The notes under the pieces were generated by a model, which worked only from the letters and a program-made list of their open reading frames with translations, was not told where the DNA came from and did no database searches. This document shows, in pieces, positions 1-64,000 of a stretch of 64,000 nt of DNA; the stretch's first letter is position 1; each line of letters opens with the position of its first letter. The stretch is from Xylogone sp. PMI_703. Lineage: Eukaryota; Ascomycota; Leotiomycetes. The DNA lies in contig JAJTUQ010000005.1 in assembly GCA_021399445.1 (NCBI GenBank), forward strand, positions 2,666,001-2,730,000. Reading direction: 5' to 3'. Made by a program: the position numbers and the translations under genes.

Positions 1-111
1 TTCGCAGTCTCAATTATAGGCTAGTTATATTTGCTAATAACCAACGACATATATAATATTCCAAAGGCACTATTTGAAATCAACGCAAGAGACAAAGGCA
101 TACTAAACAAG

Positions 112-1263
112 ATGGGCGGTGGAGAGGCTGACAAGCTACAAAGGAACCTAACTCATCCCTGGAGAATTTATCTGTACGGCGTTGGTGCCACCGCATGTCG
201 ACATGCTGCTACAGCGGGAACCTTAGAAAATGTTCAATTGTTTGCCGCCGACCCTTCTCCGAACGCTCGAGATGCCTTCATTGACAAGTTTCCACTGGCT
301 ACAGTCTACGACGATGCCGAGACAATGCTTACCGGTTCGGCAGCGCAAGACCGCGATATAGTCATTATAGCAGTACCTCCGTGGCTACATCATTCGGCGA
401 CACTTCATGCATTCCGTTCAAAACGGCATGTTCTATGTGAGAAGCCCGTAGCAACTTCGGAAGCCGAATTGGCTGAGATGCTCGCTGCGAGTCGAAGCTC
501 CGGGCGACTCTTTGGTGAATGCAGCATTCGATTCCTAGAGAATAAAGCTTTGGATCATGCTCGCCAATTGATTGCGGCAAGAAATATTGGTACTCCGTAC
601 CATGCTCGACTCGTAAATCGCCAGCCGCGAGCGCGGCCTGGGATTGAATACCAACCTCAGAGCCGATGGTTTCTAGATAAGCAGAAAGCTGGGGGAGGAA
701 CTATCTTCGATTGGGGCGTCTATGATCTTGCTATGATCTTTGATGCTCTTCGGCCCGTCGCTGTCACAGTCCATTACGCTTGGATGGCTACGCCACCAAC
801 TGGTGCTGATCCATCTGAACACCCAGTATCCGTCGAAACTCATGCAGGTGCTGCAATGGAGCTAAAGCTTGAGAGTGGAGACATAGTCTCATTTGATTAT
901 GAGCGTGCCTGCGGTTTCCACGGTGAACCCCAAACGATTCTAAACGTGGACGGTTCAGCAGGAGGTTTGACATGGCAATGGGTGCCAACGGCTGACTCCG
1001 ACGAGGCTGCAGGAAGCTTTCAACTCATACACTTTACAGATGTTGAAGGCGCTGTTAATACTCGAGAGGAAAACTTCCCTGCTTTTGGATGGGATGGCTC
1101 CAATGCTCGCCCACTGTTGTCGTTTATCGATCTAATTGAAGGGCATGACAGTATTATCCTTCCTCCGTCTAAGATCGAGTTCAACTTTGCAATTCTTGCA
1201 GCTATATATAAGAGTGCCTCTGAACATGTAGCTGTTCGGGTTGAACTTAAACCCGAAGTTTAA
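112..1263 (+). CDS. Gfo/Idh/MocA-family NAD(P)-dependent oxidoreductase
   Basis: Single open frame of 383 aa from the first ATG at 112; the frame is open further upstream but has no earlier ATG, so a 5' exon cannot be excluded. The N-terminus has a Rossmann beta strand and turn (IYLYGVGATACRH). Further on comes the family hallmark CEKPVATS (about residue 120), where the EKP Lys contacts the nicotinamide and substrate. The C-terminal half (GGGTIFDWGVYDLAMIF) fits the Gfo/Idh/MocA alpha/beta substrate domain. Members oxidise or reduce sugars, cyclitols, dihydrodiols or biliverdin-like compounds; the substrate here cannot be assigned. No signal peptide is seen, so it is probably cytosolic. It lies upstream of the peptidase and peptide locus, but a link is not shown. 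Confidence 0.85.
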   Translation: MGGGEADKLQRNLTHPWRIYLYGVGATACRHAATAGTLENVQLFAADPSPNARDAFIDKFPLATVYDDAETMLTGSAAQDRDIVIIAVPPWLHHSATLHAFRSKRHVLCEKPVATSEAELAEMLAASRSSGRLFGECSIRFLENKALDHARQLIAARNIGTPYHARLVNRQPRARPGIEYQPQSRWFLDKQKAGGGTIFDWGVYDLAMIFDALRPVAVTVHYAWMATPPTGADPSEHPVSVETHAGAAMELKLESGDIVSFDYERACGFHGEPQTILNVDGSAGGLTWQWVPTADSDEAAGSFQLIHFTDVEGAVNTREENFPAFGWDGSNARPLLSFIDLIEGHDSIILPPSKIEFNFAILAAIYKSASEHVAVRVELKPEV

Positions 1264-1747
1264 TATTAGAGAGATATCTGAAATGATGGAGGGAGATACA
1301 TACTTGGAGCAGGAATTTCATGTTAAATTTTTTATAATATTAGATCAATTAAAGTCTAGTGTACTTATTAACATCATATAAATAAGTAGTACGCATAAAA
1401 CCATGATTACGTATATATTTATAGTTTAATATTGTTTTAAAAAAAAAGTACGACAGATACGTATGCGTTTATTGATTTTAGTTGTAATAATCGGTAAAAA
1501 TCCTTGTTTATTACATAGGGGTGCGTAAGGCAGAGCAACTCCCAGTAATCACCAGCTTGCTAGCTCAGGGGTACGTACCCAATTATAAAAGGAGTGCCAT
1601 TCCAAATAACCAGCGTGGATCGACGGAAATTGGAGAGTTAGCATGCTGTGGTCTTGAATACTATAAGCGCTAATATTTATTTCACTGAAGACAGTCAATT
1701 AAGTTCCTGCCTCACTTCAACGAGTGATTCTAATACACTCTCAAGTA

Positions 1748-3855
1748 ATGGAACAAAGTCTGCCCCACGCACGGGAGGCCTATCGCCATTTGAAGGTATC
1801 AATCAGTCCATTTTTCGATACTCTAGGAAGAGCGAAACGTCTGAACATGCGGATGAGTCTCAAAGCACCAAATGTACAGCTCGTTAATAGTTGTCTACTC
1901 ACTTTCCCTCTTCAAGTTGGAAATGTGCCAACTCAGGCCTATGACGACGGTGCACTCACTGCCTCTGATGATTTAGGCTCCATCCCGCTGAAAATATATG
2001 ACTATTCAATGGATGCACAGCCGGGTATGACTGCCTGCAAACAACAATGCTCATCTCCTATGATCGGCAAAAATGAATCTGGGGAAACATACCGCCACTG
2101 GCATGTCTTACGTCCCACCCACGGAGATGTTGAGATTCAATTTGTAGCTGTTCCAAGACTTGTGGATATGAAAACACCTGTAGGACCCAGGGTCGATTTG
2201 CGAGAAGATCAAGGTGGTCTGATGGGGGCTGGGATTACCTTTATTCCGATTCCAGCCAGTAATTGCAGATATTCCGAGAACGGATGTGGAGCAACATTGA
2301 ACACAATAAAAGATCAAGAGTATAGAATAATAGTGCAATGGGACTTAACCAATAGTCCAACAGGAACAAGGGCAGTGTGGACATTTGGGGAAGGTTTATC
2401 TGTAGTGAAAGTTGGACCAGCCACCTTGCTACGCGACTCTGTCTATGCAGTGGGTCCCATTCGTAGCTACCAGCATGTTTCCAGTTATCAGCAAAGCTTT
2501 TGTTTGAGCTCTGATTTCAACAAAGAAGCGGAAAACTGTGGATATGCTGCTCAAAAAGAGCAGTCGGAAGATTACTTTGGATTTTACTGGTTTGGTTCAG
2601 TACCTAGGCGGATCAGTGGCCTTGTTCCACAAACAAAACAAATGTTCGAAAAGATTTCATACATGTTCAAGGACCCTCCAACCCAAGACAACCCATATCG
2701 TATATTTATTCGCCGGGCTAGCCCAGCACGTGGACTTGGTGGTTCGGCTTTCCAGAGGAGCTATGTACTTGAATATGACACATATATCCATTCTGTGTCA
2801 CAGGAGGAACTGCTATTTCTATTGTTGCATGAGATGATACACAACTGGCTACTCATGGACGATGAAACAAACAGTCCTGATGGTGATAATAACGGTTGGT
2901 ATATAGAAGGTAGGTTCTATGTTTTCCCTATATCCCCCTTAGAATCTTTGTTTATCGCACTTTACGAATAGGGATCTGATTTGAAAAAATAGGCATCGCG
3001 AACTACTTCGCAACTATTCTACCATATAGATGGGGCATTCATTCTCGCGCCCAATTTCTGGAAGCTATGAATAGAAATATGTCAAGTTACTACACTAACC
3101 CTCTTATCCACATTGATAACCGTCAGGCCCAAGAAATGGCTTGGAAAAACTATGATGCTTTGCGGTTGATCTATGATCGCGGGTTCGCTTATCTTGTGCA
3201 GGTGAACGCACATATACTGCGAGCTTCTGGTGGCCGCAGAAGTATAGATCAAATAGTTCTTGAGCTGCTTCAACTAAAACGGAGTGGCAGCGCCTGCGGA
3301 CAAAATGAGTGGATTAGATTATTATCTAATGAAATTGACCATTCCGACGTGAAGTCCGACTTCATATCGATGAAAAGCGGACGGCGAATAATTCCGCCTC
3401 GGGATTCCCTAGAATTTGAGACGGGAAATAAGGTACAATTCATCCAAAGATACCAGGAACTTCTAGACTTTGGAATAGATACCGCCAGCTTTGATGAAAG
3501 GATTGTCATGGATGTGGCTCAAGGTAGCCGTGCAGCGAAAGCAGACGTGAAGAACGGCGACGAGATGGTCGAGGAGACTCCCAGGTGGTATTGTGGTCAA
3601 GACTTTACTAGACGGATGCACATGATTTTAAGGCGAGACGGAAGAATCATTGAGAGGACCTACTGGCCCAGGAGTTTCATTAAAGCTGAGAGCTGGCAAT
3701 GGATCGCGCAGGAGAAAGATACTTGTTCGCCGACCCAAGTTTCATTCGCCCTCCTGCCTTCCAGGAATCTAACATCAAGAGTGATGGGGATGATCTGCAT
3801 TTCTATACTTCTTGTTTGTTATTTCGAGGTATTCAAATATCCGTTAAGATCGTAA
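1748..3855 (+). CDS. M61-like zinc metallopeptidase (glycyl aminopeptidase type) with C-terminal PDZ-like region
   Basis: Two exons, 1748-2909 and 2993-3855, joined by an 83-nt GT-AG intron that splits a Gly codon; product about 674 aa. The zinc motif HEMIHNW lies at the end of exon 1. A Glu in WYIEG follows about 20 residues later, as in gluzincins of the M1/M61 clan. The C-terminal region (SRAAKADVKNGDEMVE) resembles the PDZ domain that M61 enzymes carry. The first in-frame ATG is 1748; an alternative Met at 1847 is closer to where similarity seems to begin. No signal peptide is visible. The 3' end is uncertain, because the last 30 residues look hydrophobic and unlike the family and could hide an unrecognised splice. 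It could act as a peptide-processing enzyme near the RiPP-like locus; this is inference. Confidence 0.72.
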
Positions 3856-4208
3856 GCTGGAGTAGATCTTTGGGAACCTACGAAGTATTAGTCAAACATG
3901 GTCATACCAACAAGTTGTTTTTTGTTCATCATAGCACAATATTAAGTTATCCAGGGCCTAAAATATCTCATCTCTATGTAATATCAATAACCGCACTAAT
4001 ATTTTATATCAATTTCTCCCGTTATGGTCGAATTATTGTTGAAGCTTGTTATTTGCTGACTAAGTACGCTCTGGGGTAACTTATAAGTATCCAGGCTTTC
4101 CTTTCTAGTTTCTTCTAAGTCTTGCATAAGCTTCTCTAAATCACTGCGATTGTTTTTACTCCTTCAAACTTCACCAGGATATCCCTCGACGATCCCTATT
4201 TCGCGAAA

Positions 4209-5993
4209 ATGGTGAACCTTTTATTTCTTTGTTTTACTCTAGCTCAGCTATCTTCAATGCTGGCTTTTGCATCGAGTCCAGCAGAGGTCAATGCCAATCA
4301 TATATTTAACGCTGTTCATTCATCAATGCGCCAGTGGGGCTCTGCACTCCATTTCAACGGGATGTCTTTTTTTCCTGGACGCATTAGAGCTGGAGAGAAG
4401 TTCTTCCATGGCGCTTCCAATAAATCTGCGATCACTGGAATGGAATGGGTTGCATTTGAGCCCGAACACGCTCTAGTCTTTGCGTGGATAGCAAGCAATC
4501 ACGTTGATACCGGTGTTTTCATGCCTGGGATGGAGTGTCAGGCGGCGGTCTCAACCGTCTCATGTCCCAACTCGCCTCCAATGCAACAGAGCGGAACTCC
4601 AGAGAACGGAGCTCTAAGCAGTTCATCTGAGGTATGGCGCATACAGAGCTTTCCATCATGGCTTTTTGGTCGCCATCTGGTAGACCAACCGAGCAGTAGC
4701 AGCGGTCAAAAGGATAATATTGGAGATAGATCTATTGCTACAGCATCCAATCCATGCGTACAGAATGGCTATTTACACACTTATGTCACAAAGAGAGACC
4801 TTAACATTCTATATATCGATGGACAGGTGAGTTGTTTTCGTGGCCTGTTATCTGCCATTAGACTGCTTTGGAACATGCGATTTCTTTTGGACTTCGCGAA
4901 GCATTAGATATACTATACTCTTGACTTTTCTTAAAAGCTTTTTTTCATCTGCAAATCTTATCATGCTGACTCGAGGCCATGACAGTCATCGGCCAAAACA
5001 CTATTAGGAACTTTGGACACACAAATATACGTTCTAAATATGCAAAGTGCAACCTTTGAGCAAGATCAGTCTCCATATGCGGATTATCGCCGATTTGCAT
5101 ACTTCTGTCAGTTGGCAAATGAGAAATGGGGTCAGCGTATAGACGGCTTTATTCGCATGGAAATGGGATTTGAACTGATTTTGTGTGATTTCGACTCCAG
5201 CGTCCAAATCTCCGATGTTAAAAGGGCCAATGGAGAAGCTTGCGACTTTTTTATGAACCCTAGGTTTTATTCTTTCTTCTTCAAAACGGCCGCGACTAGA
5301 TATAATGGCTACAAAAAGGGGAAAGTCGTTCTAGACTATGAGAGGATGGTTACGGCCTTTTCCTATGAAGGCAATTTATTTCCCAACGAAACAAAGTTTC
5401 CAAGGCTAGCACACTGGCCTGTGTTTCAGAAGACGAAAATCTTTGCAGCTGTCGAGAAATCTATTATGGAAGATGTGCCAACAGATGGAGTCGATTGGCA
5501 GGCAATAACTGACTCGATCGTATCCAGGTACAGCGACTCACTGTATAGCCTTGCCCTAGGCGAGCGAATTACTTCAAAAGAGCAGATGAACTCTGATGTG
5601 AAATTATTGCTGCGTCCGTTCCGTGACTACGATTCCCCTAATACAACACTGGAGATCGAAAGTTGTACGAACCACTTCTTACCTACAGAATATTCATCAT
5701 CAATAGCAGCTGATGGAGTATATCAAATCTCGCACAGAATCTGTTCCACCTTATCATCAGCAATATCATTGAATTATAGCCAGGCCAGAGCGGCTTTTCA
5801 AGAGCTGGTAGACTATCTTGACTGGTCATCTTGGAAACAGTGCCGCGATTGCGAATATGACGAGGTCTGTTTCACGGCAATATGGCCATATGGAGAGTCA
5901 GAAGACCTCGCCTCTCCCAAGTGTAAGAATGGATCATCTCTTCGGGATATGAAAAATCATTTTTGGAATTTTACGGCCGTAACACATAATTAA
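4209..5993 (+). CDS. Secreted protein of unknown function, two exons
   Basis: Exon 1 is 4209-4826 and exon 2 is 4986-5993, joined in phase 0 across a 159-nt intron (donor GTGAGT, acceptor GACAG). The join restores the continuous stretch YIDGQSSAKTLLGTLDTQ; product about 541 aa. The N-terminus is a signal peptide (MVNLLFLCFTLAQLSSMLAFAS). The rest looks globular and soluble, with scattered Cys (CRDCEYDEVC near the end). I recognise it only as resembling uncharacterised fungal proteins with an LYIDG-SAAKT motif; no catalytic signature is evident. It lies between the M61 peptidase and the repetitive precursor and may belong to that locus, but this is unproven. Confidence 0.7.
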
Positions 5994-7041
5994 CAATTTC
6001 TAATGTTATTTTCTCGAAAAGAAATTTAACCTTACAAAGTATAAATAAATTACTGTTACCAAATTTCTGAGTATTTACGTTACAAGGAAAAAATATGTAC
6101 TCTGCTTTTTGAAATTCCTTTCTCTCTACAGAGACTAAAATTATGATTAAAAGTTTTAGTTGGTGCTACTGTATATTAAGTGATCAGTTATACCGGATAA
6201 TCGGCGAGACTAGAAATATCATATTTAAGGCCTGAATAATCAAAATGCTTGAATCATTATGCAGTGCTACGTTCGTGCAGGCGCCGGAAATAAGCCTCCG
6301 GTGGCTCGGTGCTTTACCAATTTGGGTGTAGTCGGTCGGACGGCCCGTGAATGTCTTACAGAGCACTAGCAGGGGATTGAATTGATCCCTGAACAACAAC
6401 CCTCTCTCGTAAAAGATGACGCCTTTTACAAGCAGGAGAATCCGATTGGGCTGTGGGCTGGAGCATGTAAGAATGGGATGCTTTAAATATAACATTAGCC
6501 AATTATTCTGCACAAAAGGAGGACTCCTGTGGTGCATAGGTGGTCGACAGGGACAAGCCCACATTAGGTTATTGTTCGTATAACCTAATGTGGACTCACT
6601 ATCCCCGTTAACCACGTAAAGAGCAGCTGATAAACTTTGAAACAGTAAGTAATATAGCACATATCACTTTTGCAATGAAGATGAATCCGAATCATTTATT
6701 GTAACATCGCTATCGTAAGTGGTCAATCATGAATTATACCATTCACTTCGAGAAAATATCAATAAGTAGTGAATGACTGATAAAACTCGGATTTTAAATA
6801 CGTTTAGCTAATGAAATGAGTGTTAAAGTGCAGCTAAGGAGGAAACTCAAATCCAACACGATCCACACATTCTCTGCAGATAACAGATATCCACATCTTA
6901 CTGGCTACTAATACTAAAACTAGGATAGTAACTATACGCGAACATTTCCAAGCTTGCTTAACACGGTCACCCTAAGTTCCATTCCTAGCACTCCAATCCT
7001 TCTGATGATGGTCATCTCATGACGAACAATCTTGCCCTTTT
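5994..7041. other. Intergenic, no supported gene
   Basis: AT-rich spacer between the secreted unknown and the peptide precursor. A 158-codon minus-strand frame (6184-6660) is low-complexity in composition, lacks a recognisable domain and has no splice support, so it is not called. Confidence 0.6.
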
Positions 7042-7560
7042 CTAATAGACGCTGTTATATACAGCAGTGAGTGGTTCATCAACTTCTCTCTTGTCGAGAG
7101 CATTAGAAGCGGTCTCTACATCCTTGCCATCATCTTCTCGCTTATAGACACTGTTATACACAGCAGTGAGGGGCTCGTCTTTTTCTCGACTGTAAAGGAG
7201 GTTAATGACACTCCCAACATCATTTTCGTCGTCTTCCCGCTTATAAACACTGTTATAGACAGCAGTGAGAGGTTCATCTTTTTCCCGACTGTAGAGAACG
7301 TTGAAAAGGGTCCCCACATCCTTTTCATCGTCTTCTCGTTTGTAAACAGTGTTATATGCAGCAGTGAGAGGCTCATCGACTTCCCGCTTATAAACAGTGT
7401 TATATGCAGCGGTCAGAGGCTCGTCCACTTCTCGCTTATAAACGGTGTTATATGCGGCAGTTAGAGGTTCGTCCTTTTCTCGATTGCTGAGCGAGACAGG
7501 AGCAGCTAAGACAATGCTCAAAATTGCCAAGCCGGCGGAGAGAGTAAATTGAGCACGCAT
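7042..7560 (-). CDS. Repetitive secreted peptide precursor with Kex2-type sites (candidate dikaritin/asperipin-like RiPP precursor)
   Basis: Intronless, 172 aa, ATG at 7560, TAG at 7042. Residues 1-20 form a signal peptide ending ...SIVLAAP; a short spacer ends in SNR at residue 27. Nine head-to-tail units follow. Six are of the type E(K/V)DEPLTA(A/V)YN(T/S)VY, at residues 28-43, 44-59, 60-75, 93-108, 126-141 and 159-172. Three are of a second type with EDD..DV, at 76-92, 109-125 and 142-158. Units end in KR, or in YSR for two second-type units; the last ends at Tyr-stop. A secreted precursor with repeated Tyr-containing segments between dibasic sites is the hallmark of fungal UstYa-dependent RiPPs (ustiloxin, asperipin-2a). 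Two UstYa-family genes and an MFS gene follow directly. The likely core is AYNTVY/VYNSVY; its exact borders and any cross-links are inference. Confidence 0.88.
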   Translation of the reverse strand: MRAQFTLSAGLAILSIVLAAPVSLSNREKDEPLTAAYNTVYKREVDEPLTAAYNTVYKREVDEPLTAAYNTVYKREDDEKDVGTLFNVLYSREKDEPLTAVYNSVYKREDDENDVGSVINLLYSREKDEPLTAVYNSVYKREDDGKDVETASNALDKREVDEPLTAVYNSVY

Positions 7561-8829
7561 ACTGAGTTGGTAAAATTGAAATAATATTGTAATGAGTTTG
7601 AAGATGCGAGTTATAATATATAGGACTGTGTATCTTAGAAATGAAACAACCTATGGTTTTCCCTAAAGCTCAGAAAGGTGCGACATTACAGTCTTTATAC
7701 TCGACACTGGCACTTCAGCTCTGGAGCTTAGCAGCAATTATCAGGACCGAAAGATTTGGAGCCCTACACTGGAACTCGGTATACGAGTAAACGCCTGTCC
7801 CACCTTTGGATTACGTTTTTTCCTGGGCTATGTTCATAATACCATAGTGGTTTTCCTAATGCGTAACCTTACATACACTCTCTGTGCCTCTGTTCAGGAC
7901 AAACTCAAGGCCCAGACGAATAGATCCAGGTGAATAGTTCTGAATGACCAATTGCTCCGGAATGACACTACTACATTCTCACGAATTCAAGGTGGATTCT
8001 GGGGTATTTTGCGAGGGATACTGGCAGCTAAACTTTGCATATCTTCATTTTAGGAGTACCTTATTGGGCAAGAGCATTCGAACTCCCACATCCTCTCAAG
8101 GTTACACCCCGAGGAGTAACCACCAGAGGAAGGAGCAAATTGATTTTCCCTAGTTATTGCTCATGGATGATTTGTACGGTCACTTTATCCACCCTATAGA
8201 TGTCAAAACTTGAGTATCGATAAGATTAGACAGGGATTTCAAAAATCACTGCAGGAACTGCGAAGGAACTTTTGACTATTTTAGGCCTTTTCGCGGAAAG
8301 AAGTACTCACGAGATCAGGGATTATGCATAAGATGAGGAGTAAGGATTAACTGGAGTGTTACGCTACTTTTATCACCGGCTTGGATGGATTGGCCTTTTT
8401 CTTTGTCTCCTAGGCTCATGAGTTCAGTTAATGCACATGAATAAGCATATTAATTAACTTGATAGTCTCGTTTAATCCACAATCATTATCCAATATCTAG
8501 TGATCTAAGATATATGATTATTACCTTCCTTGATAAGTAATATGTAGATAACCTATGGTCTGTATCACATGCCACCTGCCAATATTAGTAAATGTGGCAT
8601 ATACAGCTGTTAACTTGCATCTCAAGCCTGGTAACATGACTTACTAGTCCAATGTGTATTAACCCCTCTTTTCGAGAATCACACCATATCATACGTGCTG
8701 TCGTAACTGGATGTTTCATTTGAAGGTCTTACTTATGGAGGGACGAATACTAACGTGGTGATTTCTCTGCTTACAACACGCTGCCCACAACACAACAAAT
8801 CTAGATTTTACACTTGGCTTCACATTCAA
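7561..8829. other. Divergent intergenic region between precursor and first UstYa gene
   Basis: About 1.27 kb separates the start codons of two divergently transcribed genes and must hold both promoters. No ORF with support is seen; a 69-codon frame at 7944-8153 has no features. A shared regulator site could lie here, but no palindromic motif was clear by eye. Confidence 0.5.
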
Positions 8830-9887
8830 ATGGCATCTCCCGAATCAAAATACAGTCTCGTTAGTGATTCTGATACAGAGAATCAAGAAAATGATACATT
8901 TCTTCCAAATTTCTCTTACAAAGCTACTTCTCGACGCCGTATATGGCCTTGGATAATCCACTCGGTGCTTCTACTAACATCAGGTATATTGTTTATAATC
9001 ACTCTTACCCGGTATCCTAAAGTAGTGGGACCTATTGATTCAATAGAGCCAGGGTGGACACAGGAGTATAGTATGAAAATCTTTCTTCTAAATTAAAATT
9101 CGACGCTGATTTCTGAATAGGTGAGGCTGTTAATGCGGTGGGGCAAAGATTTGGCTGGCAGTATCTTGGAGAGTTTGGTCAACCCTCGATTTATCGTGGA
9201 CAACCAAATCCTGATCTTGATGCTGCATGGGAGGAAATTAGTGACTGTCAGTAGAAGTACTCTCTAGAGTGATTTGTCGTTGACAAAGAGACCTAGCTGG
9301 CGTTTTCTCAGTTACCGAAGAGGAGATGGCCCGAATCGGCAAACTTAGCAATAGTAGCGTTATGCTACCTCCAGAGGCAGGAGGTAACTACATGGCTTCA
9401 ATGGAAGCCGTTCATCAGATGCACTGTCTAGTGAGCTCTTCTGACAGATTTTATCTTGGATAAGTCTTCTAACACGAATTTGTAGAATCTTCTGCGAAAA
9501 TTTTCGTATAGAGAGTACTATGCAGATAAATCAGAGCATTTTGCACACCCAGGAAAATTTAGGATCCATCTGGGTAAGTAGAATGTTCGGCTTGAGTGAT
9601 AGAAAACTAGATTAATGTTAGTTGTAGATCACTGCATCGAAATGCTTCGACAGGTCATAATGTGTAATGCCGACCTTCACATCATTACTTATAACTGGGT
9701 AGACCAGGTCGATTATGCGTGGCCAAACTTTAATCTTAATAAACAGTGTCGAGATTTCAACGCCGTGATGGGCTGGATTCATGCACATGAGGCCAGAACT
9801 AAAGTTCCGGATGGAATATTACGACGACCTCCTGGTGCAGCGACAAAGCCTATAATTGCTGCGGAATATGTACATGAGGGATTTTAG
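8830..9887 (+). CDS. UstYa family (DUF3328) oxidative cyclase-like protein, copy 1
   Basis: Five exons: 8830-9070, 9121-9246 (or 9240), 9297-9430, 9486-9573 and 9628-9887, giving about 282 aa with all phases consistent. One transmembrane helix (IIHSVLLLTSGILFIITLT, about residues 42-60) follows a short cytosolic tail, as in UstYa proteins. The lumenal part carries the conserved YLGEFGQPS and AAW segments. It also has both family histidine/cysteine motifs: HQMHCL at the end of exon 3, and DHCIEMLRQ formed across the exon 4-5 junction. UstYa proteins catalyse oxidative side-chain macrocyclisation of RiPP cores in the secretory pathway. The neighbouring repetitive precursor is the obvious substrate. 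The donor of intron 2 is weak and ambiguous (GTGACT or GTCAGT). ATG 8830 is chosen because it opens the cytosolic tail directly. Confidence 0.88.
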
Positions 9888-10188
9888 CCTAGATATTGAC
9901 CGACCGAGTACCTAGGATTATAGCAACCTAACGAAGATTACCAACGGAAGATAAAGAAAGTAGTGAAGCTTGAGTCTTGAGAGAAATCACACCGACATCA
10001 GTATAGAAAATAAATCAATTCACGTTACTAGTATTAGTAGTGCACACACTTAATAATTGAAGTGACGCATATAACCATTACTTGCCAGATGTGCACAATA
10101 TATTTAGCGTATACAGAAGTCCTTGACTGGATTTTATTTATGAGTTTGTTTTATTTTAAATTCTCTCTAGCTACGGTATTCTTTAGTA
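9888..10188. other. Short convergent intergenic spacer
   Basis: About 300 bp between the 3' ends of the UstYa copy 1 gene and the MFS gene; AT-rich, presumably holds both terminators. Nothing else seen. Confidence 0.5.
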
Positions 10189-11679
10189 TCAATCCTTTGT
10201 CTCCTTCAAACAGAACACTGGAAATGTGGTCGGTAGAGTAATGGCCGCCAAAACCCAAAATGGAATAACAGAATAACCTCTGTTAACACCGTAACTGAAT
10301 AATGATCCACCAAGAAATGCACCAGTTGCTCTCGCAATCGCTGAAGTACTAGTAGAAATACCGGTCAACGTGCCCAGTACACTTGGGCTCGAAGCTGAGT
10401 GTGTAAGCAAAATCGTTGAGCATGGAAATGCAAATGTAGTTAGAAACCCATTCAGAAGCATCGAGAAGAACAGAGCTACTTGCTTTCCAAAGCTGTTAGG
10501 AGCTAGTAACACCACCGGAGTGAGGGCGTAAACAATTGGGAATATTGTAGTAACCAGTTTCAAGCAAGTGAGCACTCCACATTTCCCAGCAACAACTGGA
10601 AACACAAAAGATTGGATGAAAATGCAACTAATGCTGTATGCGGTGTAGATGATGCCGATTTGACTGGATGACATGCCAAGACCACCAGAAATATTGTATA
10701 GAAGCTTAGAATTTGAAGTATGTATATCTTGAACCGGATGATGCATGAACATTGGAAGTACTTGATCATAAGCCTGGCTGTGAAACGCCAGCAGGGTGCA
10801 GACAAGAAGATTTAAACTGGACTGTGAGGAAAAGACTTGTCGATATTTTCGTTCAAAATTTTCTTTCGATTCCCAAGTGTCGTCTAGATCGTCTCGAGAT
10901 ACACTTCTTAATACAAGAAGCGGCTTTAAGGACTCTTCGAGATTCCGGGTCTCTTTTCTCGGGCCTCGTCTATGATATTTCGAAAGAAATAACTTCCCGA
11001 GCATAAGCCCATAATCCTTTCTATTTTTCTTCGACTCAAGCGTCTCTTGTAGATAGAGAATCCCAGTAATAAGCCCTAATAAAAATATCGTAACAATGAC
11101 CAAGGGTGGTAGGATAAAAGGAAACTGTCCAAAAACGCTGCTACTGTGCCTGAAGATATGCGGATATTTCTTTGCTGGCTCCGCCAATAAACCACCAAGT
11201 AGGGAACCAAGAACGCTGCCCGTCATCCAGACAAGTGGCATAATACAGAATGCAAGAGGCCGTAACTTCTTCCGAGGAACCATCTCGCTAACTATGGCAT
11301 TAATAATACTCCCACTTGCACTTCCAGCTCCGCTTAAAGCCCTCACAGTTAACAGGAAGGGTAGAGACCTGCAGAGGCCAAGAAGAAGACTTGTAGTCAT
11401 GGCGATACTTAAACTTGCAATAAGAAGATACTTTCTTCCGAATCGATCACTCATTTGGCCCCAGATCATGCCGGTCAAACCTTGACTGGCTGAGAAGCTG
11501 GCATTAGCTATTCCAGCCCACTTGGCGACTGAATTCGTCGAAACGTTAAACGATTCTATCATATCTGGAAGATAGGGATTAATTGAAGACAAGGCGATAG
11601 GCTCTCCAAATCGACAAACGGCGAGGACAATTAATTGCTGAAGAGGTAATTCTGCCTCATTTGTGTTCACTCGGTCCAT
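10189..11679 (-). CDS. MFS transporter, DHA1-type, probable peptide/toxin exporter of the RiPP-like locus
   Basis: Intronless frame of 496 aa from the ATG at 11679; the frame is open 24 codons further without another ATG. It has 12 hydrophobic segments in two groups with a hydrophilic central loop of about 80 residues. The MFS motif A is present as WGQMSDRFGRK between TM2 and TM3, and the antiporter-type region ALSGAGSASGSI is in TM5. It resembles the fungal YCR023C-like multidrug carriers. It sits between the two UstYa genes and converges on the first, as expected for the export gene of a peptide pathway. The cargo is inferred from position only. Confidence is high for the family and moderate for the role. 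Confidence 0.88.
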   Translation of the reverse strand: MDRVNTNEAELPLQQLIVLAVCRFGEPIALSSINPYLPDMIESFNVSTNSVAKWAGIANASFSASQGLTGMIWGQMSDRFGRKYLLIASLSIAMTTSLLLGLCRSLPFLLTVRALSGAGSASGSIINAIVSEMVPRKKLRPLAFCIMPLVWMTGSVLGSLLGGLLAEPAKKYPHIFRHSSSVFGQFPFILPPLVIVTIFLLGLITGILYLQETLESKKNRKDYGLMLGKLFLSKYHRRGPRKETRNLEESLKPLLVLRSVSRDDLDDTWESKENFERKYRQVFSSQSSLNLLVCTLLAFHSQAYDQVLPMFMHHPVQDIHTSNSKLLYNISGGLGMSSSQIGIIYTAYSISCIFIQSFVFPVVAGKCGVLTCLKLVTTIFPIVYALTPVVLLAPNSFGKQVALFFSMLLNGFLTTFAFPCSTILLTHSASSPSVLGTLTGISTSTSAIARATGAFLGGSLFSYGVNRGYSVIPFWVLAAITLPTTFPVFCLKETKD

Positions 11680-12767
11680 CTCTGGTGGGTTTGCTAAGTG
11701 GTAGAATTGGTGATAGAATTGAGGATTCTTTGAGAACGCATACTGGCTCACTGGATGTTCCAGCTGTTTGAGGGTAAATTACATTCGTAATACACCATGA
11801 TTTTTACCAGAAGGAAGTTATTATTTTACGGAATCGCTACTGTACAGCAAGGTCGTAAACATTACTCGGCATTATGAGCTTACTGCTATGCACTTACCTT
11901 AACCAGCTTAGGAAAATGCATTCGTCTTAATGCTTGTCTCATGGGGCGCTCGTAGCATAAACATGACGTGCTTATCTATTAGATTAACTACCCTACTCAT
12001 ACCGGAGGGTCCAGGGCCCTCGGACGCTCGGAATCCGCTCTACCCTTTCCCCCCGTCCTTTCTACCCACTATCGAATGCTGTATTACCTCGCAAAATTTC
12101 CGAAACGCCCTATGGATGCAACTATCATGCCAGCTAAGGGTGGATTCCCGCATCCTCACTACAGTTTGTTACTAACCTAATGCGGACTCTGTTCCGTATC
12201 CGCACTCCCACTGGTCTGCCTCACAAAGTATCCCATATCAGCTCAAAAGTGAATGCACGATCATAATTACTTAATTGAGTTACTTATTACTTGGATATGC
12301 GAAAAAACAGATTGTTATACGAACCCCCTGTACTCATATTAATAAACCAGATAAGCTGTATCTTTCCAGCCAGTTAGAGCTGCTGCGTACGATGTATCGA
12401 GTCTTCAAAGATGCGCAAGACCTGTATGAGAATGCGAATATGGAAAGAGACTAACAGGATAAAAAAGGAAGGTAGAAGTCGGAAATAAGTCTACGGTATA
12501 GAGTAAAGTGGAAGGTACGAATACGCGTTCTTAGGAACAAAGGGGGAACAAGAAAGTCTGGATTTTTCATAGAGGCTAATATGGGTATATTGAGTCATTG
12601 ACGTGATTTTGCTTACTTGACATCCATGCGTTGATTTTGGTCTTTGTACCGTTCAGTTTGTGTAGATTGTAACAGATGCTTTACATAGCTTCTGTCAACT
12701 GAATCTGATTTTATCAAGAACCTAACATCTACAACTGACTGCTATCTCATTTGACGAGACTCACTTT
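11680..12767. other. Divergent intergenic region (MFS / UstYa copy 2)
   Basis: About 1.1 kb holding the promoters of the minus-strand MFS gene and the plus-strand UstYa copy 2. A short C-rich patch lies near 12000-12060. No supported gene. Confidence 0.5.
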
Positions 12768-13805
12768 ATGGAGACCCCTTCTAATGACTCTGATCAGGTT
12801 GCAAGCTCCAAGTTACACGGAAGACTGGCCTCGATCTCAGGCAATAATGGAAGATGGCATAGTGACCCTAATAAAAAGAGAAGAATGATAGATTTAAGTC
12901 AGCCTCGCAGACATCTTTCCATACGCAAATGGGGTCTAATATTAAGTTTGTGGTCACTGTCCATTCTCGCCACAGCTTGGTTTTCGGGGAGGGAGGGAGC
13001 CTCGCCATTCTCCTATGAGACGGGATTTGACACAGACCTCCGTGAGCACTTCACCAGCCAACTAAATCTTTTCTAGACGAGAAGCTTAGCTTACAACTCA
13101 GTGATTAGAGCCAATACGACCTTTCATCGAGCTCAAGAGGGTTAAGTTTACCGGAGGCATTAAGTTTGATGAGAATGGAACGACCTACCGTGCCGTTGAT
13201 CCTGAGGCTGTCCAGTATGTTGGGGAACCTAGTGAAACAATAGATCGTGCTTGGCGGCAATTGATCCGTGGTATGTTCAGACAATTTCCTACATGCAAAG
13301 TATATTAATCGTCTCTTCTCCCTAGGAGAAGGTGTTGACCTCATCGAAGAAGAGGCAAAGTCTGTTGTCGGGAAAACTTATCAAAAGTCAGGAGTCTGGT
13401 GGCAGACGGGTGCTGATGTCTTTCATCAATTGCACTGCATTGTAATTTTCTCTACGATGGGATTTGTTCTCCAGAATTGAGCTAACAAGCCGGCCAGAAT
13501 CTCCTACGTACAGCTCTTCGTCCAGACTATTACAAACCTCTCAACCCGGAACCGTTACATACAGAACATCTATGTAAGCTCTCTATTTCTCCGAAAGGTA
13601 TCCAACTTACAAATCTTCAGATCATTGTATTGACTACCTTCGTCAAGGGGTCATGTGCAGTGCTGACCTGACACCACTCCCTTTTGAATGGGCTGATATC
13701 AGAGGTCGTATCATTCAAATCCAGGAAGTAGTTCATACATGCCGAAATTTTGATAAAATTCACGAATGGTCTCTGGCAAGGAATTCTGATGCACATAAAG
13801 TCTGA
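12768..13805 (+). CDS. UstYa family (DUF3328) oxidative cyclase-like protein, copy 2
   Basis: Five exons: 12768-13041, 13109-13270, 13326-13441, 13498-13573 and 13621-13805, all with GT-AG borders and consistent phase; product 270 aa. A basic cytosolic tail of about 55 residues precedes one transmembrane helix (WGLILSLWSLSILATAWF). The lumenal domain shows FETDL-like YETGFDTDL, VKFTGGIKFDENGTTYRA, VQYVGEPSETIDRAW, then the two family motifs HQLHC (end of exon 3) and YHCIDYLRQGVMC (across the exon 4-5 join). All expected UstYa segments are intact. Its exon layout matches copy 1 in number and in the two introns next to the HxxHC and HC-LRQ motifs, so the two are paralogues. Multi-step dikaritin pathways commonly need two UstYa proteins. 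The second ring or second core type could be its task; this is inference. Confidence 0.9.
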
Positions 13806-16293
13806 TATATTCGGGTTTGCGCAGCATTTATTTTACGTGTTGGTATTACATTATGAATTGATACCGTAACCATGGGCCGGGTATGAGATGTAATTGAAGG
13901 CTCAAAAGTGAGATAAATTTGCATAGGCATGTAGCGGACCAAACTTTGTAGTGTTATGCGATGCGATTGACGTTAAATAACAAATATATACTTTTGTCAT
14001 ATCTAGCCTCTCATAATAATTTTCTAGTAAAAGTCTAACTTAAATCATACGAAAATGGTTTATTGAGTCATCTGATATTCAATTGCCGCAACAGTTCCCA
14101 TGTAGAACGATGACTCTACTTCTACGATCACTTGTAGTTGGTATCAAGAAATCTAAGGACATAGCCTTTTTACATTTGAGTCCAATTCGGGGTACCACTT
14201 GCTATACTATTTCTTGTCAAATACAACCTGTCGTACAAAGTAACTAACTTAAATCTCTATTTATTGTGCACCAGCCAGTGTCTTTAATAGGCCCGGCCAA
14301 GTTCCCATCAGAGCAGGATCCGAGCGTGAAAAGACGAAATGCTACGTTAAATTGACTATGCCATGAATTTTATGGTCACATTGTCATTGGTACAGCTTAA
14401 AATTAAAATAAAAAGATAAAGCTTATACCTCCGGCCTGTCAGTCTACATTCCTGCTGGATGCAATTCAACTGCTTTCTGAAACATACGTATCATCCCATG
14501 AAGGGGTCAGGTGATGATAATGATGATGATGATGATGGTCATTATGTCCAGCGGGGTCAAGTTTCACCTGCCCATTGAGATCCCCCTGGTGGTATAAGGA
14601 AGTGCTAAGCTAGAGAATTAGGTACAGCGTCCACCTCAAAAAGCATTTCTAACATACGTGTAACCCCACAAGTGATCACACCACTGGGAGGGCCAAATTT
14701 GAGTAAAGAGGTCGGGATAGTGTAGTGACGAAACAGTATGAATAATAAACAAACTGCTATTGTCTCTTTACGGAAGGTAGCAGGCTAGTTTGCTGGAGTA
14801 GGGTAATACCAGATGAACGGAAAGTACGAATAGTGATTCTTATCTTTTCTTCTTTTCATTTTTAATATATTAGAGGCCTCGGTAATTGAAGCTACGTAAC
14901 TATGGGTTATCCAACTTCATATGATACAGCCTCATGACTAAATTATTTTGAGATTAATTCTGATTTCAACTCTCACCTTCCTCAATGAGTAATTATATCC
15001 CAGGATTTACAAGATGATTTTGATTAAATAGACTTATTTTATCTGGTACATAAATTAATCTTGTCATAATTAGTTCGCTTTACATTTCCCTTATGGGAAA
15101 CTCAACACTGTATATGGTGGAGTCCGCGGTAAGATATTAGCTTGGAGACTACTAAACAACGAGCTTATTCCATTTCTGTAAAACCAAATTAAGCTGGACT
15201 AGCGTTATAAGAACCAACCGAATATATCCATCCGGTATTATATCAAATATTATGTTAAACGATGAAAAAGACATGCTCTGGAAGTATAGACCTGATAAAA
15301 TTGAGCACCACTCGAGCTCAAAATCTGTAAGACCACACCTGTACTCTGATTACTTCTTCGTGTAGTTCTTAAATTAATGCATCTGTCTTCAGATTTAAAA
15401 TCGTCACATTCCGCTCCGCTTACAACCGAATCAATGGAGAAAGCTGCACGAAAGTTGAAATCTTGTTTTTGATACTAATCCACTTGCAGCGTAAGCTTAA
15501 ACGACACTACCACCTTCTACGGTACGTTACCCTTTAAATTCACTCTCCCTTGTTAAACTAGCCTGGTTCTAATCCTACTACCTAGATACGAGTATCCATT
15601 AGTTCTTCCGCACTAGAGAGCGGGCACGGGGGGAACCGTCATCCCGTTGTCAGCCCGAGTGGCTCCTCGGAAGATTTCCAACTTTCCAACCTTCTTAGAC
15701 AAAACTAAGACTAATAGAGATACTTTGTAAATAGATCGCATAGTTGAAAAGCCACGTAATTTTCTACCAGATGGACTCCGGTATAGGGTCTGACAGCTTA
15801 TTCCCGGTTGCTACTATATCATGTCATGCTTCGTATTTATACGAAGTGCAAGGTCAAATAAACCAGCTCCACTTACGCCCGTGTGAACATATAGAAATCC
15901 ATATTCCGGACCAGTAAGAACCTACAATGAAGGTATGTACACAGATTAGCAGCAGCGGCTTATTCAATCTCGTACGAGACGAAGTTTTCGACAGGTAATT
16001 AGAGGTAAAGAGAGCCTCAACTCGACTGGATGCCGACGATGCCGACAGTCCCGTCTGATGAAGAAAGAGACTTACGTGTGAATGGGACTAAGAAACTAGA
16101 GAAGTTGCATTTACATTTCCAGTGACAGGAGGCTCATATTTGCCACTGCTCCACTAGGTTGATGTATATAAAGATCATGCTATCATCATTCAGCCTGTGT
16201 CAGACAACTAAAGCCTCTATTCAAAGCCCTTAACAGCCACAATTTGAAAGTCAGTGAAAAGCGAACTATTCAATACATCTCTTCAAAGCAAAA
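13806..16293. other. Long gene-poor stretch
   Basis: About 2.5 kb without a supported coding region in either strand. It is AT-rich with a small GAT/ATG trinucleotide run near 14514-14540. A mildly GC-rich patch lies around 15590-15690. No transposon ends recognised. Confidence 0.6.
16165..16173 (+). promoter_or_regulatory. Probable TATA box
   Basis: The string TATATAAAG lies about 120 bp upstream of the small Cys-rich protein start at 16294, followed by CA-rich 5' leader sequence. This is a good match to a fungal TATA element. Confidence 0.45.
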
Positions 16294-16620
16294 ATGAAGA
16301 CCAACATCGTTCTGTTGCTGTCAACAATGGCATCAATCTTCCCACTGAGATCGTTAGGTGAGCTTTCAACTCCGCATCGGAACATAGTAAATGAGAGACA
16401 GGACGCTGATAGCTATTTAGGAGCGAATGTGAATTGGGATCTTAGCTGTGATGGAGGAATAACTGAGGCGTGCAAACTTATTGGCAACAATGGTCCGGGC
16501 TGCGGCTGTCCTGGAAATGCTCCAGTAACGCCTGTACCTCCAGTTGAATGTGACAATCCTGGTAACCAGGCAAATATTTGCCTTAGTCAGTGCAAATGCG
16601 TCCCTGGGATTGGGCCTTGA
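16294..16620 (+). CDS. Small secreted cysteine-rich protein (effector-like)
   Basis: Single exon, 108 aa. Residues 1-22 form a signal peptide (MKTNIVLLLSTMASIFPLRSLG). A basic NER site near residue 36 could be a propeptide cleavage point. The mature region has eight cysteines, grouped as C..C..CxC in the first half and C..C..CxC in the second, consistent with four disulphides, plus a Pro/Val linker (PVTPVPPV). No family recognised. Size, secretion and Cys content resemble fungal apoplastic effectors or antimicrobial peptides; function is not established. Confidence 0.75.
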   Translation: MKTNIVLLLSTMASIFPLRSLGELSTPHRNIVNERQDADSYLGANVNWDLSCDGGITEACKLIGNNGPGCGCPGNAPVTPVPPVECDNPGNQANICLSQCKCVPGIGP

Positions 16621-17265
16621 TCTTTCAGATGTAGAGTGGCTATAACTATGTTCGTGAGCTGTTGTTATACACTACGTAGCCACTGTTGAAGGAGGGTATG
16701 ATGTTAGATAATCAGAGAGAAATAAAGAAAACCTTTCTATACTCTTATTATAAATTGGTTGAATCACTTGTCGATATAATAGTAGCAGGAGTTTATGAGC
16801 CTAGACTTCATTATACGCTTACATTCAATTTCCAACTTAATATAATAATACAAGACGGGGACCAACTAAACGGTATGATTATATCAATACGTGTTCGTCC
16901 TTTATATACAGGCTTAACATAGAATGGCGGCACTATAAATAAGTTGTGCATAACTGCACAATAGTTCTAAGGGCACCACTGGTTGATTAAATTGTGGGAT
17001 ATCACATCTACCGTACCATCTATAACGACTCGTTCACGATAACTGAATAACATCTATCTAAATAAATGTTCTGACTCATTAGTTAATTACCAATATTAGC
17101 CAACAGGCCAGAATATAGCCTATTTAAATCGTCGGGTTAGGATAGAGGCAAGCCCGTATACTTCCCGCATGGAGGCCCGACTATACGTATATCTGGGCGG
17201 CCGTAGACTAAGTAGAACAAGATGTTTTATCTGGATAACGTATCCGTGTATGCTATCTAATATAA
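16621..17265. other. Intergenic, no supported gene
   Basis: About 640 bp of AT-rich sequence between the small secreted protein and the kinase 3' end. Short frames at 16686-16922 and 17169-17435 lack features and are not called. Confidence 0.5.
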
Positions 17266-18445
17266 TTAGAATGATATTGTCCCAGTTCCTAATTCTTGTA
17301 GACAACATTGCCGCTTCTTATGTTTCGCTTGCATTCTGGACATACGAACTCGCTTACTTTGATTTTGAGCCTTCGTTTTTGATACTGAAGACTTTGTCCC
17401 TTTCCTCAATGACTCTGCTGAGGCGCGGAATGTAGATTGGTGAAGATCCCTCTGGATTTCTTTGAATCTATTGATGGTCCAATCAAATACGTTGTCAAAC
17501 CTAAAACCTTGCCGTACGAACAAGTTCCGAAAAAGCTTTCTTAAGTAGGAATAGTCGGGCTTCTGGCAAAAGTCCAATGACCTCGTATACTCCATATATC
17601 TTTCAAACTCAGAAGGTAAATCTTTGCAAAGCTCCTGCAGTGATATTTCAATTTTCATATTCTTTGTCAATTCCAATTTCTCGTCTTCCGTAGCAGTTTT
17701 CATACCTTGCCATGGAAGAGAACCACAGGCAAAGTATAACAGAAGATAACCAATGGATTCTAAGTCATCGCCCCTTGATAATTCTATAATCGATCAGCAT
17801 ACATAGGTATCAGGGTTAATGGTGCACATACCGCGTCCAACATGATTGTTGACACTCGCAAAACAGCATGTTCCAGTGAATGGTCCCTTCAAGCTCTTAC
17901 GTCTTTTACCCTTGTGAAGTTTTTTGGCTAGTCCAAAATCAACAGCATGCACTATATTCCCTTGCCGCCCAATTCCTATCAAGAAATTCTCCGGCTTGAT
18001 GTCACAGTGGAGGAAGCAATTCGCGTGTATGTGCTGGATCCGACAAATGAGCTGATCTGCTAATAAGAGGACAGTTTTTAAAGAAAATTTTCGGCCGCAG
18101 TAATTGAAGAGATCCTCAAGTGAAGGGCCCAAAAGATCAAGGACCAGAACATAGAAGTCGCCCTCCCGTCCAAACCATCCAACACGAGGTATGCCTGCCC
18201 CTCCAGACAGTACTTTATATGCTTCTGCCTCACGCTCAAGCGAATCGTGGTTATGGTAAATATTTTCGAGCTTTATAGCTACTTCAACGCCAGCTACTTT
18301 ATCGGTTCCTGCACAGGTCAGCTGGCGTATATTTATACGAGGGGAAATGGTGATACGTGCCTAAGTAGACGAAACCAAAGCCGCCTTCGCAGATTTTGCG
18401 ATCGAGTCGATATCTATTGTTAATAAGGATATCCTGAAAATTCAT
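17266..18445 (-). CDS. Divergent casein kinase 1-like protein kinase
   Basis: Three exons on the minus strand: 18445-18361, 18308-17832 and 17783-17266; 359 aa. It starts MNFQDILINNRYRLDRKICEG, the usual CK1 beginning. It has a Gly-rich loop (CEGGFGFVY), the ATP Lys in VAIK, the catalytic Asp and Asn in HCDIKPENF, the metal Asp in DFGLAKK and DDLESIGY of helix F. Two points are odd. The first intron has a GC donor (GCACGT) with a normal CAG acceptor and branch site; only that splice restores GTDKVAGVEVAIK. In addition, the activation segment (TGTCCFASVNNHVGRELSRG) and the HRD Arg (Cys here) depart from canonical CK1. It is a diverged paralogue, probably not the housekeeping kinase; activity is uncertain. 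Confidence 0.8.
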
Positions 18446-19417
18446 CCCTAATATTAGAGATGTAGTCACAAATGGGATCCGGAGTTCGGCACAATACCCT
18501 CATTTGCAGATTTACCAAACACAGTGGTTTGGGCCAAATATTTCATTATGGACATTTACTAATACGTCAGGCCAGCTCTATACTAGATAGCTGTAACCCG
18601 CACTATAATCTCGCTAGATATGTGTAGCATATTTCTGCCTATTGATCGCGAAACGGTGAATCAAAAATATGTTCCTCATTATAATAAGCATGAGGCTAAC
18701 AAAGTCAGTCTCTTAGGCCGCAAATCAAAAGGTATCCACCCGTCTGCCTAGAATCAGCGCTTACTTACTTCATTGAGATAAGTGCTGACCCAGAACTTCC
18801 ACAAATACTGCCATACACGTGTACGAAGCACTCGAGTCAGTGAGTATACAAAGGTCTTTTCCTTTCTCGAAAATTCTGTTGCGCGTTAATTAAGTATCCA
18901 ATCACAGCATTAACAATGATACATTACAAGAAATAAAATATTATTTTCTATATAAATTTAGTGAAATGCAGCTCACTCTAGAAATATTGAAAGACCTGGA
19001 TCGACAAAGACGTCGCATTACCAGCCGTCGACGACGGAGGACCTCTTCGAGACTCCACATCACTTATCTTCTAGAGAGAAAGTTACAGAGACTTGCTAGA
19101 CGCGGTGGCCCCGACCTTGGTCATCTTCGAGGAGTAAGATACCCACTTACGCTATAGTTGTAGATCCTAGCTAAAGTACACTCTAGTATCCTGTACCGAA
19201 GGGGGTTCGTGTTACGGAATAAGCTGATGCCGTACGCTGCATGCCTACTGAGAACCATCGGAACACTGGGAGCCGCAGTGAAAGTTCGCAGTCTCTATCT
19301 ATTGTACAGAATTATATAAAGGGGGAAAGGTAGACTACATATCGATGAAGACACGATGACATAGCTGATATAAACTATAAATTTATCAAATACAACAAAA
19401 ATAATTGACATCTCCCA
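18446..19417. other. Intergenic, no supported gene
   Basis: About 970 bp between the kinase start and the 3' end of the HD protein. An Arg-rich 63-codon frame (18966-19157) has no domain or signal and is not called. Confidence 0.5.
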
Positions 19418-20204
19418 TCAATGAGTGCTATCATAAGGTGCCATCAACTCATTATTCTCGACACCTACCGGAAAGTCCATGATTCCCAGATGTGTGCTAT
19501 GTGCCCACGGCTTGAGCTCGATCTCCTTCCGGATAGTTCGTGAAAAGCAAGTGCTCCAATTCCTCCTCGGATACGCCTTCACAACATCTTCAATGGTCTC
19601 TTTGGCCACCAGGTCTTTGTTGGCTCCCTTATTATCGAAGAGGGTCGCCAGTTGAATTAATGCTCCAATACGTGAAATAGTCCCCTTTTCTCCCAAATCC
19701 TGGTGTCGGATAACTGCCTCCGCTACATGCTCAGCCTGCTCCTTAGGAGCGGAAAGAGAGTCGAGCACTTTGAGGGCAATGAAACCACCGTAGAACTCAA
19801 AAGACATTAGGGTTGCGTGGAGGTTCTTATCTGTTGTTCCTATATCGTGCAGGAGGCAGGTAAGGAAATATGTTTCGTTAAACGAAGGAGTTGACCAGCT
19901 TGGGAAAGCTTGCTTCAGTATTGCTTGTCCTATTTAACCATTTTATTAGCTGCTCTTAATATCTCCGTCAAACTTGTGACATACCATAATAGAAGACACG
20001 CATAGAGTGATTGAAAGTCTCAATTGGTAGTTCTTTTTGTGCATACTTTTGTGCCTCTTGAGCGAGTAGAGAGTCTGGGATGGGAATCGAAGATACTGAG
20101 ACTGGAGCTGCGGGTTTAGAGAAGGCATCCACTAGCGAGAGTAAATTGCCGAGATCTACAGGGACAGCAGTCCAACCATATTTCTCAATTGTGGAATTGC
20201 TCAT
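19418..20204 (-). CDS. Cyanamide hydratase-like HD-domain protein
   Basis: Two exons, 20204-19985 and 19929-19418, joined across a 55-nt intron (donor GTATGT, acceptor ATAG) that splits a Gly codon; 243 aa, the usual length of urea-forming cyanamide hydratases. Diagnostic segments are SNSTIEKYGWTAVP at the N-terminus, FNHSMRVFYYG (metal-binding His), LLHDIGTTD (the HD pair) and EAVIRHQDLGEKGTIS. These enzymes add water to cyanamide to give urea using a metal bound by the HD motif. The start at 20204 is chosen because the MSNS N-terminus is conserved. No signal peptide; cytosolic. Confidence 0.87.
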
Positions 20205-21187
20205 GTTGGGAATACAAAGAATTTCTGTGGGTATAAGAATCTGGGCGTAGAGTACAGTGGTTTGGGACTGGATAAAGGAGAGCCTAAGTATTTTGTCTAG
20301 TTTATATAGATCTCGAGCTTGTAACTCTTCGGGTAATTCCCTTGAGAAGGAATTATCCGCGGAGATGCACATCCTATGGAGATACTATCGGGGTTTGAAA
20401 TACTTTATGCTTATAAACTTTGCGCAGCCATCACACTATTTGGATGAATAACCGCCACTCGTAGGAATTGTGGGGATTCTAGAATGCATCATCCCGAGGT
20501 TGTTAACGTAAAAGTAAGGTACGAGTAAAGGAGGTGGAGGAGCGGCCAAGATGCGATTTCATGGAATGATGAGGAGATTCTGTCATAAACTCATTCTTGT
20601 TGGTCAACAAGAAGAGGGTCTGGGCTCGGGCGTTAGAGCATGGTTGGTAAGCCATCTGGTGACGGTCCAAGAAGAGACCATCCTGCAGTAATTGTGGTCA
20701 ACTATCCGCTCCAAGATCCGTTATTTCTTTGTAAATCTGCAGGAATGACGTATTTGGCCTCTTCAACTAGCTAATCCGGTTAGCTCTCTAACTACTAAAG
20801 TCTTACTCTGCATATGGGACTATCGTGTAATCCAATAATGTAATTGGAATTGCGAGATTTTCGAATCCCGCAATTCTCCACTTTCGCCCCCTTCAATTCC
20901 GCAGATCTCCCCGTGGTAGGGTAAATTTGCATCTTCAGCATAACGTGGACTTACACAGTGATTTGTAAGCTATGAAATACATTAAGGGTCTTTCGGACTG
21001 GTGGTAACGTGATAACATATCCAAAGTCTTATCAAGACAGCATTCTACAGCATCTACATTGATATTATCTGTTATGATCCTGGAATCTAGACTATGCAAG
21101 GAATCTTCATTATATAGCCCTTTATTTTGATCTTGTATCTATTCCTTCTATACAACCTTAAAGTTCCTTATCGGACCTTTTCGTATA
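20205..21187. other. Intergenic, no supported gene
   Basis: About 980 bp between the cyanamide hydratase-like gene and the GH55 3' end. No ORF with features; presumably promoter of the former. Confidence 0.5.
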
Positions 21188-24100
21188 TTATGATCCACAA
21201 GCAATGCCCACGGTTTGCTGTGGACTACATTCGGCGCAACAAAACACAGGGCACAGCAATATCGTGGCGCCACAGTTATCGTCGCAGTTTGGTGTGAAAC
21301 CACATATCTGAGTCCAGTCTGGCGGTGGCGGTGGAGGTGGAGGAGGAGGGGGAGGGGGAGGGGGAGGCGGTGGAGGTGGCGGAGGTGCAGTCGAGGACGG
21401 GGCAGGTGGCGTATAAGTGAGATCGGGAGGGAGGAGTGCGCATTCGGTGACTTGAAGTGGGAATGATACTGACGTGGCTGAAGGTGGAGGAGAGTTCCCA
21501 GCGGGGCTGGCTGGAACTACAGGGCCTGGGACCAGAGGCACACTTGGAGGTATGTTGAGAGGGTCCGGAAAGCTAGTATCTGCCGGTACTAGTAAAGGTG
21601 CAGGAAGTGCTGTCCCAGGAGATATGGTTGTTGCTGGTACAGTCAATGGACTTGCTGGGGTAAAGCCGAAAGGCAAGTTCAAATCTGATGGAGCGGTTCC
21701 TGCTGGGATGGTGAAGGATGGGAATGCAATCGGGTCTGGAGTATCATATCCGACCGGAAACACAACGGCCTTCGGCAGTGGTTGATTCGCTGGATAACTC
21801 TGACCGTTGACGGTAAAGGGGAATCTCGGCGTCGCCCCAGGAGGGATAACGATGGGTACCGCAAGCGGCACATTCACCGGGATACTCACAGAAGGAAAGT
21901 CAATCTCTGGAATCGGACTGCCTGAAGGGATTGTAACCGGGTACGGTAACGGTGTCCCAGGTTGGAATGTCGTTGCGGGAATGTTAATAGGAGAACTAGG
22001 CTCATATCCCTGTGGCAAGGGTAAAGGAGCCGGTAACTGCACATTAGGATCAACAACGATAGGGTTACCCACAGTCCCGCCGTACCCGCAGCATGTGGCT
22101 GTAATCAGCTCCAATAGGTTGCAAGTCTGATCACAGGAACTCGGCCCTGGTGGATTATTGTTCTGGCTACTTGGAGGTAGTGCCGCAATAGCTGTTGCAC
22201 AGGCAGAAGTCAGTGTAAACGTGGCTGACGGGGCCAATGTTGTGCATCCGGGAATTGGAATGATTGGAATATCATTAGGTGATGGATTCAGGCTCGAGCT
22301 CGAGCTCGAGTTATCGACTGCACCAATCTCTGCACCTGTCAGTGCTAGTGGTAACCAAGCACTAATGGCTGTGAGATATCCATTGCGATTATCGGCTTGA
22401 TTGACGGCCAAGACGCCACCTAAAGGAGACACACACTCAGTGACACCTTTCGTATATTGGCTGTACATCCAGATCCCTTGTGAGAAGTCTGTTTGTACCA
22501 AGCGGTTCTGGCAGTTTTCGGGACCCAAGCAATCTTGATTGTAAGAATCAAAAAACGAATAGAAACCAGCACCGTATATAAAGATATCCGATGAATGTGC
22601 CATCAATAATGCCCAAGCCATGCTACATGTTTGGTTACTCTCAACACAGTCGGCAAAGTTGGGGTCTCCATTGAAATTGTTGGGGAAAATGCCAAGGGGT
22701 GAAACAGCGGGCTGAAAGTAGGGTGTCTCCGTCTGCATGTGGCCAATGAATATATTCGACGAGTTCTGGAAGCTGTATTGGTAGAAAACGCTATGTTCGG
22801 ATGCACTAGCCCAGAACCAGTTCGGCCCTTGAGACTGGTCTACAAGAAGACCTCGTCCACTGAGAGAATTTATTTGTGCTTGCGATGGGTCATCCAAGTA
22901 GTGATCAGCCACCTTGAAAATGTCAGTAATAATGGTCTGGGAGAGTAATTTTCTTCCATCAACACTTGGTGATATGTACTTACCCAAAGCCATACATTTT
23001 CAAAGTATCCAGAGGCACCTGGAGTAACGTGAAGGAGCAAAGAAGCTCCGAAACAGTCAGAGGGTGCTGCAGCAGAAGCTGGACAGTTATCAGGACCAAT
23101 TTTGGTACCAAAAGCCCCTCCAACGCGGAAATGAGAGTCCCAGAGGGCCGCTGATCCTTGAGAGCTCTCATGAACGTTCCATTCAACAAGAATAGCGCCA
23201 GGAGTAGGGCCAGATACTGTGAATAAAACATCTGAAATTTCAACCACTCCCGAACCACCCGGGTCTCCAACTCTAACAACCGGTACAGGGTGGCTTGCGT
23301 CAGCAAATAATGGCCCAGTTCCCATAATTTGAGGCCATGCCTCTCCTACGATACGAGCTCCGATTGGAATATCAACCGTTTCAGAAGTCATGTAGACTCC
23401 ATGAGGAATAAAACAAATCTGGTCATTATCAGCACACGCGGCAAAGAGCTCACTCAATGCTCCTCCATCATCATGAACGCCGTCACCAACAGCTCCATGA
23501 TCCAAGGCATTCAAAAAGCTCGATGCATCAAAAGTCTCATATTGCGGCTTCGACCGCACAAACCAGGAACCACTAGAATCAAGAAGCTGGGCAGGCTTAT
23601 CAGGTGCAGGATTGAGATCTCCAGTAGCTGAAGTGCCAGGGTCAGTGATTGAGAGGTACCGTCTACCGGTGGCCCATGACTGGATACGCAATGACCCTCC
23701 TGAAGTTCCAGCGAGGAGATTGTCTGTTGATCCATCAAAGAAGACAATCTGTGGTGTATTTCCCTCAACCAAAAGATTATCAATTGTAATCGCCGGCGTA
23801 AAGGAGCGGCTGATGGGAATAGCAAAAGGGGTATCAATGAAATGTGAATCAATGATTGTTAAACTTCCTGTCCCTTGGCCGTCAACTCCGCCGAAATTGG
23901 TTGCTTCAAAGGCCTTGTATGCAGCAATCACTTCAATGTTTTTCCAAGTCCATCCCCAATCCCTGCAATTGTGTCAGTGACATGTTGAAAGATTTAATTA
24001 TTCCTACATACCATATCATCGACACAGCAACTGCGCAGTTATCAAAGGTTATATCACGAGCAGTGAACTGTTGGCTCCCGACTCTCATCCCAATATTCCC

Positions 24101-25203
24101 TCCGAAAAAGGTAAGATCGCTCACAAACCCCCCTAAGCATGTCTCAATGGACTGAATGAAAGAGCATTAGAGGGAAAATACCATACCTGAACCATTTTCG
24201 GTGAAAATACCAACGTGGGTTCCTCCTTGAGGCATCGTGACATGAATATTTTGTAGCGACGTCGATTGCGCAACTTGCCAGTGAATACCAGTGGGAACGT
24301 AGGTTTGATCTCCTGCTTGGTTCTGATTAGGCATCGCCGTCAAATCAATATTAAAATTGCGGATTTGTCTGAAGAACTGATTCTGGTTGATATACCTAGG
24401 GTTTAATTAGCTGGATTCTTACAACTACTTTTGTAAACTAAGTAGAATTACCATTCAGAACCATTGCCGCCAGGAATATAGACATCCGTGTCGATTAGTG
24501 CAATCCCTTGAAAGTTTGGTAATCCCTTTATGGTTGGCAGATTTGTAGGGTCACCGATGAACTGAGTGAAGTAGTACTGTAGAATAGGAGTCGAGACCAT
24601 ATAAGTGCCCGCAGGAAAATACACAATGGCTGACCCAATGGTTGTAGAACCGCAGTCTAAGCCACAACGACCGCCTGAAGTCGCCGCATTATTGATAGCC
24701 TCCGTATCTATAGATTCGTTATGGTTAGCCCCGTTTGCAAAAATACGGTACGTATCTAACTATTTCATAGTACATACCGTCTGTTACTCCATCTCCTTTG
24801 GCTCCAAAGTCTTTAACATTGCGCCAGACTTGATAACCGGCAGAGGCAAATGGTGACTTCACAACATAAGCAGACATTCTATAAGTACAAAAGTAAAAAT
24901 CGAGGCGCTTTTTAGGGATACCTTGCCATGTTCCATATTAGCCAGCCAATACCCTCCACCAGATGCAAGCGTAGCTTCTGTTATCAACGGTTGAAGTTGG
25001 GTATGATTTTTCGGTTTTGGCAACGTATAATGGTCCGGGGCAACGCCATGGGAATTATCAGCATTATCTACCATATAAGGTGCTGGAGGCAAAGGTTTCC
25101 GTGGTACTCGGGGCAGAGGAGGATTTTCTATCACAGTAGCGGCTTGACTCATCCCCCATGCCATCGCCCAGCATAAGGCGGAATACCTAAGTATTGCCCG
25201 CAT
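21188..25203 (-). CDS. Secreted GH55-type beta-helix glucanase with long Pro-rich C-terminal stalk
   Basis: Seven exons: 25203-24922, 24856-24778, 24707-24452, 24395-24187, 24132-24012, 23962-22984 and 22912-21188; all phases agree, 1216 aa. A signal peptide (MRAILRYSALCWAMAWGMSQA) is followed by two pectate-lyase-like repeats. Each opens with the family motif: FGAKGDGVTDDTEAI near residue 115 and HGAVGDGVHDDGGAL in exon 6. The segment YWLANMEHGK...GYQVWRNVKDFG is typical of GH55 exo/endo-beta-1,3-glucanases. From about residue 850 it continues into Ser/Pro-rich sequence, then roughly 200 residues of loose IP-x-G-T/P-x-P repeats and 22 consecutive Pro codons. It ends in a 45-residue domain with nine Cys. 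The GH55 core normally ends near residue 800, so the stalk is an addition, perhaps wall-anchoring. The substrate is inferred to be beta-1,3-glucan. Confidence 0.88.
21321..21386 (-). repeat. Polyproline-coding trinucleotide-like tract
   Basis: Continuous CCN run (GGN on the plus strand) encoding about 22 prolines within the GH55 stalk; likely length-polymorphic. Confidence 0.8.
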
Positions 25204-26868
25204 GATGCCCTCAAAACCTTTATAAAGTCATTAAATTCGAAATAGTTTTTGAAAATGAGCTAGGTAAAAGAAGTTGCAGGCAGCGTGGTTTATATAAAGA
25301 GCCACTAGTCCAGTCCTACTTGGTTAAATCTTGGAAATATAAAATCACGAATTGCTATAGATCAGACAGCATTCACCTACTTTTATACACTAATGACATT
25401 TAACAGTATTCGGAAAGCTATAATTATTTCACATAGCCTGATTTGGCAATTGAAAAATGCAATTACTCTTGCATTTAGGACGCACATCTAAGCTTACAGG
25501 ACGTCAGATTCTCTCGTGTGTATAACCATGTATAGCTGTAAAACCCAATTACTGGATTCCTAATCCGTCAGTCGTTTACTACAAACCCATATTACTAGCC
25601 AAGAGATAAGATCACTAACGTAGATTTAATTTCATACGTGTGCGCTCGCAGGATCCACTTCTAACACAGTCAGACAGAAAAATTCTCCTAATAGTACTCA
25701 TCGCTTACGTGTAACCCCTGACGGAGGTATAACGGTGAGGTAGTATAACAGCCCTAGCAAAAGGGAATATTCCTTGCCTATATTGAGTATTAGCTTCAAG
25801 GAGTGGCTCGCAGCTTTATTCTATGTAGGAACAGTAATGTGTGATACATGCCTGCTTTATATTTTTGTAATGCTGGCTTTGGTTTGTGCAGGAGTTAGAA
25901 TCGGATTGAAATGAACAAGTTCAGCTGTATAAAATTTAATGAAATACCCAACTCTTCTTCGCAAAATCTTACAAATACACATAGAAGTTTAAAACTTAGC
26001 GAAGGTATTGACAAGGTCCGATTAGAGATTAGATATTGAATCCTACGATTAGGAAACAATTCTTTTGCTCGGCGTTATCCAGGGCTGATGGTGAGCTAAA
26101 GTGAAAATAGCGCGCGTAGCAATAAGCACTAGACATATCCCTTGCTACCATCAATAACATGATGAACGGCTCTATGTTACCAGAGTTTGGCCTCCGATTT
26201 ATTTTCACGTATTGTGTAATAATGTGGGATGTAACTAAGCGTGATTGTTTTGGACAGATGCCTCAAGCATATTTTGTTTATTTATTCTATGCAGATATAT
26301 TGACAAATACGCTAAATACTGTAGCATTCGAAAATCTTTCATTCATGGAAACTATTAATGAAAACATCGGAAGAGAAACTATTGTAAGTAATGTTAGTAT
26401 GAAGGGCATGGAGAAAAAATTTGTCAATCAATCGATCTGAATCAGCACAAAGCAGTCATGCATGTGAATTTTAACAAAGTCCCACATAAAGAGGGCTCCT
26501 GTGGAGGTGATTTTCATCATTATTACAACGAGATATACGAATAAGCTGGAATCGAACGGTTTTAAAATAACTTCGATTCTAGACTCTTTGGAAGGGCTTA
26601 GAAATATGAAATACATCATACGTTACACACTAAGAAAAACTCAAAAGCCTTTTCCTGACTCGTAATAAAACCCAAATTATCCTCCAATATTGGATTCCAA
26701 ATCCTTCTATAGTTGTTAGGAATTGTGTACAAATGTTTAATTCGTAATAGTATGAAGATGAGCTATTACTCACCTTAACACATGAATAGTGTAAATCGCA
26801 GATTCCCGCTTGTACGCTCTCACTAATCTACAATACCATCGAGATTTTTATCTTTGAAATCAACAACC
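25204..26868. other. Intergenic, promoter region of GH55 gene and unannotated AT-rich DNA
   Basis: About 1.66 kb. A TATATAAA-type element on the minus strand near 25290-25299 lies about 90 bp upstream of the GH55 start. A 93-codon plus frame (26159-26440) has no recognisable features. Confidence 0.5.
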
Positions 26869-27710
26869 ATGGCTACTTCGTCGCTTATCCTTGGTTCTGT
26901 ACTCTTATTGGGCATACTAGCTACGGCAATGCCACAGGACTTCCCCTACCCAGCTCTGAGTGTTGTCGATAACCATATCTCGGAGATGACCAAATTTTCG
27001 AATGACACAAATGAAAGCATTCTCCAAAAGAGGCAGCCTGGAGGGGTAATTAACAATTCCTTAGTTGATGACCAGCTACTTCTTTACTGTCCAATTTGGC
27101 TGACAAAAAGCTTTTCCATGTATCAAGGTCATTATTTGCACTGACATCAATTTTGGTGGAACGTGTGGATATGCAAAGCAGCCTTATGAAGAATGTATTC
27201 AGCTTACTTCACCGTAGTTAGTATGCCATTTCACCAACTTAAACATGAGCCAGCTAACATCAGGATAGCTTTCACACAATCTCTTCACTCGGCCCTGACC
27301 AATTCAACGCTCTTGTTCTTTATTCGTAAGCTATCAGAGAACTGAAGGGGCCTAAATTATTGAACTAATCTGGCCCAGTGATAACAACTGCGGCGATCCG
27401 GGTGCGATCACAGTAGTCTACCCGGGAAGTGTAAGCCTGCCTACTCCTTCATAACTAAAGATAGCTTTTTTAAGTTTGAACTAACAATAAGCTACAATAG
27501 TCCGATCTTCGACAAGTAAAGAAAGTTAACGGAGACGGCAGCTGGAATGATCATACGGGAAGCTTCAAGGTTCGTCAGATACCTGGCGCAGCTTGCCTGG
27601 GATATGATATTGACTTCGTAAATACGTTTCCCGACACCAATTGCAATTGGTGCTGTGGAAAATGTGCATTAGGTGGCGAGGACTGTTGTCCACAGGGTGC
27701 AGGTTGTTAG
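26869..27710 (+). CDS. Secreted Cys-rich protein of unknown function, five exons
   Basis: Exons 26869-27045, 27128-27216, 27269-27325, 27379-27430 and 27501-27710; phases agree, 194 aa. The start at 26869 (ACCATGG context) opens a signal peptide (MATSSLILGSVLLLGILATA); an in-frame ATG 15 bp upstream is less good. A QKR site near residue 55 suggests Kex2 removal of a propeptide. The mature part contains ICTDINFGGTCGYAK, SPYFHTISSLGPD, NNCGDPGAITVVYPG, and a Cys-dense tail with CNWCCGKC, CC and a terminal Cys. It resembles widespread small fungal secreted proteins with an xCTDxxFxGxC start, possibly beta/gamma-crystallin-like folds, but I cannot name a family. The four short introns lie at regular spacing. 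Effector-like; function unknown. Confidence 0.78.
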
Positions 27711-29473
27711 ATGATGGGTACTGATATTGAGTACCATGCCAATTCATTTTGGCAGCCTTGATTAGAGTTGACCGCGCTCGCCTTGTCGTTAACACATAGC
27801 TTTTCTTTTCAAACCACGAATTTGAGCTGATATTATTTTGAAGAACTAATACATTGCTTATCGGAAATTAGTCTTCTGTGAACACCATCCATAAAAGATA
27901 CTCCCAGCAATCCGCCGCTTGATTAGGCCTTAGTTCAATCTAAGATTGAGAACAATTATAATTCGTCACACTTGATGGGGATCGTAAGATTGGTCTATTC
28001 TACCAACTATTGATCCTTGATTACCTGAAGTATAATCTTGATAAGCGTTCGAAACTCTTGTCAAGATTATACTACCTTCTTAGTTACAAAGTGAAGAACG
28101 CCTCGCTCCTTCAGGCAGCCTAGACACTTATCTCTTGTTGCCTTTTAGTATATCGTTGTTGCTTATACAACATCTATATATGAACTAAGAATTTAAAATA
28201 TATTACTTTACAGAGTTATATTACAACAGCCATAAATAGTTGTAAAATGCTTGAGCTATGGACACTCAGAATCGCTGACATCGGCTATCACACAGCTCGT
28301 TTACTAACGAAATGTGTCAAACGCCTTATAATTATTATGGCAATTATTCCGAGTATTAAGCTGAATAGCCTATGATCATAATGACCCTTCAACATTGACC
28401 TGCTAAGCTTGAAAATATTTCTTTTCACATTTGCAAAGCGTAAATGCACCAGTAAGTAAATAGCATTAGTCAGAGCTGCATAATATTACTATCCCCCCAC
28501 ATAATACTTGTCACCTACAAGGGCAAAACTGGAGAATATTGTAACCTCAACACAGAACTTGCGTAAGATTGGGTAAAGACCATAGGGACTTATGAGATCA
28601 ATTAGGAAGTTTTGATTTTTTTTTAACCTCGCATAAGATTTCAAGCAAATGGGGACGTTAGATCGGGAGGATCAGGGAGTAGGTGACAAGAATTATGGGT
28701 GGGGACAGTAATGGGAATGGATACGGACTACTTGGCTCCGGATCAGTAAGCAAAGTACGGCCGTATGAAATATGGTCCTTCCTCAATCCATATCTCTATG
28801 TGGGTCTCCCTAGCGACAACTTTCATCACTTGGCCTTTGCTGCCCATTTCAGTATTTGACTTGCTTGATAAGGTCAAGTTACCTTAAATTATCTGCCAGT
28901 ATTAATTCGTCTATGAAGCTCTATATGTAAGCAAAGGCCCATATCAGCATTAGCATTGTGCATTTCAAGTGGACTATAATAACACCAGCATGGGTAACCT
29001 TTACCGTATTTGATTTAGTCAAATCTCCGTATATAGTACCGAACAACCAGAATTCTTCTAATGTAACAATGTTACTATGAAAAGGCTGACAGGAAAGCTT
29101 AGTGGTGAGATTTTAACGTGTTTTGCTAACGAGACCTTTCTGATTAGGAATATAATGATGATTAGGAATATTACACAAACTAAGGCACTGATGCTTTTTT
29201 TTTATCGCCGAGATACGTTTAAATTTAACTTGTGCGATGAATAACTTTTTTTATTTTTAACTAATAATAGCTACTAATATGGGATGACTATTAGTGGATT
29301 AGCTACAAATATTTTTCTTAAAGGATGACCCAAGAATTATATTATTCGCTTTAATGCATTGACCTGAAATCTTCTCTAAGGTGGTCTTTTTTCATCTAGG
29401 TGGTATAATTATAAAGGCTATAATTTCCCCGAGCTTCATCACTATCTTAAGTTCCTATCGTTGACCTATAACC
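27711..29473. other. Long AT-rich gene-poor stretch
   Basis: About 1.76 kb with no supported coding region. A TATA-like TATAATTATAAAG stretch at 29403-29416 lies about 60 bp upstream of the next gene. Confidence 0.55.
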
Positions 29474-30115
29474 ATGATTTTCACTTCATATTCTACCACA
29501 CTACTGCTAGCGCCGCTAGCATTGCTGAGCACGTTCGGACTTGCTGACCCTTTTCCTCCTGTTTATGCATCAGAGAAATGCTTTATGAGAATCCAAGTTC
29601 CACAGCCAGGGCAGACTACAAATGATGCGAGAGTGACGACTTTACAATGGGCAACGACACCACAACAAGTAACAAACACTATAATTAACTTCGGTGGTGG
29701 GCCAGAAAACGCTCAACTCTGGCGAGATGGAGGGATGAGTACTTACTTATATGCTGGTTTCTATCAGTCGAGCTGCATAAACATCATTCCACAGAACTCG
29801 CTGAATCTGCCGCAGAATGCCATCTCTATCATATTACCATCAGGAGTAGCAAAACTTCAGAGAGTTCTACCGGATCCAAATCAGCTAAGTCAAGCGGATA
29901 ATAGGGCTACGTCTGGCATTTTTGGTATTAGTGGGACCCTGGATCCTCAGGATTATGCATATACCACTGGTCAGACCCTTATTAATGCTATTGTCGGATG
30001 GAAAAAACAGTTCAGTGATCCCAGGACGGGACAAGTCCAAGATGGACAAGTGCAGTTCCACGCGGTCAGAGCAGATGGGACTGGTGTAGTTATTACAACT
30101 GAACTTCTTGCCTAA
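29474..30115 (+). CDS. Secreted protein of unknown function, single exon
   Basis: 213 aa, intronless, starting ACCATGA. Residues 1-24 form a signal peptide (MIFTSYSTTLLLAPLALLSTFGLA). The mature region (from DPFPPVYASEKC) is soluble with only two Cys. It is predicted to be mixed beta-rich with motifs such as QPGQTTNDARVTTLQW and PDPNQLSQADNRA. No known family recognised. A clear TATA-like region lies about 60 bp upstream. Considered real because of the signal peptide, full-length frame and lack of interruptions in AT-rich surroundings. Confidence 0.7.
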   Translation: MIFTSYSTTLLLAPLALLSTFGLADPFPPVYASEKCFMRIQVPQPGQTTNDARVTTLQWATTPQQVTNTIINFGGGPENAQLWRDGGMSTYLYAGFYQSSCINIIPQNSLNLPQNAISIILPSGVAKLQRVLPDPNQLSQADNRATSGIFGISGTLDPQDYAYTTGQTLINAIVGWKKQFSDPRTGQVQDGQVQFHAVRADGTGVVITTELLA

Positions 30116-30556
30116 ATCCAATAGAGGCCAGCCACTCTTTGTCGTGCATCGGATAGTCAGTCTACAGAGCTGCATTGAGGTGGTCAGGAGTCAGATAATC
30201 GCTGTCTTGCAAATTCGAAACACGCAGTGCACTTTATACTTGCAAATTTCAATCAACTAATTCATTCAATTAATTCGATGAAGCTAAATGGCATAGAGCG
30301 ACCAATGTACTCGTTCTTTTGGTACTATCGAGATAAACGTATATGTTCTATCCTTTGCGCCAAGTATACCATTGGCCAGTGGATGAACTATTGGTGCCCC
30401 ATTAGCCAATGGTATATCCCATACAACAATGAAGACAACTATAATACAGTAATGAATGCCTATAAGCAAATTGTAAATCTTGGATATTCTAAAGGAACGA
30501 TGCTCTTTCGTCTATTGTAGTCGTGGGAATAGAATGATCCAGGCCTTGCACAGGTG
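30116..30556. other. Convergent intergenic spacer
   Basis: About 440 bp between the secreted protein and the 3' end of the MFS gene. A 97-codon plus frame (30227-30520) has no features and is not called. Confidence 0.5.
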
Positions 30557-32272
30557 TCACATCTGTCCCTCTCGCGTGATTGCCTGAATTGTAATTCCTT
30601 CCTGGTTTCCCGTCCGTCCCGCTCGATTATCAGGAGGAATTCGCACAAACAATGCAGTAATCATTGTTGCGCAAGCTGCTAGTGCAATACTTAAGTATAA
30701 GGCGTGTCTATATCCGGGCCCAATATCTCTTCCACTTTTATTAGTATAAGTCTCCACGGTTCCTGCAAACCCGATTCCCGTGCTCTGTCCATAAAATAGA
30801 ATAGTCCCTATCAATGATCCCGCAATACCTTGCTGGTTTTTCTTGACACTATTGCTAGTTATAATCTGTGCTGCAGTGAAGATGAAGTCCGGGCCAAAGG
30901 AAAATACACAAATAGCTGGGAACATCTGCGCCCAGTACGTTTGTTGGTCCGGCATCGTGGCAGTGAGTGTAGAAGCTACTACTACACAGCTGCTTCCAAT
31001 CATCAGTATATATCGAGCTTCCAGTCGAGGAATCAGCCACGCGCAAGTCAGCGCCGAAATAGTTCCTCCGATCATCAAAGGTATCCACGCAGCAGCGTCC
31101 AACACGATCGAGAAATGCCGAAGTACCAGGTTCCAGACATTGCAATACCACGTAAAAATCCCCACGCCCATGAAGGAGAAAAATGACGCGATAAGCATTG
31201 GTCCAAAGGATGGTGCTTTCAAAATATTCAAAGGCAGTATAGCTTCCTTTGCGCACTTTGCTTCCCACCAGACAAATGCAGCAAGGTGAATTAATGCCAC
31301 AACGAGAAGTGAATACTCATAAGCTTTATTCCAACCTACGAACGGCGCTTGGCTTTCAGATTCGTCAATTTATTAGAATGAATCATGGAAGCGGATTGCA
31401 AAGTACTTACTTCCACACAAAATTGAATAGTATCAAGCCGGCAACCCCTAGGTATGCTCCAATATAATCAATCCTTCCATCTTTATCCAGAGGCTCCGGC
31501 TCGTCAGACACAACTAATGCAACATAGCTCGATGCGAAAGCTCCAGCTATTGCTCTAAAGGGTGATGAGTGTGAGTGGTATTTCGTCCACTGTGTAGAGA
31601 CTATGAGAAGATGACTTCCTAATACTTACAAGAAGAAAAAGAGGTATTTCCATGGTGTTAGCTGAACGAAGATGCCGCCAAATATGCTTCCTCCCGCAGC
31701 ACCAATAGGTGCCATCGCACCAAAGAACCCTACCGCAAGATTCCGCTGTTTGCCCGGAGGAAAGTTGATCGTTAACAACGCAATGGCATTGGGAATGATA
31801 AAGCCACCTCCGATGCCAGTTAGAGCTCGCAGCACAGTCAAGGTTACTAAGCTCTTTGCAAAGCCAGAAGCCAGAGAAAATACCGTCCACCAAAAGCCAG
31901 CAAGTAGCAGAGTCTTTTTATGTCCATGCACTGCCCCTACTCTACCACCGATAAGTATGAAGGCCCCCTGAGTCAAGCTGTGGTAGATTTGTTAGTCCGC
32001 CGTCTGATGATGATATCCCTTATACTGACGGATAACAGGCTCCAATCCAACTTGCATTCTTTACATCCCCCAAATCATTTGCAATGGCTGTCGCACTTAC
32101 TATACCAGCTCCAAACGGGATCATCTATTCTTCAAAGTCATTTGGATGCGTTCAATTATATCATGTGAGGGTATGATATCATCGTACTGACCTGTATTAA
32201 CTGCATCAGTACAACTGCAGATGATATTGCAATGGCCCTTGCAGGGCTGAGCTCGGCATATTTTTCGTCCAT
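30557..32272 (-). CDS. MFS transporter, DHA2-like 14-TM drug/H+ antiporter
   Basis: Five exons: 32272-32192, 32124-32030, 31977-31630, 31554-31411 and 31352-30557; phases agree, 487 aa. Diagnostic stretches are NASWIGACYPLTQGAFILIGGRVGAVHGHK (TM2 to motif A region) and ALTGIGGGFIIPNAIALL. A central domain follows with DEPEPLDKDGRIDYIGAYLGVAGLILF and FVGWNKAYEYSLL, typical of fungal DHA2-type carriers linked to secondary metabolite or drug efflux. The N-terminal cytosolic tail is very short. All five splice junctions fall in predicted TM or loop regions and restore family sequence. Substrate unknown; it sits next to an SDR and a decayed permease, not to a recognisable biosynthetic core gene. 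Confidence 0.85.
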
Positions 32273-32991
32273 TTTTTTTACTCTGTGTGGGAATCACACA
32301 GGAAGAAATATCGAAGTATCGTTATCGAAAAAGAGCCGGGAAGATGAATCATTTAAGAATAATATACCAAATATTGAGAAATGAAATGTTAATTGAGTCT
32401 AAAACATATGGCGTAAGCACTCTGGAAATTTTCGCAAATATGCTGGAGATGTTGTCCATCGCCATTCTATAAAGATATCTTTTGTACATTGTAAGCATGA
32501 TGGATAGGAGATAGCGGAGCCATAATTTTCAGCGGCAACAATTTGCGAGCTAATCCCCCATTACTATTGGATAAGTGGGTCATGTTCTGATGAGAAACTC
32601 TCAGCAAAAACGCAAGTTAACGCTACCAACGTCAAGTAGATGTTTACTAATCTTAAAGTGACTCAGTCAGTCCCATATACTAATCATATAAAGAAACAAT
32701 CATTGACTGTGCAGCCCCTTTGCCATCCAATACAATTTGGTGCCTCTTTTATGGCTGTGTTGAATGCCTGCTACCGGTATCTCTCGATATCTAAGTTAAT
32801 CCCCAGTATTTTCTAAATTCAGGTCATCGGGTTCACTCCTCTTGTACACTGGAATAAGGGCTTGTGATAAAACCTTCCAGGTATGCGCATAGATACACAC
32901 GGTGACTGTGATTATAGCGCCATATGAAGTAAGTGCAACGAACGAGGCTGTTCTAAGTTTAAATAATTAGTTCACTAAAGGAAATATACAT
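32273..32991. other. Intergenic, no supported gene
   Basis: About 720 bp between the MFS start and the SDR 3' end; AT-rich; a 61-codon frame at 32287-32472 is not supported. Confidence 0.5.
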
Positions 32992-33916
32992 TTAATCTCT
33001 ATTCCATCCTATAAGATCTAAGACTAATAAATTCTTGTTGATGATATCATCTTTCTTTTCCTTAAGCTCTGCAACATCCCAATTTGCCCAAACTAGCCTT
33101 CCTGCCAGGAAAGTTGCTTCAGGGCTTGCTAGCCACACAGCAAATGCCCCTGGTAGTTCGACTAAGTCGTAGTTCATTAGAATTCATTCTGTAATTTACA
33201 GATAAGTGAACGATCTTACCATCATCTTCGGTAACAGCATGGCCGTCCGCATTCATAGCCGTTGCCACAATCCCTGGACTAAAATTGAAAACTTTGATTG
33301 ATGGATGTTCTTTTTGAACATGTTCTAGGACTTTCAACAAGGCTGATTTTGAAGGTCCATACGATGAATAGCCATTGATGGAGATATGCGCCAAAAAGGT
33401 TGTGACATTGATAATTATGGCGTCTTGATTCGCAACAGACAGAAAATGTTTGATCACATTGTAGCTGCCTCTGACATTGATGTCAAATGTTAACCACCAC
33501 TTATCAACGTCCGAATCAACAAGCGATTGCACCTCGGGCAGAACAGCTGCATTATTCACAAGAATATCAAGCTTTCCGAATCGCTTTTTAACAGCAGCGA
33601 CTATTTCTAAGACAGATTGAATATCTCGTATATCATTCACAAAGCTGTCTACCACAGTATCCGATTTGATACTTCGAGCGTGATCCTCGAGTTTAGATCT
33701 TGTTTGCTGAAGTGTAGATTCTGTTCGCCCGGTTATAATCACAGCAGCTGCTTGAGCGGTCACAAAAGCTTCTGCAATTGCAGCCCCAATCCCTTGATTG
33801 CCTCCTGTAACCCAAACAACCTTACCTTTAGCAGAGAGACTCGGCTGCGAAGGATCAATGGCGGGATAAAGCTTGTGATGGTACGATTTTGTGAATGATT
33901 TTCCGAGAGCAGACAT
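32992..33916 (-). CDS. Short-chain dehydrogenase/reductase (classical SDR)
   Basis: Two exons, 33916-33220 and 33161-32992, with a 58-nt intron; the acceptor TTAG at 33162 gives VELPGAFAVWLASPEA in frame. 288 aa. The cofactor motif TGGNQGIG lies at about residues 38-45, NNAA at about residue 117, and the catalytic Tyr/Lys pair in YSSYGPSK. FSPGIVATAM and FLAGRLVWANWDV match the fungal classical SDR C-terminus. TGR after strand 2 suggests NADP(H) preference. Substrate unknown. The intron also contains a premature ATG-containing frame, which explains a false short downstream frame. Confidence 0.87.
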
Positions 33917-34456
33917 CTTGAGAGTAGTTTTCCCCCTATAAATATTATTCTTTTATGTTCCCGGAAACGCGATTCTACAATAAGCTCGTAATGTCGATGT
34001 GATTGTCTCGATAGGCAGTCGACGGGACGACGAGGCACTTGGAAGTTATAAACTGCACCATAGTGTAATGTGCAATCTCTCTTTATTTAATGCTTTGTAA
34101 GTTTTCGGCTTTAGTTTGCTTAACAATAACTACAGCTCCACAAGAAGTTGCAGTTTACAGGTTTGGTATCATAAGGATACCTCGCAAATTCTTTCCTTCA
34201 TGGCCACTAGTTCATACTAGTTTGAGCCGCGGACTTAATTTCCTAGTGATTACGCTATATGATTGGTTACATTTCTAGACACTAGGAAGCTCGCCTCCAA
34301 TTGAAATAATGGTAGAAGACGCTAGCTGCAGTACTAGGAGTATGATTGGACAAAAAGTCAATTCCTACTTCTCAGATCATTGCGGGTATTCCCCTATAAT
34401 TACTTTCTATGGCTAACTTTGAATTCAATAATTGATTCAAATAAAAAATAAAAATC
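33917..34456. other. Intergenic, no supported gene
   Basis: About 540 bp between the SDR start and the permease 3' end; contains the SDR promoter; no features recognised. Confidence 0.5.
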
Positions 34457-36200
34457 TCATAGAATGTGTCTGAAGGAAACATGAAAATCAAACACTTCCT
34501 CTAGTGAGCACGAAGCATGGGGATGTATTTCATTTTGCAATGCATATTGAGCCTCTTCAAGATCTCGTTTCTTGTTTAAGTGACGCATCCAAAAATGTAA
34601 AGCAGCGGTAGAAATCATTGCCATCACTAAGAATCCTAGCACGGTGGAATGGCCTTTTATGTAGCGGGGTCCACCCGTATAGATATTGGAACCCATAATC
34701 GAGAAGCATTGTCCGAAAATCTCTGCCATTGCCCATGTGGTTCCACGCTTCGTGAAGCCGCCCGTATTAATCCCAAGCCAGGTGGCAAGTAATACTACGG
34801 CTGGATACAGACCAGATGTGATGAAGCAAGTTGCGACTATTTTGGTAGCTGGATGGGAAACGGTAAGAAGCATGATGTAACCAATGCTCGAGAGCACGAG
34901 GCAAAAAAACAAAATAGGCCCTTTGGTATTTAATCTATCGCTCGCAACACAGGCGATAAGCAGTGCCACTGTGGCGAAGGCATATGGGATGACCGAAAAT
35001 AGCTGGTGCCTGTATATGGCTATAACCAAATGCCACGATGAAGGTGGGCAGGAAGACTCCAATAGAAGAAATACCAAGGGCTACACCAGAATTTACAAGA
35101 GCAAAAGCCCACGACTTAGGATCTTTGAGTGTTACCAAAATTTGCCACATCTCAACCTTTGCTCCAATTGTGTTATACGCTGTAATTGTTAGCATATATA
35201 AAATCTCCAGGGCGCTAAACTCACAAGCCAATCGTGCCATAGCCAAGTCGACTTCTTCTTTTGTGAAAAGCCAACTTTTTCCACTTTTGATTTTATCCGG
35301 AAATCGTGGCAGCAACAGCCATGTTAGGATGCCAACAGTGAGGCCAATTACTCCTTCAATAATGAAGAGCCAGCGCCAAGGCCCCCGTCCGGTAGCACTC
35401 ATGGTCAAGTCAGACTGCACGCCATATGCAATGAGACCGCTATATGCACCAGAGATGGTAGAAGCGGAATAGTAGATCGCTACATAAATAACTATACTTC
35501 AGCTAGCAATTCAGATATTCCATCAGGAGGCTCAAGCTTACCACCACGAGTAGCTACCTCGTCTCTCTTATACCAAAGAGTAACATATAAACCGAGACCT
35601 TGAATGAAAGCTTGTGCGGCGCCGACGAGAATGCGCAGAGCAAGAATGGTGTGATAATTATGAGCCGCAGCCATACAAGCAACTAGAATTCCAATACGAT
35701 AACACTGCCCCCAAGCTGCATGTGTGGCAAGACGTAGCGTAGACAGATATTACCCGGTAGCATGAGGATAATGTACCCAACATCTTGGAATCATCAGAAC
35801 TTAGAATCAAGAGTAAAGTGAAAAAGAAAGCATGACATACAAAACATGGTGGCGCAGTTGTAGTAACCTTGTGCAGACATACGCAAATCGTTCACGAGAC
35901 CCATAATCTTTGCATTTCCAATACTGTTGCGGTCCTGGAATCTATTAGAACTACATAGTATGATGGTACTGTAAGGTTTCAACTGACTAAGTAGGCAGCG
36001 AAGTATATGAGAGCTGCCAATGGCACAATTACCAGGTCACATTTGAGAATAAGTCTTCGTTCAGCTGCCGATTTACGATGAGGATCTGAAGAAGAATCCG
36101 TAACATAGGCGGTGCTTATCGGCTTCTTAGGGATGGCGTCTATAGCTTGCTCTAGATGTTTAGTATCTGTTTCAGCCTTCTTTTCTTGTTGTACAGCCAT
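34457..36200 (-). pseudogene. Dal5-type (ACS family) MFS permease, probably frameshifted
   Basis: Exons can be traced from the ATG at 36200: 36200-35988, 35934-35841, 35783-35542 and 35479-34457. The family is clear from CDLVIVPLAALIYFAAYL-DRNSIGNA, ILALRILVGAAQAFIQG, RGPWRWLFIIEGVIGL and SHPATKIVATCF. These are anion:cation symporters related to allantoate/nicotinate/biotin permeases. Two frame breaks remain. Near 35711-35720 the frame must shift by one base between PHMQ and WGQCYRIG; the only alternative is a 38-nt intron, shorter than any other here. Near 35005-35010 an extra base separates GYSHIQA from QLFSVIPYAF. Outside these points coding sequence is well preserved, so decay would be recent, or the breaks are sequencing errors. 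Two shorter pieces of a related copy occur at about 48.08 and 50.56-50.85 kb. Confidence 0.75.
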
Positions 36201-38277
36201 ATTCTAAACACCCTTATAGGAAGCTTTAGCAGCGGTCGATTGTCCAAAGATTGATTCTGAAGAATTTCGGGAGCTTCGAGGAGAATAAAGAGGGTTAAAT
36301 ATCAAGATAAGTCCGCGTGGTTTTGTACAATGCCATTATCATACATCCAAAATAGCTACCAGCCTACCCTTTAGAGAGAGCCATCATAGTCAGTCAATCC
36401 GGAACATGGTAATTCCCGTTATGCGGGGAAGCATATTCTGGGGAAAGGGGCCTTTCAAGAGATACTAGCTACCGTATCATTTAGGAGTTGTGAATCTCTT
36501 GAATAGCTACGAATCACGAAGAGGCGTCGAACGGCCCGCTTGCGGTCCGCTCTCGCTCAGTGATAACTAACAGGTACATCTGACTATTGACTGCGGGACG
36601 AACGGTTGCATTCTAAGCGGTGGTAGTGCCAAGGAATAGAAAGAGAATTCAAGCACTCGGGAACAATTCTAGAAAGCTACTTAGCTCAGAGCAATCATAT
36701 GTACCATAATCTACAACGTATAATTCCAAGGTCTCTGTATCCAATGTGAATGGCCTGCAACATTGTGTCAAACCGGCCGGAACCCAGCGATACCATTCTG
36801 GCCAATGACATTCCGAGATTCTCGCAACCCGCTGCGGCGCCGAGGTGTCAATAGATCTCCGCCGCACCGCATTGCCCCCAGTTCTGTCTTGGCCATTACT
36901 ATAACCGTATTGCCAGAGTCAATACCACAACACGATTAAGCTATCGTATGTTTATCCCATAGGTAACAACGGCCAGAGGCTGTATGTTGCAATGAAACAC
37001 GATGCCACTTGATCTGACCCAGCAGTAAACGCCTAGCTAATGATCTAACTGCAACAAAATGAGCTTTCTCTTGTTATGTCAGGACAAAACGAAAGTGGAA
37101 GTCATCATAGGGCTTGGTGTTCTTCCAACCTACGCCCATTCGTGAAAATACAACCAATGAAGCTATCTGTGAACCTATCACACCCATAGTCGAGAATTTG
37201 ACTATCCCATTACATTACCTAATCCTATACCAAAATAATTATGGGACAAGTATCAGCACGAAAGCTAAGGTAAGCCAGATAATTTAGTTATAGTCGTTGC
37301 ACGGAAAACCTTTTGATGTACGAGTCTGTTTAAGTACCGTATGTCCGGCTACCGTATTGCCCTAACCACCGGGAAAACCGTCGCCTCTCGCATCGCCATG
37401 AGCGATCAAGTCGAGCCCGGGATATGTTTCCGAGTTCATCTAAATTTGGTAGCTGACGACAATAAATTGCCAAAGAGCTTATTTATCTCCCCGCGCTGCC
37501 CAAGCCCACTTTTCGATAAGTGGAGGGTAGTACCGGCAGTTTGCCGTCCGGCACAAGCGACTAGGGGTGGCTTGAGCTGGGGTAATTTGCGAAAAGCTTG
37601 ACTTTATGACCCCAGGAAAAAGACTTAGAGCGTTGCTAAAGGAGGAGGGTTTTCAAACATTGCGATAGTGGTATTATATCGTGTACAGCATTTTTTGAAT
37701 ACCATAGGCGCGGCGAAGGTCGAGTAATAATTGCTCTTTCTATTTCATTCTTTAAGGGACCAACTTGATATCTGTTTCTTATTTCCTTATTTCCTCATTA
37801 CGCATGGGCTTCGGAATCGGCACCGGACAGTCAGAATCAGAGAGGATCTGCACTATCATATTTACCATCCGCTTTCCCCGCTATGACAATAATACGGCAA
37901 TGTGCTAATGAAGGGGCTAGCCATATGTTTGATGCAGAGCTGTGCCGTTCGGCCGTGTGTGAGCCTGTGCCGGTACATAACCTAGTACGGTGTATACAGT
38001 AGTACCATGGAAAATCTGGGGTTGTAGAGACCCCCAGCGTACAAGGATAGCTCTACCAACACTTGCAGGGCAATTTCTTTGTCCCGACGGGGACTTAAGA
38101 TTGAGATTTGCAGGTAGGGCTAGAAGGAATACTACCTTTCATGCCTTCGCGGAAGAGCTCACCGGATGGCAGAGGACTTCATATCAATTATATAATATGA
38201 GCATTCCACAGTAGCGGTTGTCTGGGAGTTGCAACTCTCTAAGCTCAAACAACTATTCGTTGTGACTGGCCTGCAAA
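36201..38277. other. Long intergenic region, no supported gene
   Basis: About 2.1 kb. Composition is more GC-rich than other spacers, with several short frames (36649-36867 minus, 37341-37601 plus, 37990-38214 plus) that lack conserved features. It holds promoters of the divergent permease and esterase genes. Confidence 0.5.
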
Positions 38278-40124
38278 ATGTTAGCAGCTATAGGTGTTAT
38301 AGCATGCATTTTATCCTTCAGTCAGGCTGTCTTCGCGACACCTGCTGCCCAGCCTACCGCCCTTACAAAAAATGGTACCTACGAAGGCTTTCATATTCCT
38401 AGTTTTAATCAAGAAGCATTCTATGGTATCCCATTTGCTCTCCCACCAGTTGGCCCGTTGCGCCTGAGACATCCAGTCTCATACAATCAGAGCTGGACGG
38501 GAAGAAGGAATGCAACTGTCCGTTCGGCGTCATGTCCTGGCTATGATGGATTTTCCGACGGATTGACGTTGAGTGAGGATTGTCTAACTTTGGATATCGT
38601 GCGGCCTGCAAACACTAGCGCTCAGGATAAGTTACCTGTTTTCGTGTGGATTTACGGAGGAGGTATGTACCTCCCTGGGCGATTGTGAGTGAAGTGTCTG
38701 ACAATGGTTACCAGGTTTCAAAGGGGGCGGCATACAGGATCCACGGTACAACACGTCCTTCATAGTGCGCAATTCCATGGACATGAATAAACCTATTATT
38801 GCAGTAGCGATCAGCTACCGTCTCATGGGGTTTGGATTCTTAGGGTCGAAAGAAGTTCTTGCTGCTGGGGTTGGAAACGTCGGTCTTTTTGACCAACGGT
38901 TAGCTTTGAGGTGGATCTCTGAAAATATCCAAGGATTCGGCGGTGATCCAACAAAAGTTACTATTGCAGGTGAGAGTGCTGGAGGTTCCAGTGTTGGATA
39001 CCACATGGTCGGATTCGATGGCAGGCATGATCAACTCTTCCGGGCGGTGATTGTGCAGAGTGGTAGTCTGATTGGTGCAGCACGTATGTATCCACTACAC
39101 TTTCCCATCATATACATTGAGCTAAAGTCTAATTTGAGACGAGTGAATAATGAGGCTCAATTGGCTAAGGTGTATCAACCTTGGTATGACAATATTACTG
39201 CAACTGTTGGCTGCGATAAGACTGCGGATAGTCTCGAATGCCTCCGGACGATCCCCTACTCAGACCTTTACAACGCAATGCGTGGGAAACAATTCAAGCC
39301 TTTGATAGATGGCACATTTATCTCTCGCCTTCCATCCCAGTCCCTTGCTCAAGGTCTGATCGCCGACGTAGCCATTATCATGGGTTCCAATACGGACGAA
39401 GGAACTGCTACGTTCTTTGGCCCTCGAGGAACACTGAACACGACTTCAGATGTAGACCAGTACGTTGCAGGACTTGGTGTTAGTCTGAATAGCAGCGTTG
39501 TCAATAAAGTCCTAGATCTGTATCCCGATGATCCTGCCCTAGGCTGTCCCTTTCAAACTGGAGGAGAGACTTTTGCGGACCAAGGCGCTCAATATAAAAG
39601 AGGAGCAGCAATCACAGGCGATTGGGCCATCCAAGCAGGGAGGCGATACATAGCCAAGTGGAAGGTCAATAATAGCGCTCTCCCAATTTACACATACAGA
39701 TTTGATCAGCCTCCTTGGAATGGACAAGAAGTTGACGTTACTGTCGTTCCACCTGTGTATGTCACTCATTATACCGAGGTATGTGTGTGATTACTACTCT
39801 TCACTTGTTTCTGATGCCATGTCTCTAGGCTGACCTAAACAGATTTGCTTCGTATTCGATAATCCTGATAAGAATGTCAACTGGATCGGGCCTTTCCCCA
39901 GCTATGCCAATTTAGCAAAGAAAATGTCTCGAATGTGGGCAGCATTTGTCCACGATCTCAATCCTAACCATCACGGTATTGAGGGAGTGCCGAGATGGCC
40001 GCAATACAGCGAGAGGGCACAGAATATTGTCTTCAGAGCTGACCAAGTTACAATCGAGAAGGACGACTACAGAGCGCCGCAGTTTGAATTCTGGAATACA
40101 CTTTGGCCCGAATTGCAAACATGA
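38278..40124 (+). CDS. Secreted type-B carboxylesterase/lipase
   Basis: Three exons, 38278-38662, 38715-39778 and 39843-40124; 576 aa, normal for the family. A signal peptide (MLAAIGVIACILSFSQAVFATPA) precedes the alpha/beta hydrolase. EDCLTLDIVRP is the type-B signature. The oxyanion-hole loop GGGFKGGG is rebuilt across intron 1, the nucleophile elbow is GESAGGSS, the acid residue is likely the Glu in SNTDEGTATF, and the catalytic His is in THYTEICFVF, rebuilt across intron 2. A GTATGT string inside exon 2 (about 39085) looks like a donor, but no acceptor in the right phase follows and the frame stays open. Some 20 non-conserved residues there might still be a retained intron. Likely acts extracellularly on esters; substrate unknown. 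Confidence 0.88.
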
Positions 40125-41395
40125 CATGTAATAAAAGCTAGGACATTTCATAAATGTAATAGAAGAAAACATTTCATTGGCCGGGTAATTATGCAGCTTG
40201 TCGCTACGACTATTCAAAAATTATGCTAGATTGTGGATCCCCGACAGTACCACGCGAGGGTCAGCTAACCCACATAACCCGCTGAAGGTGCGCAGATATG
40301 GGAGCAAATATTGTGAAATACTAAAAGGAAGTGAATGGTATCTTTAATATCTTTAATACTCTGATAAATCATTATTGTTAAAAGTTAATGCCTGAATATC
40401 AGATGTTGCCAAAGACCACTTTATAGCTAGCTCAGTCTTAGATGAGCGGTGTACGAGAATTTTTCTCATGTGAAGACTTTTGCTCGCCACCATAACTTAT
40501 GATACTTTGTTCTCCTCACAATCAGTAGAACAGTAACTGGTAAACACATTATCGCACCTGGAGACCTGCATCCCCTCTGGACTCCAAGTCGATCCTTCGT
40601 TCGCGGGGGATTCGCTAAGTCGTGGCATCTTGACATCCAAGCTTCCTCGACCAGTAGATGATGAAAAATTGACGCGCAAGTGCAAACTCTGAAACTCTAC
40701 CGTTAGCTGGGACTAGCTCTGGCTCGGTTGGTTGCCCTATGCTACCTCATGACTATCTAGCAGAGGGCGAAGAAAGCCCTGAGCAACAGAAGCATCCCAT
40801 TTGCCGGAAGGGTTGACCGCATAACGAGAACGTGAGCACGGTGCGATCGATAGTTTCATGCTAAGTGGTCAGGGTCCTGCAGATGCCCAACGGCCATCTG
40901 TTCTGGCAGGATATAAGTGGATAGCTGATGTGGACCCTGAAGACGTGTCTGCGAATAGCCTAAGCAGATCTCCCAGCCCCATAGGACGACTTGCGGTGTT
41001 GCGGTGCATCGCGCTCATGCAGCACAACGCATGCTTTCGACGGCCACCAGGGGCCGTGAATGGGTGACAAAATTTTTGATAGCAAGCTCTCCAATACAAC
41101 TTCCTCTTCGTCACTCATAGTGACGGCTCTGTTGGCCCATCTATGACGATATCTCGAGGCAGCCTAGGCAAAATCAGTTTTGGTCCTTCAGCACACTTAT
41201 CATGTCGCACGCCGTACATGTAACCTTACTGTAGCATGGCTTGAGCTCTGACAAGATACGATAGGTTTTGTAACTCTGGAGCTTTATTCAGTCTAAAGCA
41301 CCCAGTCCCGTATATACACCAAAAGAGTCTTCCCAAATAATATGGTTTTTCTGAAGCGTCCTCAACATCTCGTCTAGGACTTCACCAGAGCAGCC
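40125..41395. other. Intergenic, no supported gene
   Basis: About 1.27 kb between the esterase and the STAND gene. Short overlapping frames on both strands at 40858-41114 have no features. Confidence 0.5.
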
Positions 41396-44300
41396 ATGGC
41401 CGAGGCATCCTCAGATGCTGGTCTCGATGCGATATCTTGCAGCACGGAGGAGCCTATCGAGCGCGAGAATCGTGCATCTTCCGAGATAGACTTAGAGCCT
41501 GCGACGCAGCTGGGTATCGCATTAATCATAGCGCAGGCGATTGACATCTGCGACAACACTCTCAGCAAACGGTCAAAGAAGCGCCTCCACCAAAATCTTC
41601 TATCCACAGACGGGCAGTCCTCGAGCACTCTTGAAGAGCTCCTTGGAGGCGTACAACAGTTCAAGGATTATCACAACAAGAACTATCCGGGAGCTCAACG
41701 CGCACTTGATCATGCCATTAAAACAGTCCATGAACGTGCCCAAGTAGTGGATGTGCTGATACAGCAGCAACAGAATCCTAATATCACCGCTTTCATGTGG
41801 AAATCAATCCAGTCGTTAATAGAAGTACGTCTCGGACAATAAGTTACCCGAGAAAAGTGCTATAGCTAACGTCGGAGATCACCAGGTCGCTGCAAAAGAG
41901 ACCGAGAATACGGAAAGCCTTGCTAGCGGTATTATTGAGATCGTAACAGACCTTGGAAGGTGGGAGCAATACGATACGCATCTCCAGGAATCCGAACGTC
42001 TCCAGCGAAGGGCGGCTCTTCTATTGAGTCATGTCGTCCAATTCCTACTTCGTGCAGGAGACCACTACCGAAGCTCTAAGACTTGTAATATTCCTAGCAC
42101 TTCTCTTGCTGTTGATCACCCGCTGACGCACAGAATATAGTCAGGTTCCTCAAACTTAGCTTTGCGCCTTCCACAGTCAAATTCGAGGGGAATATGAAGA
42201 ATATTCGAACCCATGCCCAGGCGCTGGAGCACGAGTTTAATCTGGAAGTAGAATTCAGTAAGTCCGGGCATGCACCCATACATAGAACAAATAGATCGAA
42301 CAATTCTCACCATATACTTTCTAGAAGAAGAAAATGAGAGGAAAGGTATGCACTGTTTCACAAATTTTTGTCTCACTTATGATACTCATACAATACAAAC
42401 AGCGCAAGATACACAAAAGCAGTCAGAGAGAGAAGAACACTACAAGGAAGAGAAGCTTCAACAAGGTTGGATTTCCTCTCGCATCGACGACCACATACTA
42501 AGGTTTCCTAGAAGTTGAAATTTACACGAAGACGGCTTCCCCACGTGGCCGGAATACATACTTATATACTCCAGGAGGTATGAGCCCTTTTATAGTCAAG
42601 GAACACGATTATAACTATATCACACAGATATCGCCGCTGATGGATTCCCACAAGACGTTGATACCGTCTTAGCATGGCTACAGCAGCACCCGTACCTACC
42701 TCTTTCAACGTTCAAAGTGGAAGAAGGGTCCTGTGCCTGGATCCAGAATCATGAGACGTATTTGAACTGGACGAAATTCGGTTATAAAAAGCCACTATGC
42801 ATCTATGGCCCTGCAGGTGTGTCCCACAGCCCCTCACGAGTAGGTCTCTATTACTAAAGACGAGCTATAGGTTGCGGTAAGACAGGTATTGCTCACTTCT
42901 TAGCTGATTTCTGGAAAACCAAGATGAGAAGAATCACCATACCTTATTTCTTCCAGAGTACTACAAACCGAGAGTATAGCACGCCTACCTCTTTCGCCTT
43001 TAGACTCATTGCCCAGGTTCTGCAGCTGGGAGTTGTAAGACGGAGTCCACAGTATGTAGTGGCAATTGGCCAACTCAAAGGTCTTGCCGACTCAGAGAGG
43101 AGAGTCGGAGATCACTTTTCGTTTGAGTTACTTTGGCCGATCTTATGCTATCTCCTCGAAGTTATCGGAGACATCACTCTGATTGTGGATGGTCTTGATG
43201 AGTGTGATGATAAGCTTAGGAAAGAGCTTTGCCTTAGGCTTGTTGAGTTGGCATCTGAGCCGAATATTCGACTGATTCTTCTTTTCCGAAACGATCCTGA
43301 AATGGAAACGGTTATCGAGAAATCACACAAGATCGAAATTACCCCAGAACTCACGGCTCCAGATATCTCACTCTATGTTCACAGCCAAATCCAAGAATAT
43401 TCTAAAAAGCTTGAGCGTCACCATGACAAGATTATCCAGAAAGTTCCCTCATGGTCTCAAGGATCATTCTTACTAGTAAGCCTGATGATGGAAGGCTTGA
43501 GACAAGCTGAAACACATAATACACAACTCGATTATCTTAGTGAAGCTCCCTCGGGACTTGAACAACTATATGAGAAACTACTCTCGAACAAGTCGACACA
43601 TCTGAGCGAAAGTCGCCATAAACTACAGAAAGAGATATTCTTGATTTTGTTACAGATGTCCAAGGCACCATCTTATGAAGAAATTCGGATATTCCTCGCT
43701 CTGCATGAGAATGCCAGTCAGCTAGATGAAGATGACATGCTAATCAACCTGGAAGACGACATTTTGCAATTATGCTATCCACTTGTGCGAGTGGCTGGGG
43801 GGCATGTTGTTTTTACACACGACTCGATTCGTCAGTTCTTGGTCAGCCGTAAACCATCTCCTGATGCTCCGTTATACATGACGGTAGACGAGTCCAATGC
43901 ATTCTTGGCTCGCAAATGCCTTTTAGCGCTATCTCAGAAGACATATAAGTCGTTAGGCAGAATCGCTACTCTTTTCCGACAGAATGTATCAGGATCTCCG
44001 GATGGAAAAGAAGAACCTCAATTCTATCAGTATGCAGCGACACATTGGTTTATTCATCTCTTTGCTGTTGCAGACCCTGAGACGAGATTGGTTGAGCTTG
44101 TAGCCAAATTTTTAGGTGGTTTTGACTTTGTATACTGGTCAGAATATATATTCTCATCTAGCAGATCACAGAAAACCGTGCTGGAGGTTGGTAGCAAGCT
44201 GAAGGTGTGGGCGCAGAGTCTCTCACCCAATACGAGGAAACCTCTCGAGCCGGTTATTGATAACTACTTTACCGGCCCATACAGAACCGTTTCTGATGCC

Positions 44301-45527
44301 TTAGAACAGTATGGCGGAGATAAATCGCTGCCATATCTATGTCTCTTCCAACTAGGAGCCTTTTATAGCCTTTCTAGTCATTCAGAGAAAGCTTTTGAGG
44401 TGAGACAAATTGTTTCGGACGCGCTCATGAAAGAGCTCGGTGAAAGAAATTCCGTGGCTTTGACTGCGGAGTCTGCACTGGCAAGGGAACATCTCTTACA
44501 AGGTCATCTACGTATAGCACAGGAATCTTTTTCCCATATTGCTCGCATACAACAAGAAGTTGTTGGAAACGATTCACCAGATTACTACCGATCTTTACAA
44601 GGACAAGGCATGGCAGAGTATGGTATGGCGAGCTATGCTGAAGCCACCACACAGTTAACCAAGTCGCTTGAAGGCCTCTTCAATACCGTCGGTGTTACAG
44701 ACTCTTCATATCTTCTGTGTCAACAAACGATAGCATGCATCTTGGAGAGTCAAGGAGAAATAAAGCGAGCTGCTCCACTCTTTGAGCATATTTGGAGACA
44801 CCGTACCAATGTCTCGGGGCCGGATGATTCACTGGCCGTATGGTCTCGGTATGCTATGAGCTCGGTTTATCGCAAGGCTGGTCTATATGAGGAAGCCGGA
44901 ATTGCTATTGACGAGGTTATAAAATCGAGGGAGAAAACTGTAGGCTCCGGAGCATCTGCTACGGCGGACGCATATATTCAAAAGATCATTCTTCATAGAG
45001 AGGCTGACAAGCGCGCTGAAGCATTAGAGCTAATCGAATCCATTTCAAAGCAAGGCTCAGCAAAGCCATGGTTTGAAAGAACCTGCCAGATTGAGCATGT
45101 TCGTGCGTTGCTTGTCGCTGATGAGGGCAATCTAGAGATGGCCCGAAAGATCCTACAGTCTCTCGTGGAGCAGGCATTGAGTAAAGGGGATGAGGGCAGA
45201 AATAGATCGATGCTTTGGGTGCGATTGGACTTGGCCACCATCCTGCGAAAGCAGAATAAAGAGGAGGAAGCGTCAATGCTCTTCCTCGATCTAGTTGAGC
45301 CAAAGGAAGGCGAGCCCGAATCATCATGGGAAGCGCTAGAGTCTCCAAGAGATTTGGAGATTGCCGAAAGCGCTATAAGACATATTCGAAAATTAGAATT
45401 CCAACAAGCCCAGGACCTGCTTCAAAGGAATGGAGCGCAATGGGTACGAGAGGAGGATTTCTGGATTATGCCGGCTGGTGGTCCAGGGGCAGATACCGGG
45501 TGGATGAGAGAGCCTGTAAGTGAATGA
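41396..45527 (+). CDS. STAND/NLR-type NTPase with N-terminal helical domain and TPR-like C-terminus
   Basis: Proposed exons are 41396-41824, 41886-42084, 42141-42257, 42295-42345, 42403-42465, 42628-42816 and 42871-45527 (1234 aa). The first three and last two are firm; the middle joins are frame-consistent but have weak donors. The N-terminal 250 residues are helical (ITAFMWKSIQSLIEVAAKE), like fungal STAND N-domains (Goodbye/DUF7708-like). A Lys/Glu/Gln-rich coiled linker follows. The P-loop GPAGCGKT is rebuilt across the last intron (about residue 347), and Walker B is LIVDGLDECDD (about residue 450). A winged-helix-like region (VVFTHDSIRQFLVSRK) leads into about 450 residues of helical repeats rich in A-x-x-Y motifs (YAEATTQLTKSLEGL, YEEAGIAIDEV), matching TPRs. 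Such proteins act in non-self recognition and regulated cell death in fungi. No separate effector gene is recognised next to it. Confidence 0.85.
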
Positions 45528-45750
45528 AGGAAAGTGTTGCAGCTGGATTTCTGAAACGATGATTATGAATATATGCATAAATTGATAGGTCTAGCATTCC
45601 TAAGATTATGGCGTTAGTAGTAGGAGAGGACATTTTCAGCATTTTTCGTCTATCAATGGAGACTTTTCATATACAGTTAGCTCACGTTAAATTAAGGAAT
45701 ATTTGTTCTATCCCAAATACAACATAATGTAGCATAATCAATTTCTTAGT

Positions 45751-46875
45751 CTAAAATAACTCGAATGAACGAGCAATAAATGCTGCTTCAGGAGAATCTT
45801 GCATAACACGCAGCTCATCATGACTCGGAAAAACCAGTTTGTACCGCGGTGGTTCTTCAATTTCTTGCAGCATACAGATTGCTTCGAAATGACCATTATC
45901 ATTGGCTAAGACAACAAATGGTTCTTCCTTATCTTTGTATATCTCGTACCACCTTGCCGGACCTGGAAGGTCGATCCATTCTTGGTTGCCCGGAAGAATC
46001 CACGCCGTGTAGTTGCTCCAGACAGCTCGTTCCTGAGCTGTGAAGAAGACGTGGGGTGGAATAACCTCATAATATGTACTATCAAATGTAATAGATTATT
46101 ATAATAATTACTATAATACTTACTTGGTTATTCTGTCGATATACGGTCCCTCACACATCAAAAACTCCCAACCGCCTTTTTCCAACTTCGAAAGTTTTCG
46201 AAAAAGCGAAATACGAGCCGATCGCCAGGTTTTCTTCCATACAGAGAACTCAATGTCACGTAGTCTCTATAAGGTAACATTAGAATCGTGTTCAAATTTC
46301 AAACGCATGCATAATAATCTCTATAGTAATCTTACTTACCTGATATGTTTTGACCATAGTCGCATGACCACTTTCTTTGGTAACATTCTGTCCCTCAGGA
46401 AGTTTTTCACCGTTTTGAATGTCATCCTCACGCCAGATTCTCTCCATTTCCATGTCGTCGACTTCCTCCCATGCCATATCTTCCCAGTTAGGATTATTAT
46501 CGTCGTACTGTGCGTATTGTCCGCCTGCTTCACCATAACCTAGATTGTACGCAACAACGCTCCAGTGTTTTTGGTCAACTTTCCTATATTATGATTAGTA
46601 TAAAGATTACTGTAATAAGTCTATATATTATACCTTTTATGGATGATCCGATCCGTTGTTAATTGCTTTAAATGATCTTTAGTCGTATTGTCCGCATTAG
46701 TGTATTCTTGGGAATCTCGTAGTTTTCGAAGGGCATATGTTATAGCCGCCGTATCAGCTCTTTTGGCCATTTCTATTTCCCTCTCAGCTCCTTCTAATGT
46801 AGCAATGCGTGTTCTAGCCTTGACAGTATGTGGATTCGTTGATAATTCATCTTCAGCTTTTCGTTTGCCGACCAT
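45751..46875 (-). CDS. Unrecognised protein gene, four exons, probable one-base frameshift
   Basis: Exons by splice sites: 46875-46634, 46584-46340, 46266-46124 and 46078-45751; about 319 aa. Exon 1 encodes a basic start (MVGKRKAEDEL) and a helical, probably coiled region (RIATLEGAEREIEMAKRADT). Exon 2 is acidic (NWEDMAWEEVDDMEMERIW). Exons 3 and 4 look globular and Trp-rich, with WKKTWRSARISLFRKLSKLE, PGPARWYEIYKDKEEPF and NGHFEAICMLQEIEEPPRY. All introns carry good sites, but the summed exon length is one base over a multiple of three. A spare G near 46560 in exon 2 would explain the mismatch. So it is either recently broken, an assembly error, or exon 1 is misjoined. No family is recognised. 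It is transcribed away from a histone H3-like gene about 500 bp upstream. Confidence 0.55.
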
Positions 46876-47378
46876 AATGAATTCTACACTAATAGATTAA
46901 TATAATAATAATTATAATCTGATTTAATAACATTACTTACAAGTAGAATAATCAGTTAATGGTAATAGTATTAGAGTGATAGTAAAGTGGCAATAATTGT
47001 TGTTGTTACTAGTAACAGTAATGGTGTTAGTAGTGGTAGAATTTTAAAGGTGAAAGAACAAAGAATTATATTTTGCAAAACCACGTGTTTTGCTCTAATA
47101 TTAGCAAAATATTACAGTGATCGCTAAATTTGGCGATTTTATAATAATAATCGATCTATTTTGATTTTTCACCTTTGTTTTATATTTCTGAACTACCACC
47201 TACAACTTCACCACCTACAACTTCACCACCTACAACTTCACCACCTACAACTTCACCACCTACAACTTCACCACCTACAACTTCACTATTACCATCACTT
47301 ACAACTCTACCTTATTGTTGTTGTTAAAGTATAGTTTCCCATATTTTATATTAATAATTATACTAATTATAATACAGA
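46876..47378. other. AT-rich divergent intergenic region with minisatellite
   Basis: About 500 bp between the unrecognised minus-strand gene and the H3-like gene. It contains no ATG on the plus strand after about 47023. A good intron 3' end (ACTAATTATAATACAG) lies immediately before the H3-like coding start, suggesting a 5'-UTR intron or a lost first exon. Confidence 0.5.
47196..47285. repeat. 15-bp minisatellite, six perfect copies
   Basis: The unit CCACCTACAACTTCA is repeated six times without mismatch, followed by partly related CCATCACTTACAACTCT. It lies upstream of the H3-like gene and probably is non-coding, since no ATG precedes it in any plus frame. Confidence 0.92.
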
Positions 47379-47906
47379 ATAGCACGAACCAATCAAACTG
47401 CACGTCGTTCAACTAGCGGCAAAACTCCAAGAAAACCATTAAATCGGAAAACTACAAAACAACAACCTGCAAAGAAAGTTAAAAAAAGATTTAAACAAAG
47501 AAGTAAGTGGACTACTACTAACATTACTATAATTGTTATTTAACAATTAATAGCTATTACGTTACGGGAGATTAGGAAATATCAGAAGTCACACGTTTTA
47601 CTGATTCCGAAGGCACCATTTGCTAGAGCAGTTCGAGAAATACTCGCTGGTATGGACAAGACCGATTTACGAATTCAAATATTAGCCCTAGAAGCACTCC
47701 AAGAAGCAACAGAAGGTGTTTTAGTAGGAGAGTTTGAGAGTAAGTATCTCCATTAGAATTATAGTAATATTTATACTAATAATACAGTGGCAAACTTGGC
47801 TGCAATTCATGCGAAGCGGGTCACCATTCAGCAAAAAGACATGCAATTCATTCGTGCAATTAGGAAGCATATGACTGGATATTCATTTCCAGGTAATAAT
47901 GAATAA
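47379..47906 (+). pseudogene. Divergent histone H3-like gene without a visible ATG
   Basis: Three exons, 47379-47502, 47554-47739 and 47788-47906, with strong GTAAGT donors. They give 141 residues after the first codon, which is ATA where H3 has ATG. The tail reads ARTNQTARRSTSGKTPRKPL: clearly H3, but Lys4 is Asn and Lys9 is Arg, while Ser10, Lys14 and Lys18 remain. The Lys27 region is replaced by a Lys/Gln-rich stretch. The histone fold is present: [38 protein letters not shown] and AAIHAKRVTIQQKD, then a non-H3 C-terminal extension of about 11 residues. Loop 1 is one residue longer than in H3. There are no internal stops over 141 codons, which argues against old decay. The ATA could be a start-loss mutation; an upstream coding exon is unlikely because no ATG is available. 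Confidence 0.8.
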
Positions 47907-48075
47907 ATCACTACTACCAAAGATTTGTTATTAGTCAAAACTCTAAGTAAGCTTAGAAGTTTCTAATTTTAACAATAATAATAATCAAATCTTATAAAGT
48001 TTTTAATTACAAAATAATAATTTAAGAAAAAGTAATTCTACACCAAGTTAGTATTAACTGGTAAGATGTTCTATC

Positions 48076-48157
48076 CAGAAACCCTAGCACGATAGAATGG
48101 CCTTTTCTGTAGCGCGGTCCACCAGTATAGATATTGGAGCCCATAATCTCCGAAAAT
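48076..48157 (-). pseudogene. Fragment of Dal5-type permease (copy B, part 1)
   Basis: About 80 bp is closely similar to 34637-34710 of the permease gene, including CCTAGCACG.TAGAATGGCC and CCAGTATAGATATTGGAGCCC. Similarity ends in CGAAAATC, after a gap of about 11 bp relative to the parent. Confidence 0.75.
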
Positions 48158-48475
48158 CCATAAAGGAAGTGTCAGGCCACAAACAGCGATGAAGCATCCT
48201 CCAACGATATTGAACACTTGTAATAGACTATCTTAAGCTAGCCAGTCATTGACAGAGTGTCAGTCCGAAGGTTAGCAAATTTCGTGCATGTATCGCTAGA
48301 AAGCTGCAGCGCAAACTACTTATTAATTTATAATTTCGATAAATAGCTATAGGATTTAGTAATGAAATAATTCCCAAAATACTCTTTAATTCTTAAATTC
48401 TATAAAGAACTGAGAGAGAGTGCATATAGGGAGCCTACTTGCGTCCGTGCATAGGTACCCCTTCCTCACTCTATC

Positions 48476-48940
48476 ATGACCAGTCAATTACGCAAGGCGG
48501 CTTTATTTTCCGACTGGTCTGAACCACATCCGCAAATTATTGTCGAACCTAATATCAAACTCGACTTCAGCCCTCCCTATATAAAGAAAAGGAAAATGGA
48601 GGTAGAAACACCGGTAACGCCAACCAGGGCTGCGAGATACCACAAAGCAAGTGCGAATACAACGCCGATTCGTAGTGCGCGAAAATCACCCCGCAAAAGT
48701 CCGTATCCCAGAAGAAGTCCATATACCAGAAGGTCTCCCACCAAACGGCCAGATATGTCGCAGAATTCGCCGGTGAAGCAGAAGGAGGGCTTCAGCAAGA
48801 ATGAATTCTCTTGGCCCGTCCAATTCTTGGAAGATATGACCATGGATGAGTTGCGCCTGTTGATACCTAGCCATAGCCATCTCTTAGGAAATATGGCCAT
48901 GGATGAGTTACGCCTGCTAATGTGTGGAACTACGGGTTAG
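48476..48940 (+). CDS. Small basic Ser/Pro-rich protein with SPRK-type motifs, unknown function
   Basis: 154 aa from ATG 48476. The middle is very basic with four SP-based repeats (KSPRKSPYPRRSPYTRRSPTKR), similar to the SPKK-type motifs that bind AT-rich DNA minor grooves. The C-terminus has a direct duplication, MTMDELRLLI and MAMDELRLLM, visible also in the DNA. After the stop an overlapping frame (to 49221) encodes an acidic, Glu/Lys-rich helix (KERRELLERDPELLRRQMR). A 29-bp GT-AG segment (48932-48960 region) could link the frames but is too short for a normal intron, so a frameshift in one longer gene (48476-49221) is likely. No family recognised. Confidence 0.45.
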   Translation: MTSQLRKAALFSDWSEPHPQIIVEPNIKLDFSPPYIKKRKMEVETPVTPTRAARYHKASANTTPIRSARKSPRKSPYPRRSPYTRRSPTKRPDMSQNSPVKQKEGFSKNEFSWPVQFLEDMTMDELRLLIPSHSHLLGNMAMDELRLLMCGTTG

Positions 48941-48960
48941 TCGCCGCCACATACATTTGT

Positions 48961-49221
48961 TCAGCTGCTCTTTCAACTGAATTTGGTTCAATAAAACCAG
49001 GCGAGCGTACAGTCTATGACGCTATCATAGAACAATACGAATATGGGGATGGAGAGGAAGATCATGAAGTAAAGGAGGGAGTGATTGATGAATCTATGAG
49101 GCAACTTCTAAAAGAGCGCCGGGAACTTTTGGAGCGTGATCCAGAGCTGTTGCGGCGCCAGATGAGAGCAGAAAGAGAGAAGGCAAAGAAGGAGAAGGCA
49201 GAGAAGGAGAAGGAGAGATAA
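48961..49221 (+). CDS. Probable continuation of the preceding gene: acidic coiled-coil C-terminus
   Basis: This frame has no ATG of its own but encodes AALSTEFGSIKPGERTVYDA followed by a charged helix ending in Glu-Lys repeats. It is in the phase that would follow removal of 29 bp, or a one-base shift, after 48931. Listed separately because the join is not proven. Confidence 0.4.
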   Translation, partial: SAALSTEFGSIKPGERTVYDAIIEQYEYGDGEEDHEVKEGVIDESMRQLLKERRELLERDPELLRRQMRAEREKAKKEKAEKEKER

Positions 49222-49550
49222 GTCCAGATGCTTTATATAGTTAATGAGAGATTCGTCGGAACTGCAGCTAATTCTCAGGCTTGATTTCTCTGGATATTTC
49301 CCTAAGTGCTATATATCTGCTACGATTGTTAATACTCGTACATATTTCTACACAATTCCTAGGATTATTTGATTTATATCTGATTAGCGGTGCAATTTTC
49401 TTTATGCGCATTTGTAGGTCTTGTATCTCTGATGTGTGATGTAAAATTGAAGGAGAAGGGATGCTCTTTCCTAGACAGGAGACGATGTAGCACCTGAAGT
49501 TCCGAAATCTTCAAGCCCATTTCTCGAACAAGCAACCAGTAACTGAAAAT

Positions 49551-50508
49551 ATGGCATCGAGTTTAGAAAATCGCCTGGTAGCGCAATTGGCCTATCGCAA
49601 AGCCTGGGTTAATACTGCATATAGCAGTTTAGGAATGCTTGAGGATATTCTGAAAGCGAACGGGCTTGATGTCGTTGAGCTTATTATTCTTCTCCAACCA
49701 AAGACTTCAGAAGCAACACTGAAAGAAATTGGGATATCCAAAATTCCCGAAGACACCGAAATCATGAAAGAAGCTTATGAAAGCTCCGGTGGATTTATGT
49801 ACTGCGTTTACTCTAAAGGTGATTCAAGGATCCGGCAGACGGTTCGAAGATTACACAATTGCGACCAATAATGTCCACCGTCTGGCATGGGATAGCGATA
49901 AACTGTTGATATGCTCCTCTAGGAGGAAGGTCACCGTTATGGACAAGTCACATTTCGGAGAGAGGGGGTTTATAGATCCCATTGTCCCCAGTGTAAGCCT
50001 AATATATTAATTTTTAATCGAGATAGCTAATTTAGCGTCACAGAAGAAGAAGAAGCTGTTTGAACCTCTGGAAAGCTGGGAGCATGCAATGCAGGCATGC
50101 TATAAACAACTCTTGGAAAGAGATGTCGTTTTGATCTTCTTTAGGCATGATCCAATTGACAAATTTAAATATCCCACAATTAACAATAAATGAAATAGGG
50201 ACATAGATCAAACTGGGAATTCCTTCAATGGAATGATAAAGTGGGAGTTCAAGACCAAAACATGTTCGCTGCTGTCTGGGAGTGATAATTCCCATTATTT
50301 AAAGGCTGTATACGATGATGGGGGCACTATAGAGAGTGAAGGGATTTTTACGAAATTGAATTCAGAGTTTTTAAAAGTCCAGCTAAACTGTGGACTCACT
50401 CGAGAACAACAAGCAGATAAAAAGAGCTTGAGAGTTCACCAGGAGCTTCTCCACTATGCACCATTCTTTTGGGGATTTCCAACCTTAGAGGGCGCTACGT
50501 CTGGATGA
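49551..50508 (+). other. Region of overlapping unrecognised frames (decayed or heavily spliced gene)
   Basis: A 106-codon ATG frame (49551-49871) encodes a soluble helical start (VAQLAYRKAWVNTAYSSLGM). It is followed by frames at 49777-50010 and 50233-50508 in other phases, with segments such as DKLLICSSRRKVTVMDKSHF and VYDDGGTIESEGIF. Clean splice sites joining them were not found. No family is recognised. It lies inside the 2.4-kb stretch between the two permease fragments, so it could be inserted sequence. Confidence 0.35.
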
Positions 50509-50562
50509 TTGGATTGGGAGGTAATACTGAAAAGTTATAAGGGGGTGGAATAAATATAGAAG

Positions 50563-50850
50563 GAGAAGCATTGCTCGAAAATCTCTGCCATTGCCCATGT
50601 GGTTCCACGCTTTGTGAAGCCACCTGTATTTATATCAAGCCAGGTGGCAAGTAATACTACGGCTGGATACAGACCAGATATGATAAAGCAAGTGGCGACT
50701 ACTTTGATAGCTGGATGGGAAACGGTAAGGAGCATGATATAGCTAATGCTCGAGAGTATTAGGCACAAAAAAAGAATAAGCCTTTTAGTATTTAATCTAT
50801 TGCTCGCGATGCAGGTGGTGAGCAGTGTAACTGTGGCAAAGGCGTTTGGG
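50563..50850 (-). pseudogene. Fragment of Dal5-type permease (copy B, part 2)
   Basis: Clearly homologous to about 34698-34980 of the permease gene. On the minus strand it encodes PNAFATVTLLTTCIASNRLN, SSISYIMLLTVSHPAIKVVA and GLYPAVVLLATW. The fragment lacks both ends of the gene and starts inside the sequence matching the end of copy B part 1. Confidence 0.8.
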
Positions 50851-51646
50851 TCCTCGCATAAGATGCTCACATGATCATTGCATAGTATAAAGTAAAGCTT
50901 AAGCTTAGAAGTAGAAGGACAAGATTTAGTTTGTGGAATACATGAGGCATACCTGCGCACACCCGTCGTCTTGACTGTAATTCGTTGTCTACTACCCCCG
51001 GGATACCCATCCCCTAACAATAACTTTCAAAATCTTAATAACTTTATGAACAATAAACTAAATAAGCTAGTTTTGTAAATATAAGTAATTTGAATATAGT
51101 TAATTTAAGAGATGTTAAAGAGTTTTAGTAATTACGTAATATAGTCTTTAAAAGTCGAATCAAAAGCTCAGTATCTAAGGTAAAGATTTAATAAGTTATC
51201 ATTCATTGAATAAAGCTTACAATAAAGAAAAAAGTATATATTATATAAGCTTATATATAAAAAACTCAAATTAAGTTAAAATCTTTAAGAGATATATAGT
51301 ATAATTAGTAAAAATATTATATTATTCTTAAAATTATACTATAAAAAAAATTCTTGTACTATCTACATCAACTTAATGATTATATAAACACCAGCTTTGC
51401 AGGACAAGAAACGAAAGCAGTTAAATGGAAATTTTATCAATAAATGCTCGGTATTTTATTATTGGCAGGCGAAGCTTTCCAACTAGAGCCAGTAAGCAGC
51501 CATCTATCGATCGTAGTCTATTTTGTCGGCCCCCTACTTCAAGATGCCGCTTTTACCACACTATTTTCCAGTATTACTCATCCTCCCGACCAAAAAGGTC
51601 CAGCTACCTTGACTCCCTCATTCACTCACTTTTGTACAATTTCATC
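50851..51646. other. Very AT-rich spacer
   Basis: From about 51040 to 51380 the DNA is extremely A/T-rich with many TTAAG/TATAA words, in keeping with RIP-like or relic repeat sequence. The remaining part is the promoter and leader of the Zn2Cys6 gene. Confidence 0.5.
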
Positions 51647-53920
51647 ATGACAAGTGTTCCTCCCGTACAGAAACACCCGCGCTCTTGTATTACATGCCAT
51701 CGTCGCAAATTGAAGTGCGACAAACAGGTGCCATGCTCAAACTGCAAGAAATCCAAATTCGACTGCGACTACCCCAGCTCAAGACGCACGCGAAGGAAAT
51801 CCCGCCCCGACTCATCCGCCTCAGCATTGAAGACTAGATTAGAAAAGCTCGAGAGCCTGGTTCGCAATCTGGAGAATGAACTATCTAAAAATACCGGAGA
51901 GCAGCCTGTTACTCCCACTTCACAGAGTTCTGAGCATCGCCAGCATCATGAAATTGGCAGGTTAATTTCTGAAGGTGGACAAAGTAGGTATATCGAGAAC
52001 AGCTTCTGGGTGGCGATATGCAATGAGGTCGGTCCCGTTATACTGAAAACATGCGTATTGGAGTTGGCTGATTAGCACCAGATATCTGGTCTCCGGAATC
52101 TCATCGATGAGCAATCGCAGGAGAGTGACAATGTATCTCCAACCCACAGCAACATTCCATTTGTCGATGGAGATACCTTTCTCTACGGATTCAATACAAT
52201 CCTACCAACTCTTGCCGAATTACATCCTAGTCCAGATCACATAACATTGCTCTGGCGGATTTTCGTACACAATGTTGACCCAGCAGTACGAGTCCTTCAT
52301 AAACCAACAATTGAGAGGAACCTCAACTTAGTAAAAGATGCAGTACAAGACCTTCCTAATGAAAGGAAGAGGCTCTGTGAATCATTGATGTTCTCTGTTT
52401 ATTATGCAGCCATCACGAGCTTGTCTAATGCTCAGTGTGAAGAGATGTTTAAGGAAGGAAGGGAGGCGTTGTTACACAAATATCGATTCGCTCTTCAGCA
52501 AGCTTTGGCGAAGGCTCAATTTCTCAGCTCGCATCATCTGAACACATTACAGGCTATCATCATATACTTGGTAAGCTCACATAGATACGCGATTATGCAT
52601 ATTAATTGACGACCTTCCTAGAATTGTGAACGTAGCCATAATAACACCCGTTTTGTCTGGACGATGACAGCAGTTGCTATTAGAATAGCGCAATCCCTTG
52701 GCCTTCATCACGATGGTTCCGATCTCGACATACCAGTCTTTGAGGCTGAGATGCGCCGTCGCATATGGTGGCAACTTTGTATATTTGACGTCCGCACAGC
52801 CGAGAATCATGGATTCGATCAAGACTTGATGTCGTTCCGCCACTTTAATACCAAACTCCCTCTCAATATTAACGATGATGATATTTCGCCTAGCGATACC
52901 GAGCCACCAACCCCGAGAAACGAAGTTACAGACATGACCCTTTCCTTGATGAGATATGAGATCCTGAGCCTCCATACCCAGTTGAATACCCAGTTGATGA
53001 CAGAATTAAATCCAATGGGCATTCAGTGTGCCGATCCAAATATCTCGGTTGTGGACGAGGTCGATAGAGTCACGGAGGCTTGCAAGGAAAAGTTATCCCA
53101 TTACTTGAAATACTGTGATATGAGCATACCATCGCACTGGTTTATGACTACCATATCTCGACTTATAATAGCCAAAATGTGGATCAACCTACACCATCGT
53201 TTCAAAACGGGTTGCGACGAGAAGCGGTCCGAGGAATACAGGCAACGGATATTAGAGCTCTCCATGGAAATTGTGGAAGCCTCACTTCTGCTGGAAAGAG
53301 AAAAGTCACTTGCTCACTGGAACTGGGCCGTTCGAAACTATGTCCCCTGGCAGGCGCTTGCTTTTATCCTCATACAAATTTGCAAAGACCCCCGGCCGAG
53401 TGATTTGATGAATCGCGCTTGGGTTCTGGTTGAAAACGCATTTGCAGAGTGGGTTGATGGCAAGCCAGAGAGATTGGTTCGTAACTGTCTGTGGCAACGG
53501 GTCACCAAATTGAAGCAGAAGGCTGAAAAAGCCCGTGCAGTCCATTTACAACCAACTAATGTGGCCGGATTCAGCGAGATTCTTCAGCAAGGGAACAGAG
53601 AACGCAGCAGCATCCTGCAACTTGGTACACCTAGCTATCATTCCGGCGAAGATTCAACTCCAAGGAGTCAGAATCGGGTTGATGATAATAACATTAATGC
53701 CAATTATGGGTTGATTCACACTGAAGGGCTCGCCAATGTTCAAGGCAACACCCAGGATAATTATGACTGGCTCCTCGACAACGAGGACATTATTGGACAC
53801 ATGGAGTACGATCCATACACCACCATCGACTGGGATACCGGAACGCTTTCTCGAAGCAATAACTTTACCGGGGAGGAAAGCGATGCCCTGTTTGAGCGAC
53901 TGAATAATAGCTGGTGGTAG
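51647..53920 (+). CDS. Zn2Cys6 fungal transcription factor with middle homology domain
   Basis: Three exons, 51647-52027, 52076-52570 and 52622-53920; phases agree, 724 aa. The binuclear zinc cluster is CITCHRRKLKCDKQVPCSNC and continues to KKSKFDC (CX2CX6CX5CX2CX6C), at residues 14-40. A basic linker and a dimerisation coiled coil follow (LEKLESLVRNLENELS). The fungal-specific TF domain (PF04082 type) includes HPSPDHITLLWRIFVHNVDP, RIAQSLGLHHDGSD and EAEMRRRIWWQLCIFD. The C-terminus is acidic with many Asn/Asp and ends in DALFERLNNSWW, a plausible activation region. ATG 51647 is chosen because it directly precedes the zinc cluster. Targets are unknown; it is far from the RiPP-like locus, and no neighbouring pathway is obvious. 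Confidence 0.9.
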
Positions 53921-55444
53921 CCTCGGTAGCTACTGTTACTAAACAGCATGGATTTTAGAGTGGCGTATTTGGTACTGTATTGCTGACAAACCAAAAATAC
54001 TTCAACCTTTAGTTATGAACATACCAGTCGGTAATAATCCACATGATGTCATGATAATCAGCCGCATCTAGATTCTAGCAAAGCTGTTGCGCTCGAAAAG
54101 TAATCAACAAGAGCGAGACAGCTCCTTCGCTGCTCGGCCTTGGTTGGTCCCGACGGACTTTCGGGCGATTGGGAGTCCCCGAGGTTCGACATCTCATTGG
54201 CTGCCGCTGTGGCTGCGATGGCCGCTTTTAAAGAAGTCGCCACAAACATCCACAACCGCTGCCAATTATGGAGTGGCGCATATATGCTTCCTCGGCTTCC
54301 AGTTGATGCAGTAACTTTATTACTCCGTATTACGGTACAAGCACATCGTATTTAGGCTAAGATCATGTCCAATTAGATGTCGATGGTGCCTGGGTGGCAT
54401 GTTGGGCCTAGTTCAAAGACTCAAAGCTTCTATCACGCCACAGAGACACAGATCAACAAACACCAGGGACTGCACTCTCAATCTCTTTGACCAGTTCATC
54501 CAAGGGCCTATAAGCTATAAAGTCAATGATATCTCATAACAATGGGGGTATAATGGCCATGCAGCTCATTCAAAACTTCATACTTTTTTCTGGTTATATT
54601 ATAGGCTCAAGATGAACTGAATATTATGCCTTCGAGAAAGATTAATGTCCATGAAGAAAAACGGTATTGAGTTAGTCGATAGAAATGGACCTGGATGATA
54701 GAATAACATAAACGGGGGGTGGCTTCTTAGCCGCGTTTCCATTATTCGATTAGCAGTTACCGTAGTGGGAAAATTGGTGAGAATAATGTTGAAGTCCTAA
54801 GCTAGACCACATTTTACCAGCATCCGCCACAATAGCATTAAGCTTAACTTAACCGCAATGTGGTATACGGGGCTGTAATTTGTGATGGCTCAGTGGTAAG
54901 ATTCCGCAAGAACAACGTTTGTTCGAACATTTGAGATGGTGATAAAGTAGAGCGCAAGTGCAGTGTCATAATCTTTGCAACCCGTTTCAATATAGCATAA
55001 TATTTGAGAAACGAAACCTTCACTCGCTTTCATAGAGTTTATTTAAAAGATAATGGCGCGATTATACAGGTGTTGTATGACGCAGTAATGAGCAAATTTT
55101 CTCAGTGATAAGGTTGAAAAGTTGCTGTAGTAGACATTTAGTGAAGCTAGGTGGAGCGGTCACCCTCATATATTGGAACCTAGAAACACTATCTCATACC
55201 ATTGTCAAAATTTGGCAATACAATGCCATGAAGGAAAATCCAATACTTGGAAACGCGTTCTTCAAGTGACACGCTGGGTCTTAAAAGAAAATTTTCTTAG
55301 GATAAGAGATCCACCAATTAAAATTAGTTAAACTAAAAGTTTCAATAATAATATTGTAAACTATAGGCTCAAAAACTAAGACATCCTGGCTTTTTAGTAA
55401 GAGTTATAATTAGCTCCTGGTCTTATTCAGAGACCTGCCTGTTA

Positions 55445-55538
55445 ACGTAATTCCCGGTCTCACCGGCCACCTGGTCTGGCCGGCCACTTGGATTTAGGGC
55501 AAAATTGAGCAAAATCGTCCCCTAGCAATATCAACAAC
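55445..55538 (+). repeat. Left terminal inverted repeat
   Basis: 94 bp, pairs with 55781-55874; contains the GC-rich core CACCGGCCACCTGGTCTGGC. Confidence 0.88.
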
Positions 55539-55780
55539 TCCACTGTCGCACAAGATATACTTTTGGTATATAGCTAATTAAGTCGATCTAACTATAAATA
55601 TATTCTTCTTTCTTTTCTTACATATCCTGAATACCATTAGACGTGATTTCAGGCCGCAAAACCATGCAGATATGCTAGTATTATATAATTGATTAATACT
55701 AATTATCTTAGAATCAGTATACATACTTAATAGCAAGTATATAGTTAAATAAAATTGCCTTTATTGTATGTAGTAATGTA

Positions 55781-55874
55781 GTTGTTGATATTGCTAGGGG
55801 ACGATTTTGCTCAATTTTGCCCTAAATCCAAGTGGCCGGCCAGACCAGGTGGCCGGTGAGACCGGGAATTACGT
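55781..55874 (-). repeat. Right terminal inverted repeat
   Basis: Reverse complement of 55445-55538, no clear mismatch seen by eye. Confidence 0.88.
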
Positions 55875-56220
55875 TAGTAATATGTAGCACCTGACTTAGT
55901 AAGTTAGTACTGTGAGTTCATCTAGAAATTTTTAAAGTTGACCCACAGTTGCTTACTTTGATACTTACCGGAAGCCTATCATGTTAGAGTGTTCGTATTA
56001 GGCCATGTTTAGAGTGCTGTGGTCGGCCTAATTGCTCCGTATTACAGCTCATTTTAACCCCCCTTATTATTACAAGTTAGACCGGCCGGATCTAGACCGG
56101 ATCTTGCAGTTGTATATCCTTTCCTCCTCCGAAGCTCTGCAGTAATTGACTCTTTTACAAGCTTCGCCAACCGCCCACGCCTCACGCCTACATGTGCAGC
56201 CGGCGCTATCACTCGTTACG

Positions 56221-56964
56221 ATGACCATCGCTCTAAACTTTGCTATCGCTGCCCTCACGCTCCTTACTCCCTACGTAGCCGCATCCAGCTCAACCTCTGG
56301 CAAGATCCAGATCTTCTCCGACTATGCATGCGCCGATCAAGTCGTGTCGGATTCCTCCCCAATACCTTTCAACGTCTGTCTCCCGGGATCTGTTGCGAAT
56401 GAGAGATCGCACTCCTTCATTGTCCCCGAAAAGCCATACTGCCACGATGGGCACCGACCAGATCTTCTCCTCTTCCAAGATCCGTGTTGCACCGATGGTG
56501 TAGCAGATTATACTCCTAATGCATTGTACGGCGACTACGGGAATGGCTCATGTCAAGCGCTCTTAGGTGGAGACTTTGTGGCCTATGTCTTCTCCTGCGG
56601 CGACTATCCAGTGCCACAGCGCACCGTTATCTCTGCGGCTTTTACGTTTCCAGCCCCTCCTACGACCAGTTCGGTGTTTACAGGATGCCCAACAGGTAGT
56701 GGCTATCCTCAGCCAACATCGACATTGGCACCATTGAGTGGGAATACTTCATCGCAGACAACGGTTAATAGGTCGCCTTCGAGTACAGGTGTACCTACAA
56801 ACTCAGCCACCTCAATCGATAGAAATGGAACCGCAACCCGCACAGGTGCACTTCTACCATCGTCAACACCTAACGCCGAAAGTCCGTCTCTTCCAAGAGA
56901 CTTCATTGCTAGAGTTTTCATCGGAGGAGGAGTTGTGGTCCTAGTTGCGTCCGTTTTAATATGA
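56221..56964 (+). CDS. Secreted Ser/Thr-rich cell-surface protein, probable GPI anchor
   Basis: 247 aa from ATG 56221, which opens a signal peptide (MTIALNFAIAALTLLTPYVAA); the frame has no ATG signal upstream. The mature part has a Cys-containing domain of about 130 residues (YACADQVV...CCTDGVADYTP...CQALLGGDFVAYVFSCGDYP). A Ser/Thr/Pro-rich stalk follows (TSSQTTVNRSPSSTGVPTNS), then a hydrophobic C-terminal tail (ARVFIGGGVVVLVASVLI) without a cytosolic basic stop. This layout fits GPI-anchored wall or membrane proteins. A single-pass membrane protein is the alternative. No enzyme motif seen. Confidence 0.75.
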   Translation: MTIALNFAIAALTLLTPYVAASSSTSGKIQIFSDYACADQVVSDSSPIPFNVCLPGSVANERSHSFIVPEKPYCHDGHRPDLLLFQDPCCTDGVADYTPNALYGDYGNGSCQALLGGDFVAYVFSCGDYPVPQRTVISAAFTFPAPPTTSSVFTGCPTGSGYPQPTSTLAPLSGNTSSQTTVNRSPSSTGVPTNSATSIDRNGTATRTGALLPSSTPNAESPSLPRDFIARVFIGGGVVVLVASVLI

Positions 56965-57917
56965 GCATCTGCCTTAGATCCCACTTAGGGTACATATAAC
57001 ATGTTCAACATCCTCGAACTACATGTATTTATAAATAAATTTGGTGGTCTAACAAACACATGATAACAAAATATTTTGGAACTTCAATATTATGGTAAAT
57101 TAGCCTTAAAGAATTGGGTATATGAATGGCCGAACGTAGTTGCTTACTGATCAAATCTGAGCGCTGTCCGCAGAACACCGTCGGTCCGTTACCAACATTT
57201 ACCGCTTCCGCTAACGGGCCAGCTTTGCTCATCGGCTATAGACCGATACCATTCTAGCGACACTGCGTATAAACCTCGAAGCTGGTTGGTACTGGATCCG
57301 AATTTACCTCTCTTGGGGTCTGCTCGCGGCAGGAGGTCGAATCCAGGACTGAGTAAAGGTGAAGAGCTATTGCCGCCTAACCAATCATATGCGTGATAAG
57401 AAGGTTAATTTTCTACACGAGAGGTTTTGAAGAGACAGCGCGGGCTTGCCTTCATGATAATTAGTGATCACGCTCTGGTGGTAATGGACCTAATACTGTA
57501 TTTGGTTAGGTGGTCAGCGACCAAATCTCGGGGCATGAGGCAATAAAGGCGGATTAAGCTTACCTGCTAGATTCGGGTAGCTACCTGTACCTTGGGTCAC
57601 TACGGTAGTCTCATCGGCAAGTGCAATTAACTTCCTTGTTGGGTCAAATAATTCTGCTAAAAGGCTCTTATGGCGCTTAAAGTAGAGAGCATTCAAGCTA
57701 AGCCACTCGCAATACGATGTTGCGGGCTCGTATCGGCAGCCACAAACAAAATATGGGCGTGAAGGATTTGTTACAGTGCTTGGCATTTCTTGGGGTCTAG
57801 TTTCAATAGCCTAAGTGTCGGAGGTCATCAAAGTCCTCTTCATGTTGCAGTAACTACTTATAACATATTAGAGTTCTCTGTATACTCTTACCTCCCACTA
57901 TGCACTAGCAATTCACT
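56965..57917. other. Intergenic with one weak minus-strand candidate
   Basis: About 950 bp. A minus-strand frame (57786-57514, 90 codons) starts with ATG and has a clean GTAAGC donor after TGSYPNLAG. It has no recognised domain, and the downstream exon could not be traced, so it is not called as a gene. Confidence 0.45.
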
Positions 57918-58884
57918 ATGGGTTTACGAAACGTTCTTACCATATCGTCGTGCCTGCTAGGGCTCCTCTTTTCCATACTGGTCCTGATTCCGGGTTGTCA
58001 CAAAGGAGTTTTAGATCGTGTCGCGATTGCAACGGTTGGTTATTCACCCGTTCAACCCTTCCTTCCATAGTGTTGACAGTAGACCTTCAGTATCGGTATC
58101 CTGGAAACTACTCATTGATCTACCCGCCTACGAATACTTCTATCTACCCGTCTTCGAATTTTTCTGAACTACCTAATCCCGTCGCTCAAAAGATACAAGG
58201 GTACGGCAACGATCTCCACGAATGGTTCTTCTCAGTGCACTACCTCGCCATCTGTGCGGGCTACATGGGAGGTTCAGAAAACCCAGACTATGTCAACCTC
58301 GACTGCTGGTCGCGACACGGAGGCTTTAGCTTTAGCACCGATGATGAGTCTATCCTCAGCTATCAGTCGATTGGAGATTTGTTCCCTGTTACACCTCTAA
58401 GCGGTGATCCCGACACATTTAACCTTCAACCACCGTTTGCAATGCTTGTGCTTGGTATTGCCTTCACAGTATTAAGCCTACCAGTGTTAGTTTACGAGGC
58501 ATTCATCACAAACACACCAAAGCGGCTCGGTAGCTTGTCTGTAGCATTACTGGGAGTAAGTCAGCAACTTTAGTGGCTTGAGTAGCTTGCTGATTACTGG
58601 TAGATCGCTGCAAATTCACTCCTGATTTCATCAGCGATAGTTACTGTGATTATTAAACATAGTGATTATACTAGAAGCCAATATGATGGTTGGACTAGAA
58701 ATTTTGTGGGGTTAACTGTATGTTCATTGTGTCTCATTGCATCTTGATCATTTTGGAACTTTGAGTTAGGCTAATGATTATCTTACAGTGGACTAGTGTT
58801 GCGTTTATGTATCTTGCTTTCGTCATCAGGCTATCTCACGTCACAAATCAGAAGGAAAAGATGAGGCTAGTCCAAGCTCAGTAG
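57918..58884 (+). CDS. Four-TM membrane protein, SUR7/PalI-like
   Basis: Proposed exons are 57918-58038, 58080-58555, 58604-58717 and 58789-58884; phases agree, 268 aa. TM1 is at the N-terminus (LTISSCLLGLLFSILVLIPG). A loop of about 120 residues carries several NxS/T sites and Cys (AICAGYMGG, YVNLDCWSRHG). TM2 is FAMLVLGIAFTVLSLPVLVY, TM3 is NSLLISSAIVTVII and TM4 is SVAFMYLAFVI, with a short charged tail. One long extracellular loop between TM1 and TM2, then three close TMs, is the SUR7/PalI (claudin-like) plan, used in eisosomes and in pH or wall sensing. Intron 1 is short (41 nt) with a weak donor and is the least certain join. Confidence 0.62.
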
Positions 58885-59605
58885 CTTTGAGAGATTATTA
58901 CATGCGCATATGTATAGAAGCTTTCGGGGATCATGAGCTGGCTTAATAGGAGGGAACTAAACAGCTGAAGTCGTGATCGTCTGTGAACTCTGTAAGATTG
59001 GTTGGTTTTTCTTGTAGTATCTTGATGCATAATTAGCGTTGATGGTCTATATTGGTTTAATTTGACAATTATCTCGTCAGAAGAATACTACTTATAACAT
59101 TTGGGCTCCGACTGCTGCTCCTTCCTCCTGGCCTGAGCTAAAGGCACTCGGAATCGTCGATTCCTCGGGCGTGTATCCCATGTTTCATTGCATACCGTGT
59201 GTGTACTACAACTATATCTGAAGTACAAGTCAAATCTGACTTCATTATTGACGCCATCAAGCATTACTTTGAAGTAATAGCGATCTACTCACCGATGGAG
59301 TATATGGATCGAGGTGTTTCTGTGCTATGCATGTCTGATTGGTCAGCGGATTACTCGCTTACTATACGTAAATAGGTCTAGTGCATCTTCACTTAATAAA
59401 GCTTAGCGCTTCGGCTCATGATGGAGACCCACCATGCCGAGCTCCAGCTCCCTTGCAAGCACTCTGGGGATAGCTATATTCTCGACCAAGACGACCGAAA
59501 CACCAACGTTGCGACACACATGAATCATCGAGAATCGTCTTTTAAAGCGCCACCCGAGATTAGTGCTCTCCAAATTCTCCACTTGTCGCAACCTCGTTCC
59601 TCAGG
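58885..59605. other. Intergenic, no supported gene
   Basis: About 720 bp; the last 200 bp are the 5' leader of the next gene. Small overlapping frames at 59403-59642 have no features. Confidence 0.5.
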
Positions 59606-60589
59606 ATGCCACCCAAGTCATCGGCTGCTAGCCCCTGGCTAGGTGCCCCTCCTGTCTGTGAAGATGGGTTTGCCTTTGCCAATGGAGATTTCTTCGCTGA
59701 GGCCTCTGGCCAGAACCGTCATCGTCGTGTCGCAGTCGCAGAATTAAAGGCACTGTTCAGCTCCGGGTCCGACAAGGAGCACCCGGCACACTGGTTTGAA
59801 GCGCAGCTCATCCACTATGGTCTACCCTCGTCCAAAACAAAGTCGGTTGCACGGATGCGGCTTTTCGATGCCGTCAATGCAGGAAAGCTCATTGTACCGA
59901 AACATATTGTCAGTTTAGAAAGCAAGCTGAAGAAAGAATGGACAAAGAAGGACAGGGAGGCTAAGAAGGAGCTCAAGGGTGAAACCAAGACGGAGACGAA
60001 GACAAAAAAGACGGTTACGACAGAGATAAGAACCGTTATAACGGAGAAGAGAACAGTGACAACTGAGAAGAAGGCAGACACTAAGAAAACAACAAAGACA
60101 ACAGAGAGTAAAGCAGGAGTCAAGAGGAAAGCGGAGGCCAATGTAGGCTCGAAAACGGGCGCCTCCAGTTTGACAGGTAATTCTTCAAAGCAGCCTGCAG
60201 CTAAGAGGGCAAAGTCTACGGCACCTAAGAAGCCAGCCTCGACGGTCGCCTCCGGTACTAAGCCTACAGCAAACAAAATTCCGCCGGGGATAGCTCGCCG
60301 TGGCGGCGTCTGGCCCAAACCAGGTCGCGCTACAGCTACTACAGTTCCGTCTCCAGAGCCAGTTTCCCGACCCAAGCAGACTGCGCGACGTAGCAGTGCA
60401 TTTATGGCGCGAGGCCGAATCCCAGCTCCTCAAATACAGTACGATCAGAACACCTCTGGTTATAATCAATACGATAGCAACGATGACTACGATAGGATGG
60501 ACATCGATAGCGATGGCTATGGCTACGACAGCTCTGGTGGCAACGACGCACCTCCGCCTTATTCTGAATACGACGGATATGAGTGGTAG
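59606..60589 (+). CDS. Lys/Thr-rich, largely disordered nuclear-type protein
   Basis: 327 aa, single exon. Residues 1-110 are ordered and probably conserved (CEDGFAFANGDFFAEASGQN, VAVAELKALFSS, HWFEAQLIHYGLPSSKTKSV). This last part resembles a small SAP-like helix-turn-helix (LIHYGLPSSKTK...ARMRLFDAV). Residues 110-260 are highly basic with tandem Lys/Thr/Glu words (TEIRTVITEKRTVTTEKK) and several nuclear-localisation-like clusters (GVKRKAEA, AAKRAKSTAPKKP). The C-terminus is acidic and Tyr/Asp-rich (YDSNDDYDRMDIDSDGYGY). It is probably a chromatin- or nucleic-acid-associated protein; the function is not known. Confidence 0.72.
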   Translation: MPPKSSAASPWLGAPPVCEDGFAFANGDFFAEASGQNRHRRVAVAELKALFSSGSDKEHPAHWFEAQLIHYGLPSSKTKSVARMRLFDAVNAGKLIVPKHIVSLESKLKKEWTKKDREAKKELKGETKTETKTKKTVTTEIRTVITEKRTVTTEKKADTKKTTKTTESKAGVKRKAEANVGSKTGASSLTGNSSKQPAAKRAKSTAPKKPASTVASGTKPTANKIPPGIARRGGVWPKPGRATATTVPSPEPVSRPKQTARRSSAFMARGRIPAPQIQYDQNTSGYNQYDSNDDYDRMDIDSDGYGYDSSGGNDAPPPYSEYDGYEW

Positions 60590-61205
60590 AGGGCAGCCGA
60601 CACAATGTATTGTGTATTACAAAATTCCTCACGCCGCACGAATAAATTGCAAGCAAACCGGGCTTCTCATTTGGGTGGAGAATCCGAACAGGGCTGTTTT
60701 GCTATTTATTGAGAGTATATGATATATTTTTGCATGCAATAATCTCTCCATCCTCTGACACGGAATACTGTACTATAGTATCAGTGTGGTGGTTCGATTG
60801 CCAGGAATCGGCTTGAGTGGCTTGACTAGCATCTGAGAAAGATGTAAATGGCCATTTCCTGACCAACCAGGAAACTTGAAAAGGCATAAGATGGCACGGG
60901 TGAAGCTGGATAGAAGGGTATGCAGCTGTTCTGTGGATATCGCAGCTATAGCAATTGGCAAATGGTTCTGGGTATCAGGAGTAGGAGTTTCCTCCGAAAT
61001 CTCCTTGGTTAATTGAAGCTACTCAATGTGCTAAATACTTCGCGATAAAAGTTATACGAGCTACAAAGTATGCGCCGTAAAATTTATCAGTTGATTTTGG
61101 TATCCTATCGACCAACCATCCAGCCTTTACACAAGGTCAGATACAGGATCAAATGTTTCCCACTTCTTCGAATAGCTCACGGCTTACCATGAACTTCTCC
61201 CACTT
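60590..61205. other. Convergent intergenic spacer
   Basis: About 615 bp between two convergent genes; nothing recognised. Confidence 0.5.
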
Positions 61206-62234
61206 TCAACTGCAAAGATAGTCTTTCAAAAACTGCAGCTGAGTACCGGCATTCTGCTCAAAGTAAGGCCCCGAGTATCCATCAAAATGCCCTCCCGAGA
61301 GCAGGCCAAGACGCTTGGGCTCAAGAGCACGTGAATACGCCTCAAAAGCAAGATCAGAGGGTGTGAGTACATCATTGATAGCAATCGTCATCAGCAAGGG
61401 TGTTGGTGAAATATGATGAATATGTGAGGATGGATTGTATGCGCGGAAAGCCTCCATCCTGTAAAGTCATGATGTGAGACTCGCATTTGCCCATGGGGGT
61501 TTGCATTTACATTACTTACGATTTCACTGTTACCTCATTTTGCCAGGTGCTTTTCTTTCCCCATCCTGTAAAGAACACATAGCTATCAGGTGTTGGTAAT
61601 GCGGATGGTTTAAGAGGGTCTTCATTAACTACGGGAAGGGTTGCAGGAGGCTTCCCTGAGGCCCTGGCATGTCGATCTAAACAACAGCATTAGACAAGGG
61701 ATCAATTTGAAGGTCAAATTAGTGCATACCACTTTGAAAGAGCTGGTTCATGCCGGGAACAAAATCTGGTCGAACAAGACGATTAAAATTCGCCCATCCA
61801 TCAACACAGGGAACCTGACTCAAGACCGCCTTGACCCTACGGTCTGTAGCACCAACCACTAAAACATGTCCACCGCTATAAGAACTTCCCCATACTCCAA
61901 TCTTGTCTGGATTGACTTCTGGTCTTGTTTGAGCATAAGTAATCGCATCAGAATAATCACTTATCTGCTCGGCAGGGATGATCTCATGCCGAGGATGCCC
62001 TTCTTTATTATCACTCTCACCAAATCCGCGATTGTCGTAAACTAAGCAAGTTAATTCCAGCTTGCTGGTGAAGTACTCGGCAAAAACGTTCAGGTCCATC
62101 TCCTTCAAGGCCGAAAATCCATGGGCCATCACCAAGCACGGAAGCTTGCCTGTTACCTCGGAAGCCGGCTTGTAGAACCACCCCCGCAAAGTGACATTGT
62201 CGTAAGTTTGAAATGAAACTTTATCAAAGGGCAT
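61206..62234 (-). CDS. Alpha/beta hydrolase
   Basis: Three exons, 62234-61730, 61676-61520 and 61458-61206; phases agree, 304 aa. It starts MPFDKVSFQTYDNVTLRGWF. HGFSALKE carries the oxyanion HG, VYDNRGFGESD follows, and the nucleophile elbow is GVWGSSYSGGH. The acid Asp is probably in NDVLTPSD and the catalytic His in GGHFDGYSGP. The pattern is that of fungal hydrolases related to dienelactone hydrolases and to acyl/polyketide transferases of secondary metabolism. No signal peptide. Substrate unknown. Confidence 0.85.
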
Positions 62235-63055
62235 CGTGGTTGAAACAACGAAATTTCCTAGCTATAATTAATTTGTATTATTGACGATGTGGTAAGTAAT
62301 CTAGATGTTCGATATTTATAGTAGAGAGCATTTGAATAGGTCAATTGCTGCCATCGCGTTTGCAATTATGTCAAGCTCCTTTAATAATGATACTTAAGGT
62401 ATCATTTCAAGCAACCCCTCACTCTGGGCAGAAGGAAGTACTTCGGCTAACACGTTTCGGTCTAATTCCACTCCAACTTTATGGTCTGATAGCGGGGCAT
62501 ACCGAGCGGGTTTAACTAGAACTCCAATAAAGGAGTTGCGGTGCTGGTTTTCGCCGGCACTGAATTCCGTACTTCCCGCTTGGTATGCTACATTGGGCCG
62601 GAGATGCTGGAGATCGATCTGACATAGATCAAACCAATGCCATATAAATAGGAAGGCATTTCCATTTCAAATACAATTGCTTCGGACCGAATAAGAAGCT
62701 TCTTGTAGAGATTTGGGATAGCTTCAGAGACCAAGAAAAGCTGATAGTGGTCAATAGCAATGTAACAGAATATAAAATGTCTGAAATGTTGGTGGATCCA
62801 GCTTGTGGAGAGCATGGGCACAGCAAGTAGTACTAGGATAGGTTATTGATCACAATTGATAATTTTAAGAACCGGAGGGTGAAAATTTAGGCTCGAGTCT
62901 TCTCACACATGTTTTCACGGTATCTCGCAAGGGAGATTTATTATAAGTTATTCAAACATCCGATTATACATGTCCCATCAAAACATTCCACAAGATTCGA
63001 TTACACGACGTTTCTACCTATATTAATTTGATAATTATGTGTCATATTTTACAGC
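62235..63055. other. Intergenic, no supported gene
   Basis: About 820 bp; contains the hydrolase promoter and the aminotransferase 3' end. Two overlapping minus frames near 62588-62826 have no features. Confidence 0.5.
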
Positions 63056-64000
63056 CTAATTCTTTGCTGCTGCATTTTTCATATCCTCTAAAACAGAAAC
63101 CAGCCTCTTCAAACCTTCCATCAATATTTCTGTTTTGGCAGTAAAAGTAAGCCTAAACCAACCAACCTCCTCACTAAAGAAATTTGTCCCATAGCCTACA
63201 AACAACCCCCTTTCCACACACTTCTTTACCAGTAGAGCTTCAGTAGCACGGTCACCCTTGACATACTCACGTAAATCCACCCATAGGAATACTCCGGCAT
63301 TCCCACCGGAGAAATATCCGATGCCGTTGGATGATAAAAATGATGTGATTAAGTTGTAATTTTCTGAGAGACGGCGTTTGTTCTCGGCCAAGAACCAGTC
63401 GAGGAACTCCTGGTCCTCGAGCAGGTGAGCCCAGAGATCCTGAAGGACATATGGGGGCCAATCGAAAACTCTGATTTAAATACAAAGATTAGCTACGGTG
63501 CAGCAAAAGTGATAAGAGGAGGAAACTAGGATGAACTGGCTGAATATTGATTGGAATTGATTTCACTCACGTTAAACTTGCAACGGCGCCGATTAAGCCT
63601 TCGTTCCTCGAACATAATATGGCTAACCTTAACCCATTGGCACCGAAATCCTTAGATGGACCGTAGAGAACCTGGACCAAATTTGGGTCAATTCGATCTT
63701 CGAGGTCAAGTGCGAGAATTGATGTAAATGGAGTTGCTTGAGGCGCAGACGGATTCTCAAACACTGACTGCGCATATATTTCGTCGCACAGCATGTGAAG
63801 GGAATGTTTCCCGCAAAATGAAGCAATTGCTTTCAATGTGTCTACAGGATAGCACTTTCCAAGCGGATTGTGTGGATTAACCACCATTACTGCTCTGATC
63901 TTTATGCCTTTCTTTTCACTCTCCTGATATGCTCTCTCTAATACGATCTCATTGATCTTGGCATCGAAGACGTCATTAAGACTACTGTACCCCTCCACAG
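63056..64000 (-). CDS. Class I/II PLP-dependent aminotransferase, 3' part (runs off the right edge)
   Basis: Two exons are visible: from beyond 64000 to 63571, and 63470-63056, with a 100-nt intron. About 280 C-terminal residues are seen; the start lies outside the window. Fold-type I motifs are clear: NPHNPLGKCY (cofactor Asn), CDEIYAQSVF (Asp pairing the pyridine N), GPSKDFGANGLRL (Schiff-base Lys and phosphate Arg) and WFRLTF (substrate carboxylate Arg). SKDFG rather than SKAFG and the general order match the ACC-synthase-like fungal branch. Many of these act as aminotransferases in secondary metabolism rather than making ACC. The exact reaction is not determinable. Confidence 0.88.

Follow-up and report, generated by a model that had tools for sequence, protein, structure and literature searches.

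A probable UstYa (DUF3328)-dependent RiPP cluster with a repeat-bearing precursor and an apparently new peptide core in Xylogone sp. PMI_703

The window considered here, the whole 64,000-nucleotide stretch of DNA that was analysed, comes from the genome of Xylogone sp. PMI_703 (50.1 Mb, 25 contigs), where it occupies positions 2666001-2730000 of its contig. The fungus is a member of a genus placed in the Leotiomycetes. Within 6.8 kb it carries a gene for a repeat-bearing precursor, two UstYa genes and an MFS transporter gene, the last of which sits between the two UstYa genes on the opposite strand. A preliminary description had placed these four genes here, with both UstYa/DUF3328 genes intact and the MFS gene beside them, and the open reading frames, spliced models and Pfam matches bear it out:

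7042-7560, minus strand: precursor gene (Kex2-processed repeat protein, KEP; 172 amino acids, intronless, with a signal-like start), recognised by its open reading frame, repeats, KR sites, hydropathy and tandem repeats
8830-9887, plus strand: UstYa-1 (DUF3328/PF11807; 282 amino acids, five exons), spliced model, Pfam 6.3e-53
9071-9120, 9247-9296, 9431-9485 and 9574-9627, plus strand: introns of UstYa-1, from splicing
10189-11679, minus strand: MFS transporter (496 amino acids), a probable exporter, PF07690 1.1e-30
12768-13805, plus strand: UstYa-2 (DUF3328/PF11807; 270 amino acids, five exons), spliced model, Pfam 3.2e-39
13042-13108, 13271-13325, 13442-13497 and 13574-13620, plus strand: introns of UstYa-2, from splicing

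Both UstYa genes are open once four short GT-AG introns are removed from each, and the joined proteins, searched with the DUF3328 profile as had been suggested, both match it at the values listed above, with scores of 180 bits for UstYa-1 and 136 bits for UstYa-2 against a cut-off of 25. The spliced products are identical over 100% of their length to two hypothetical proteins of the same fungus, F5884DRAFT_859835 and F5884DRAFT_859837. Each contains two HxxHC motifs (HQMHC and HLDHC in UstYa-1, HQLHC and HLYHC in UstYa-2), the residues of which either do not vary or are conserved to at least 90% across alignments of 34 and 32 selected matches. A single helix of membrane-spanning length is predicted near the N-terminus of each protein (residues 39-65 of UstYa-1 and 47-76 of UstYa-2). 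For the MFS protein, 86 of 115 candidates from its own genome were scored, and at least one further match, a partial one at 43%, reached E<=1e-40. Possible marks of mobile elements were seen at 6556-6596 and 12173-12189; the stretch 6240-6640 has a single partial second copy in the genome, and the stretch 11900-12280 has none there.

The precursor begins with a strongly hydrophobic segment (hydropathy peak of 2.6 at residues 9-19) and consists for the rest largely of repeats of two types, arranged A A A B A B A B A:

7501-7560, minus strand: probable signal peptide, about residues 1-20, from hydropathy with the cleavage site judged by eye
7336-7479, minus strand: type A repeats 1-3, E[K/V]DEPLTAAYNTVYKR, from repeat comparison
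7285-7335, minus strand: type B repeat 4, EDDEKDVGTLFNVLYSR, with SR instead of KR, from repeat comparison and site map
7237-7284, minus strand: type A repeat 5, EKDEPLTAVYNSVYKR, from repeat comparison
7186-7236, minus strand: type B repeat 6, EDDENDVGSVINLLYSR, with SR instead of KR, from repeat comparison and site map
7138-7185, minus strand: type A repeat 7, EKDEPLTAVYNSVYKR, from repeat comparison
7087-7137, minus strand: type B repeat 8, EDDGKDVETASNALDKR, with KR retained and Tyr lost, from repeat comparison and site map
7045-7086, minus strand: type A repeat 9, EVDEPLTAVYNSVY, which terminates at the stop codon, from repeat comparison

The six type A repeats share the consensus E[K/V]DEPLTA[A/V]YN[T/S]VY, in which Tyr10, Asn11 and Tyr14 are constant in all six and three residues separate the two tyrosines (i, i+4). 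The three type B repeats end in FNVLY, INLLY or SNALD and look like a diverged form of the same repeat. Across both types, the Asn alone among the last five positions stays the same in all nine repeats, and the last Tyr is present in 8 of 9. The count of nine repeats in the preliminary description therefore stands, while the KR sites attributed to all nine do not: there are six, at residues 42, 58, 74, 107, 140 and 157, repeats 4 and 6 end in SR (residues 91 and 124), the ninth ends at the stop, and the first repeat is preceded by NR (residue 26). Its Tyr-containing cores hold for type A and for two of the type B repeats, but not for repeat 8. Cleavage after KR only would leave repeats 4 and 6 fused to the type A repeat that follows, as 33-residue pieces.

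At the DNA level the array opens with 48-base units and continues with 99-base B+A units, with tandem repeat scores of 342 and 211. With such scores, and with a shuffled control (one mononucleotide shuffle of 36 scanned sequences) that gave no match, a chance origin of the array is no serious option. Amino-acid constraint on the type A repeats is strong (pS 0.602 and pN 0.081 over 15 repeat pairs, which are not independent of each other; pS 0.551 and pN 0.048 for codons 4-14), and type B is looser (pS 0.73 and pN 0.21, three repeats). Since the repeats differ from one another by 12-24% of their bases, their near-equal proteins are not explained by recent copying. This constraint also bears on the idea that the cluster is decaying, with the type B repeats as failing cores in a gene on its way out. 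Not one of the three type B repeats has both the C-terminal Tyr and KR (KR is missing from two, Tyr from the other), a point that speaks against the RiPP reading as well, and the precursor is unmatched in a database in which both Xylogone UstYa proteins are present; yet UstYa-1, UstYa-2 and the MFS gene are all intact and the type A repeats are held under strong constraint, so that we regard decay as very improbable.

The core peptides had been described as unfamiliar. The strings AYNTVY, VYNSVY, YNTVYKR and YNSVYKR are absent from the main texts of the fungal papers searched, the sole text match for core strings being an unrelated public-health paper, and the precursor has no relative at E <= 1 in a collection of 5.8 billion proteins (4767 candidates). 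The precursor of Xylogone itself is also missing from the matches in that collection, although both of its UstYa proteins are there; the annotation on which the database draws apparently lacks this gene. On these results the peptide core looks new. Two weak matches to the precursor within its own genome (E 0.19 and 2.9) proved to be different Kex2-repeat genes close to UstYa matches, rather than copies of it.

The enzymes have relatives elsewhere. The lists of relatives cover candidates that have words in common with the query, which makes an absent match weak evidence. Among the matches listed, UstYa-1 has seven at 52-59% identity and 96-100% coverage in six strains, namely Anthostomella pinea, Xylariaceae AK1471 (two proteins), Xylaria FL0043, Nemania NC0429, Xylaria multiplex and Trichoderma austrokoningii, whereas its best long match among paralogues in its own genome reaches 35% (a stretch of 51 residues gives up to 49%); it is thus closer to proteins of other fungi than to its own paralogues. 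Relatives of UstYa-2, again among the matches listed, occur in Nemania, Xylaria, Anthostomella, Trichoderma and others. Both relatives are present in three of the six other strains that have a full-length UstYa-1 relative; against a constant pairing, the UstYa-2 match is missing in the other three and several strains have UstYa-2 only, among the matches listed. The two genes bear the tags 064230 and 064250 in Anthostomella pinea, on contig records of equal length and with room for one gene between them as in Xylogone (the UstYa-2 model there is longer, at 463 amino acids), and in Nemania NC0429 each is found on a 162,415-base contig, which we take to be the same one for both. The pair thus looks linked in two other fungi, against which the relatives in Trichoderma austrokoningii fall on separate contigs of 7,484 and 33,606 bases. 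Trees were built on the question of horizontal transfer from 13 of the 28 UstYa-1 matches and 18 of the 43 UstYa-2 matches. In the former, Xylogone falls into a clade of 8 of the 13 rows with Xylariaceae and one Trichoderma (support 100/99), the branching order inside which is without resolution; in the latter it groups (100/97) with a Torrubiella protein of 181 amino acids that covers 64% of the query. On these trees, horizontal transfer is not claimed.

The position of the enzymes is also what weighs on a reading in which the precursor gives unmodified, linear, pheromone-like peptides and the UstYa genes serve something else. Such a division of roles would be in keeping with a 2020 survey in which DUF3328 neighbours were lacking for 6120 of 7878 KEP genes and present for three KEPs of pheromone type (PMC7329392). 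All other pheromone-type KEPs of that survey lacked DUF3328 neighbours, however (PMC7329392), and in Xylogone both UstYa genes are found no farther than 6.3 kb from the precursor, with the start of UstYa-1 at a distance of 1.3 kb, and appear to be linked to each other in two further fungi. We consider linear peptides an improbable outcome.

How the locus is to be classed depends on the definition used. The five-gene definition of dikaritins (Ding et al.) asks for a leader with repeated cores, multiple DUF3328 genes, a tyrosinase, a methyltransferase, and transporters or peptidases (PMC12048977). The precursor with its leader and repeats, the two DUF3328 genes and the MFS transporter are present; a Pfam scan of 40 proteins, 38 of which were hand-chosen open frames of the window and among which genes with short exons could be missed, gave no match for a tyrosinase, methyltransferase, S41 peptidase or isoflavone reductase, which counts against the RiPP reading. 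Because neither tyrosinase nor methyltransferase was seen among these 40 proteins, the locus falls outside the five-gene definition, but as judged from sequence it fits a later one (Montalban-Lopez 2021), under which a dikaritin cluster has a DUF3328 protein with two HXXHC motifs (PMC12048977). A UstYa-dependent RiPP cluster, as first proposed, is well supported by gene content. With ustiloxin and phomopsin, both dikaritins, the locus shares a signal peptide, KR-flanked repeats and two or more DUF3328 genes, but a tyrosinase and a methyltransferase were not seen among the 40 proteins scanned here, and their core, with a Tyr and an Ile two residues on, is absent from type A. The epichloecyclin gene gigA of Epichloe likewise has a multi-core precursor of Kex2 type, for which a Tyr-Ile cross-link has been proposed (PMC9233826); its nonapeptide core has an N-terminal Ile and an internal Tyr, whereas the Tyr of Xylogone is C-terminal.

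The preliminary description had found most likeness to asperipin-2a. The asperipin-2a cluster of Aspergillus flavus comprises aprA, aprY, aprT and aprR (PMC6514808); it has a single UstYa gene together with an isoflavone-reductase-like gene, and its core is FYYTGY (PMC6514808; PMC7329392). The likeness holds for a Kex2-repeat precursor, UstYa, a transporter, a compact set of four genes and a core ending in Tyr, but it breaks down over the two UstYa genes of Xylogone, the reductase, which was not seen among the 40 proteins scanned, and the core, which is YN[T/S]VY. On these three differences, the Xylogone locus is not an asperipin cluster. A short-chain dehydrogenase at 33122-33952 lies about 19 kb from UstYa-2.

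The locus belongs to the same class as the KEP loci with DUF3328 neighbours. The 2020 survey counted 7878 KEPs in 1345 of 1461 fungal strains, with 2560 stand-alone types; 1758 of them have DUF3328 neighbours, on average 1.7 such genes each, several repeat types in one precursor are frequent, and Tyr occurs in the repeats of 65.6% of those with DUF3328 neighbours and 38.2% of those without (PMC7329392). The Xylogone locus has its repeat precursor a few genes from DUF3328, as in the survey, with six KR sites, UstYa-1 close by and a signal peptide that is judged by hydropathy only; its core, by contrast, is absent from the main texts searched. Given these features of the class, a new core, two DUF3328 genes and mixed repeats are what is expected of a member. 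Nor is the locus alone in its genome, where 108 exon-level matches to PF11807 were found (exons, not genes). KR-flanked self-similar repeats were sought in 24 stretches of 10 kb (23 at part of the PF11807 matches and one beside the window), in other loci and in the window, and the ten resulting rows correspond, with two same-gene pairs merged and two antisense rows dropped, to six genes including the precursor described here. All six have a UstYa match at a distance of 1.4-3.7 kb, a figure that is no measure of enrichment since the stretches were picked for UstYa; the locus is one of several such in Xylogone sp. PMI_703.

Taken as a whole, we interpret the locus as a compact UstYa (DUF3328)-dependent RiPP cluster of the Kex2-repeat class, with a probability of roughly 0.78, and it is quite likely to yield a UstYa-modified peptide. 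By analogy with the family, the precursor would enter the secretory pathway and a kexin would cut after KR to release peptides ending in YN[T/S]VY. A kexin is represented in the genome by one partial P-domain match with one stop in frame, which could be explained by an intron. The two membrane-anchored UstYa proteins would then act as copper oxidases and form cross-links between side chains, and the MFS protein would export the product. The DUF3328 family is described as using a dicopper site for oxidation, for example to form the ether from a Tyr oxygen to the beta-carbon of Phe in asperipin-2a (PMC12186524), and UstYa-1 and UstYa-2, which have the HxxHC motifs, may do likewise; DUF3328 proteins also chlorinate, hydroxylate and work outside RiPPs, which tells against a RiPP reading (PMC12048977).

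The product is probably a macrocycle linked through side chains, and an asperipin-like Tyr-ether macrocycle is plausible, although the exact bond is a guess. Our tentative preference, at a little under even odds, is an ether from the phenol oxygen of a Tyr to a beta-carbon, in which the C-terminal Tyr would be joined to the residue four earlier, a Tyr in type A and a Phe or Ile in type B. As each of these three offers a possible beta-carbon, a common bond may run there; repeat 8, which has Ser and Asp in these two positions, could not form it. For ustiloxin and phomopsin, Ile has been described as the residue paired with Tyr (PMC6514808, PMC9233826, PMC7329392), and no statement on the beta-carbon of Tyr as a partner was found in the literature consulted on the family. 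The second UstYa protein would add a second bond, a desaturation or a hydroxylation. Rather unlikely is a UstYa-modified RiPP with other chemistry and no Tyr ether: a desaturation, a hydroxylation, a carbon-carbon bond or a bridge through Asn, the residue that is alone invariant near the end of the repeats. Elsewhere, DUF3328 enzymes are reported to carry out hydroxylations and chlorinations (PMC12048977), they install dehydroamino acids in phomopsins according to the title of a reference (PMC12186524), and the bond in victorin joins the side chain of Phe to Leu (PMC9233826). Ustiloxin, asperipin-2a and phomopsin are nevertheless cyclised through a Tyr ether (PMC7329392), and retention of the last Tyr in all repeats but one points the same way. 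It is a speculative extension of the Tyr-ether reading, and an unlikely one, that a single promiscuous UstYa pair joins the C-terminal Tyr to the Tyr, Phe or Ile four earlier, over the invariant Asn, to give a small, mixed set of undescribed i,i+4 cyclophanes, and that the pair in Xylariaceae and Trichoderma defines a product family.

Pathways of this known class have already been found in many fungi; what looks new here is the core sequence, and new cores are common in the Kex2-repeat/DUF3328 class. The locus adds a compact, intact and testable example to a class with few known products and 1758 predicted loci in one survey (PMC7329392). With two UstYa genes that have relatives in several fungi, it allows a direct test of how two DUF3328 enzymes share the work, and its mixture of type A and type B repeats is a natural test of the tolerance of these enzymes.

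Further Kex2-repeat genes were recovered by scanning for KR-flanked, self-similar repeats in stretches of the Xylogone genome (L numbers) that had been chosen for their UstYa matches (exon-level profile matches to PF11807), so that the distances given below are not a measure of enrichment:

L010 1366-2151 (contig C21, 1747161-1747946): precursor, 261 aa
L012 4071-4646 (contig C1, 1010570-1011145): precursor, DFAEPLLGE-type units
L019 9493-9999 (C1, 8103992 on): precursor, partial, running off the stretch end
L022 834-1112: repeat gene, PQYRNADW-KR units
L024 9378-9620: repeat gene, AQFSNKDW-KR units

The L010 precursor, with 13 repeats that each end in LLYGYG-KR, lies 1.4 kb from a UstYa match, and that of L019, with SPKYEDYEV[S/T]KR units, is flanked by such matches on both sides. 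The L012 precursor is 1.7 kb from its UstYa match; an adjoining ORF (L011 92-853) is absent from the genome's list of UstYa matches, despite its HFQHC and HVHHC motifs. The L022 and L024 genes, 2.8-3.7 kb from UstYa matches, are related to each other and share EA-rich spacers; each is likely to have a separate first exon, since a reading frame upstream of it has a signal-like start.

A short PL[L/T] stretch recurs within the repeats of the otherwise different L010, L012 and window 7042-7560 precursors. It might be an enzyme recognition motif, or might be shared by chance.

Other features were found in the window:

4209-5990: two ORFs, 232 aa and 326 aa
6556-6596: near-perfect 17-base inverted repeat
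12173-12189: one arm of this repeat present a third time, 5.6 kb further on

The first ORF has a signal-like start and neither has a Pfam match; together they are perhaps a single gene for a secreted protein. The region 6240-6640 has one partial second copy in the genome (75%, on contig C20).

The whole genome holds 108 UstYa matches, counted at exon level, a large repertoire for one fungus.
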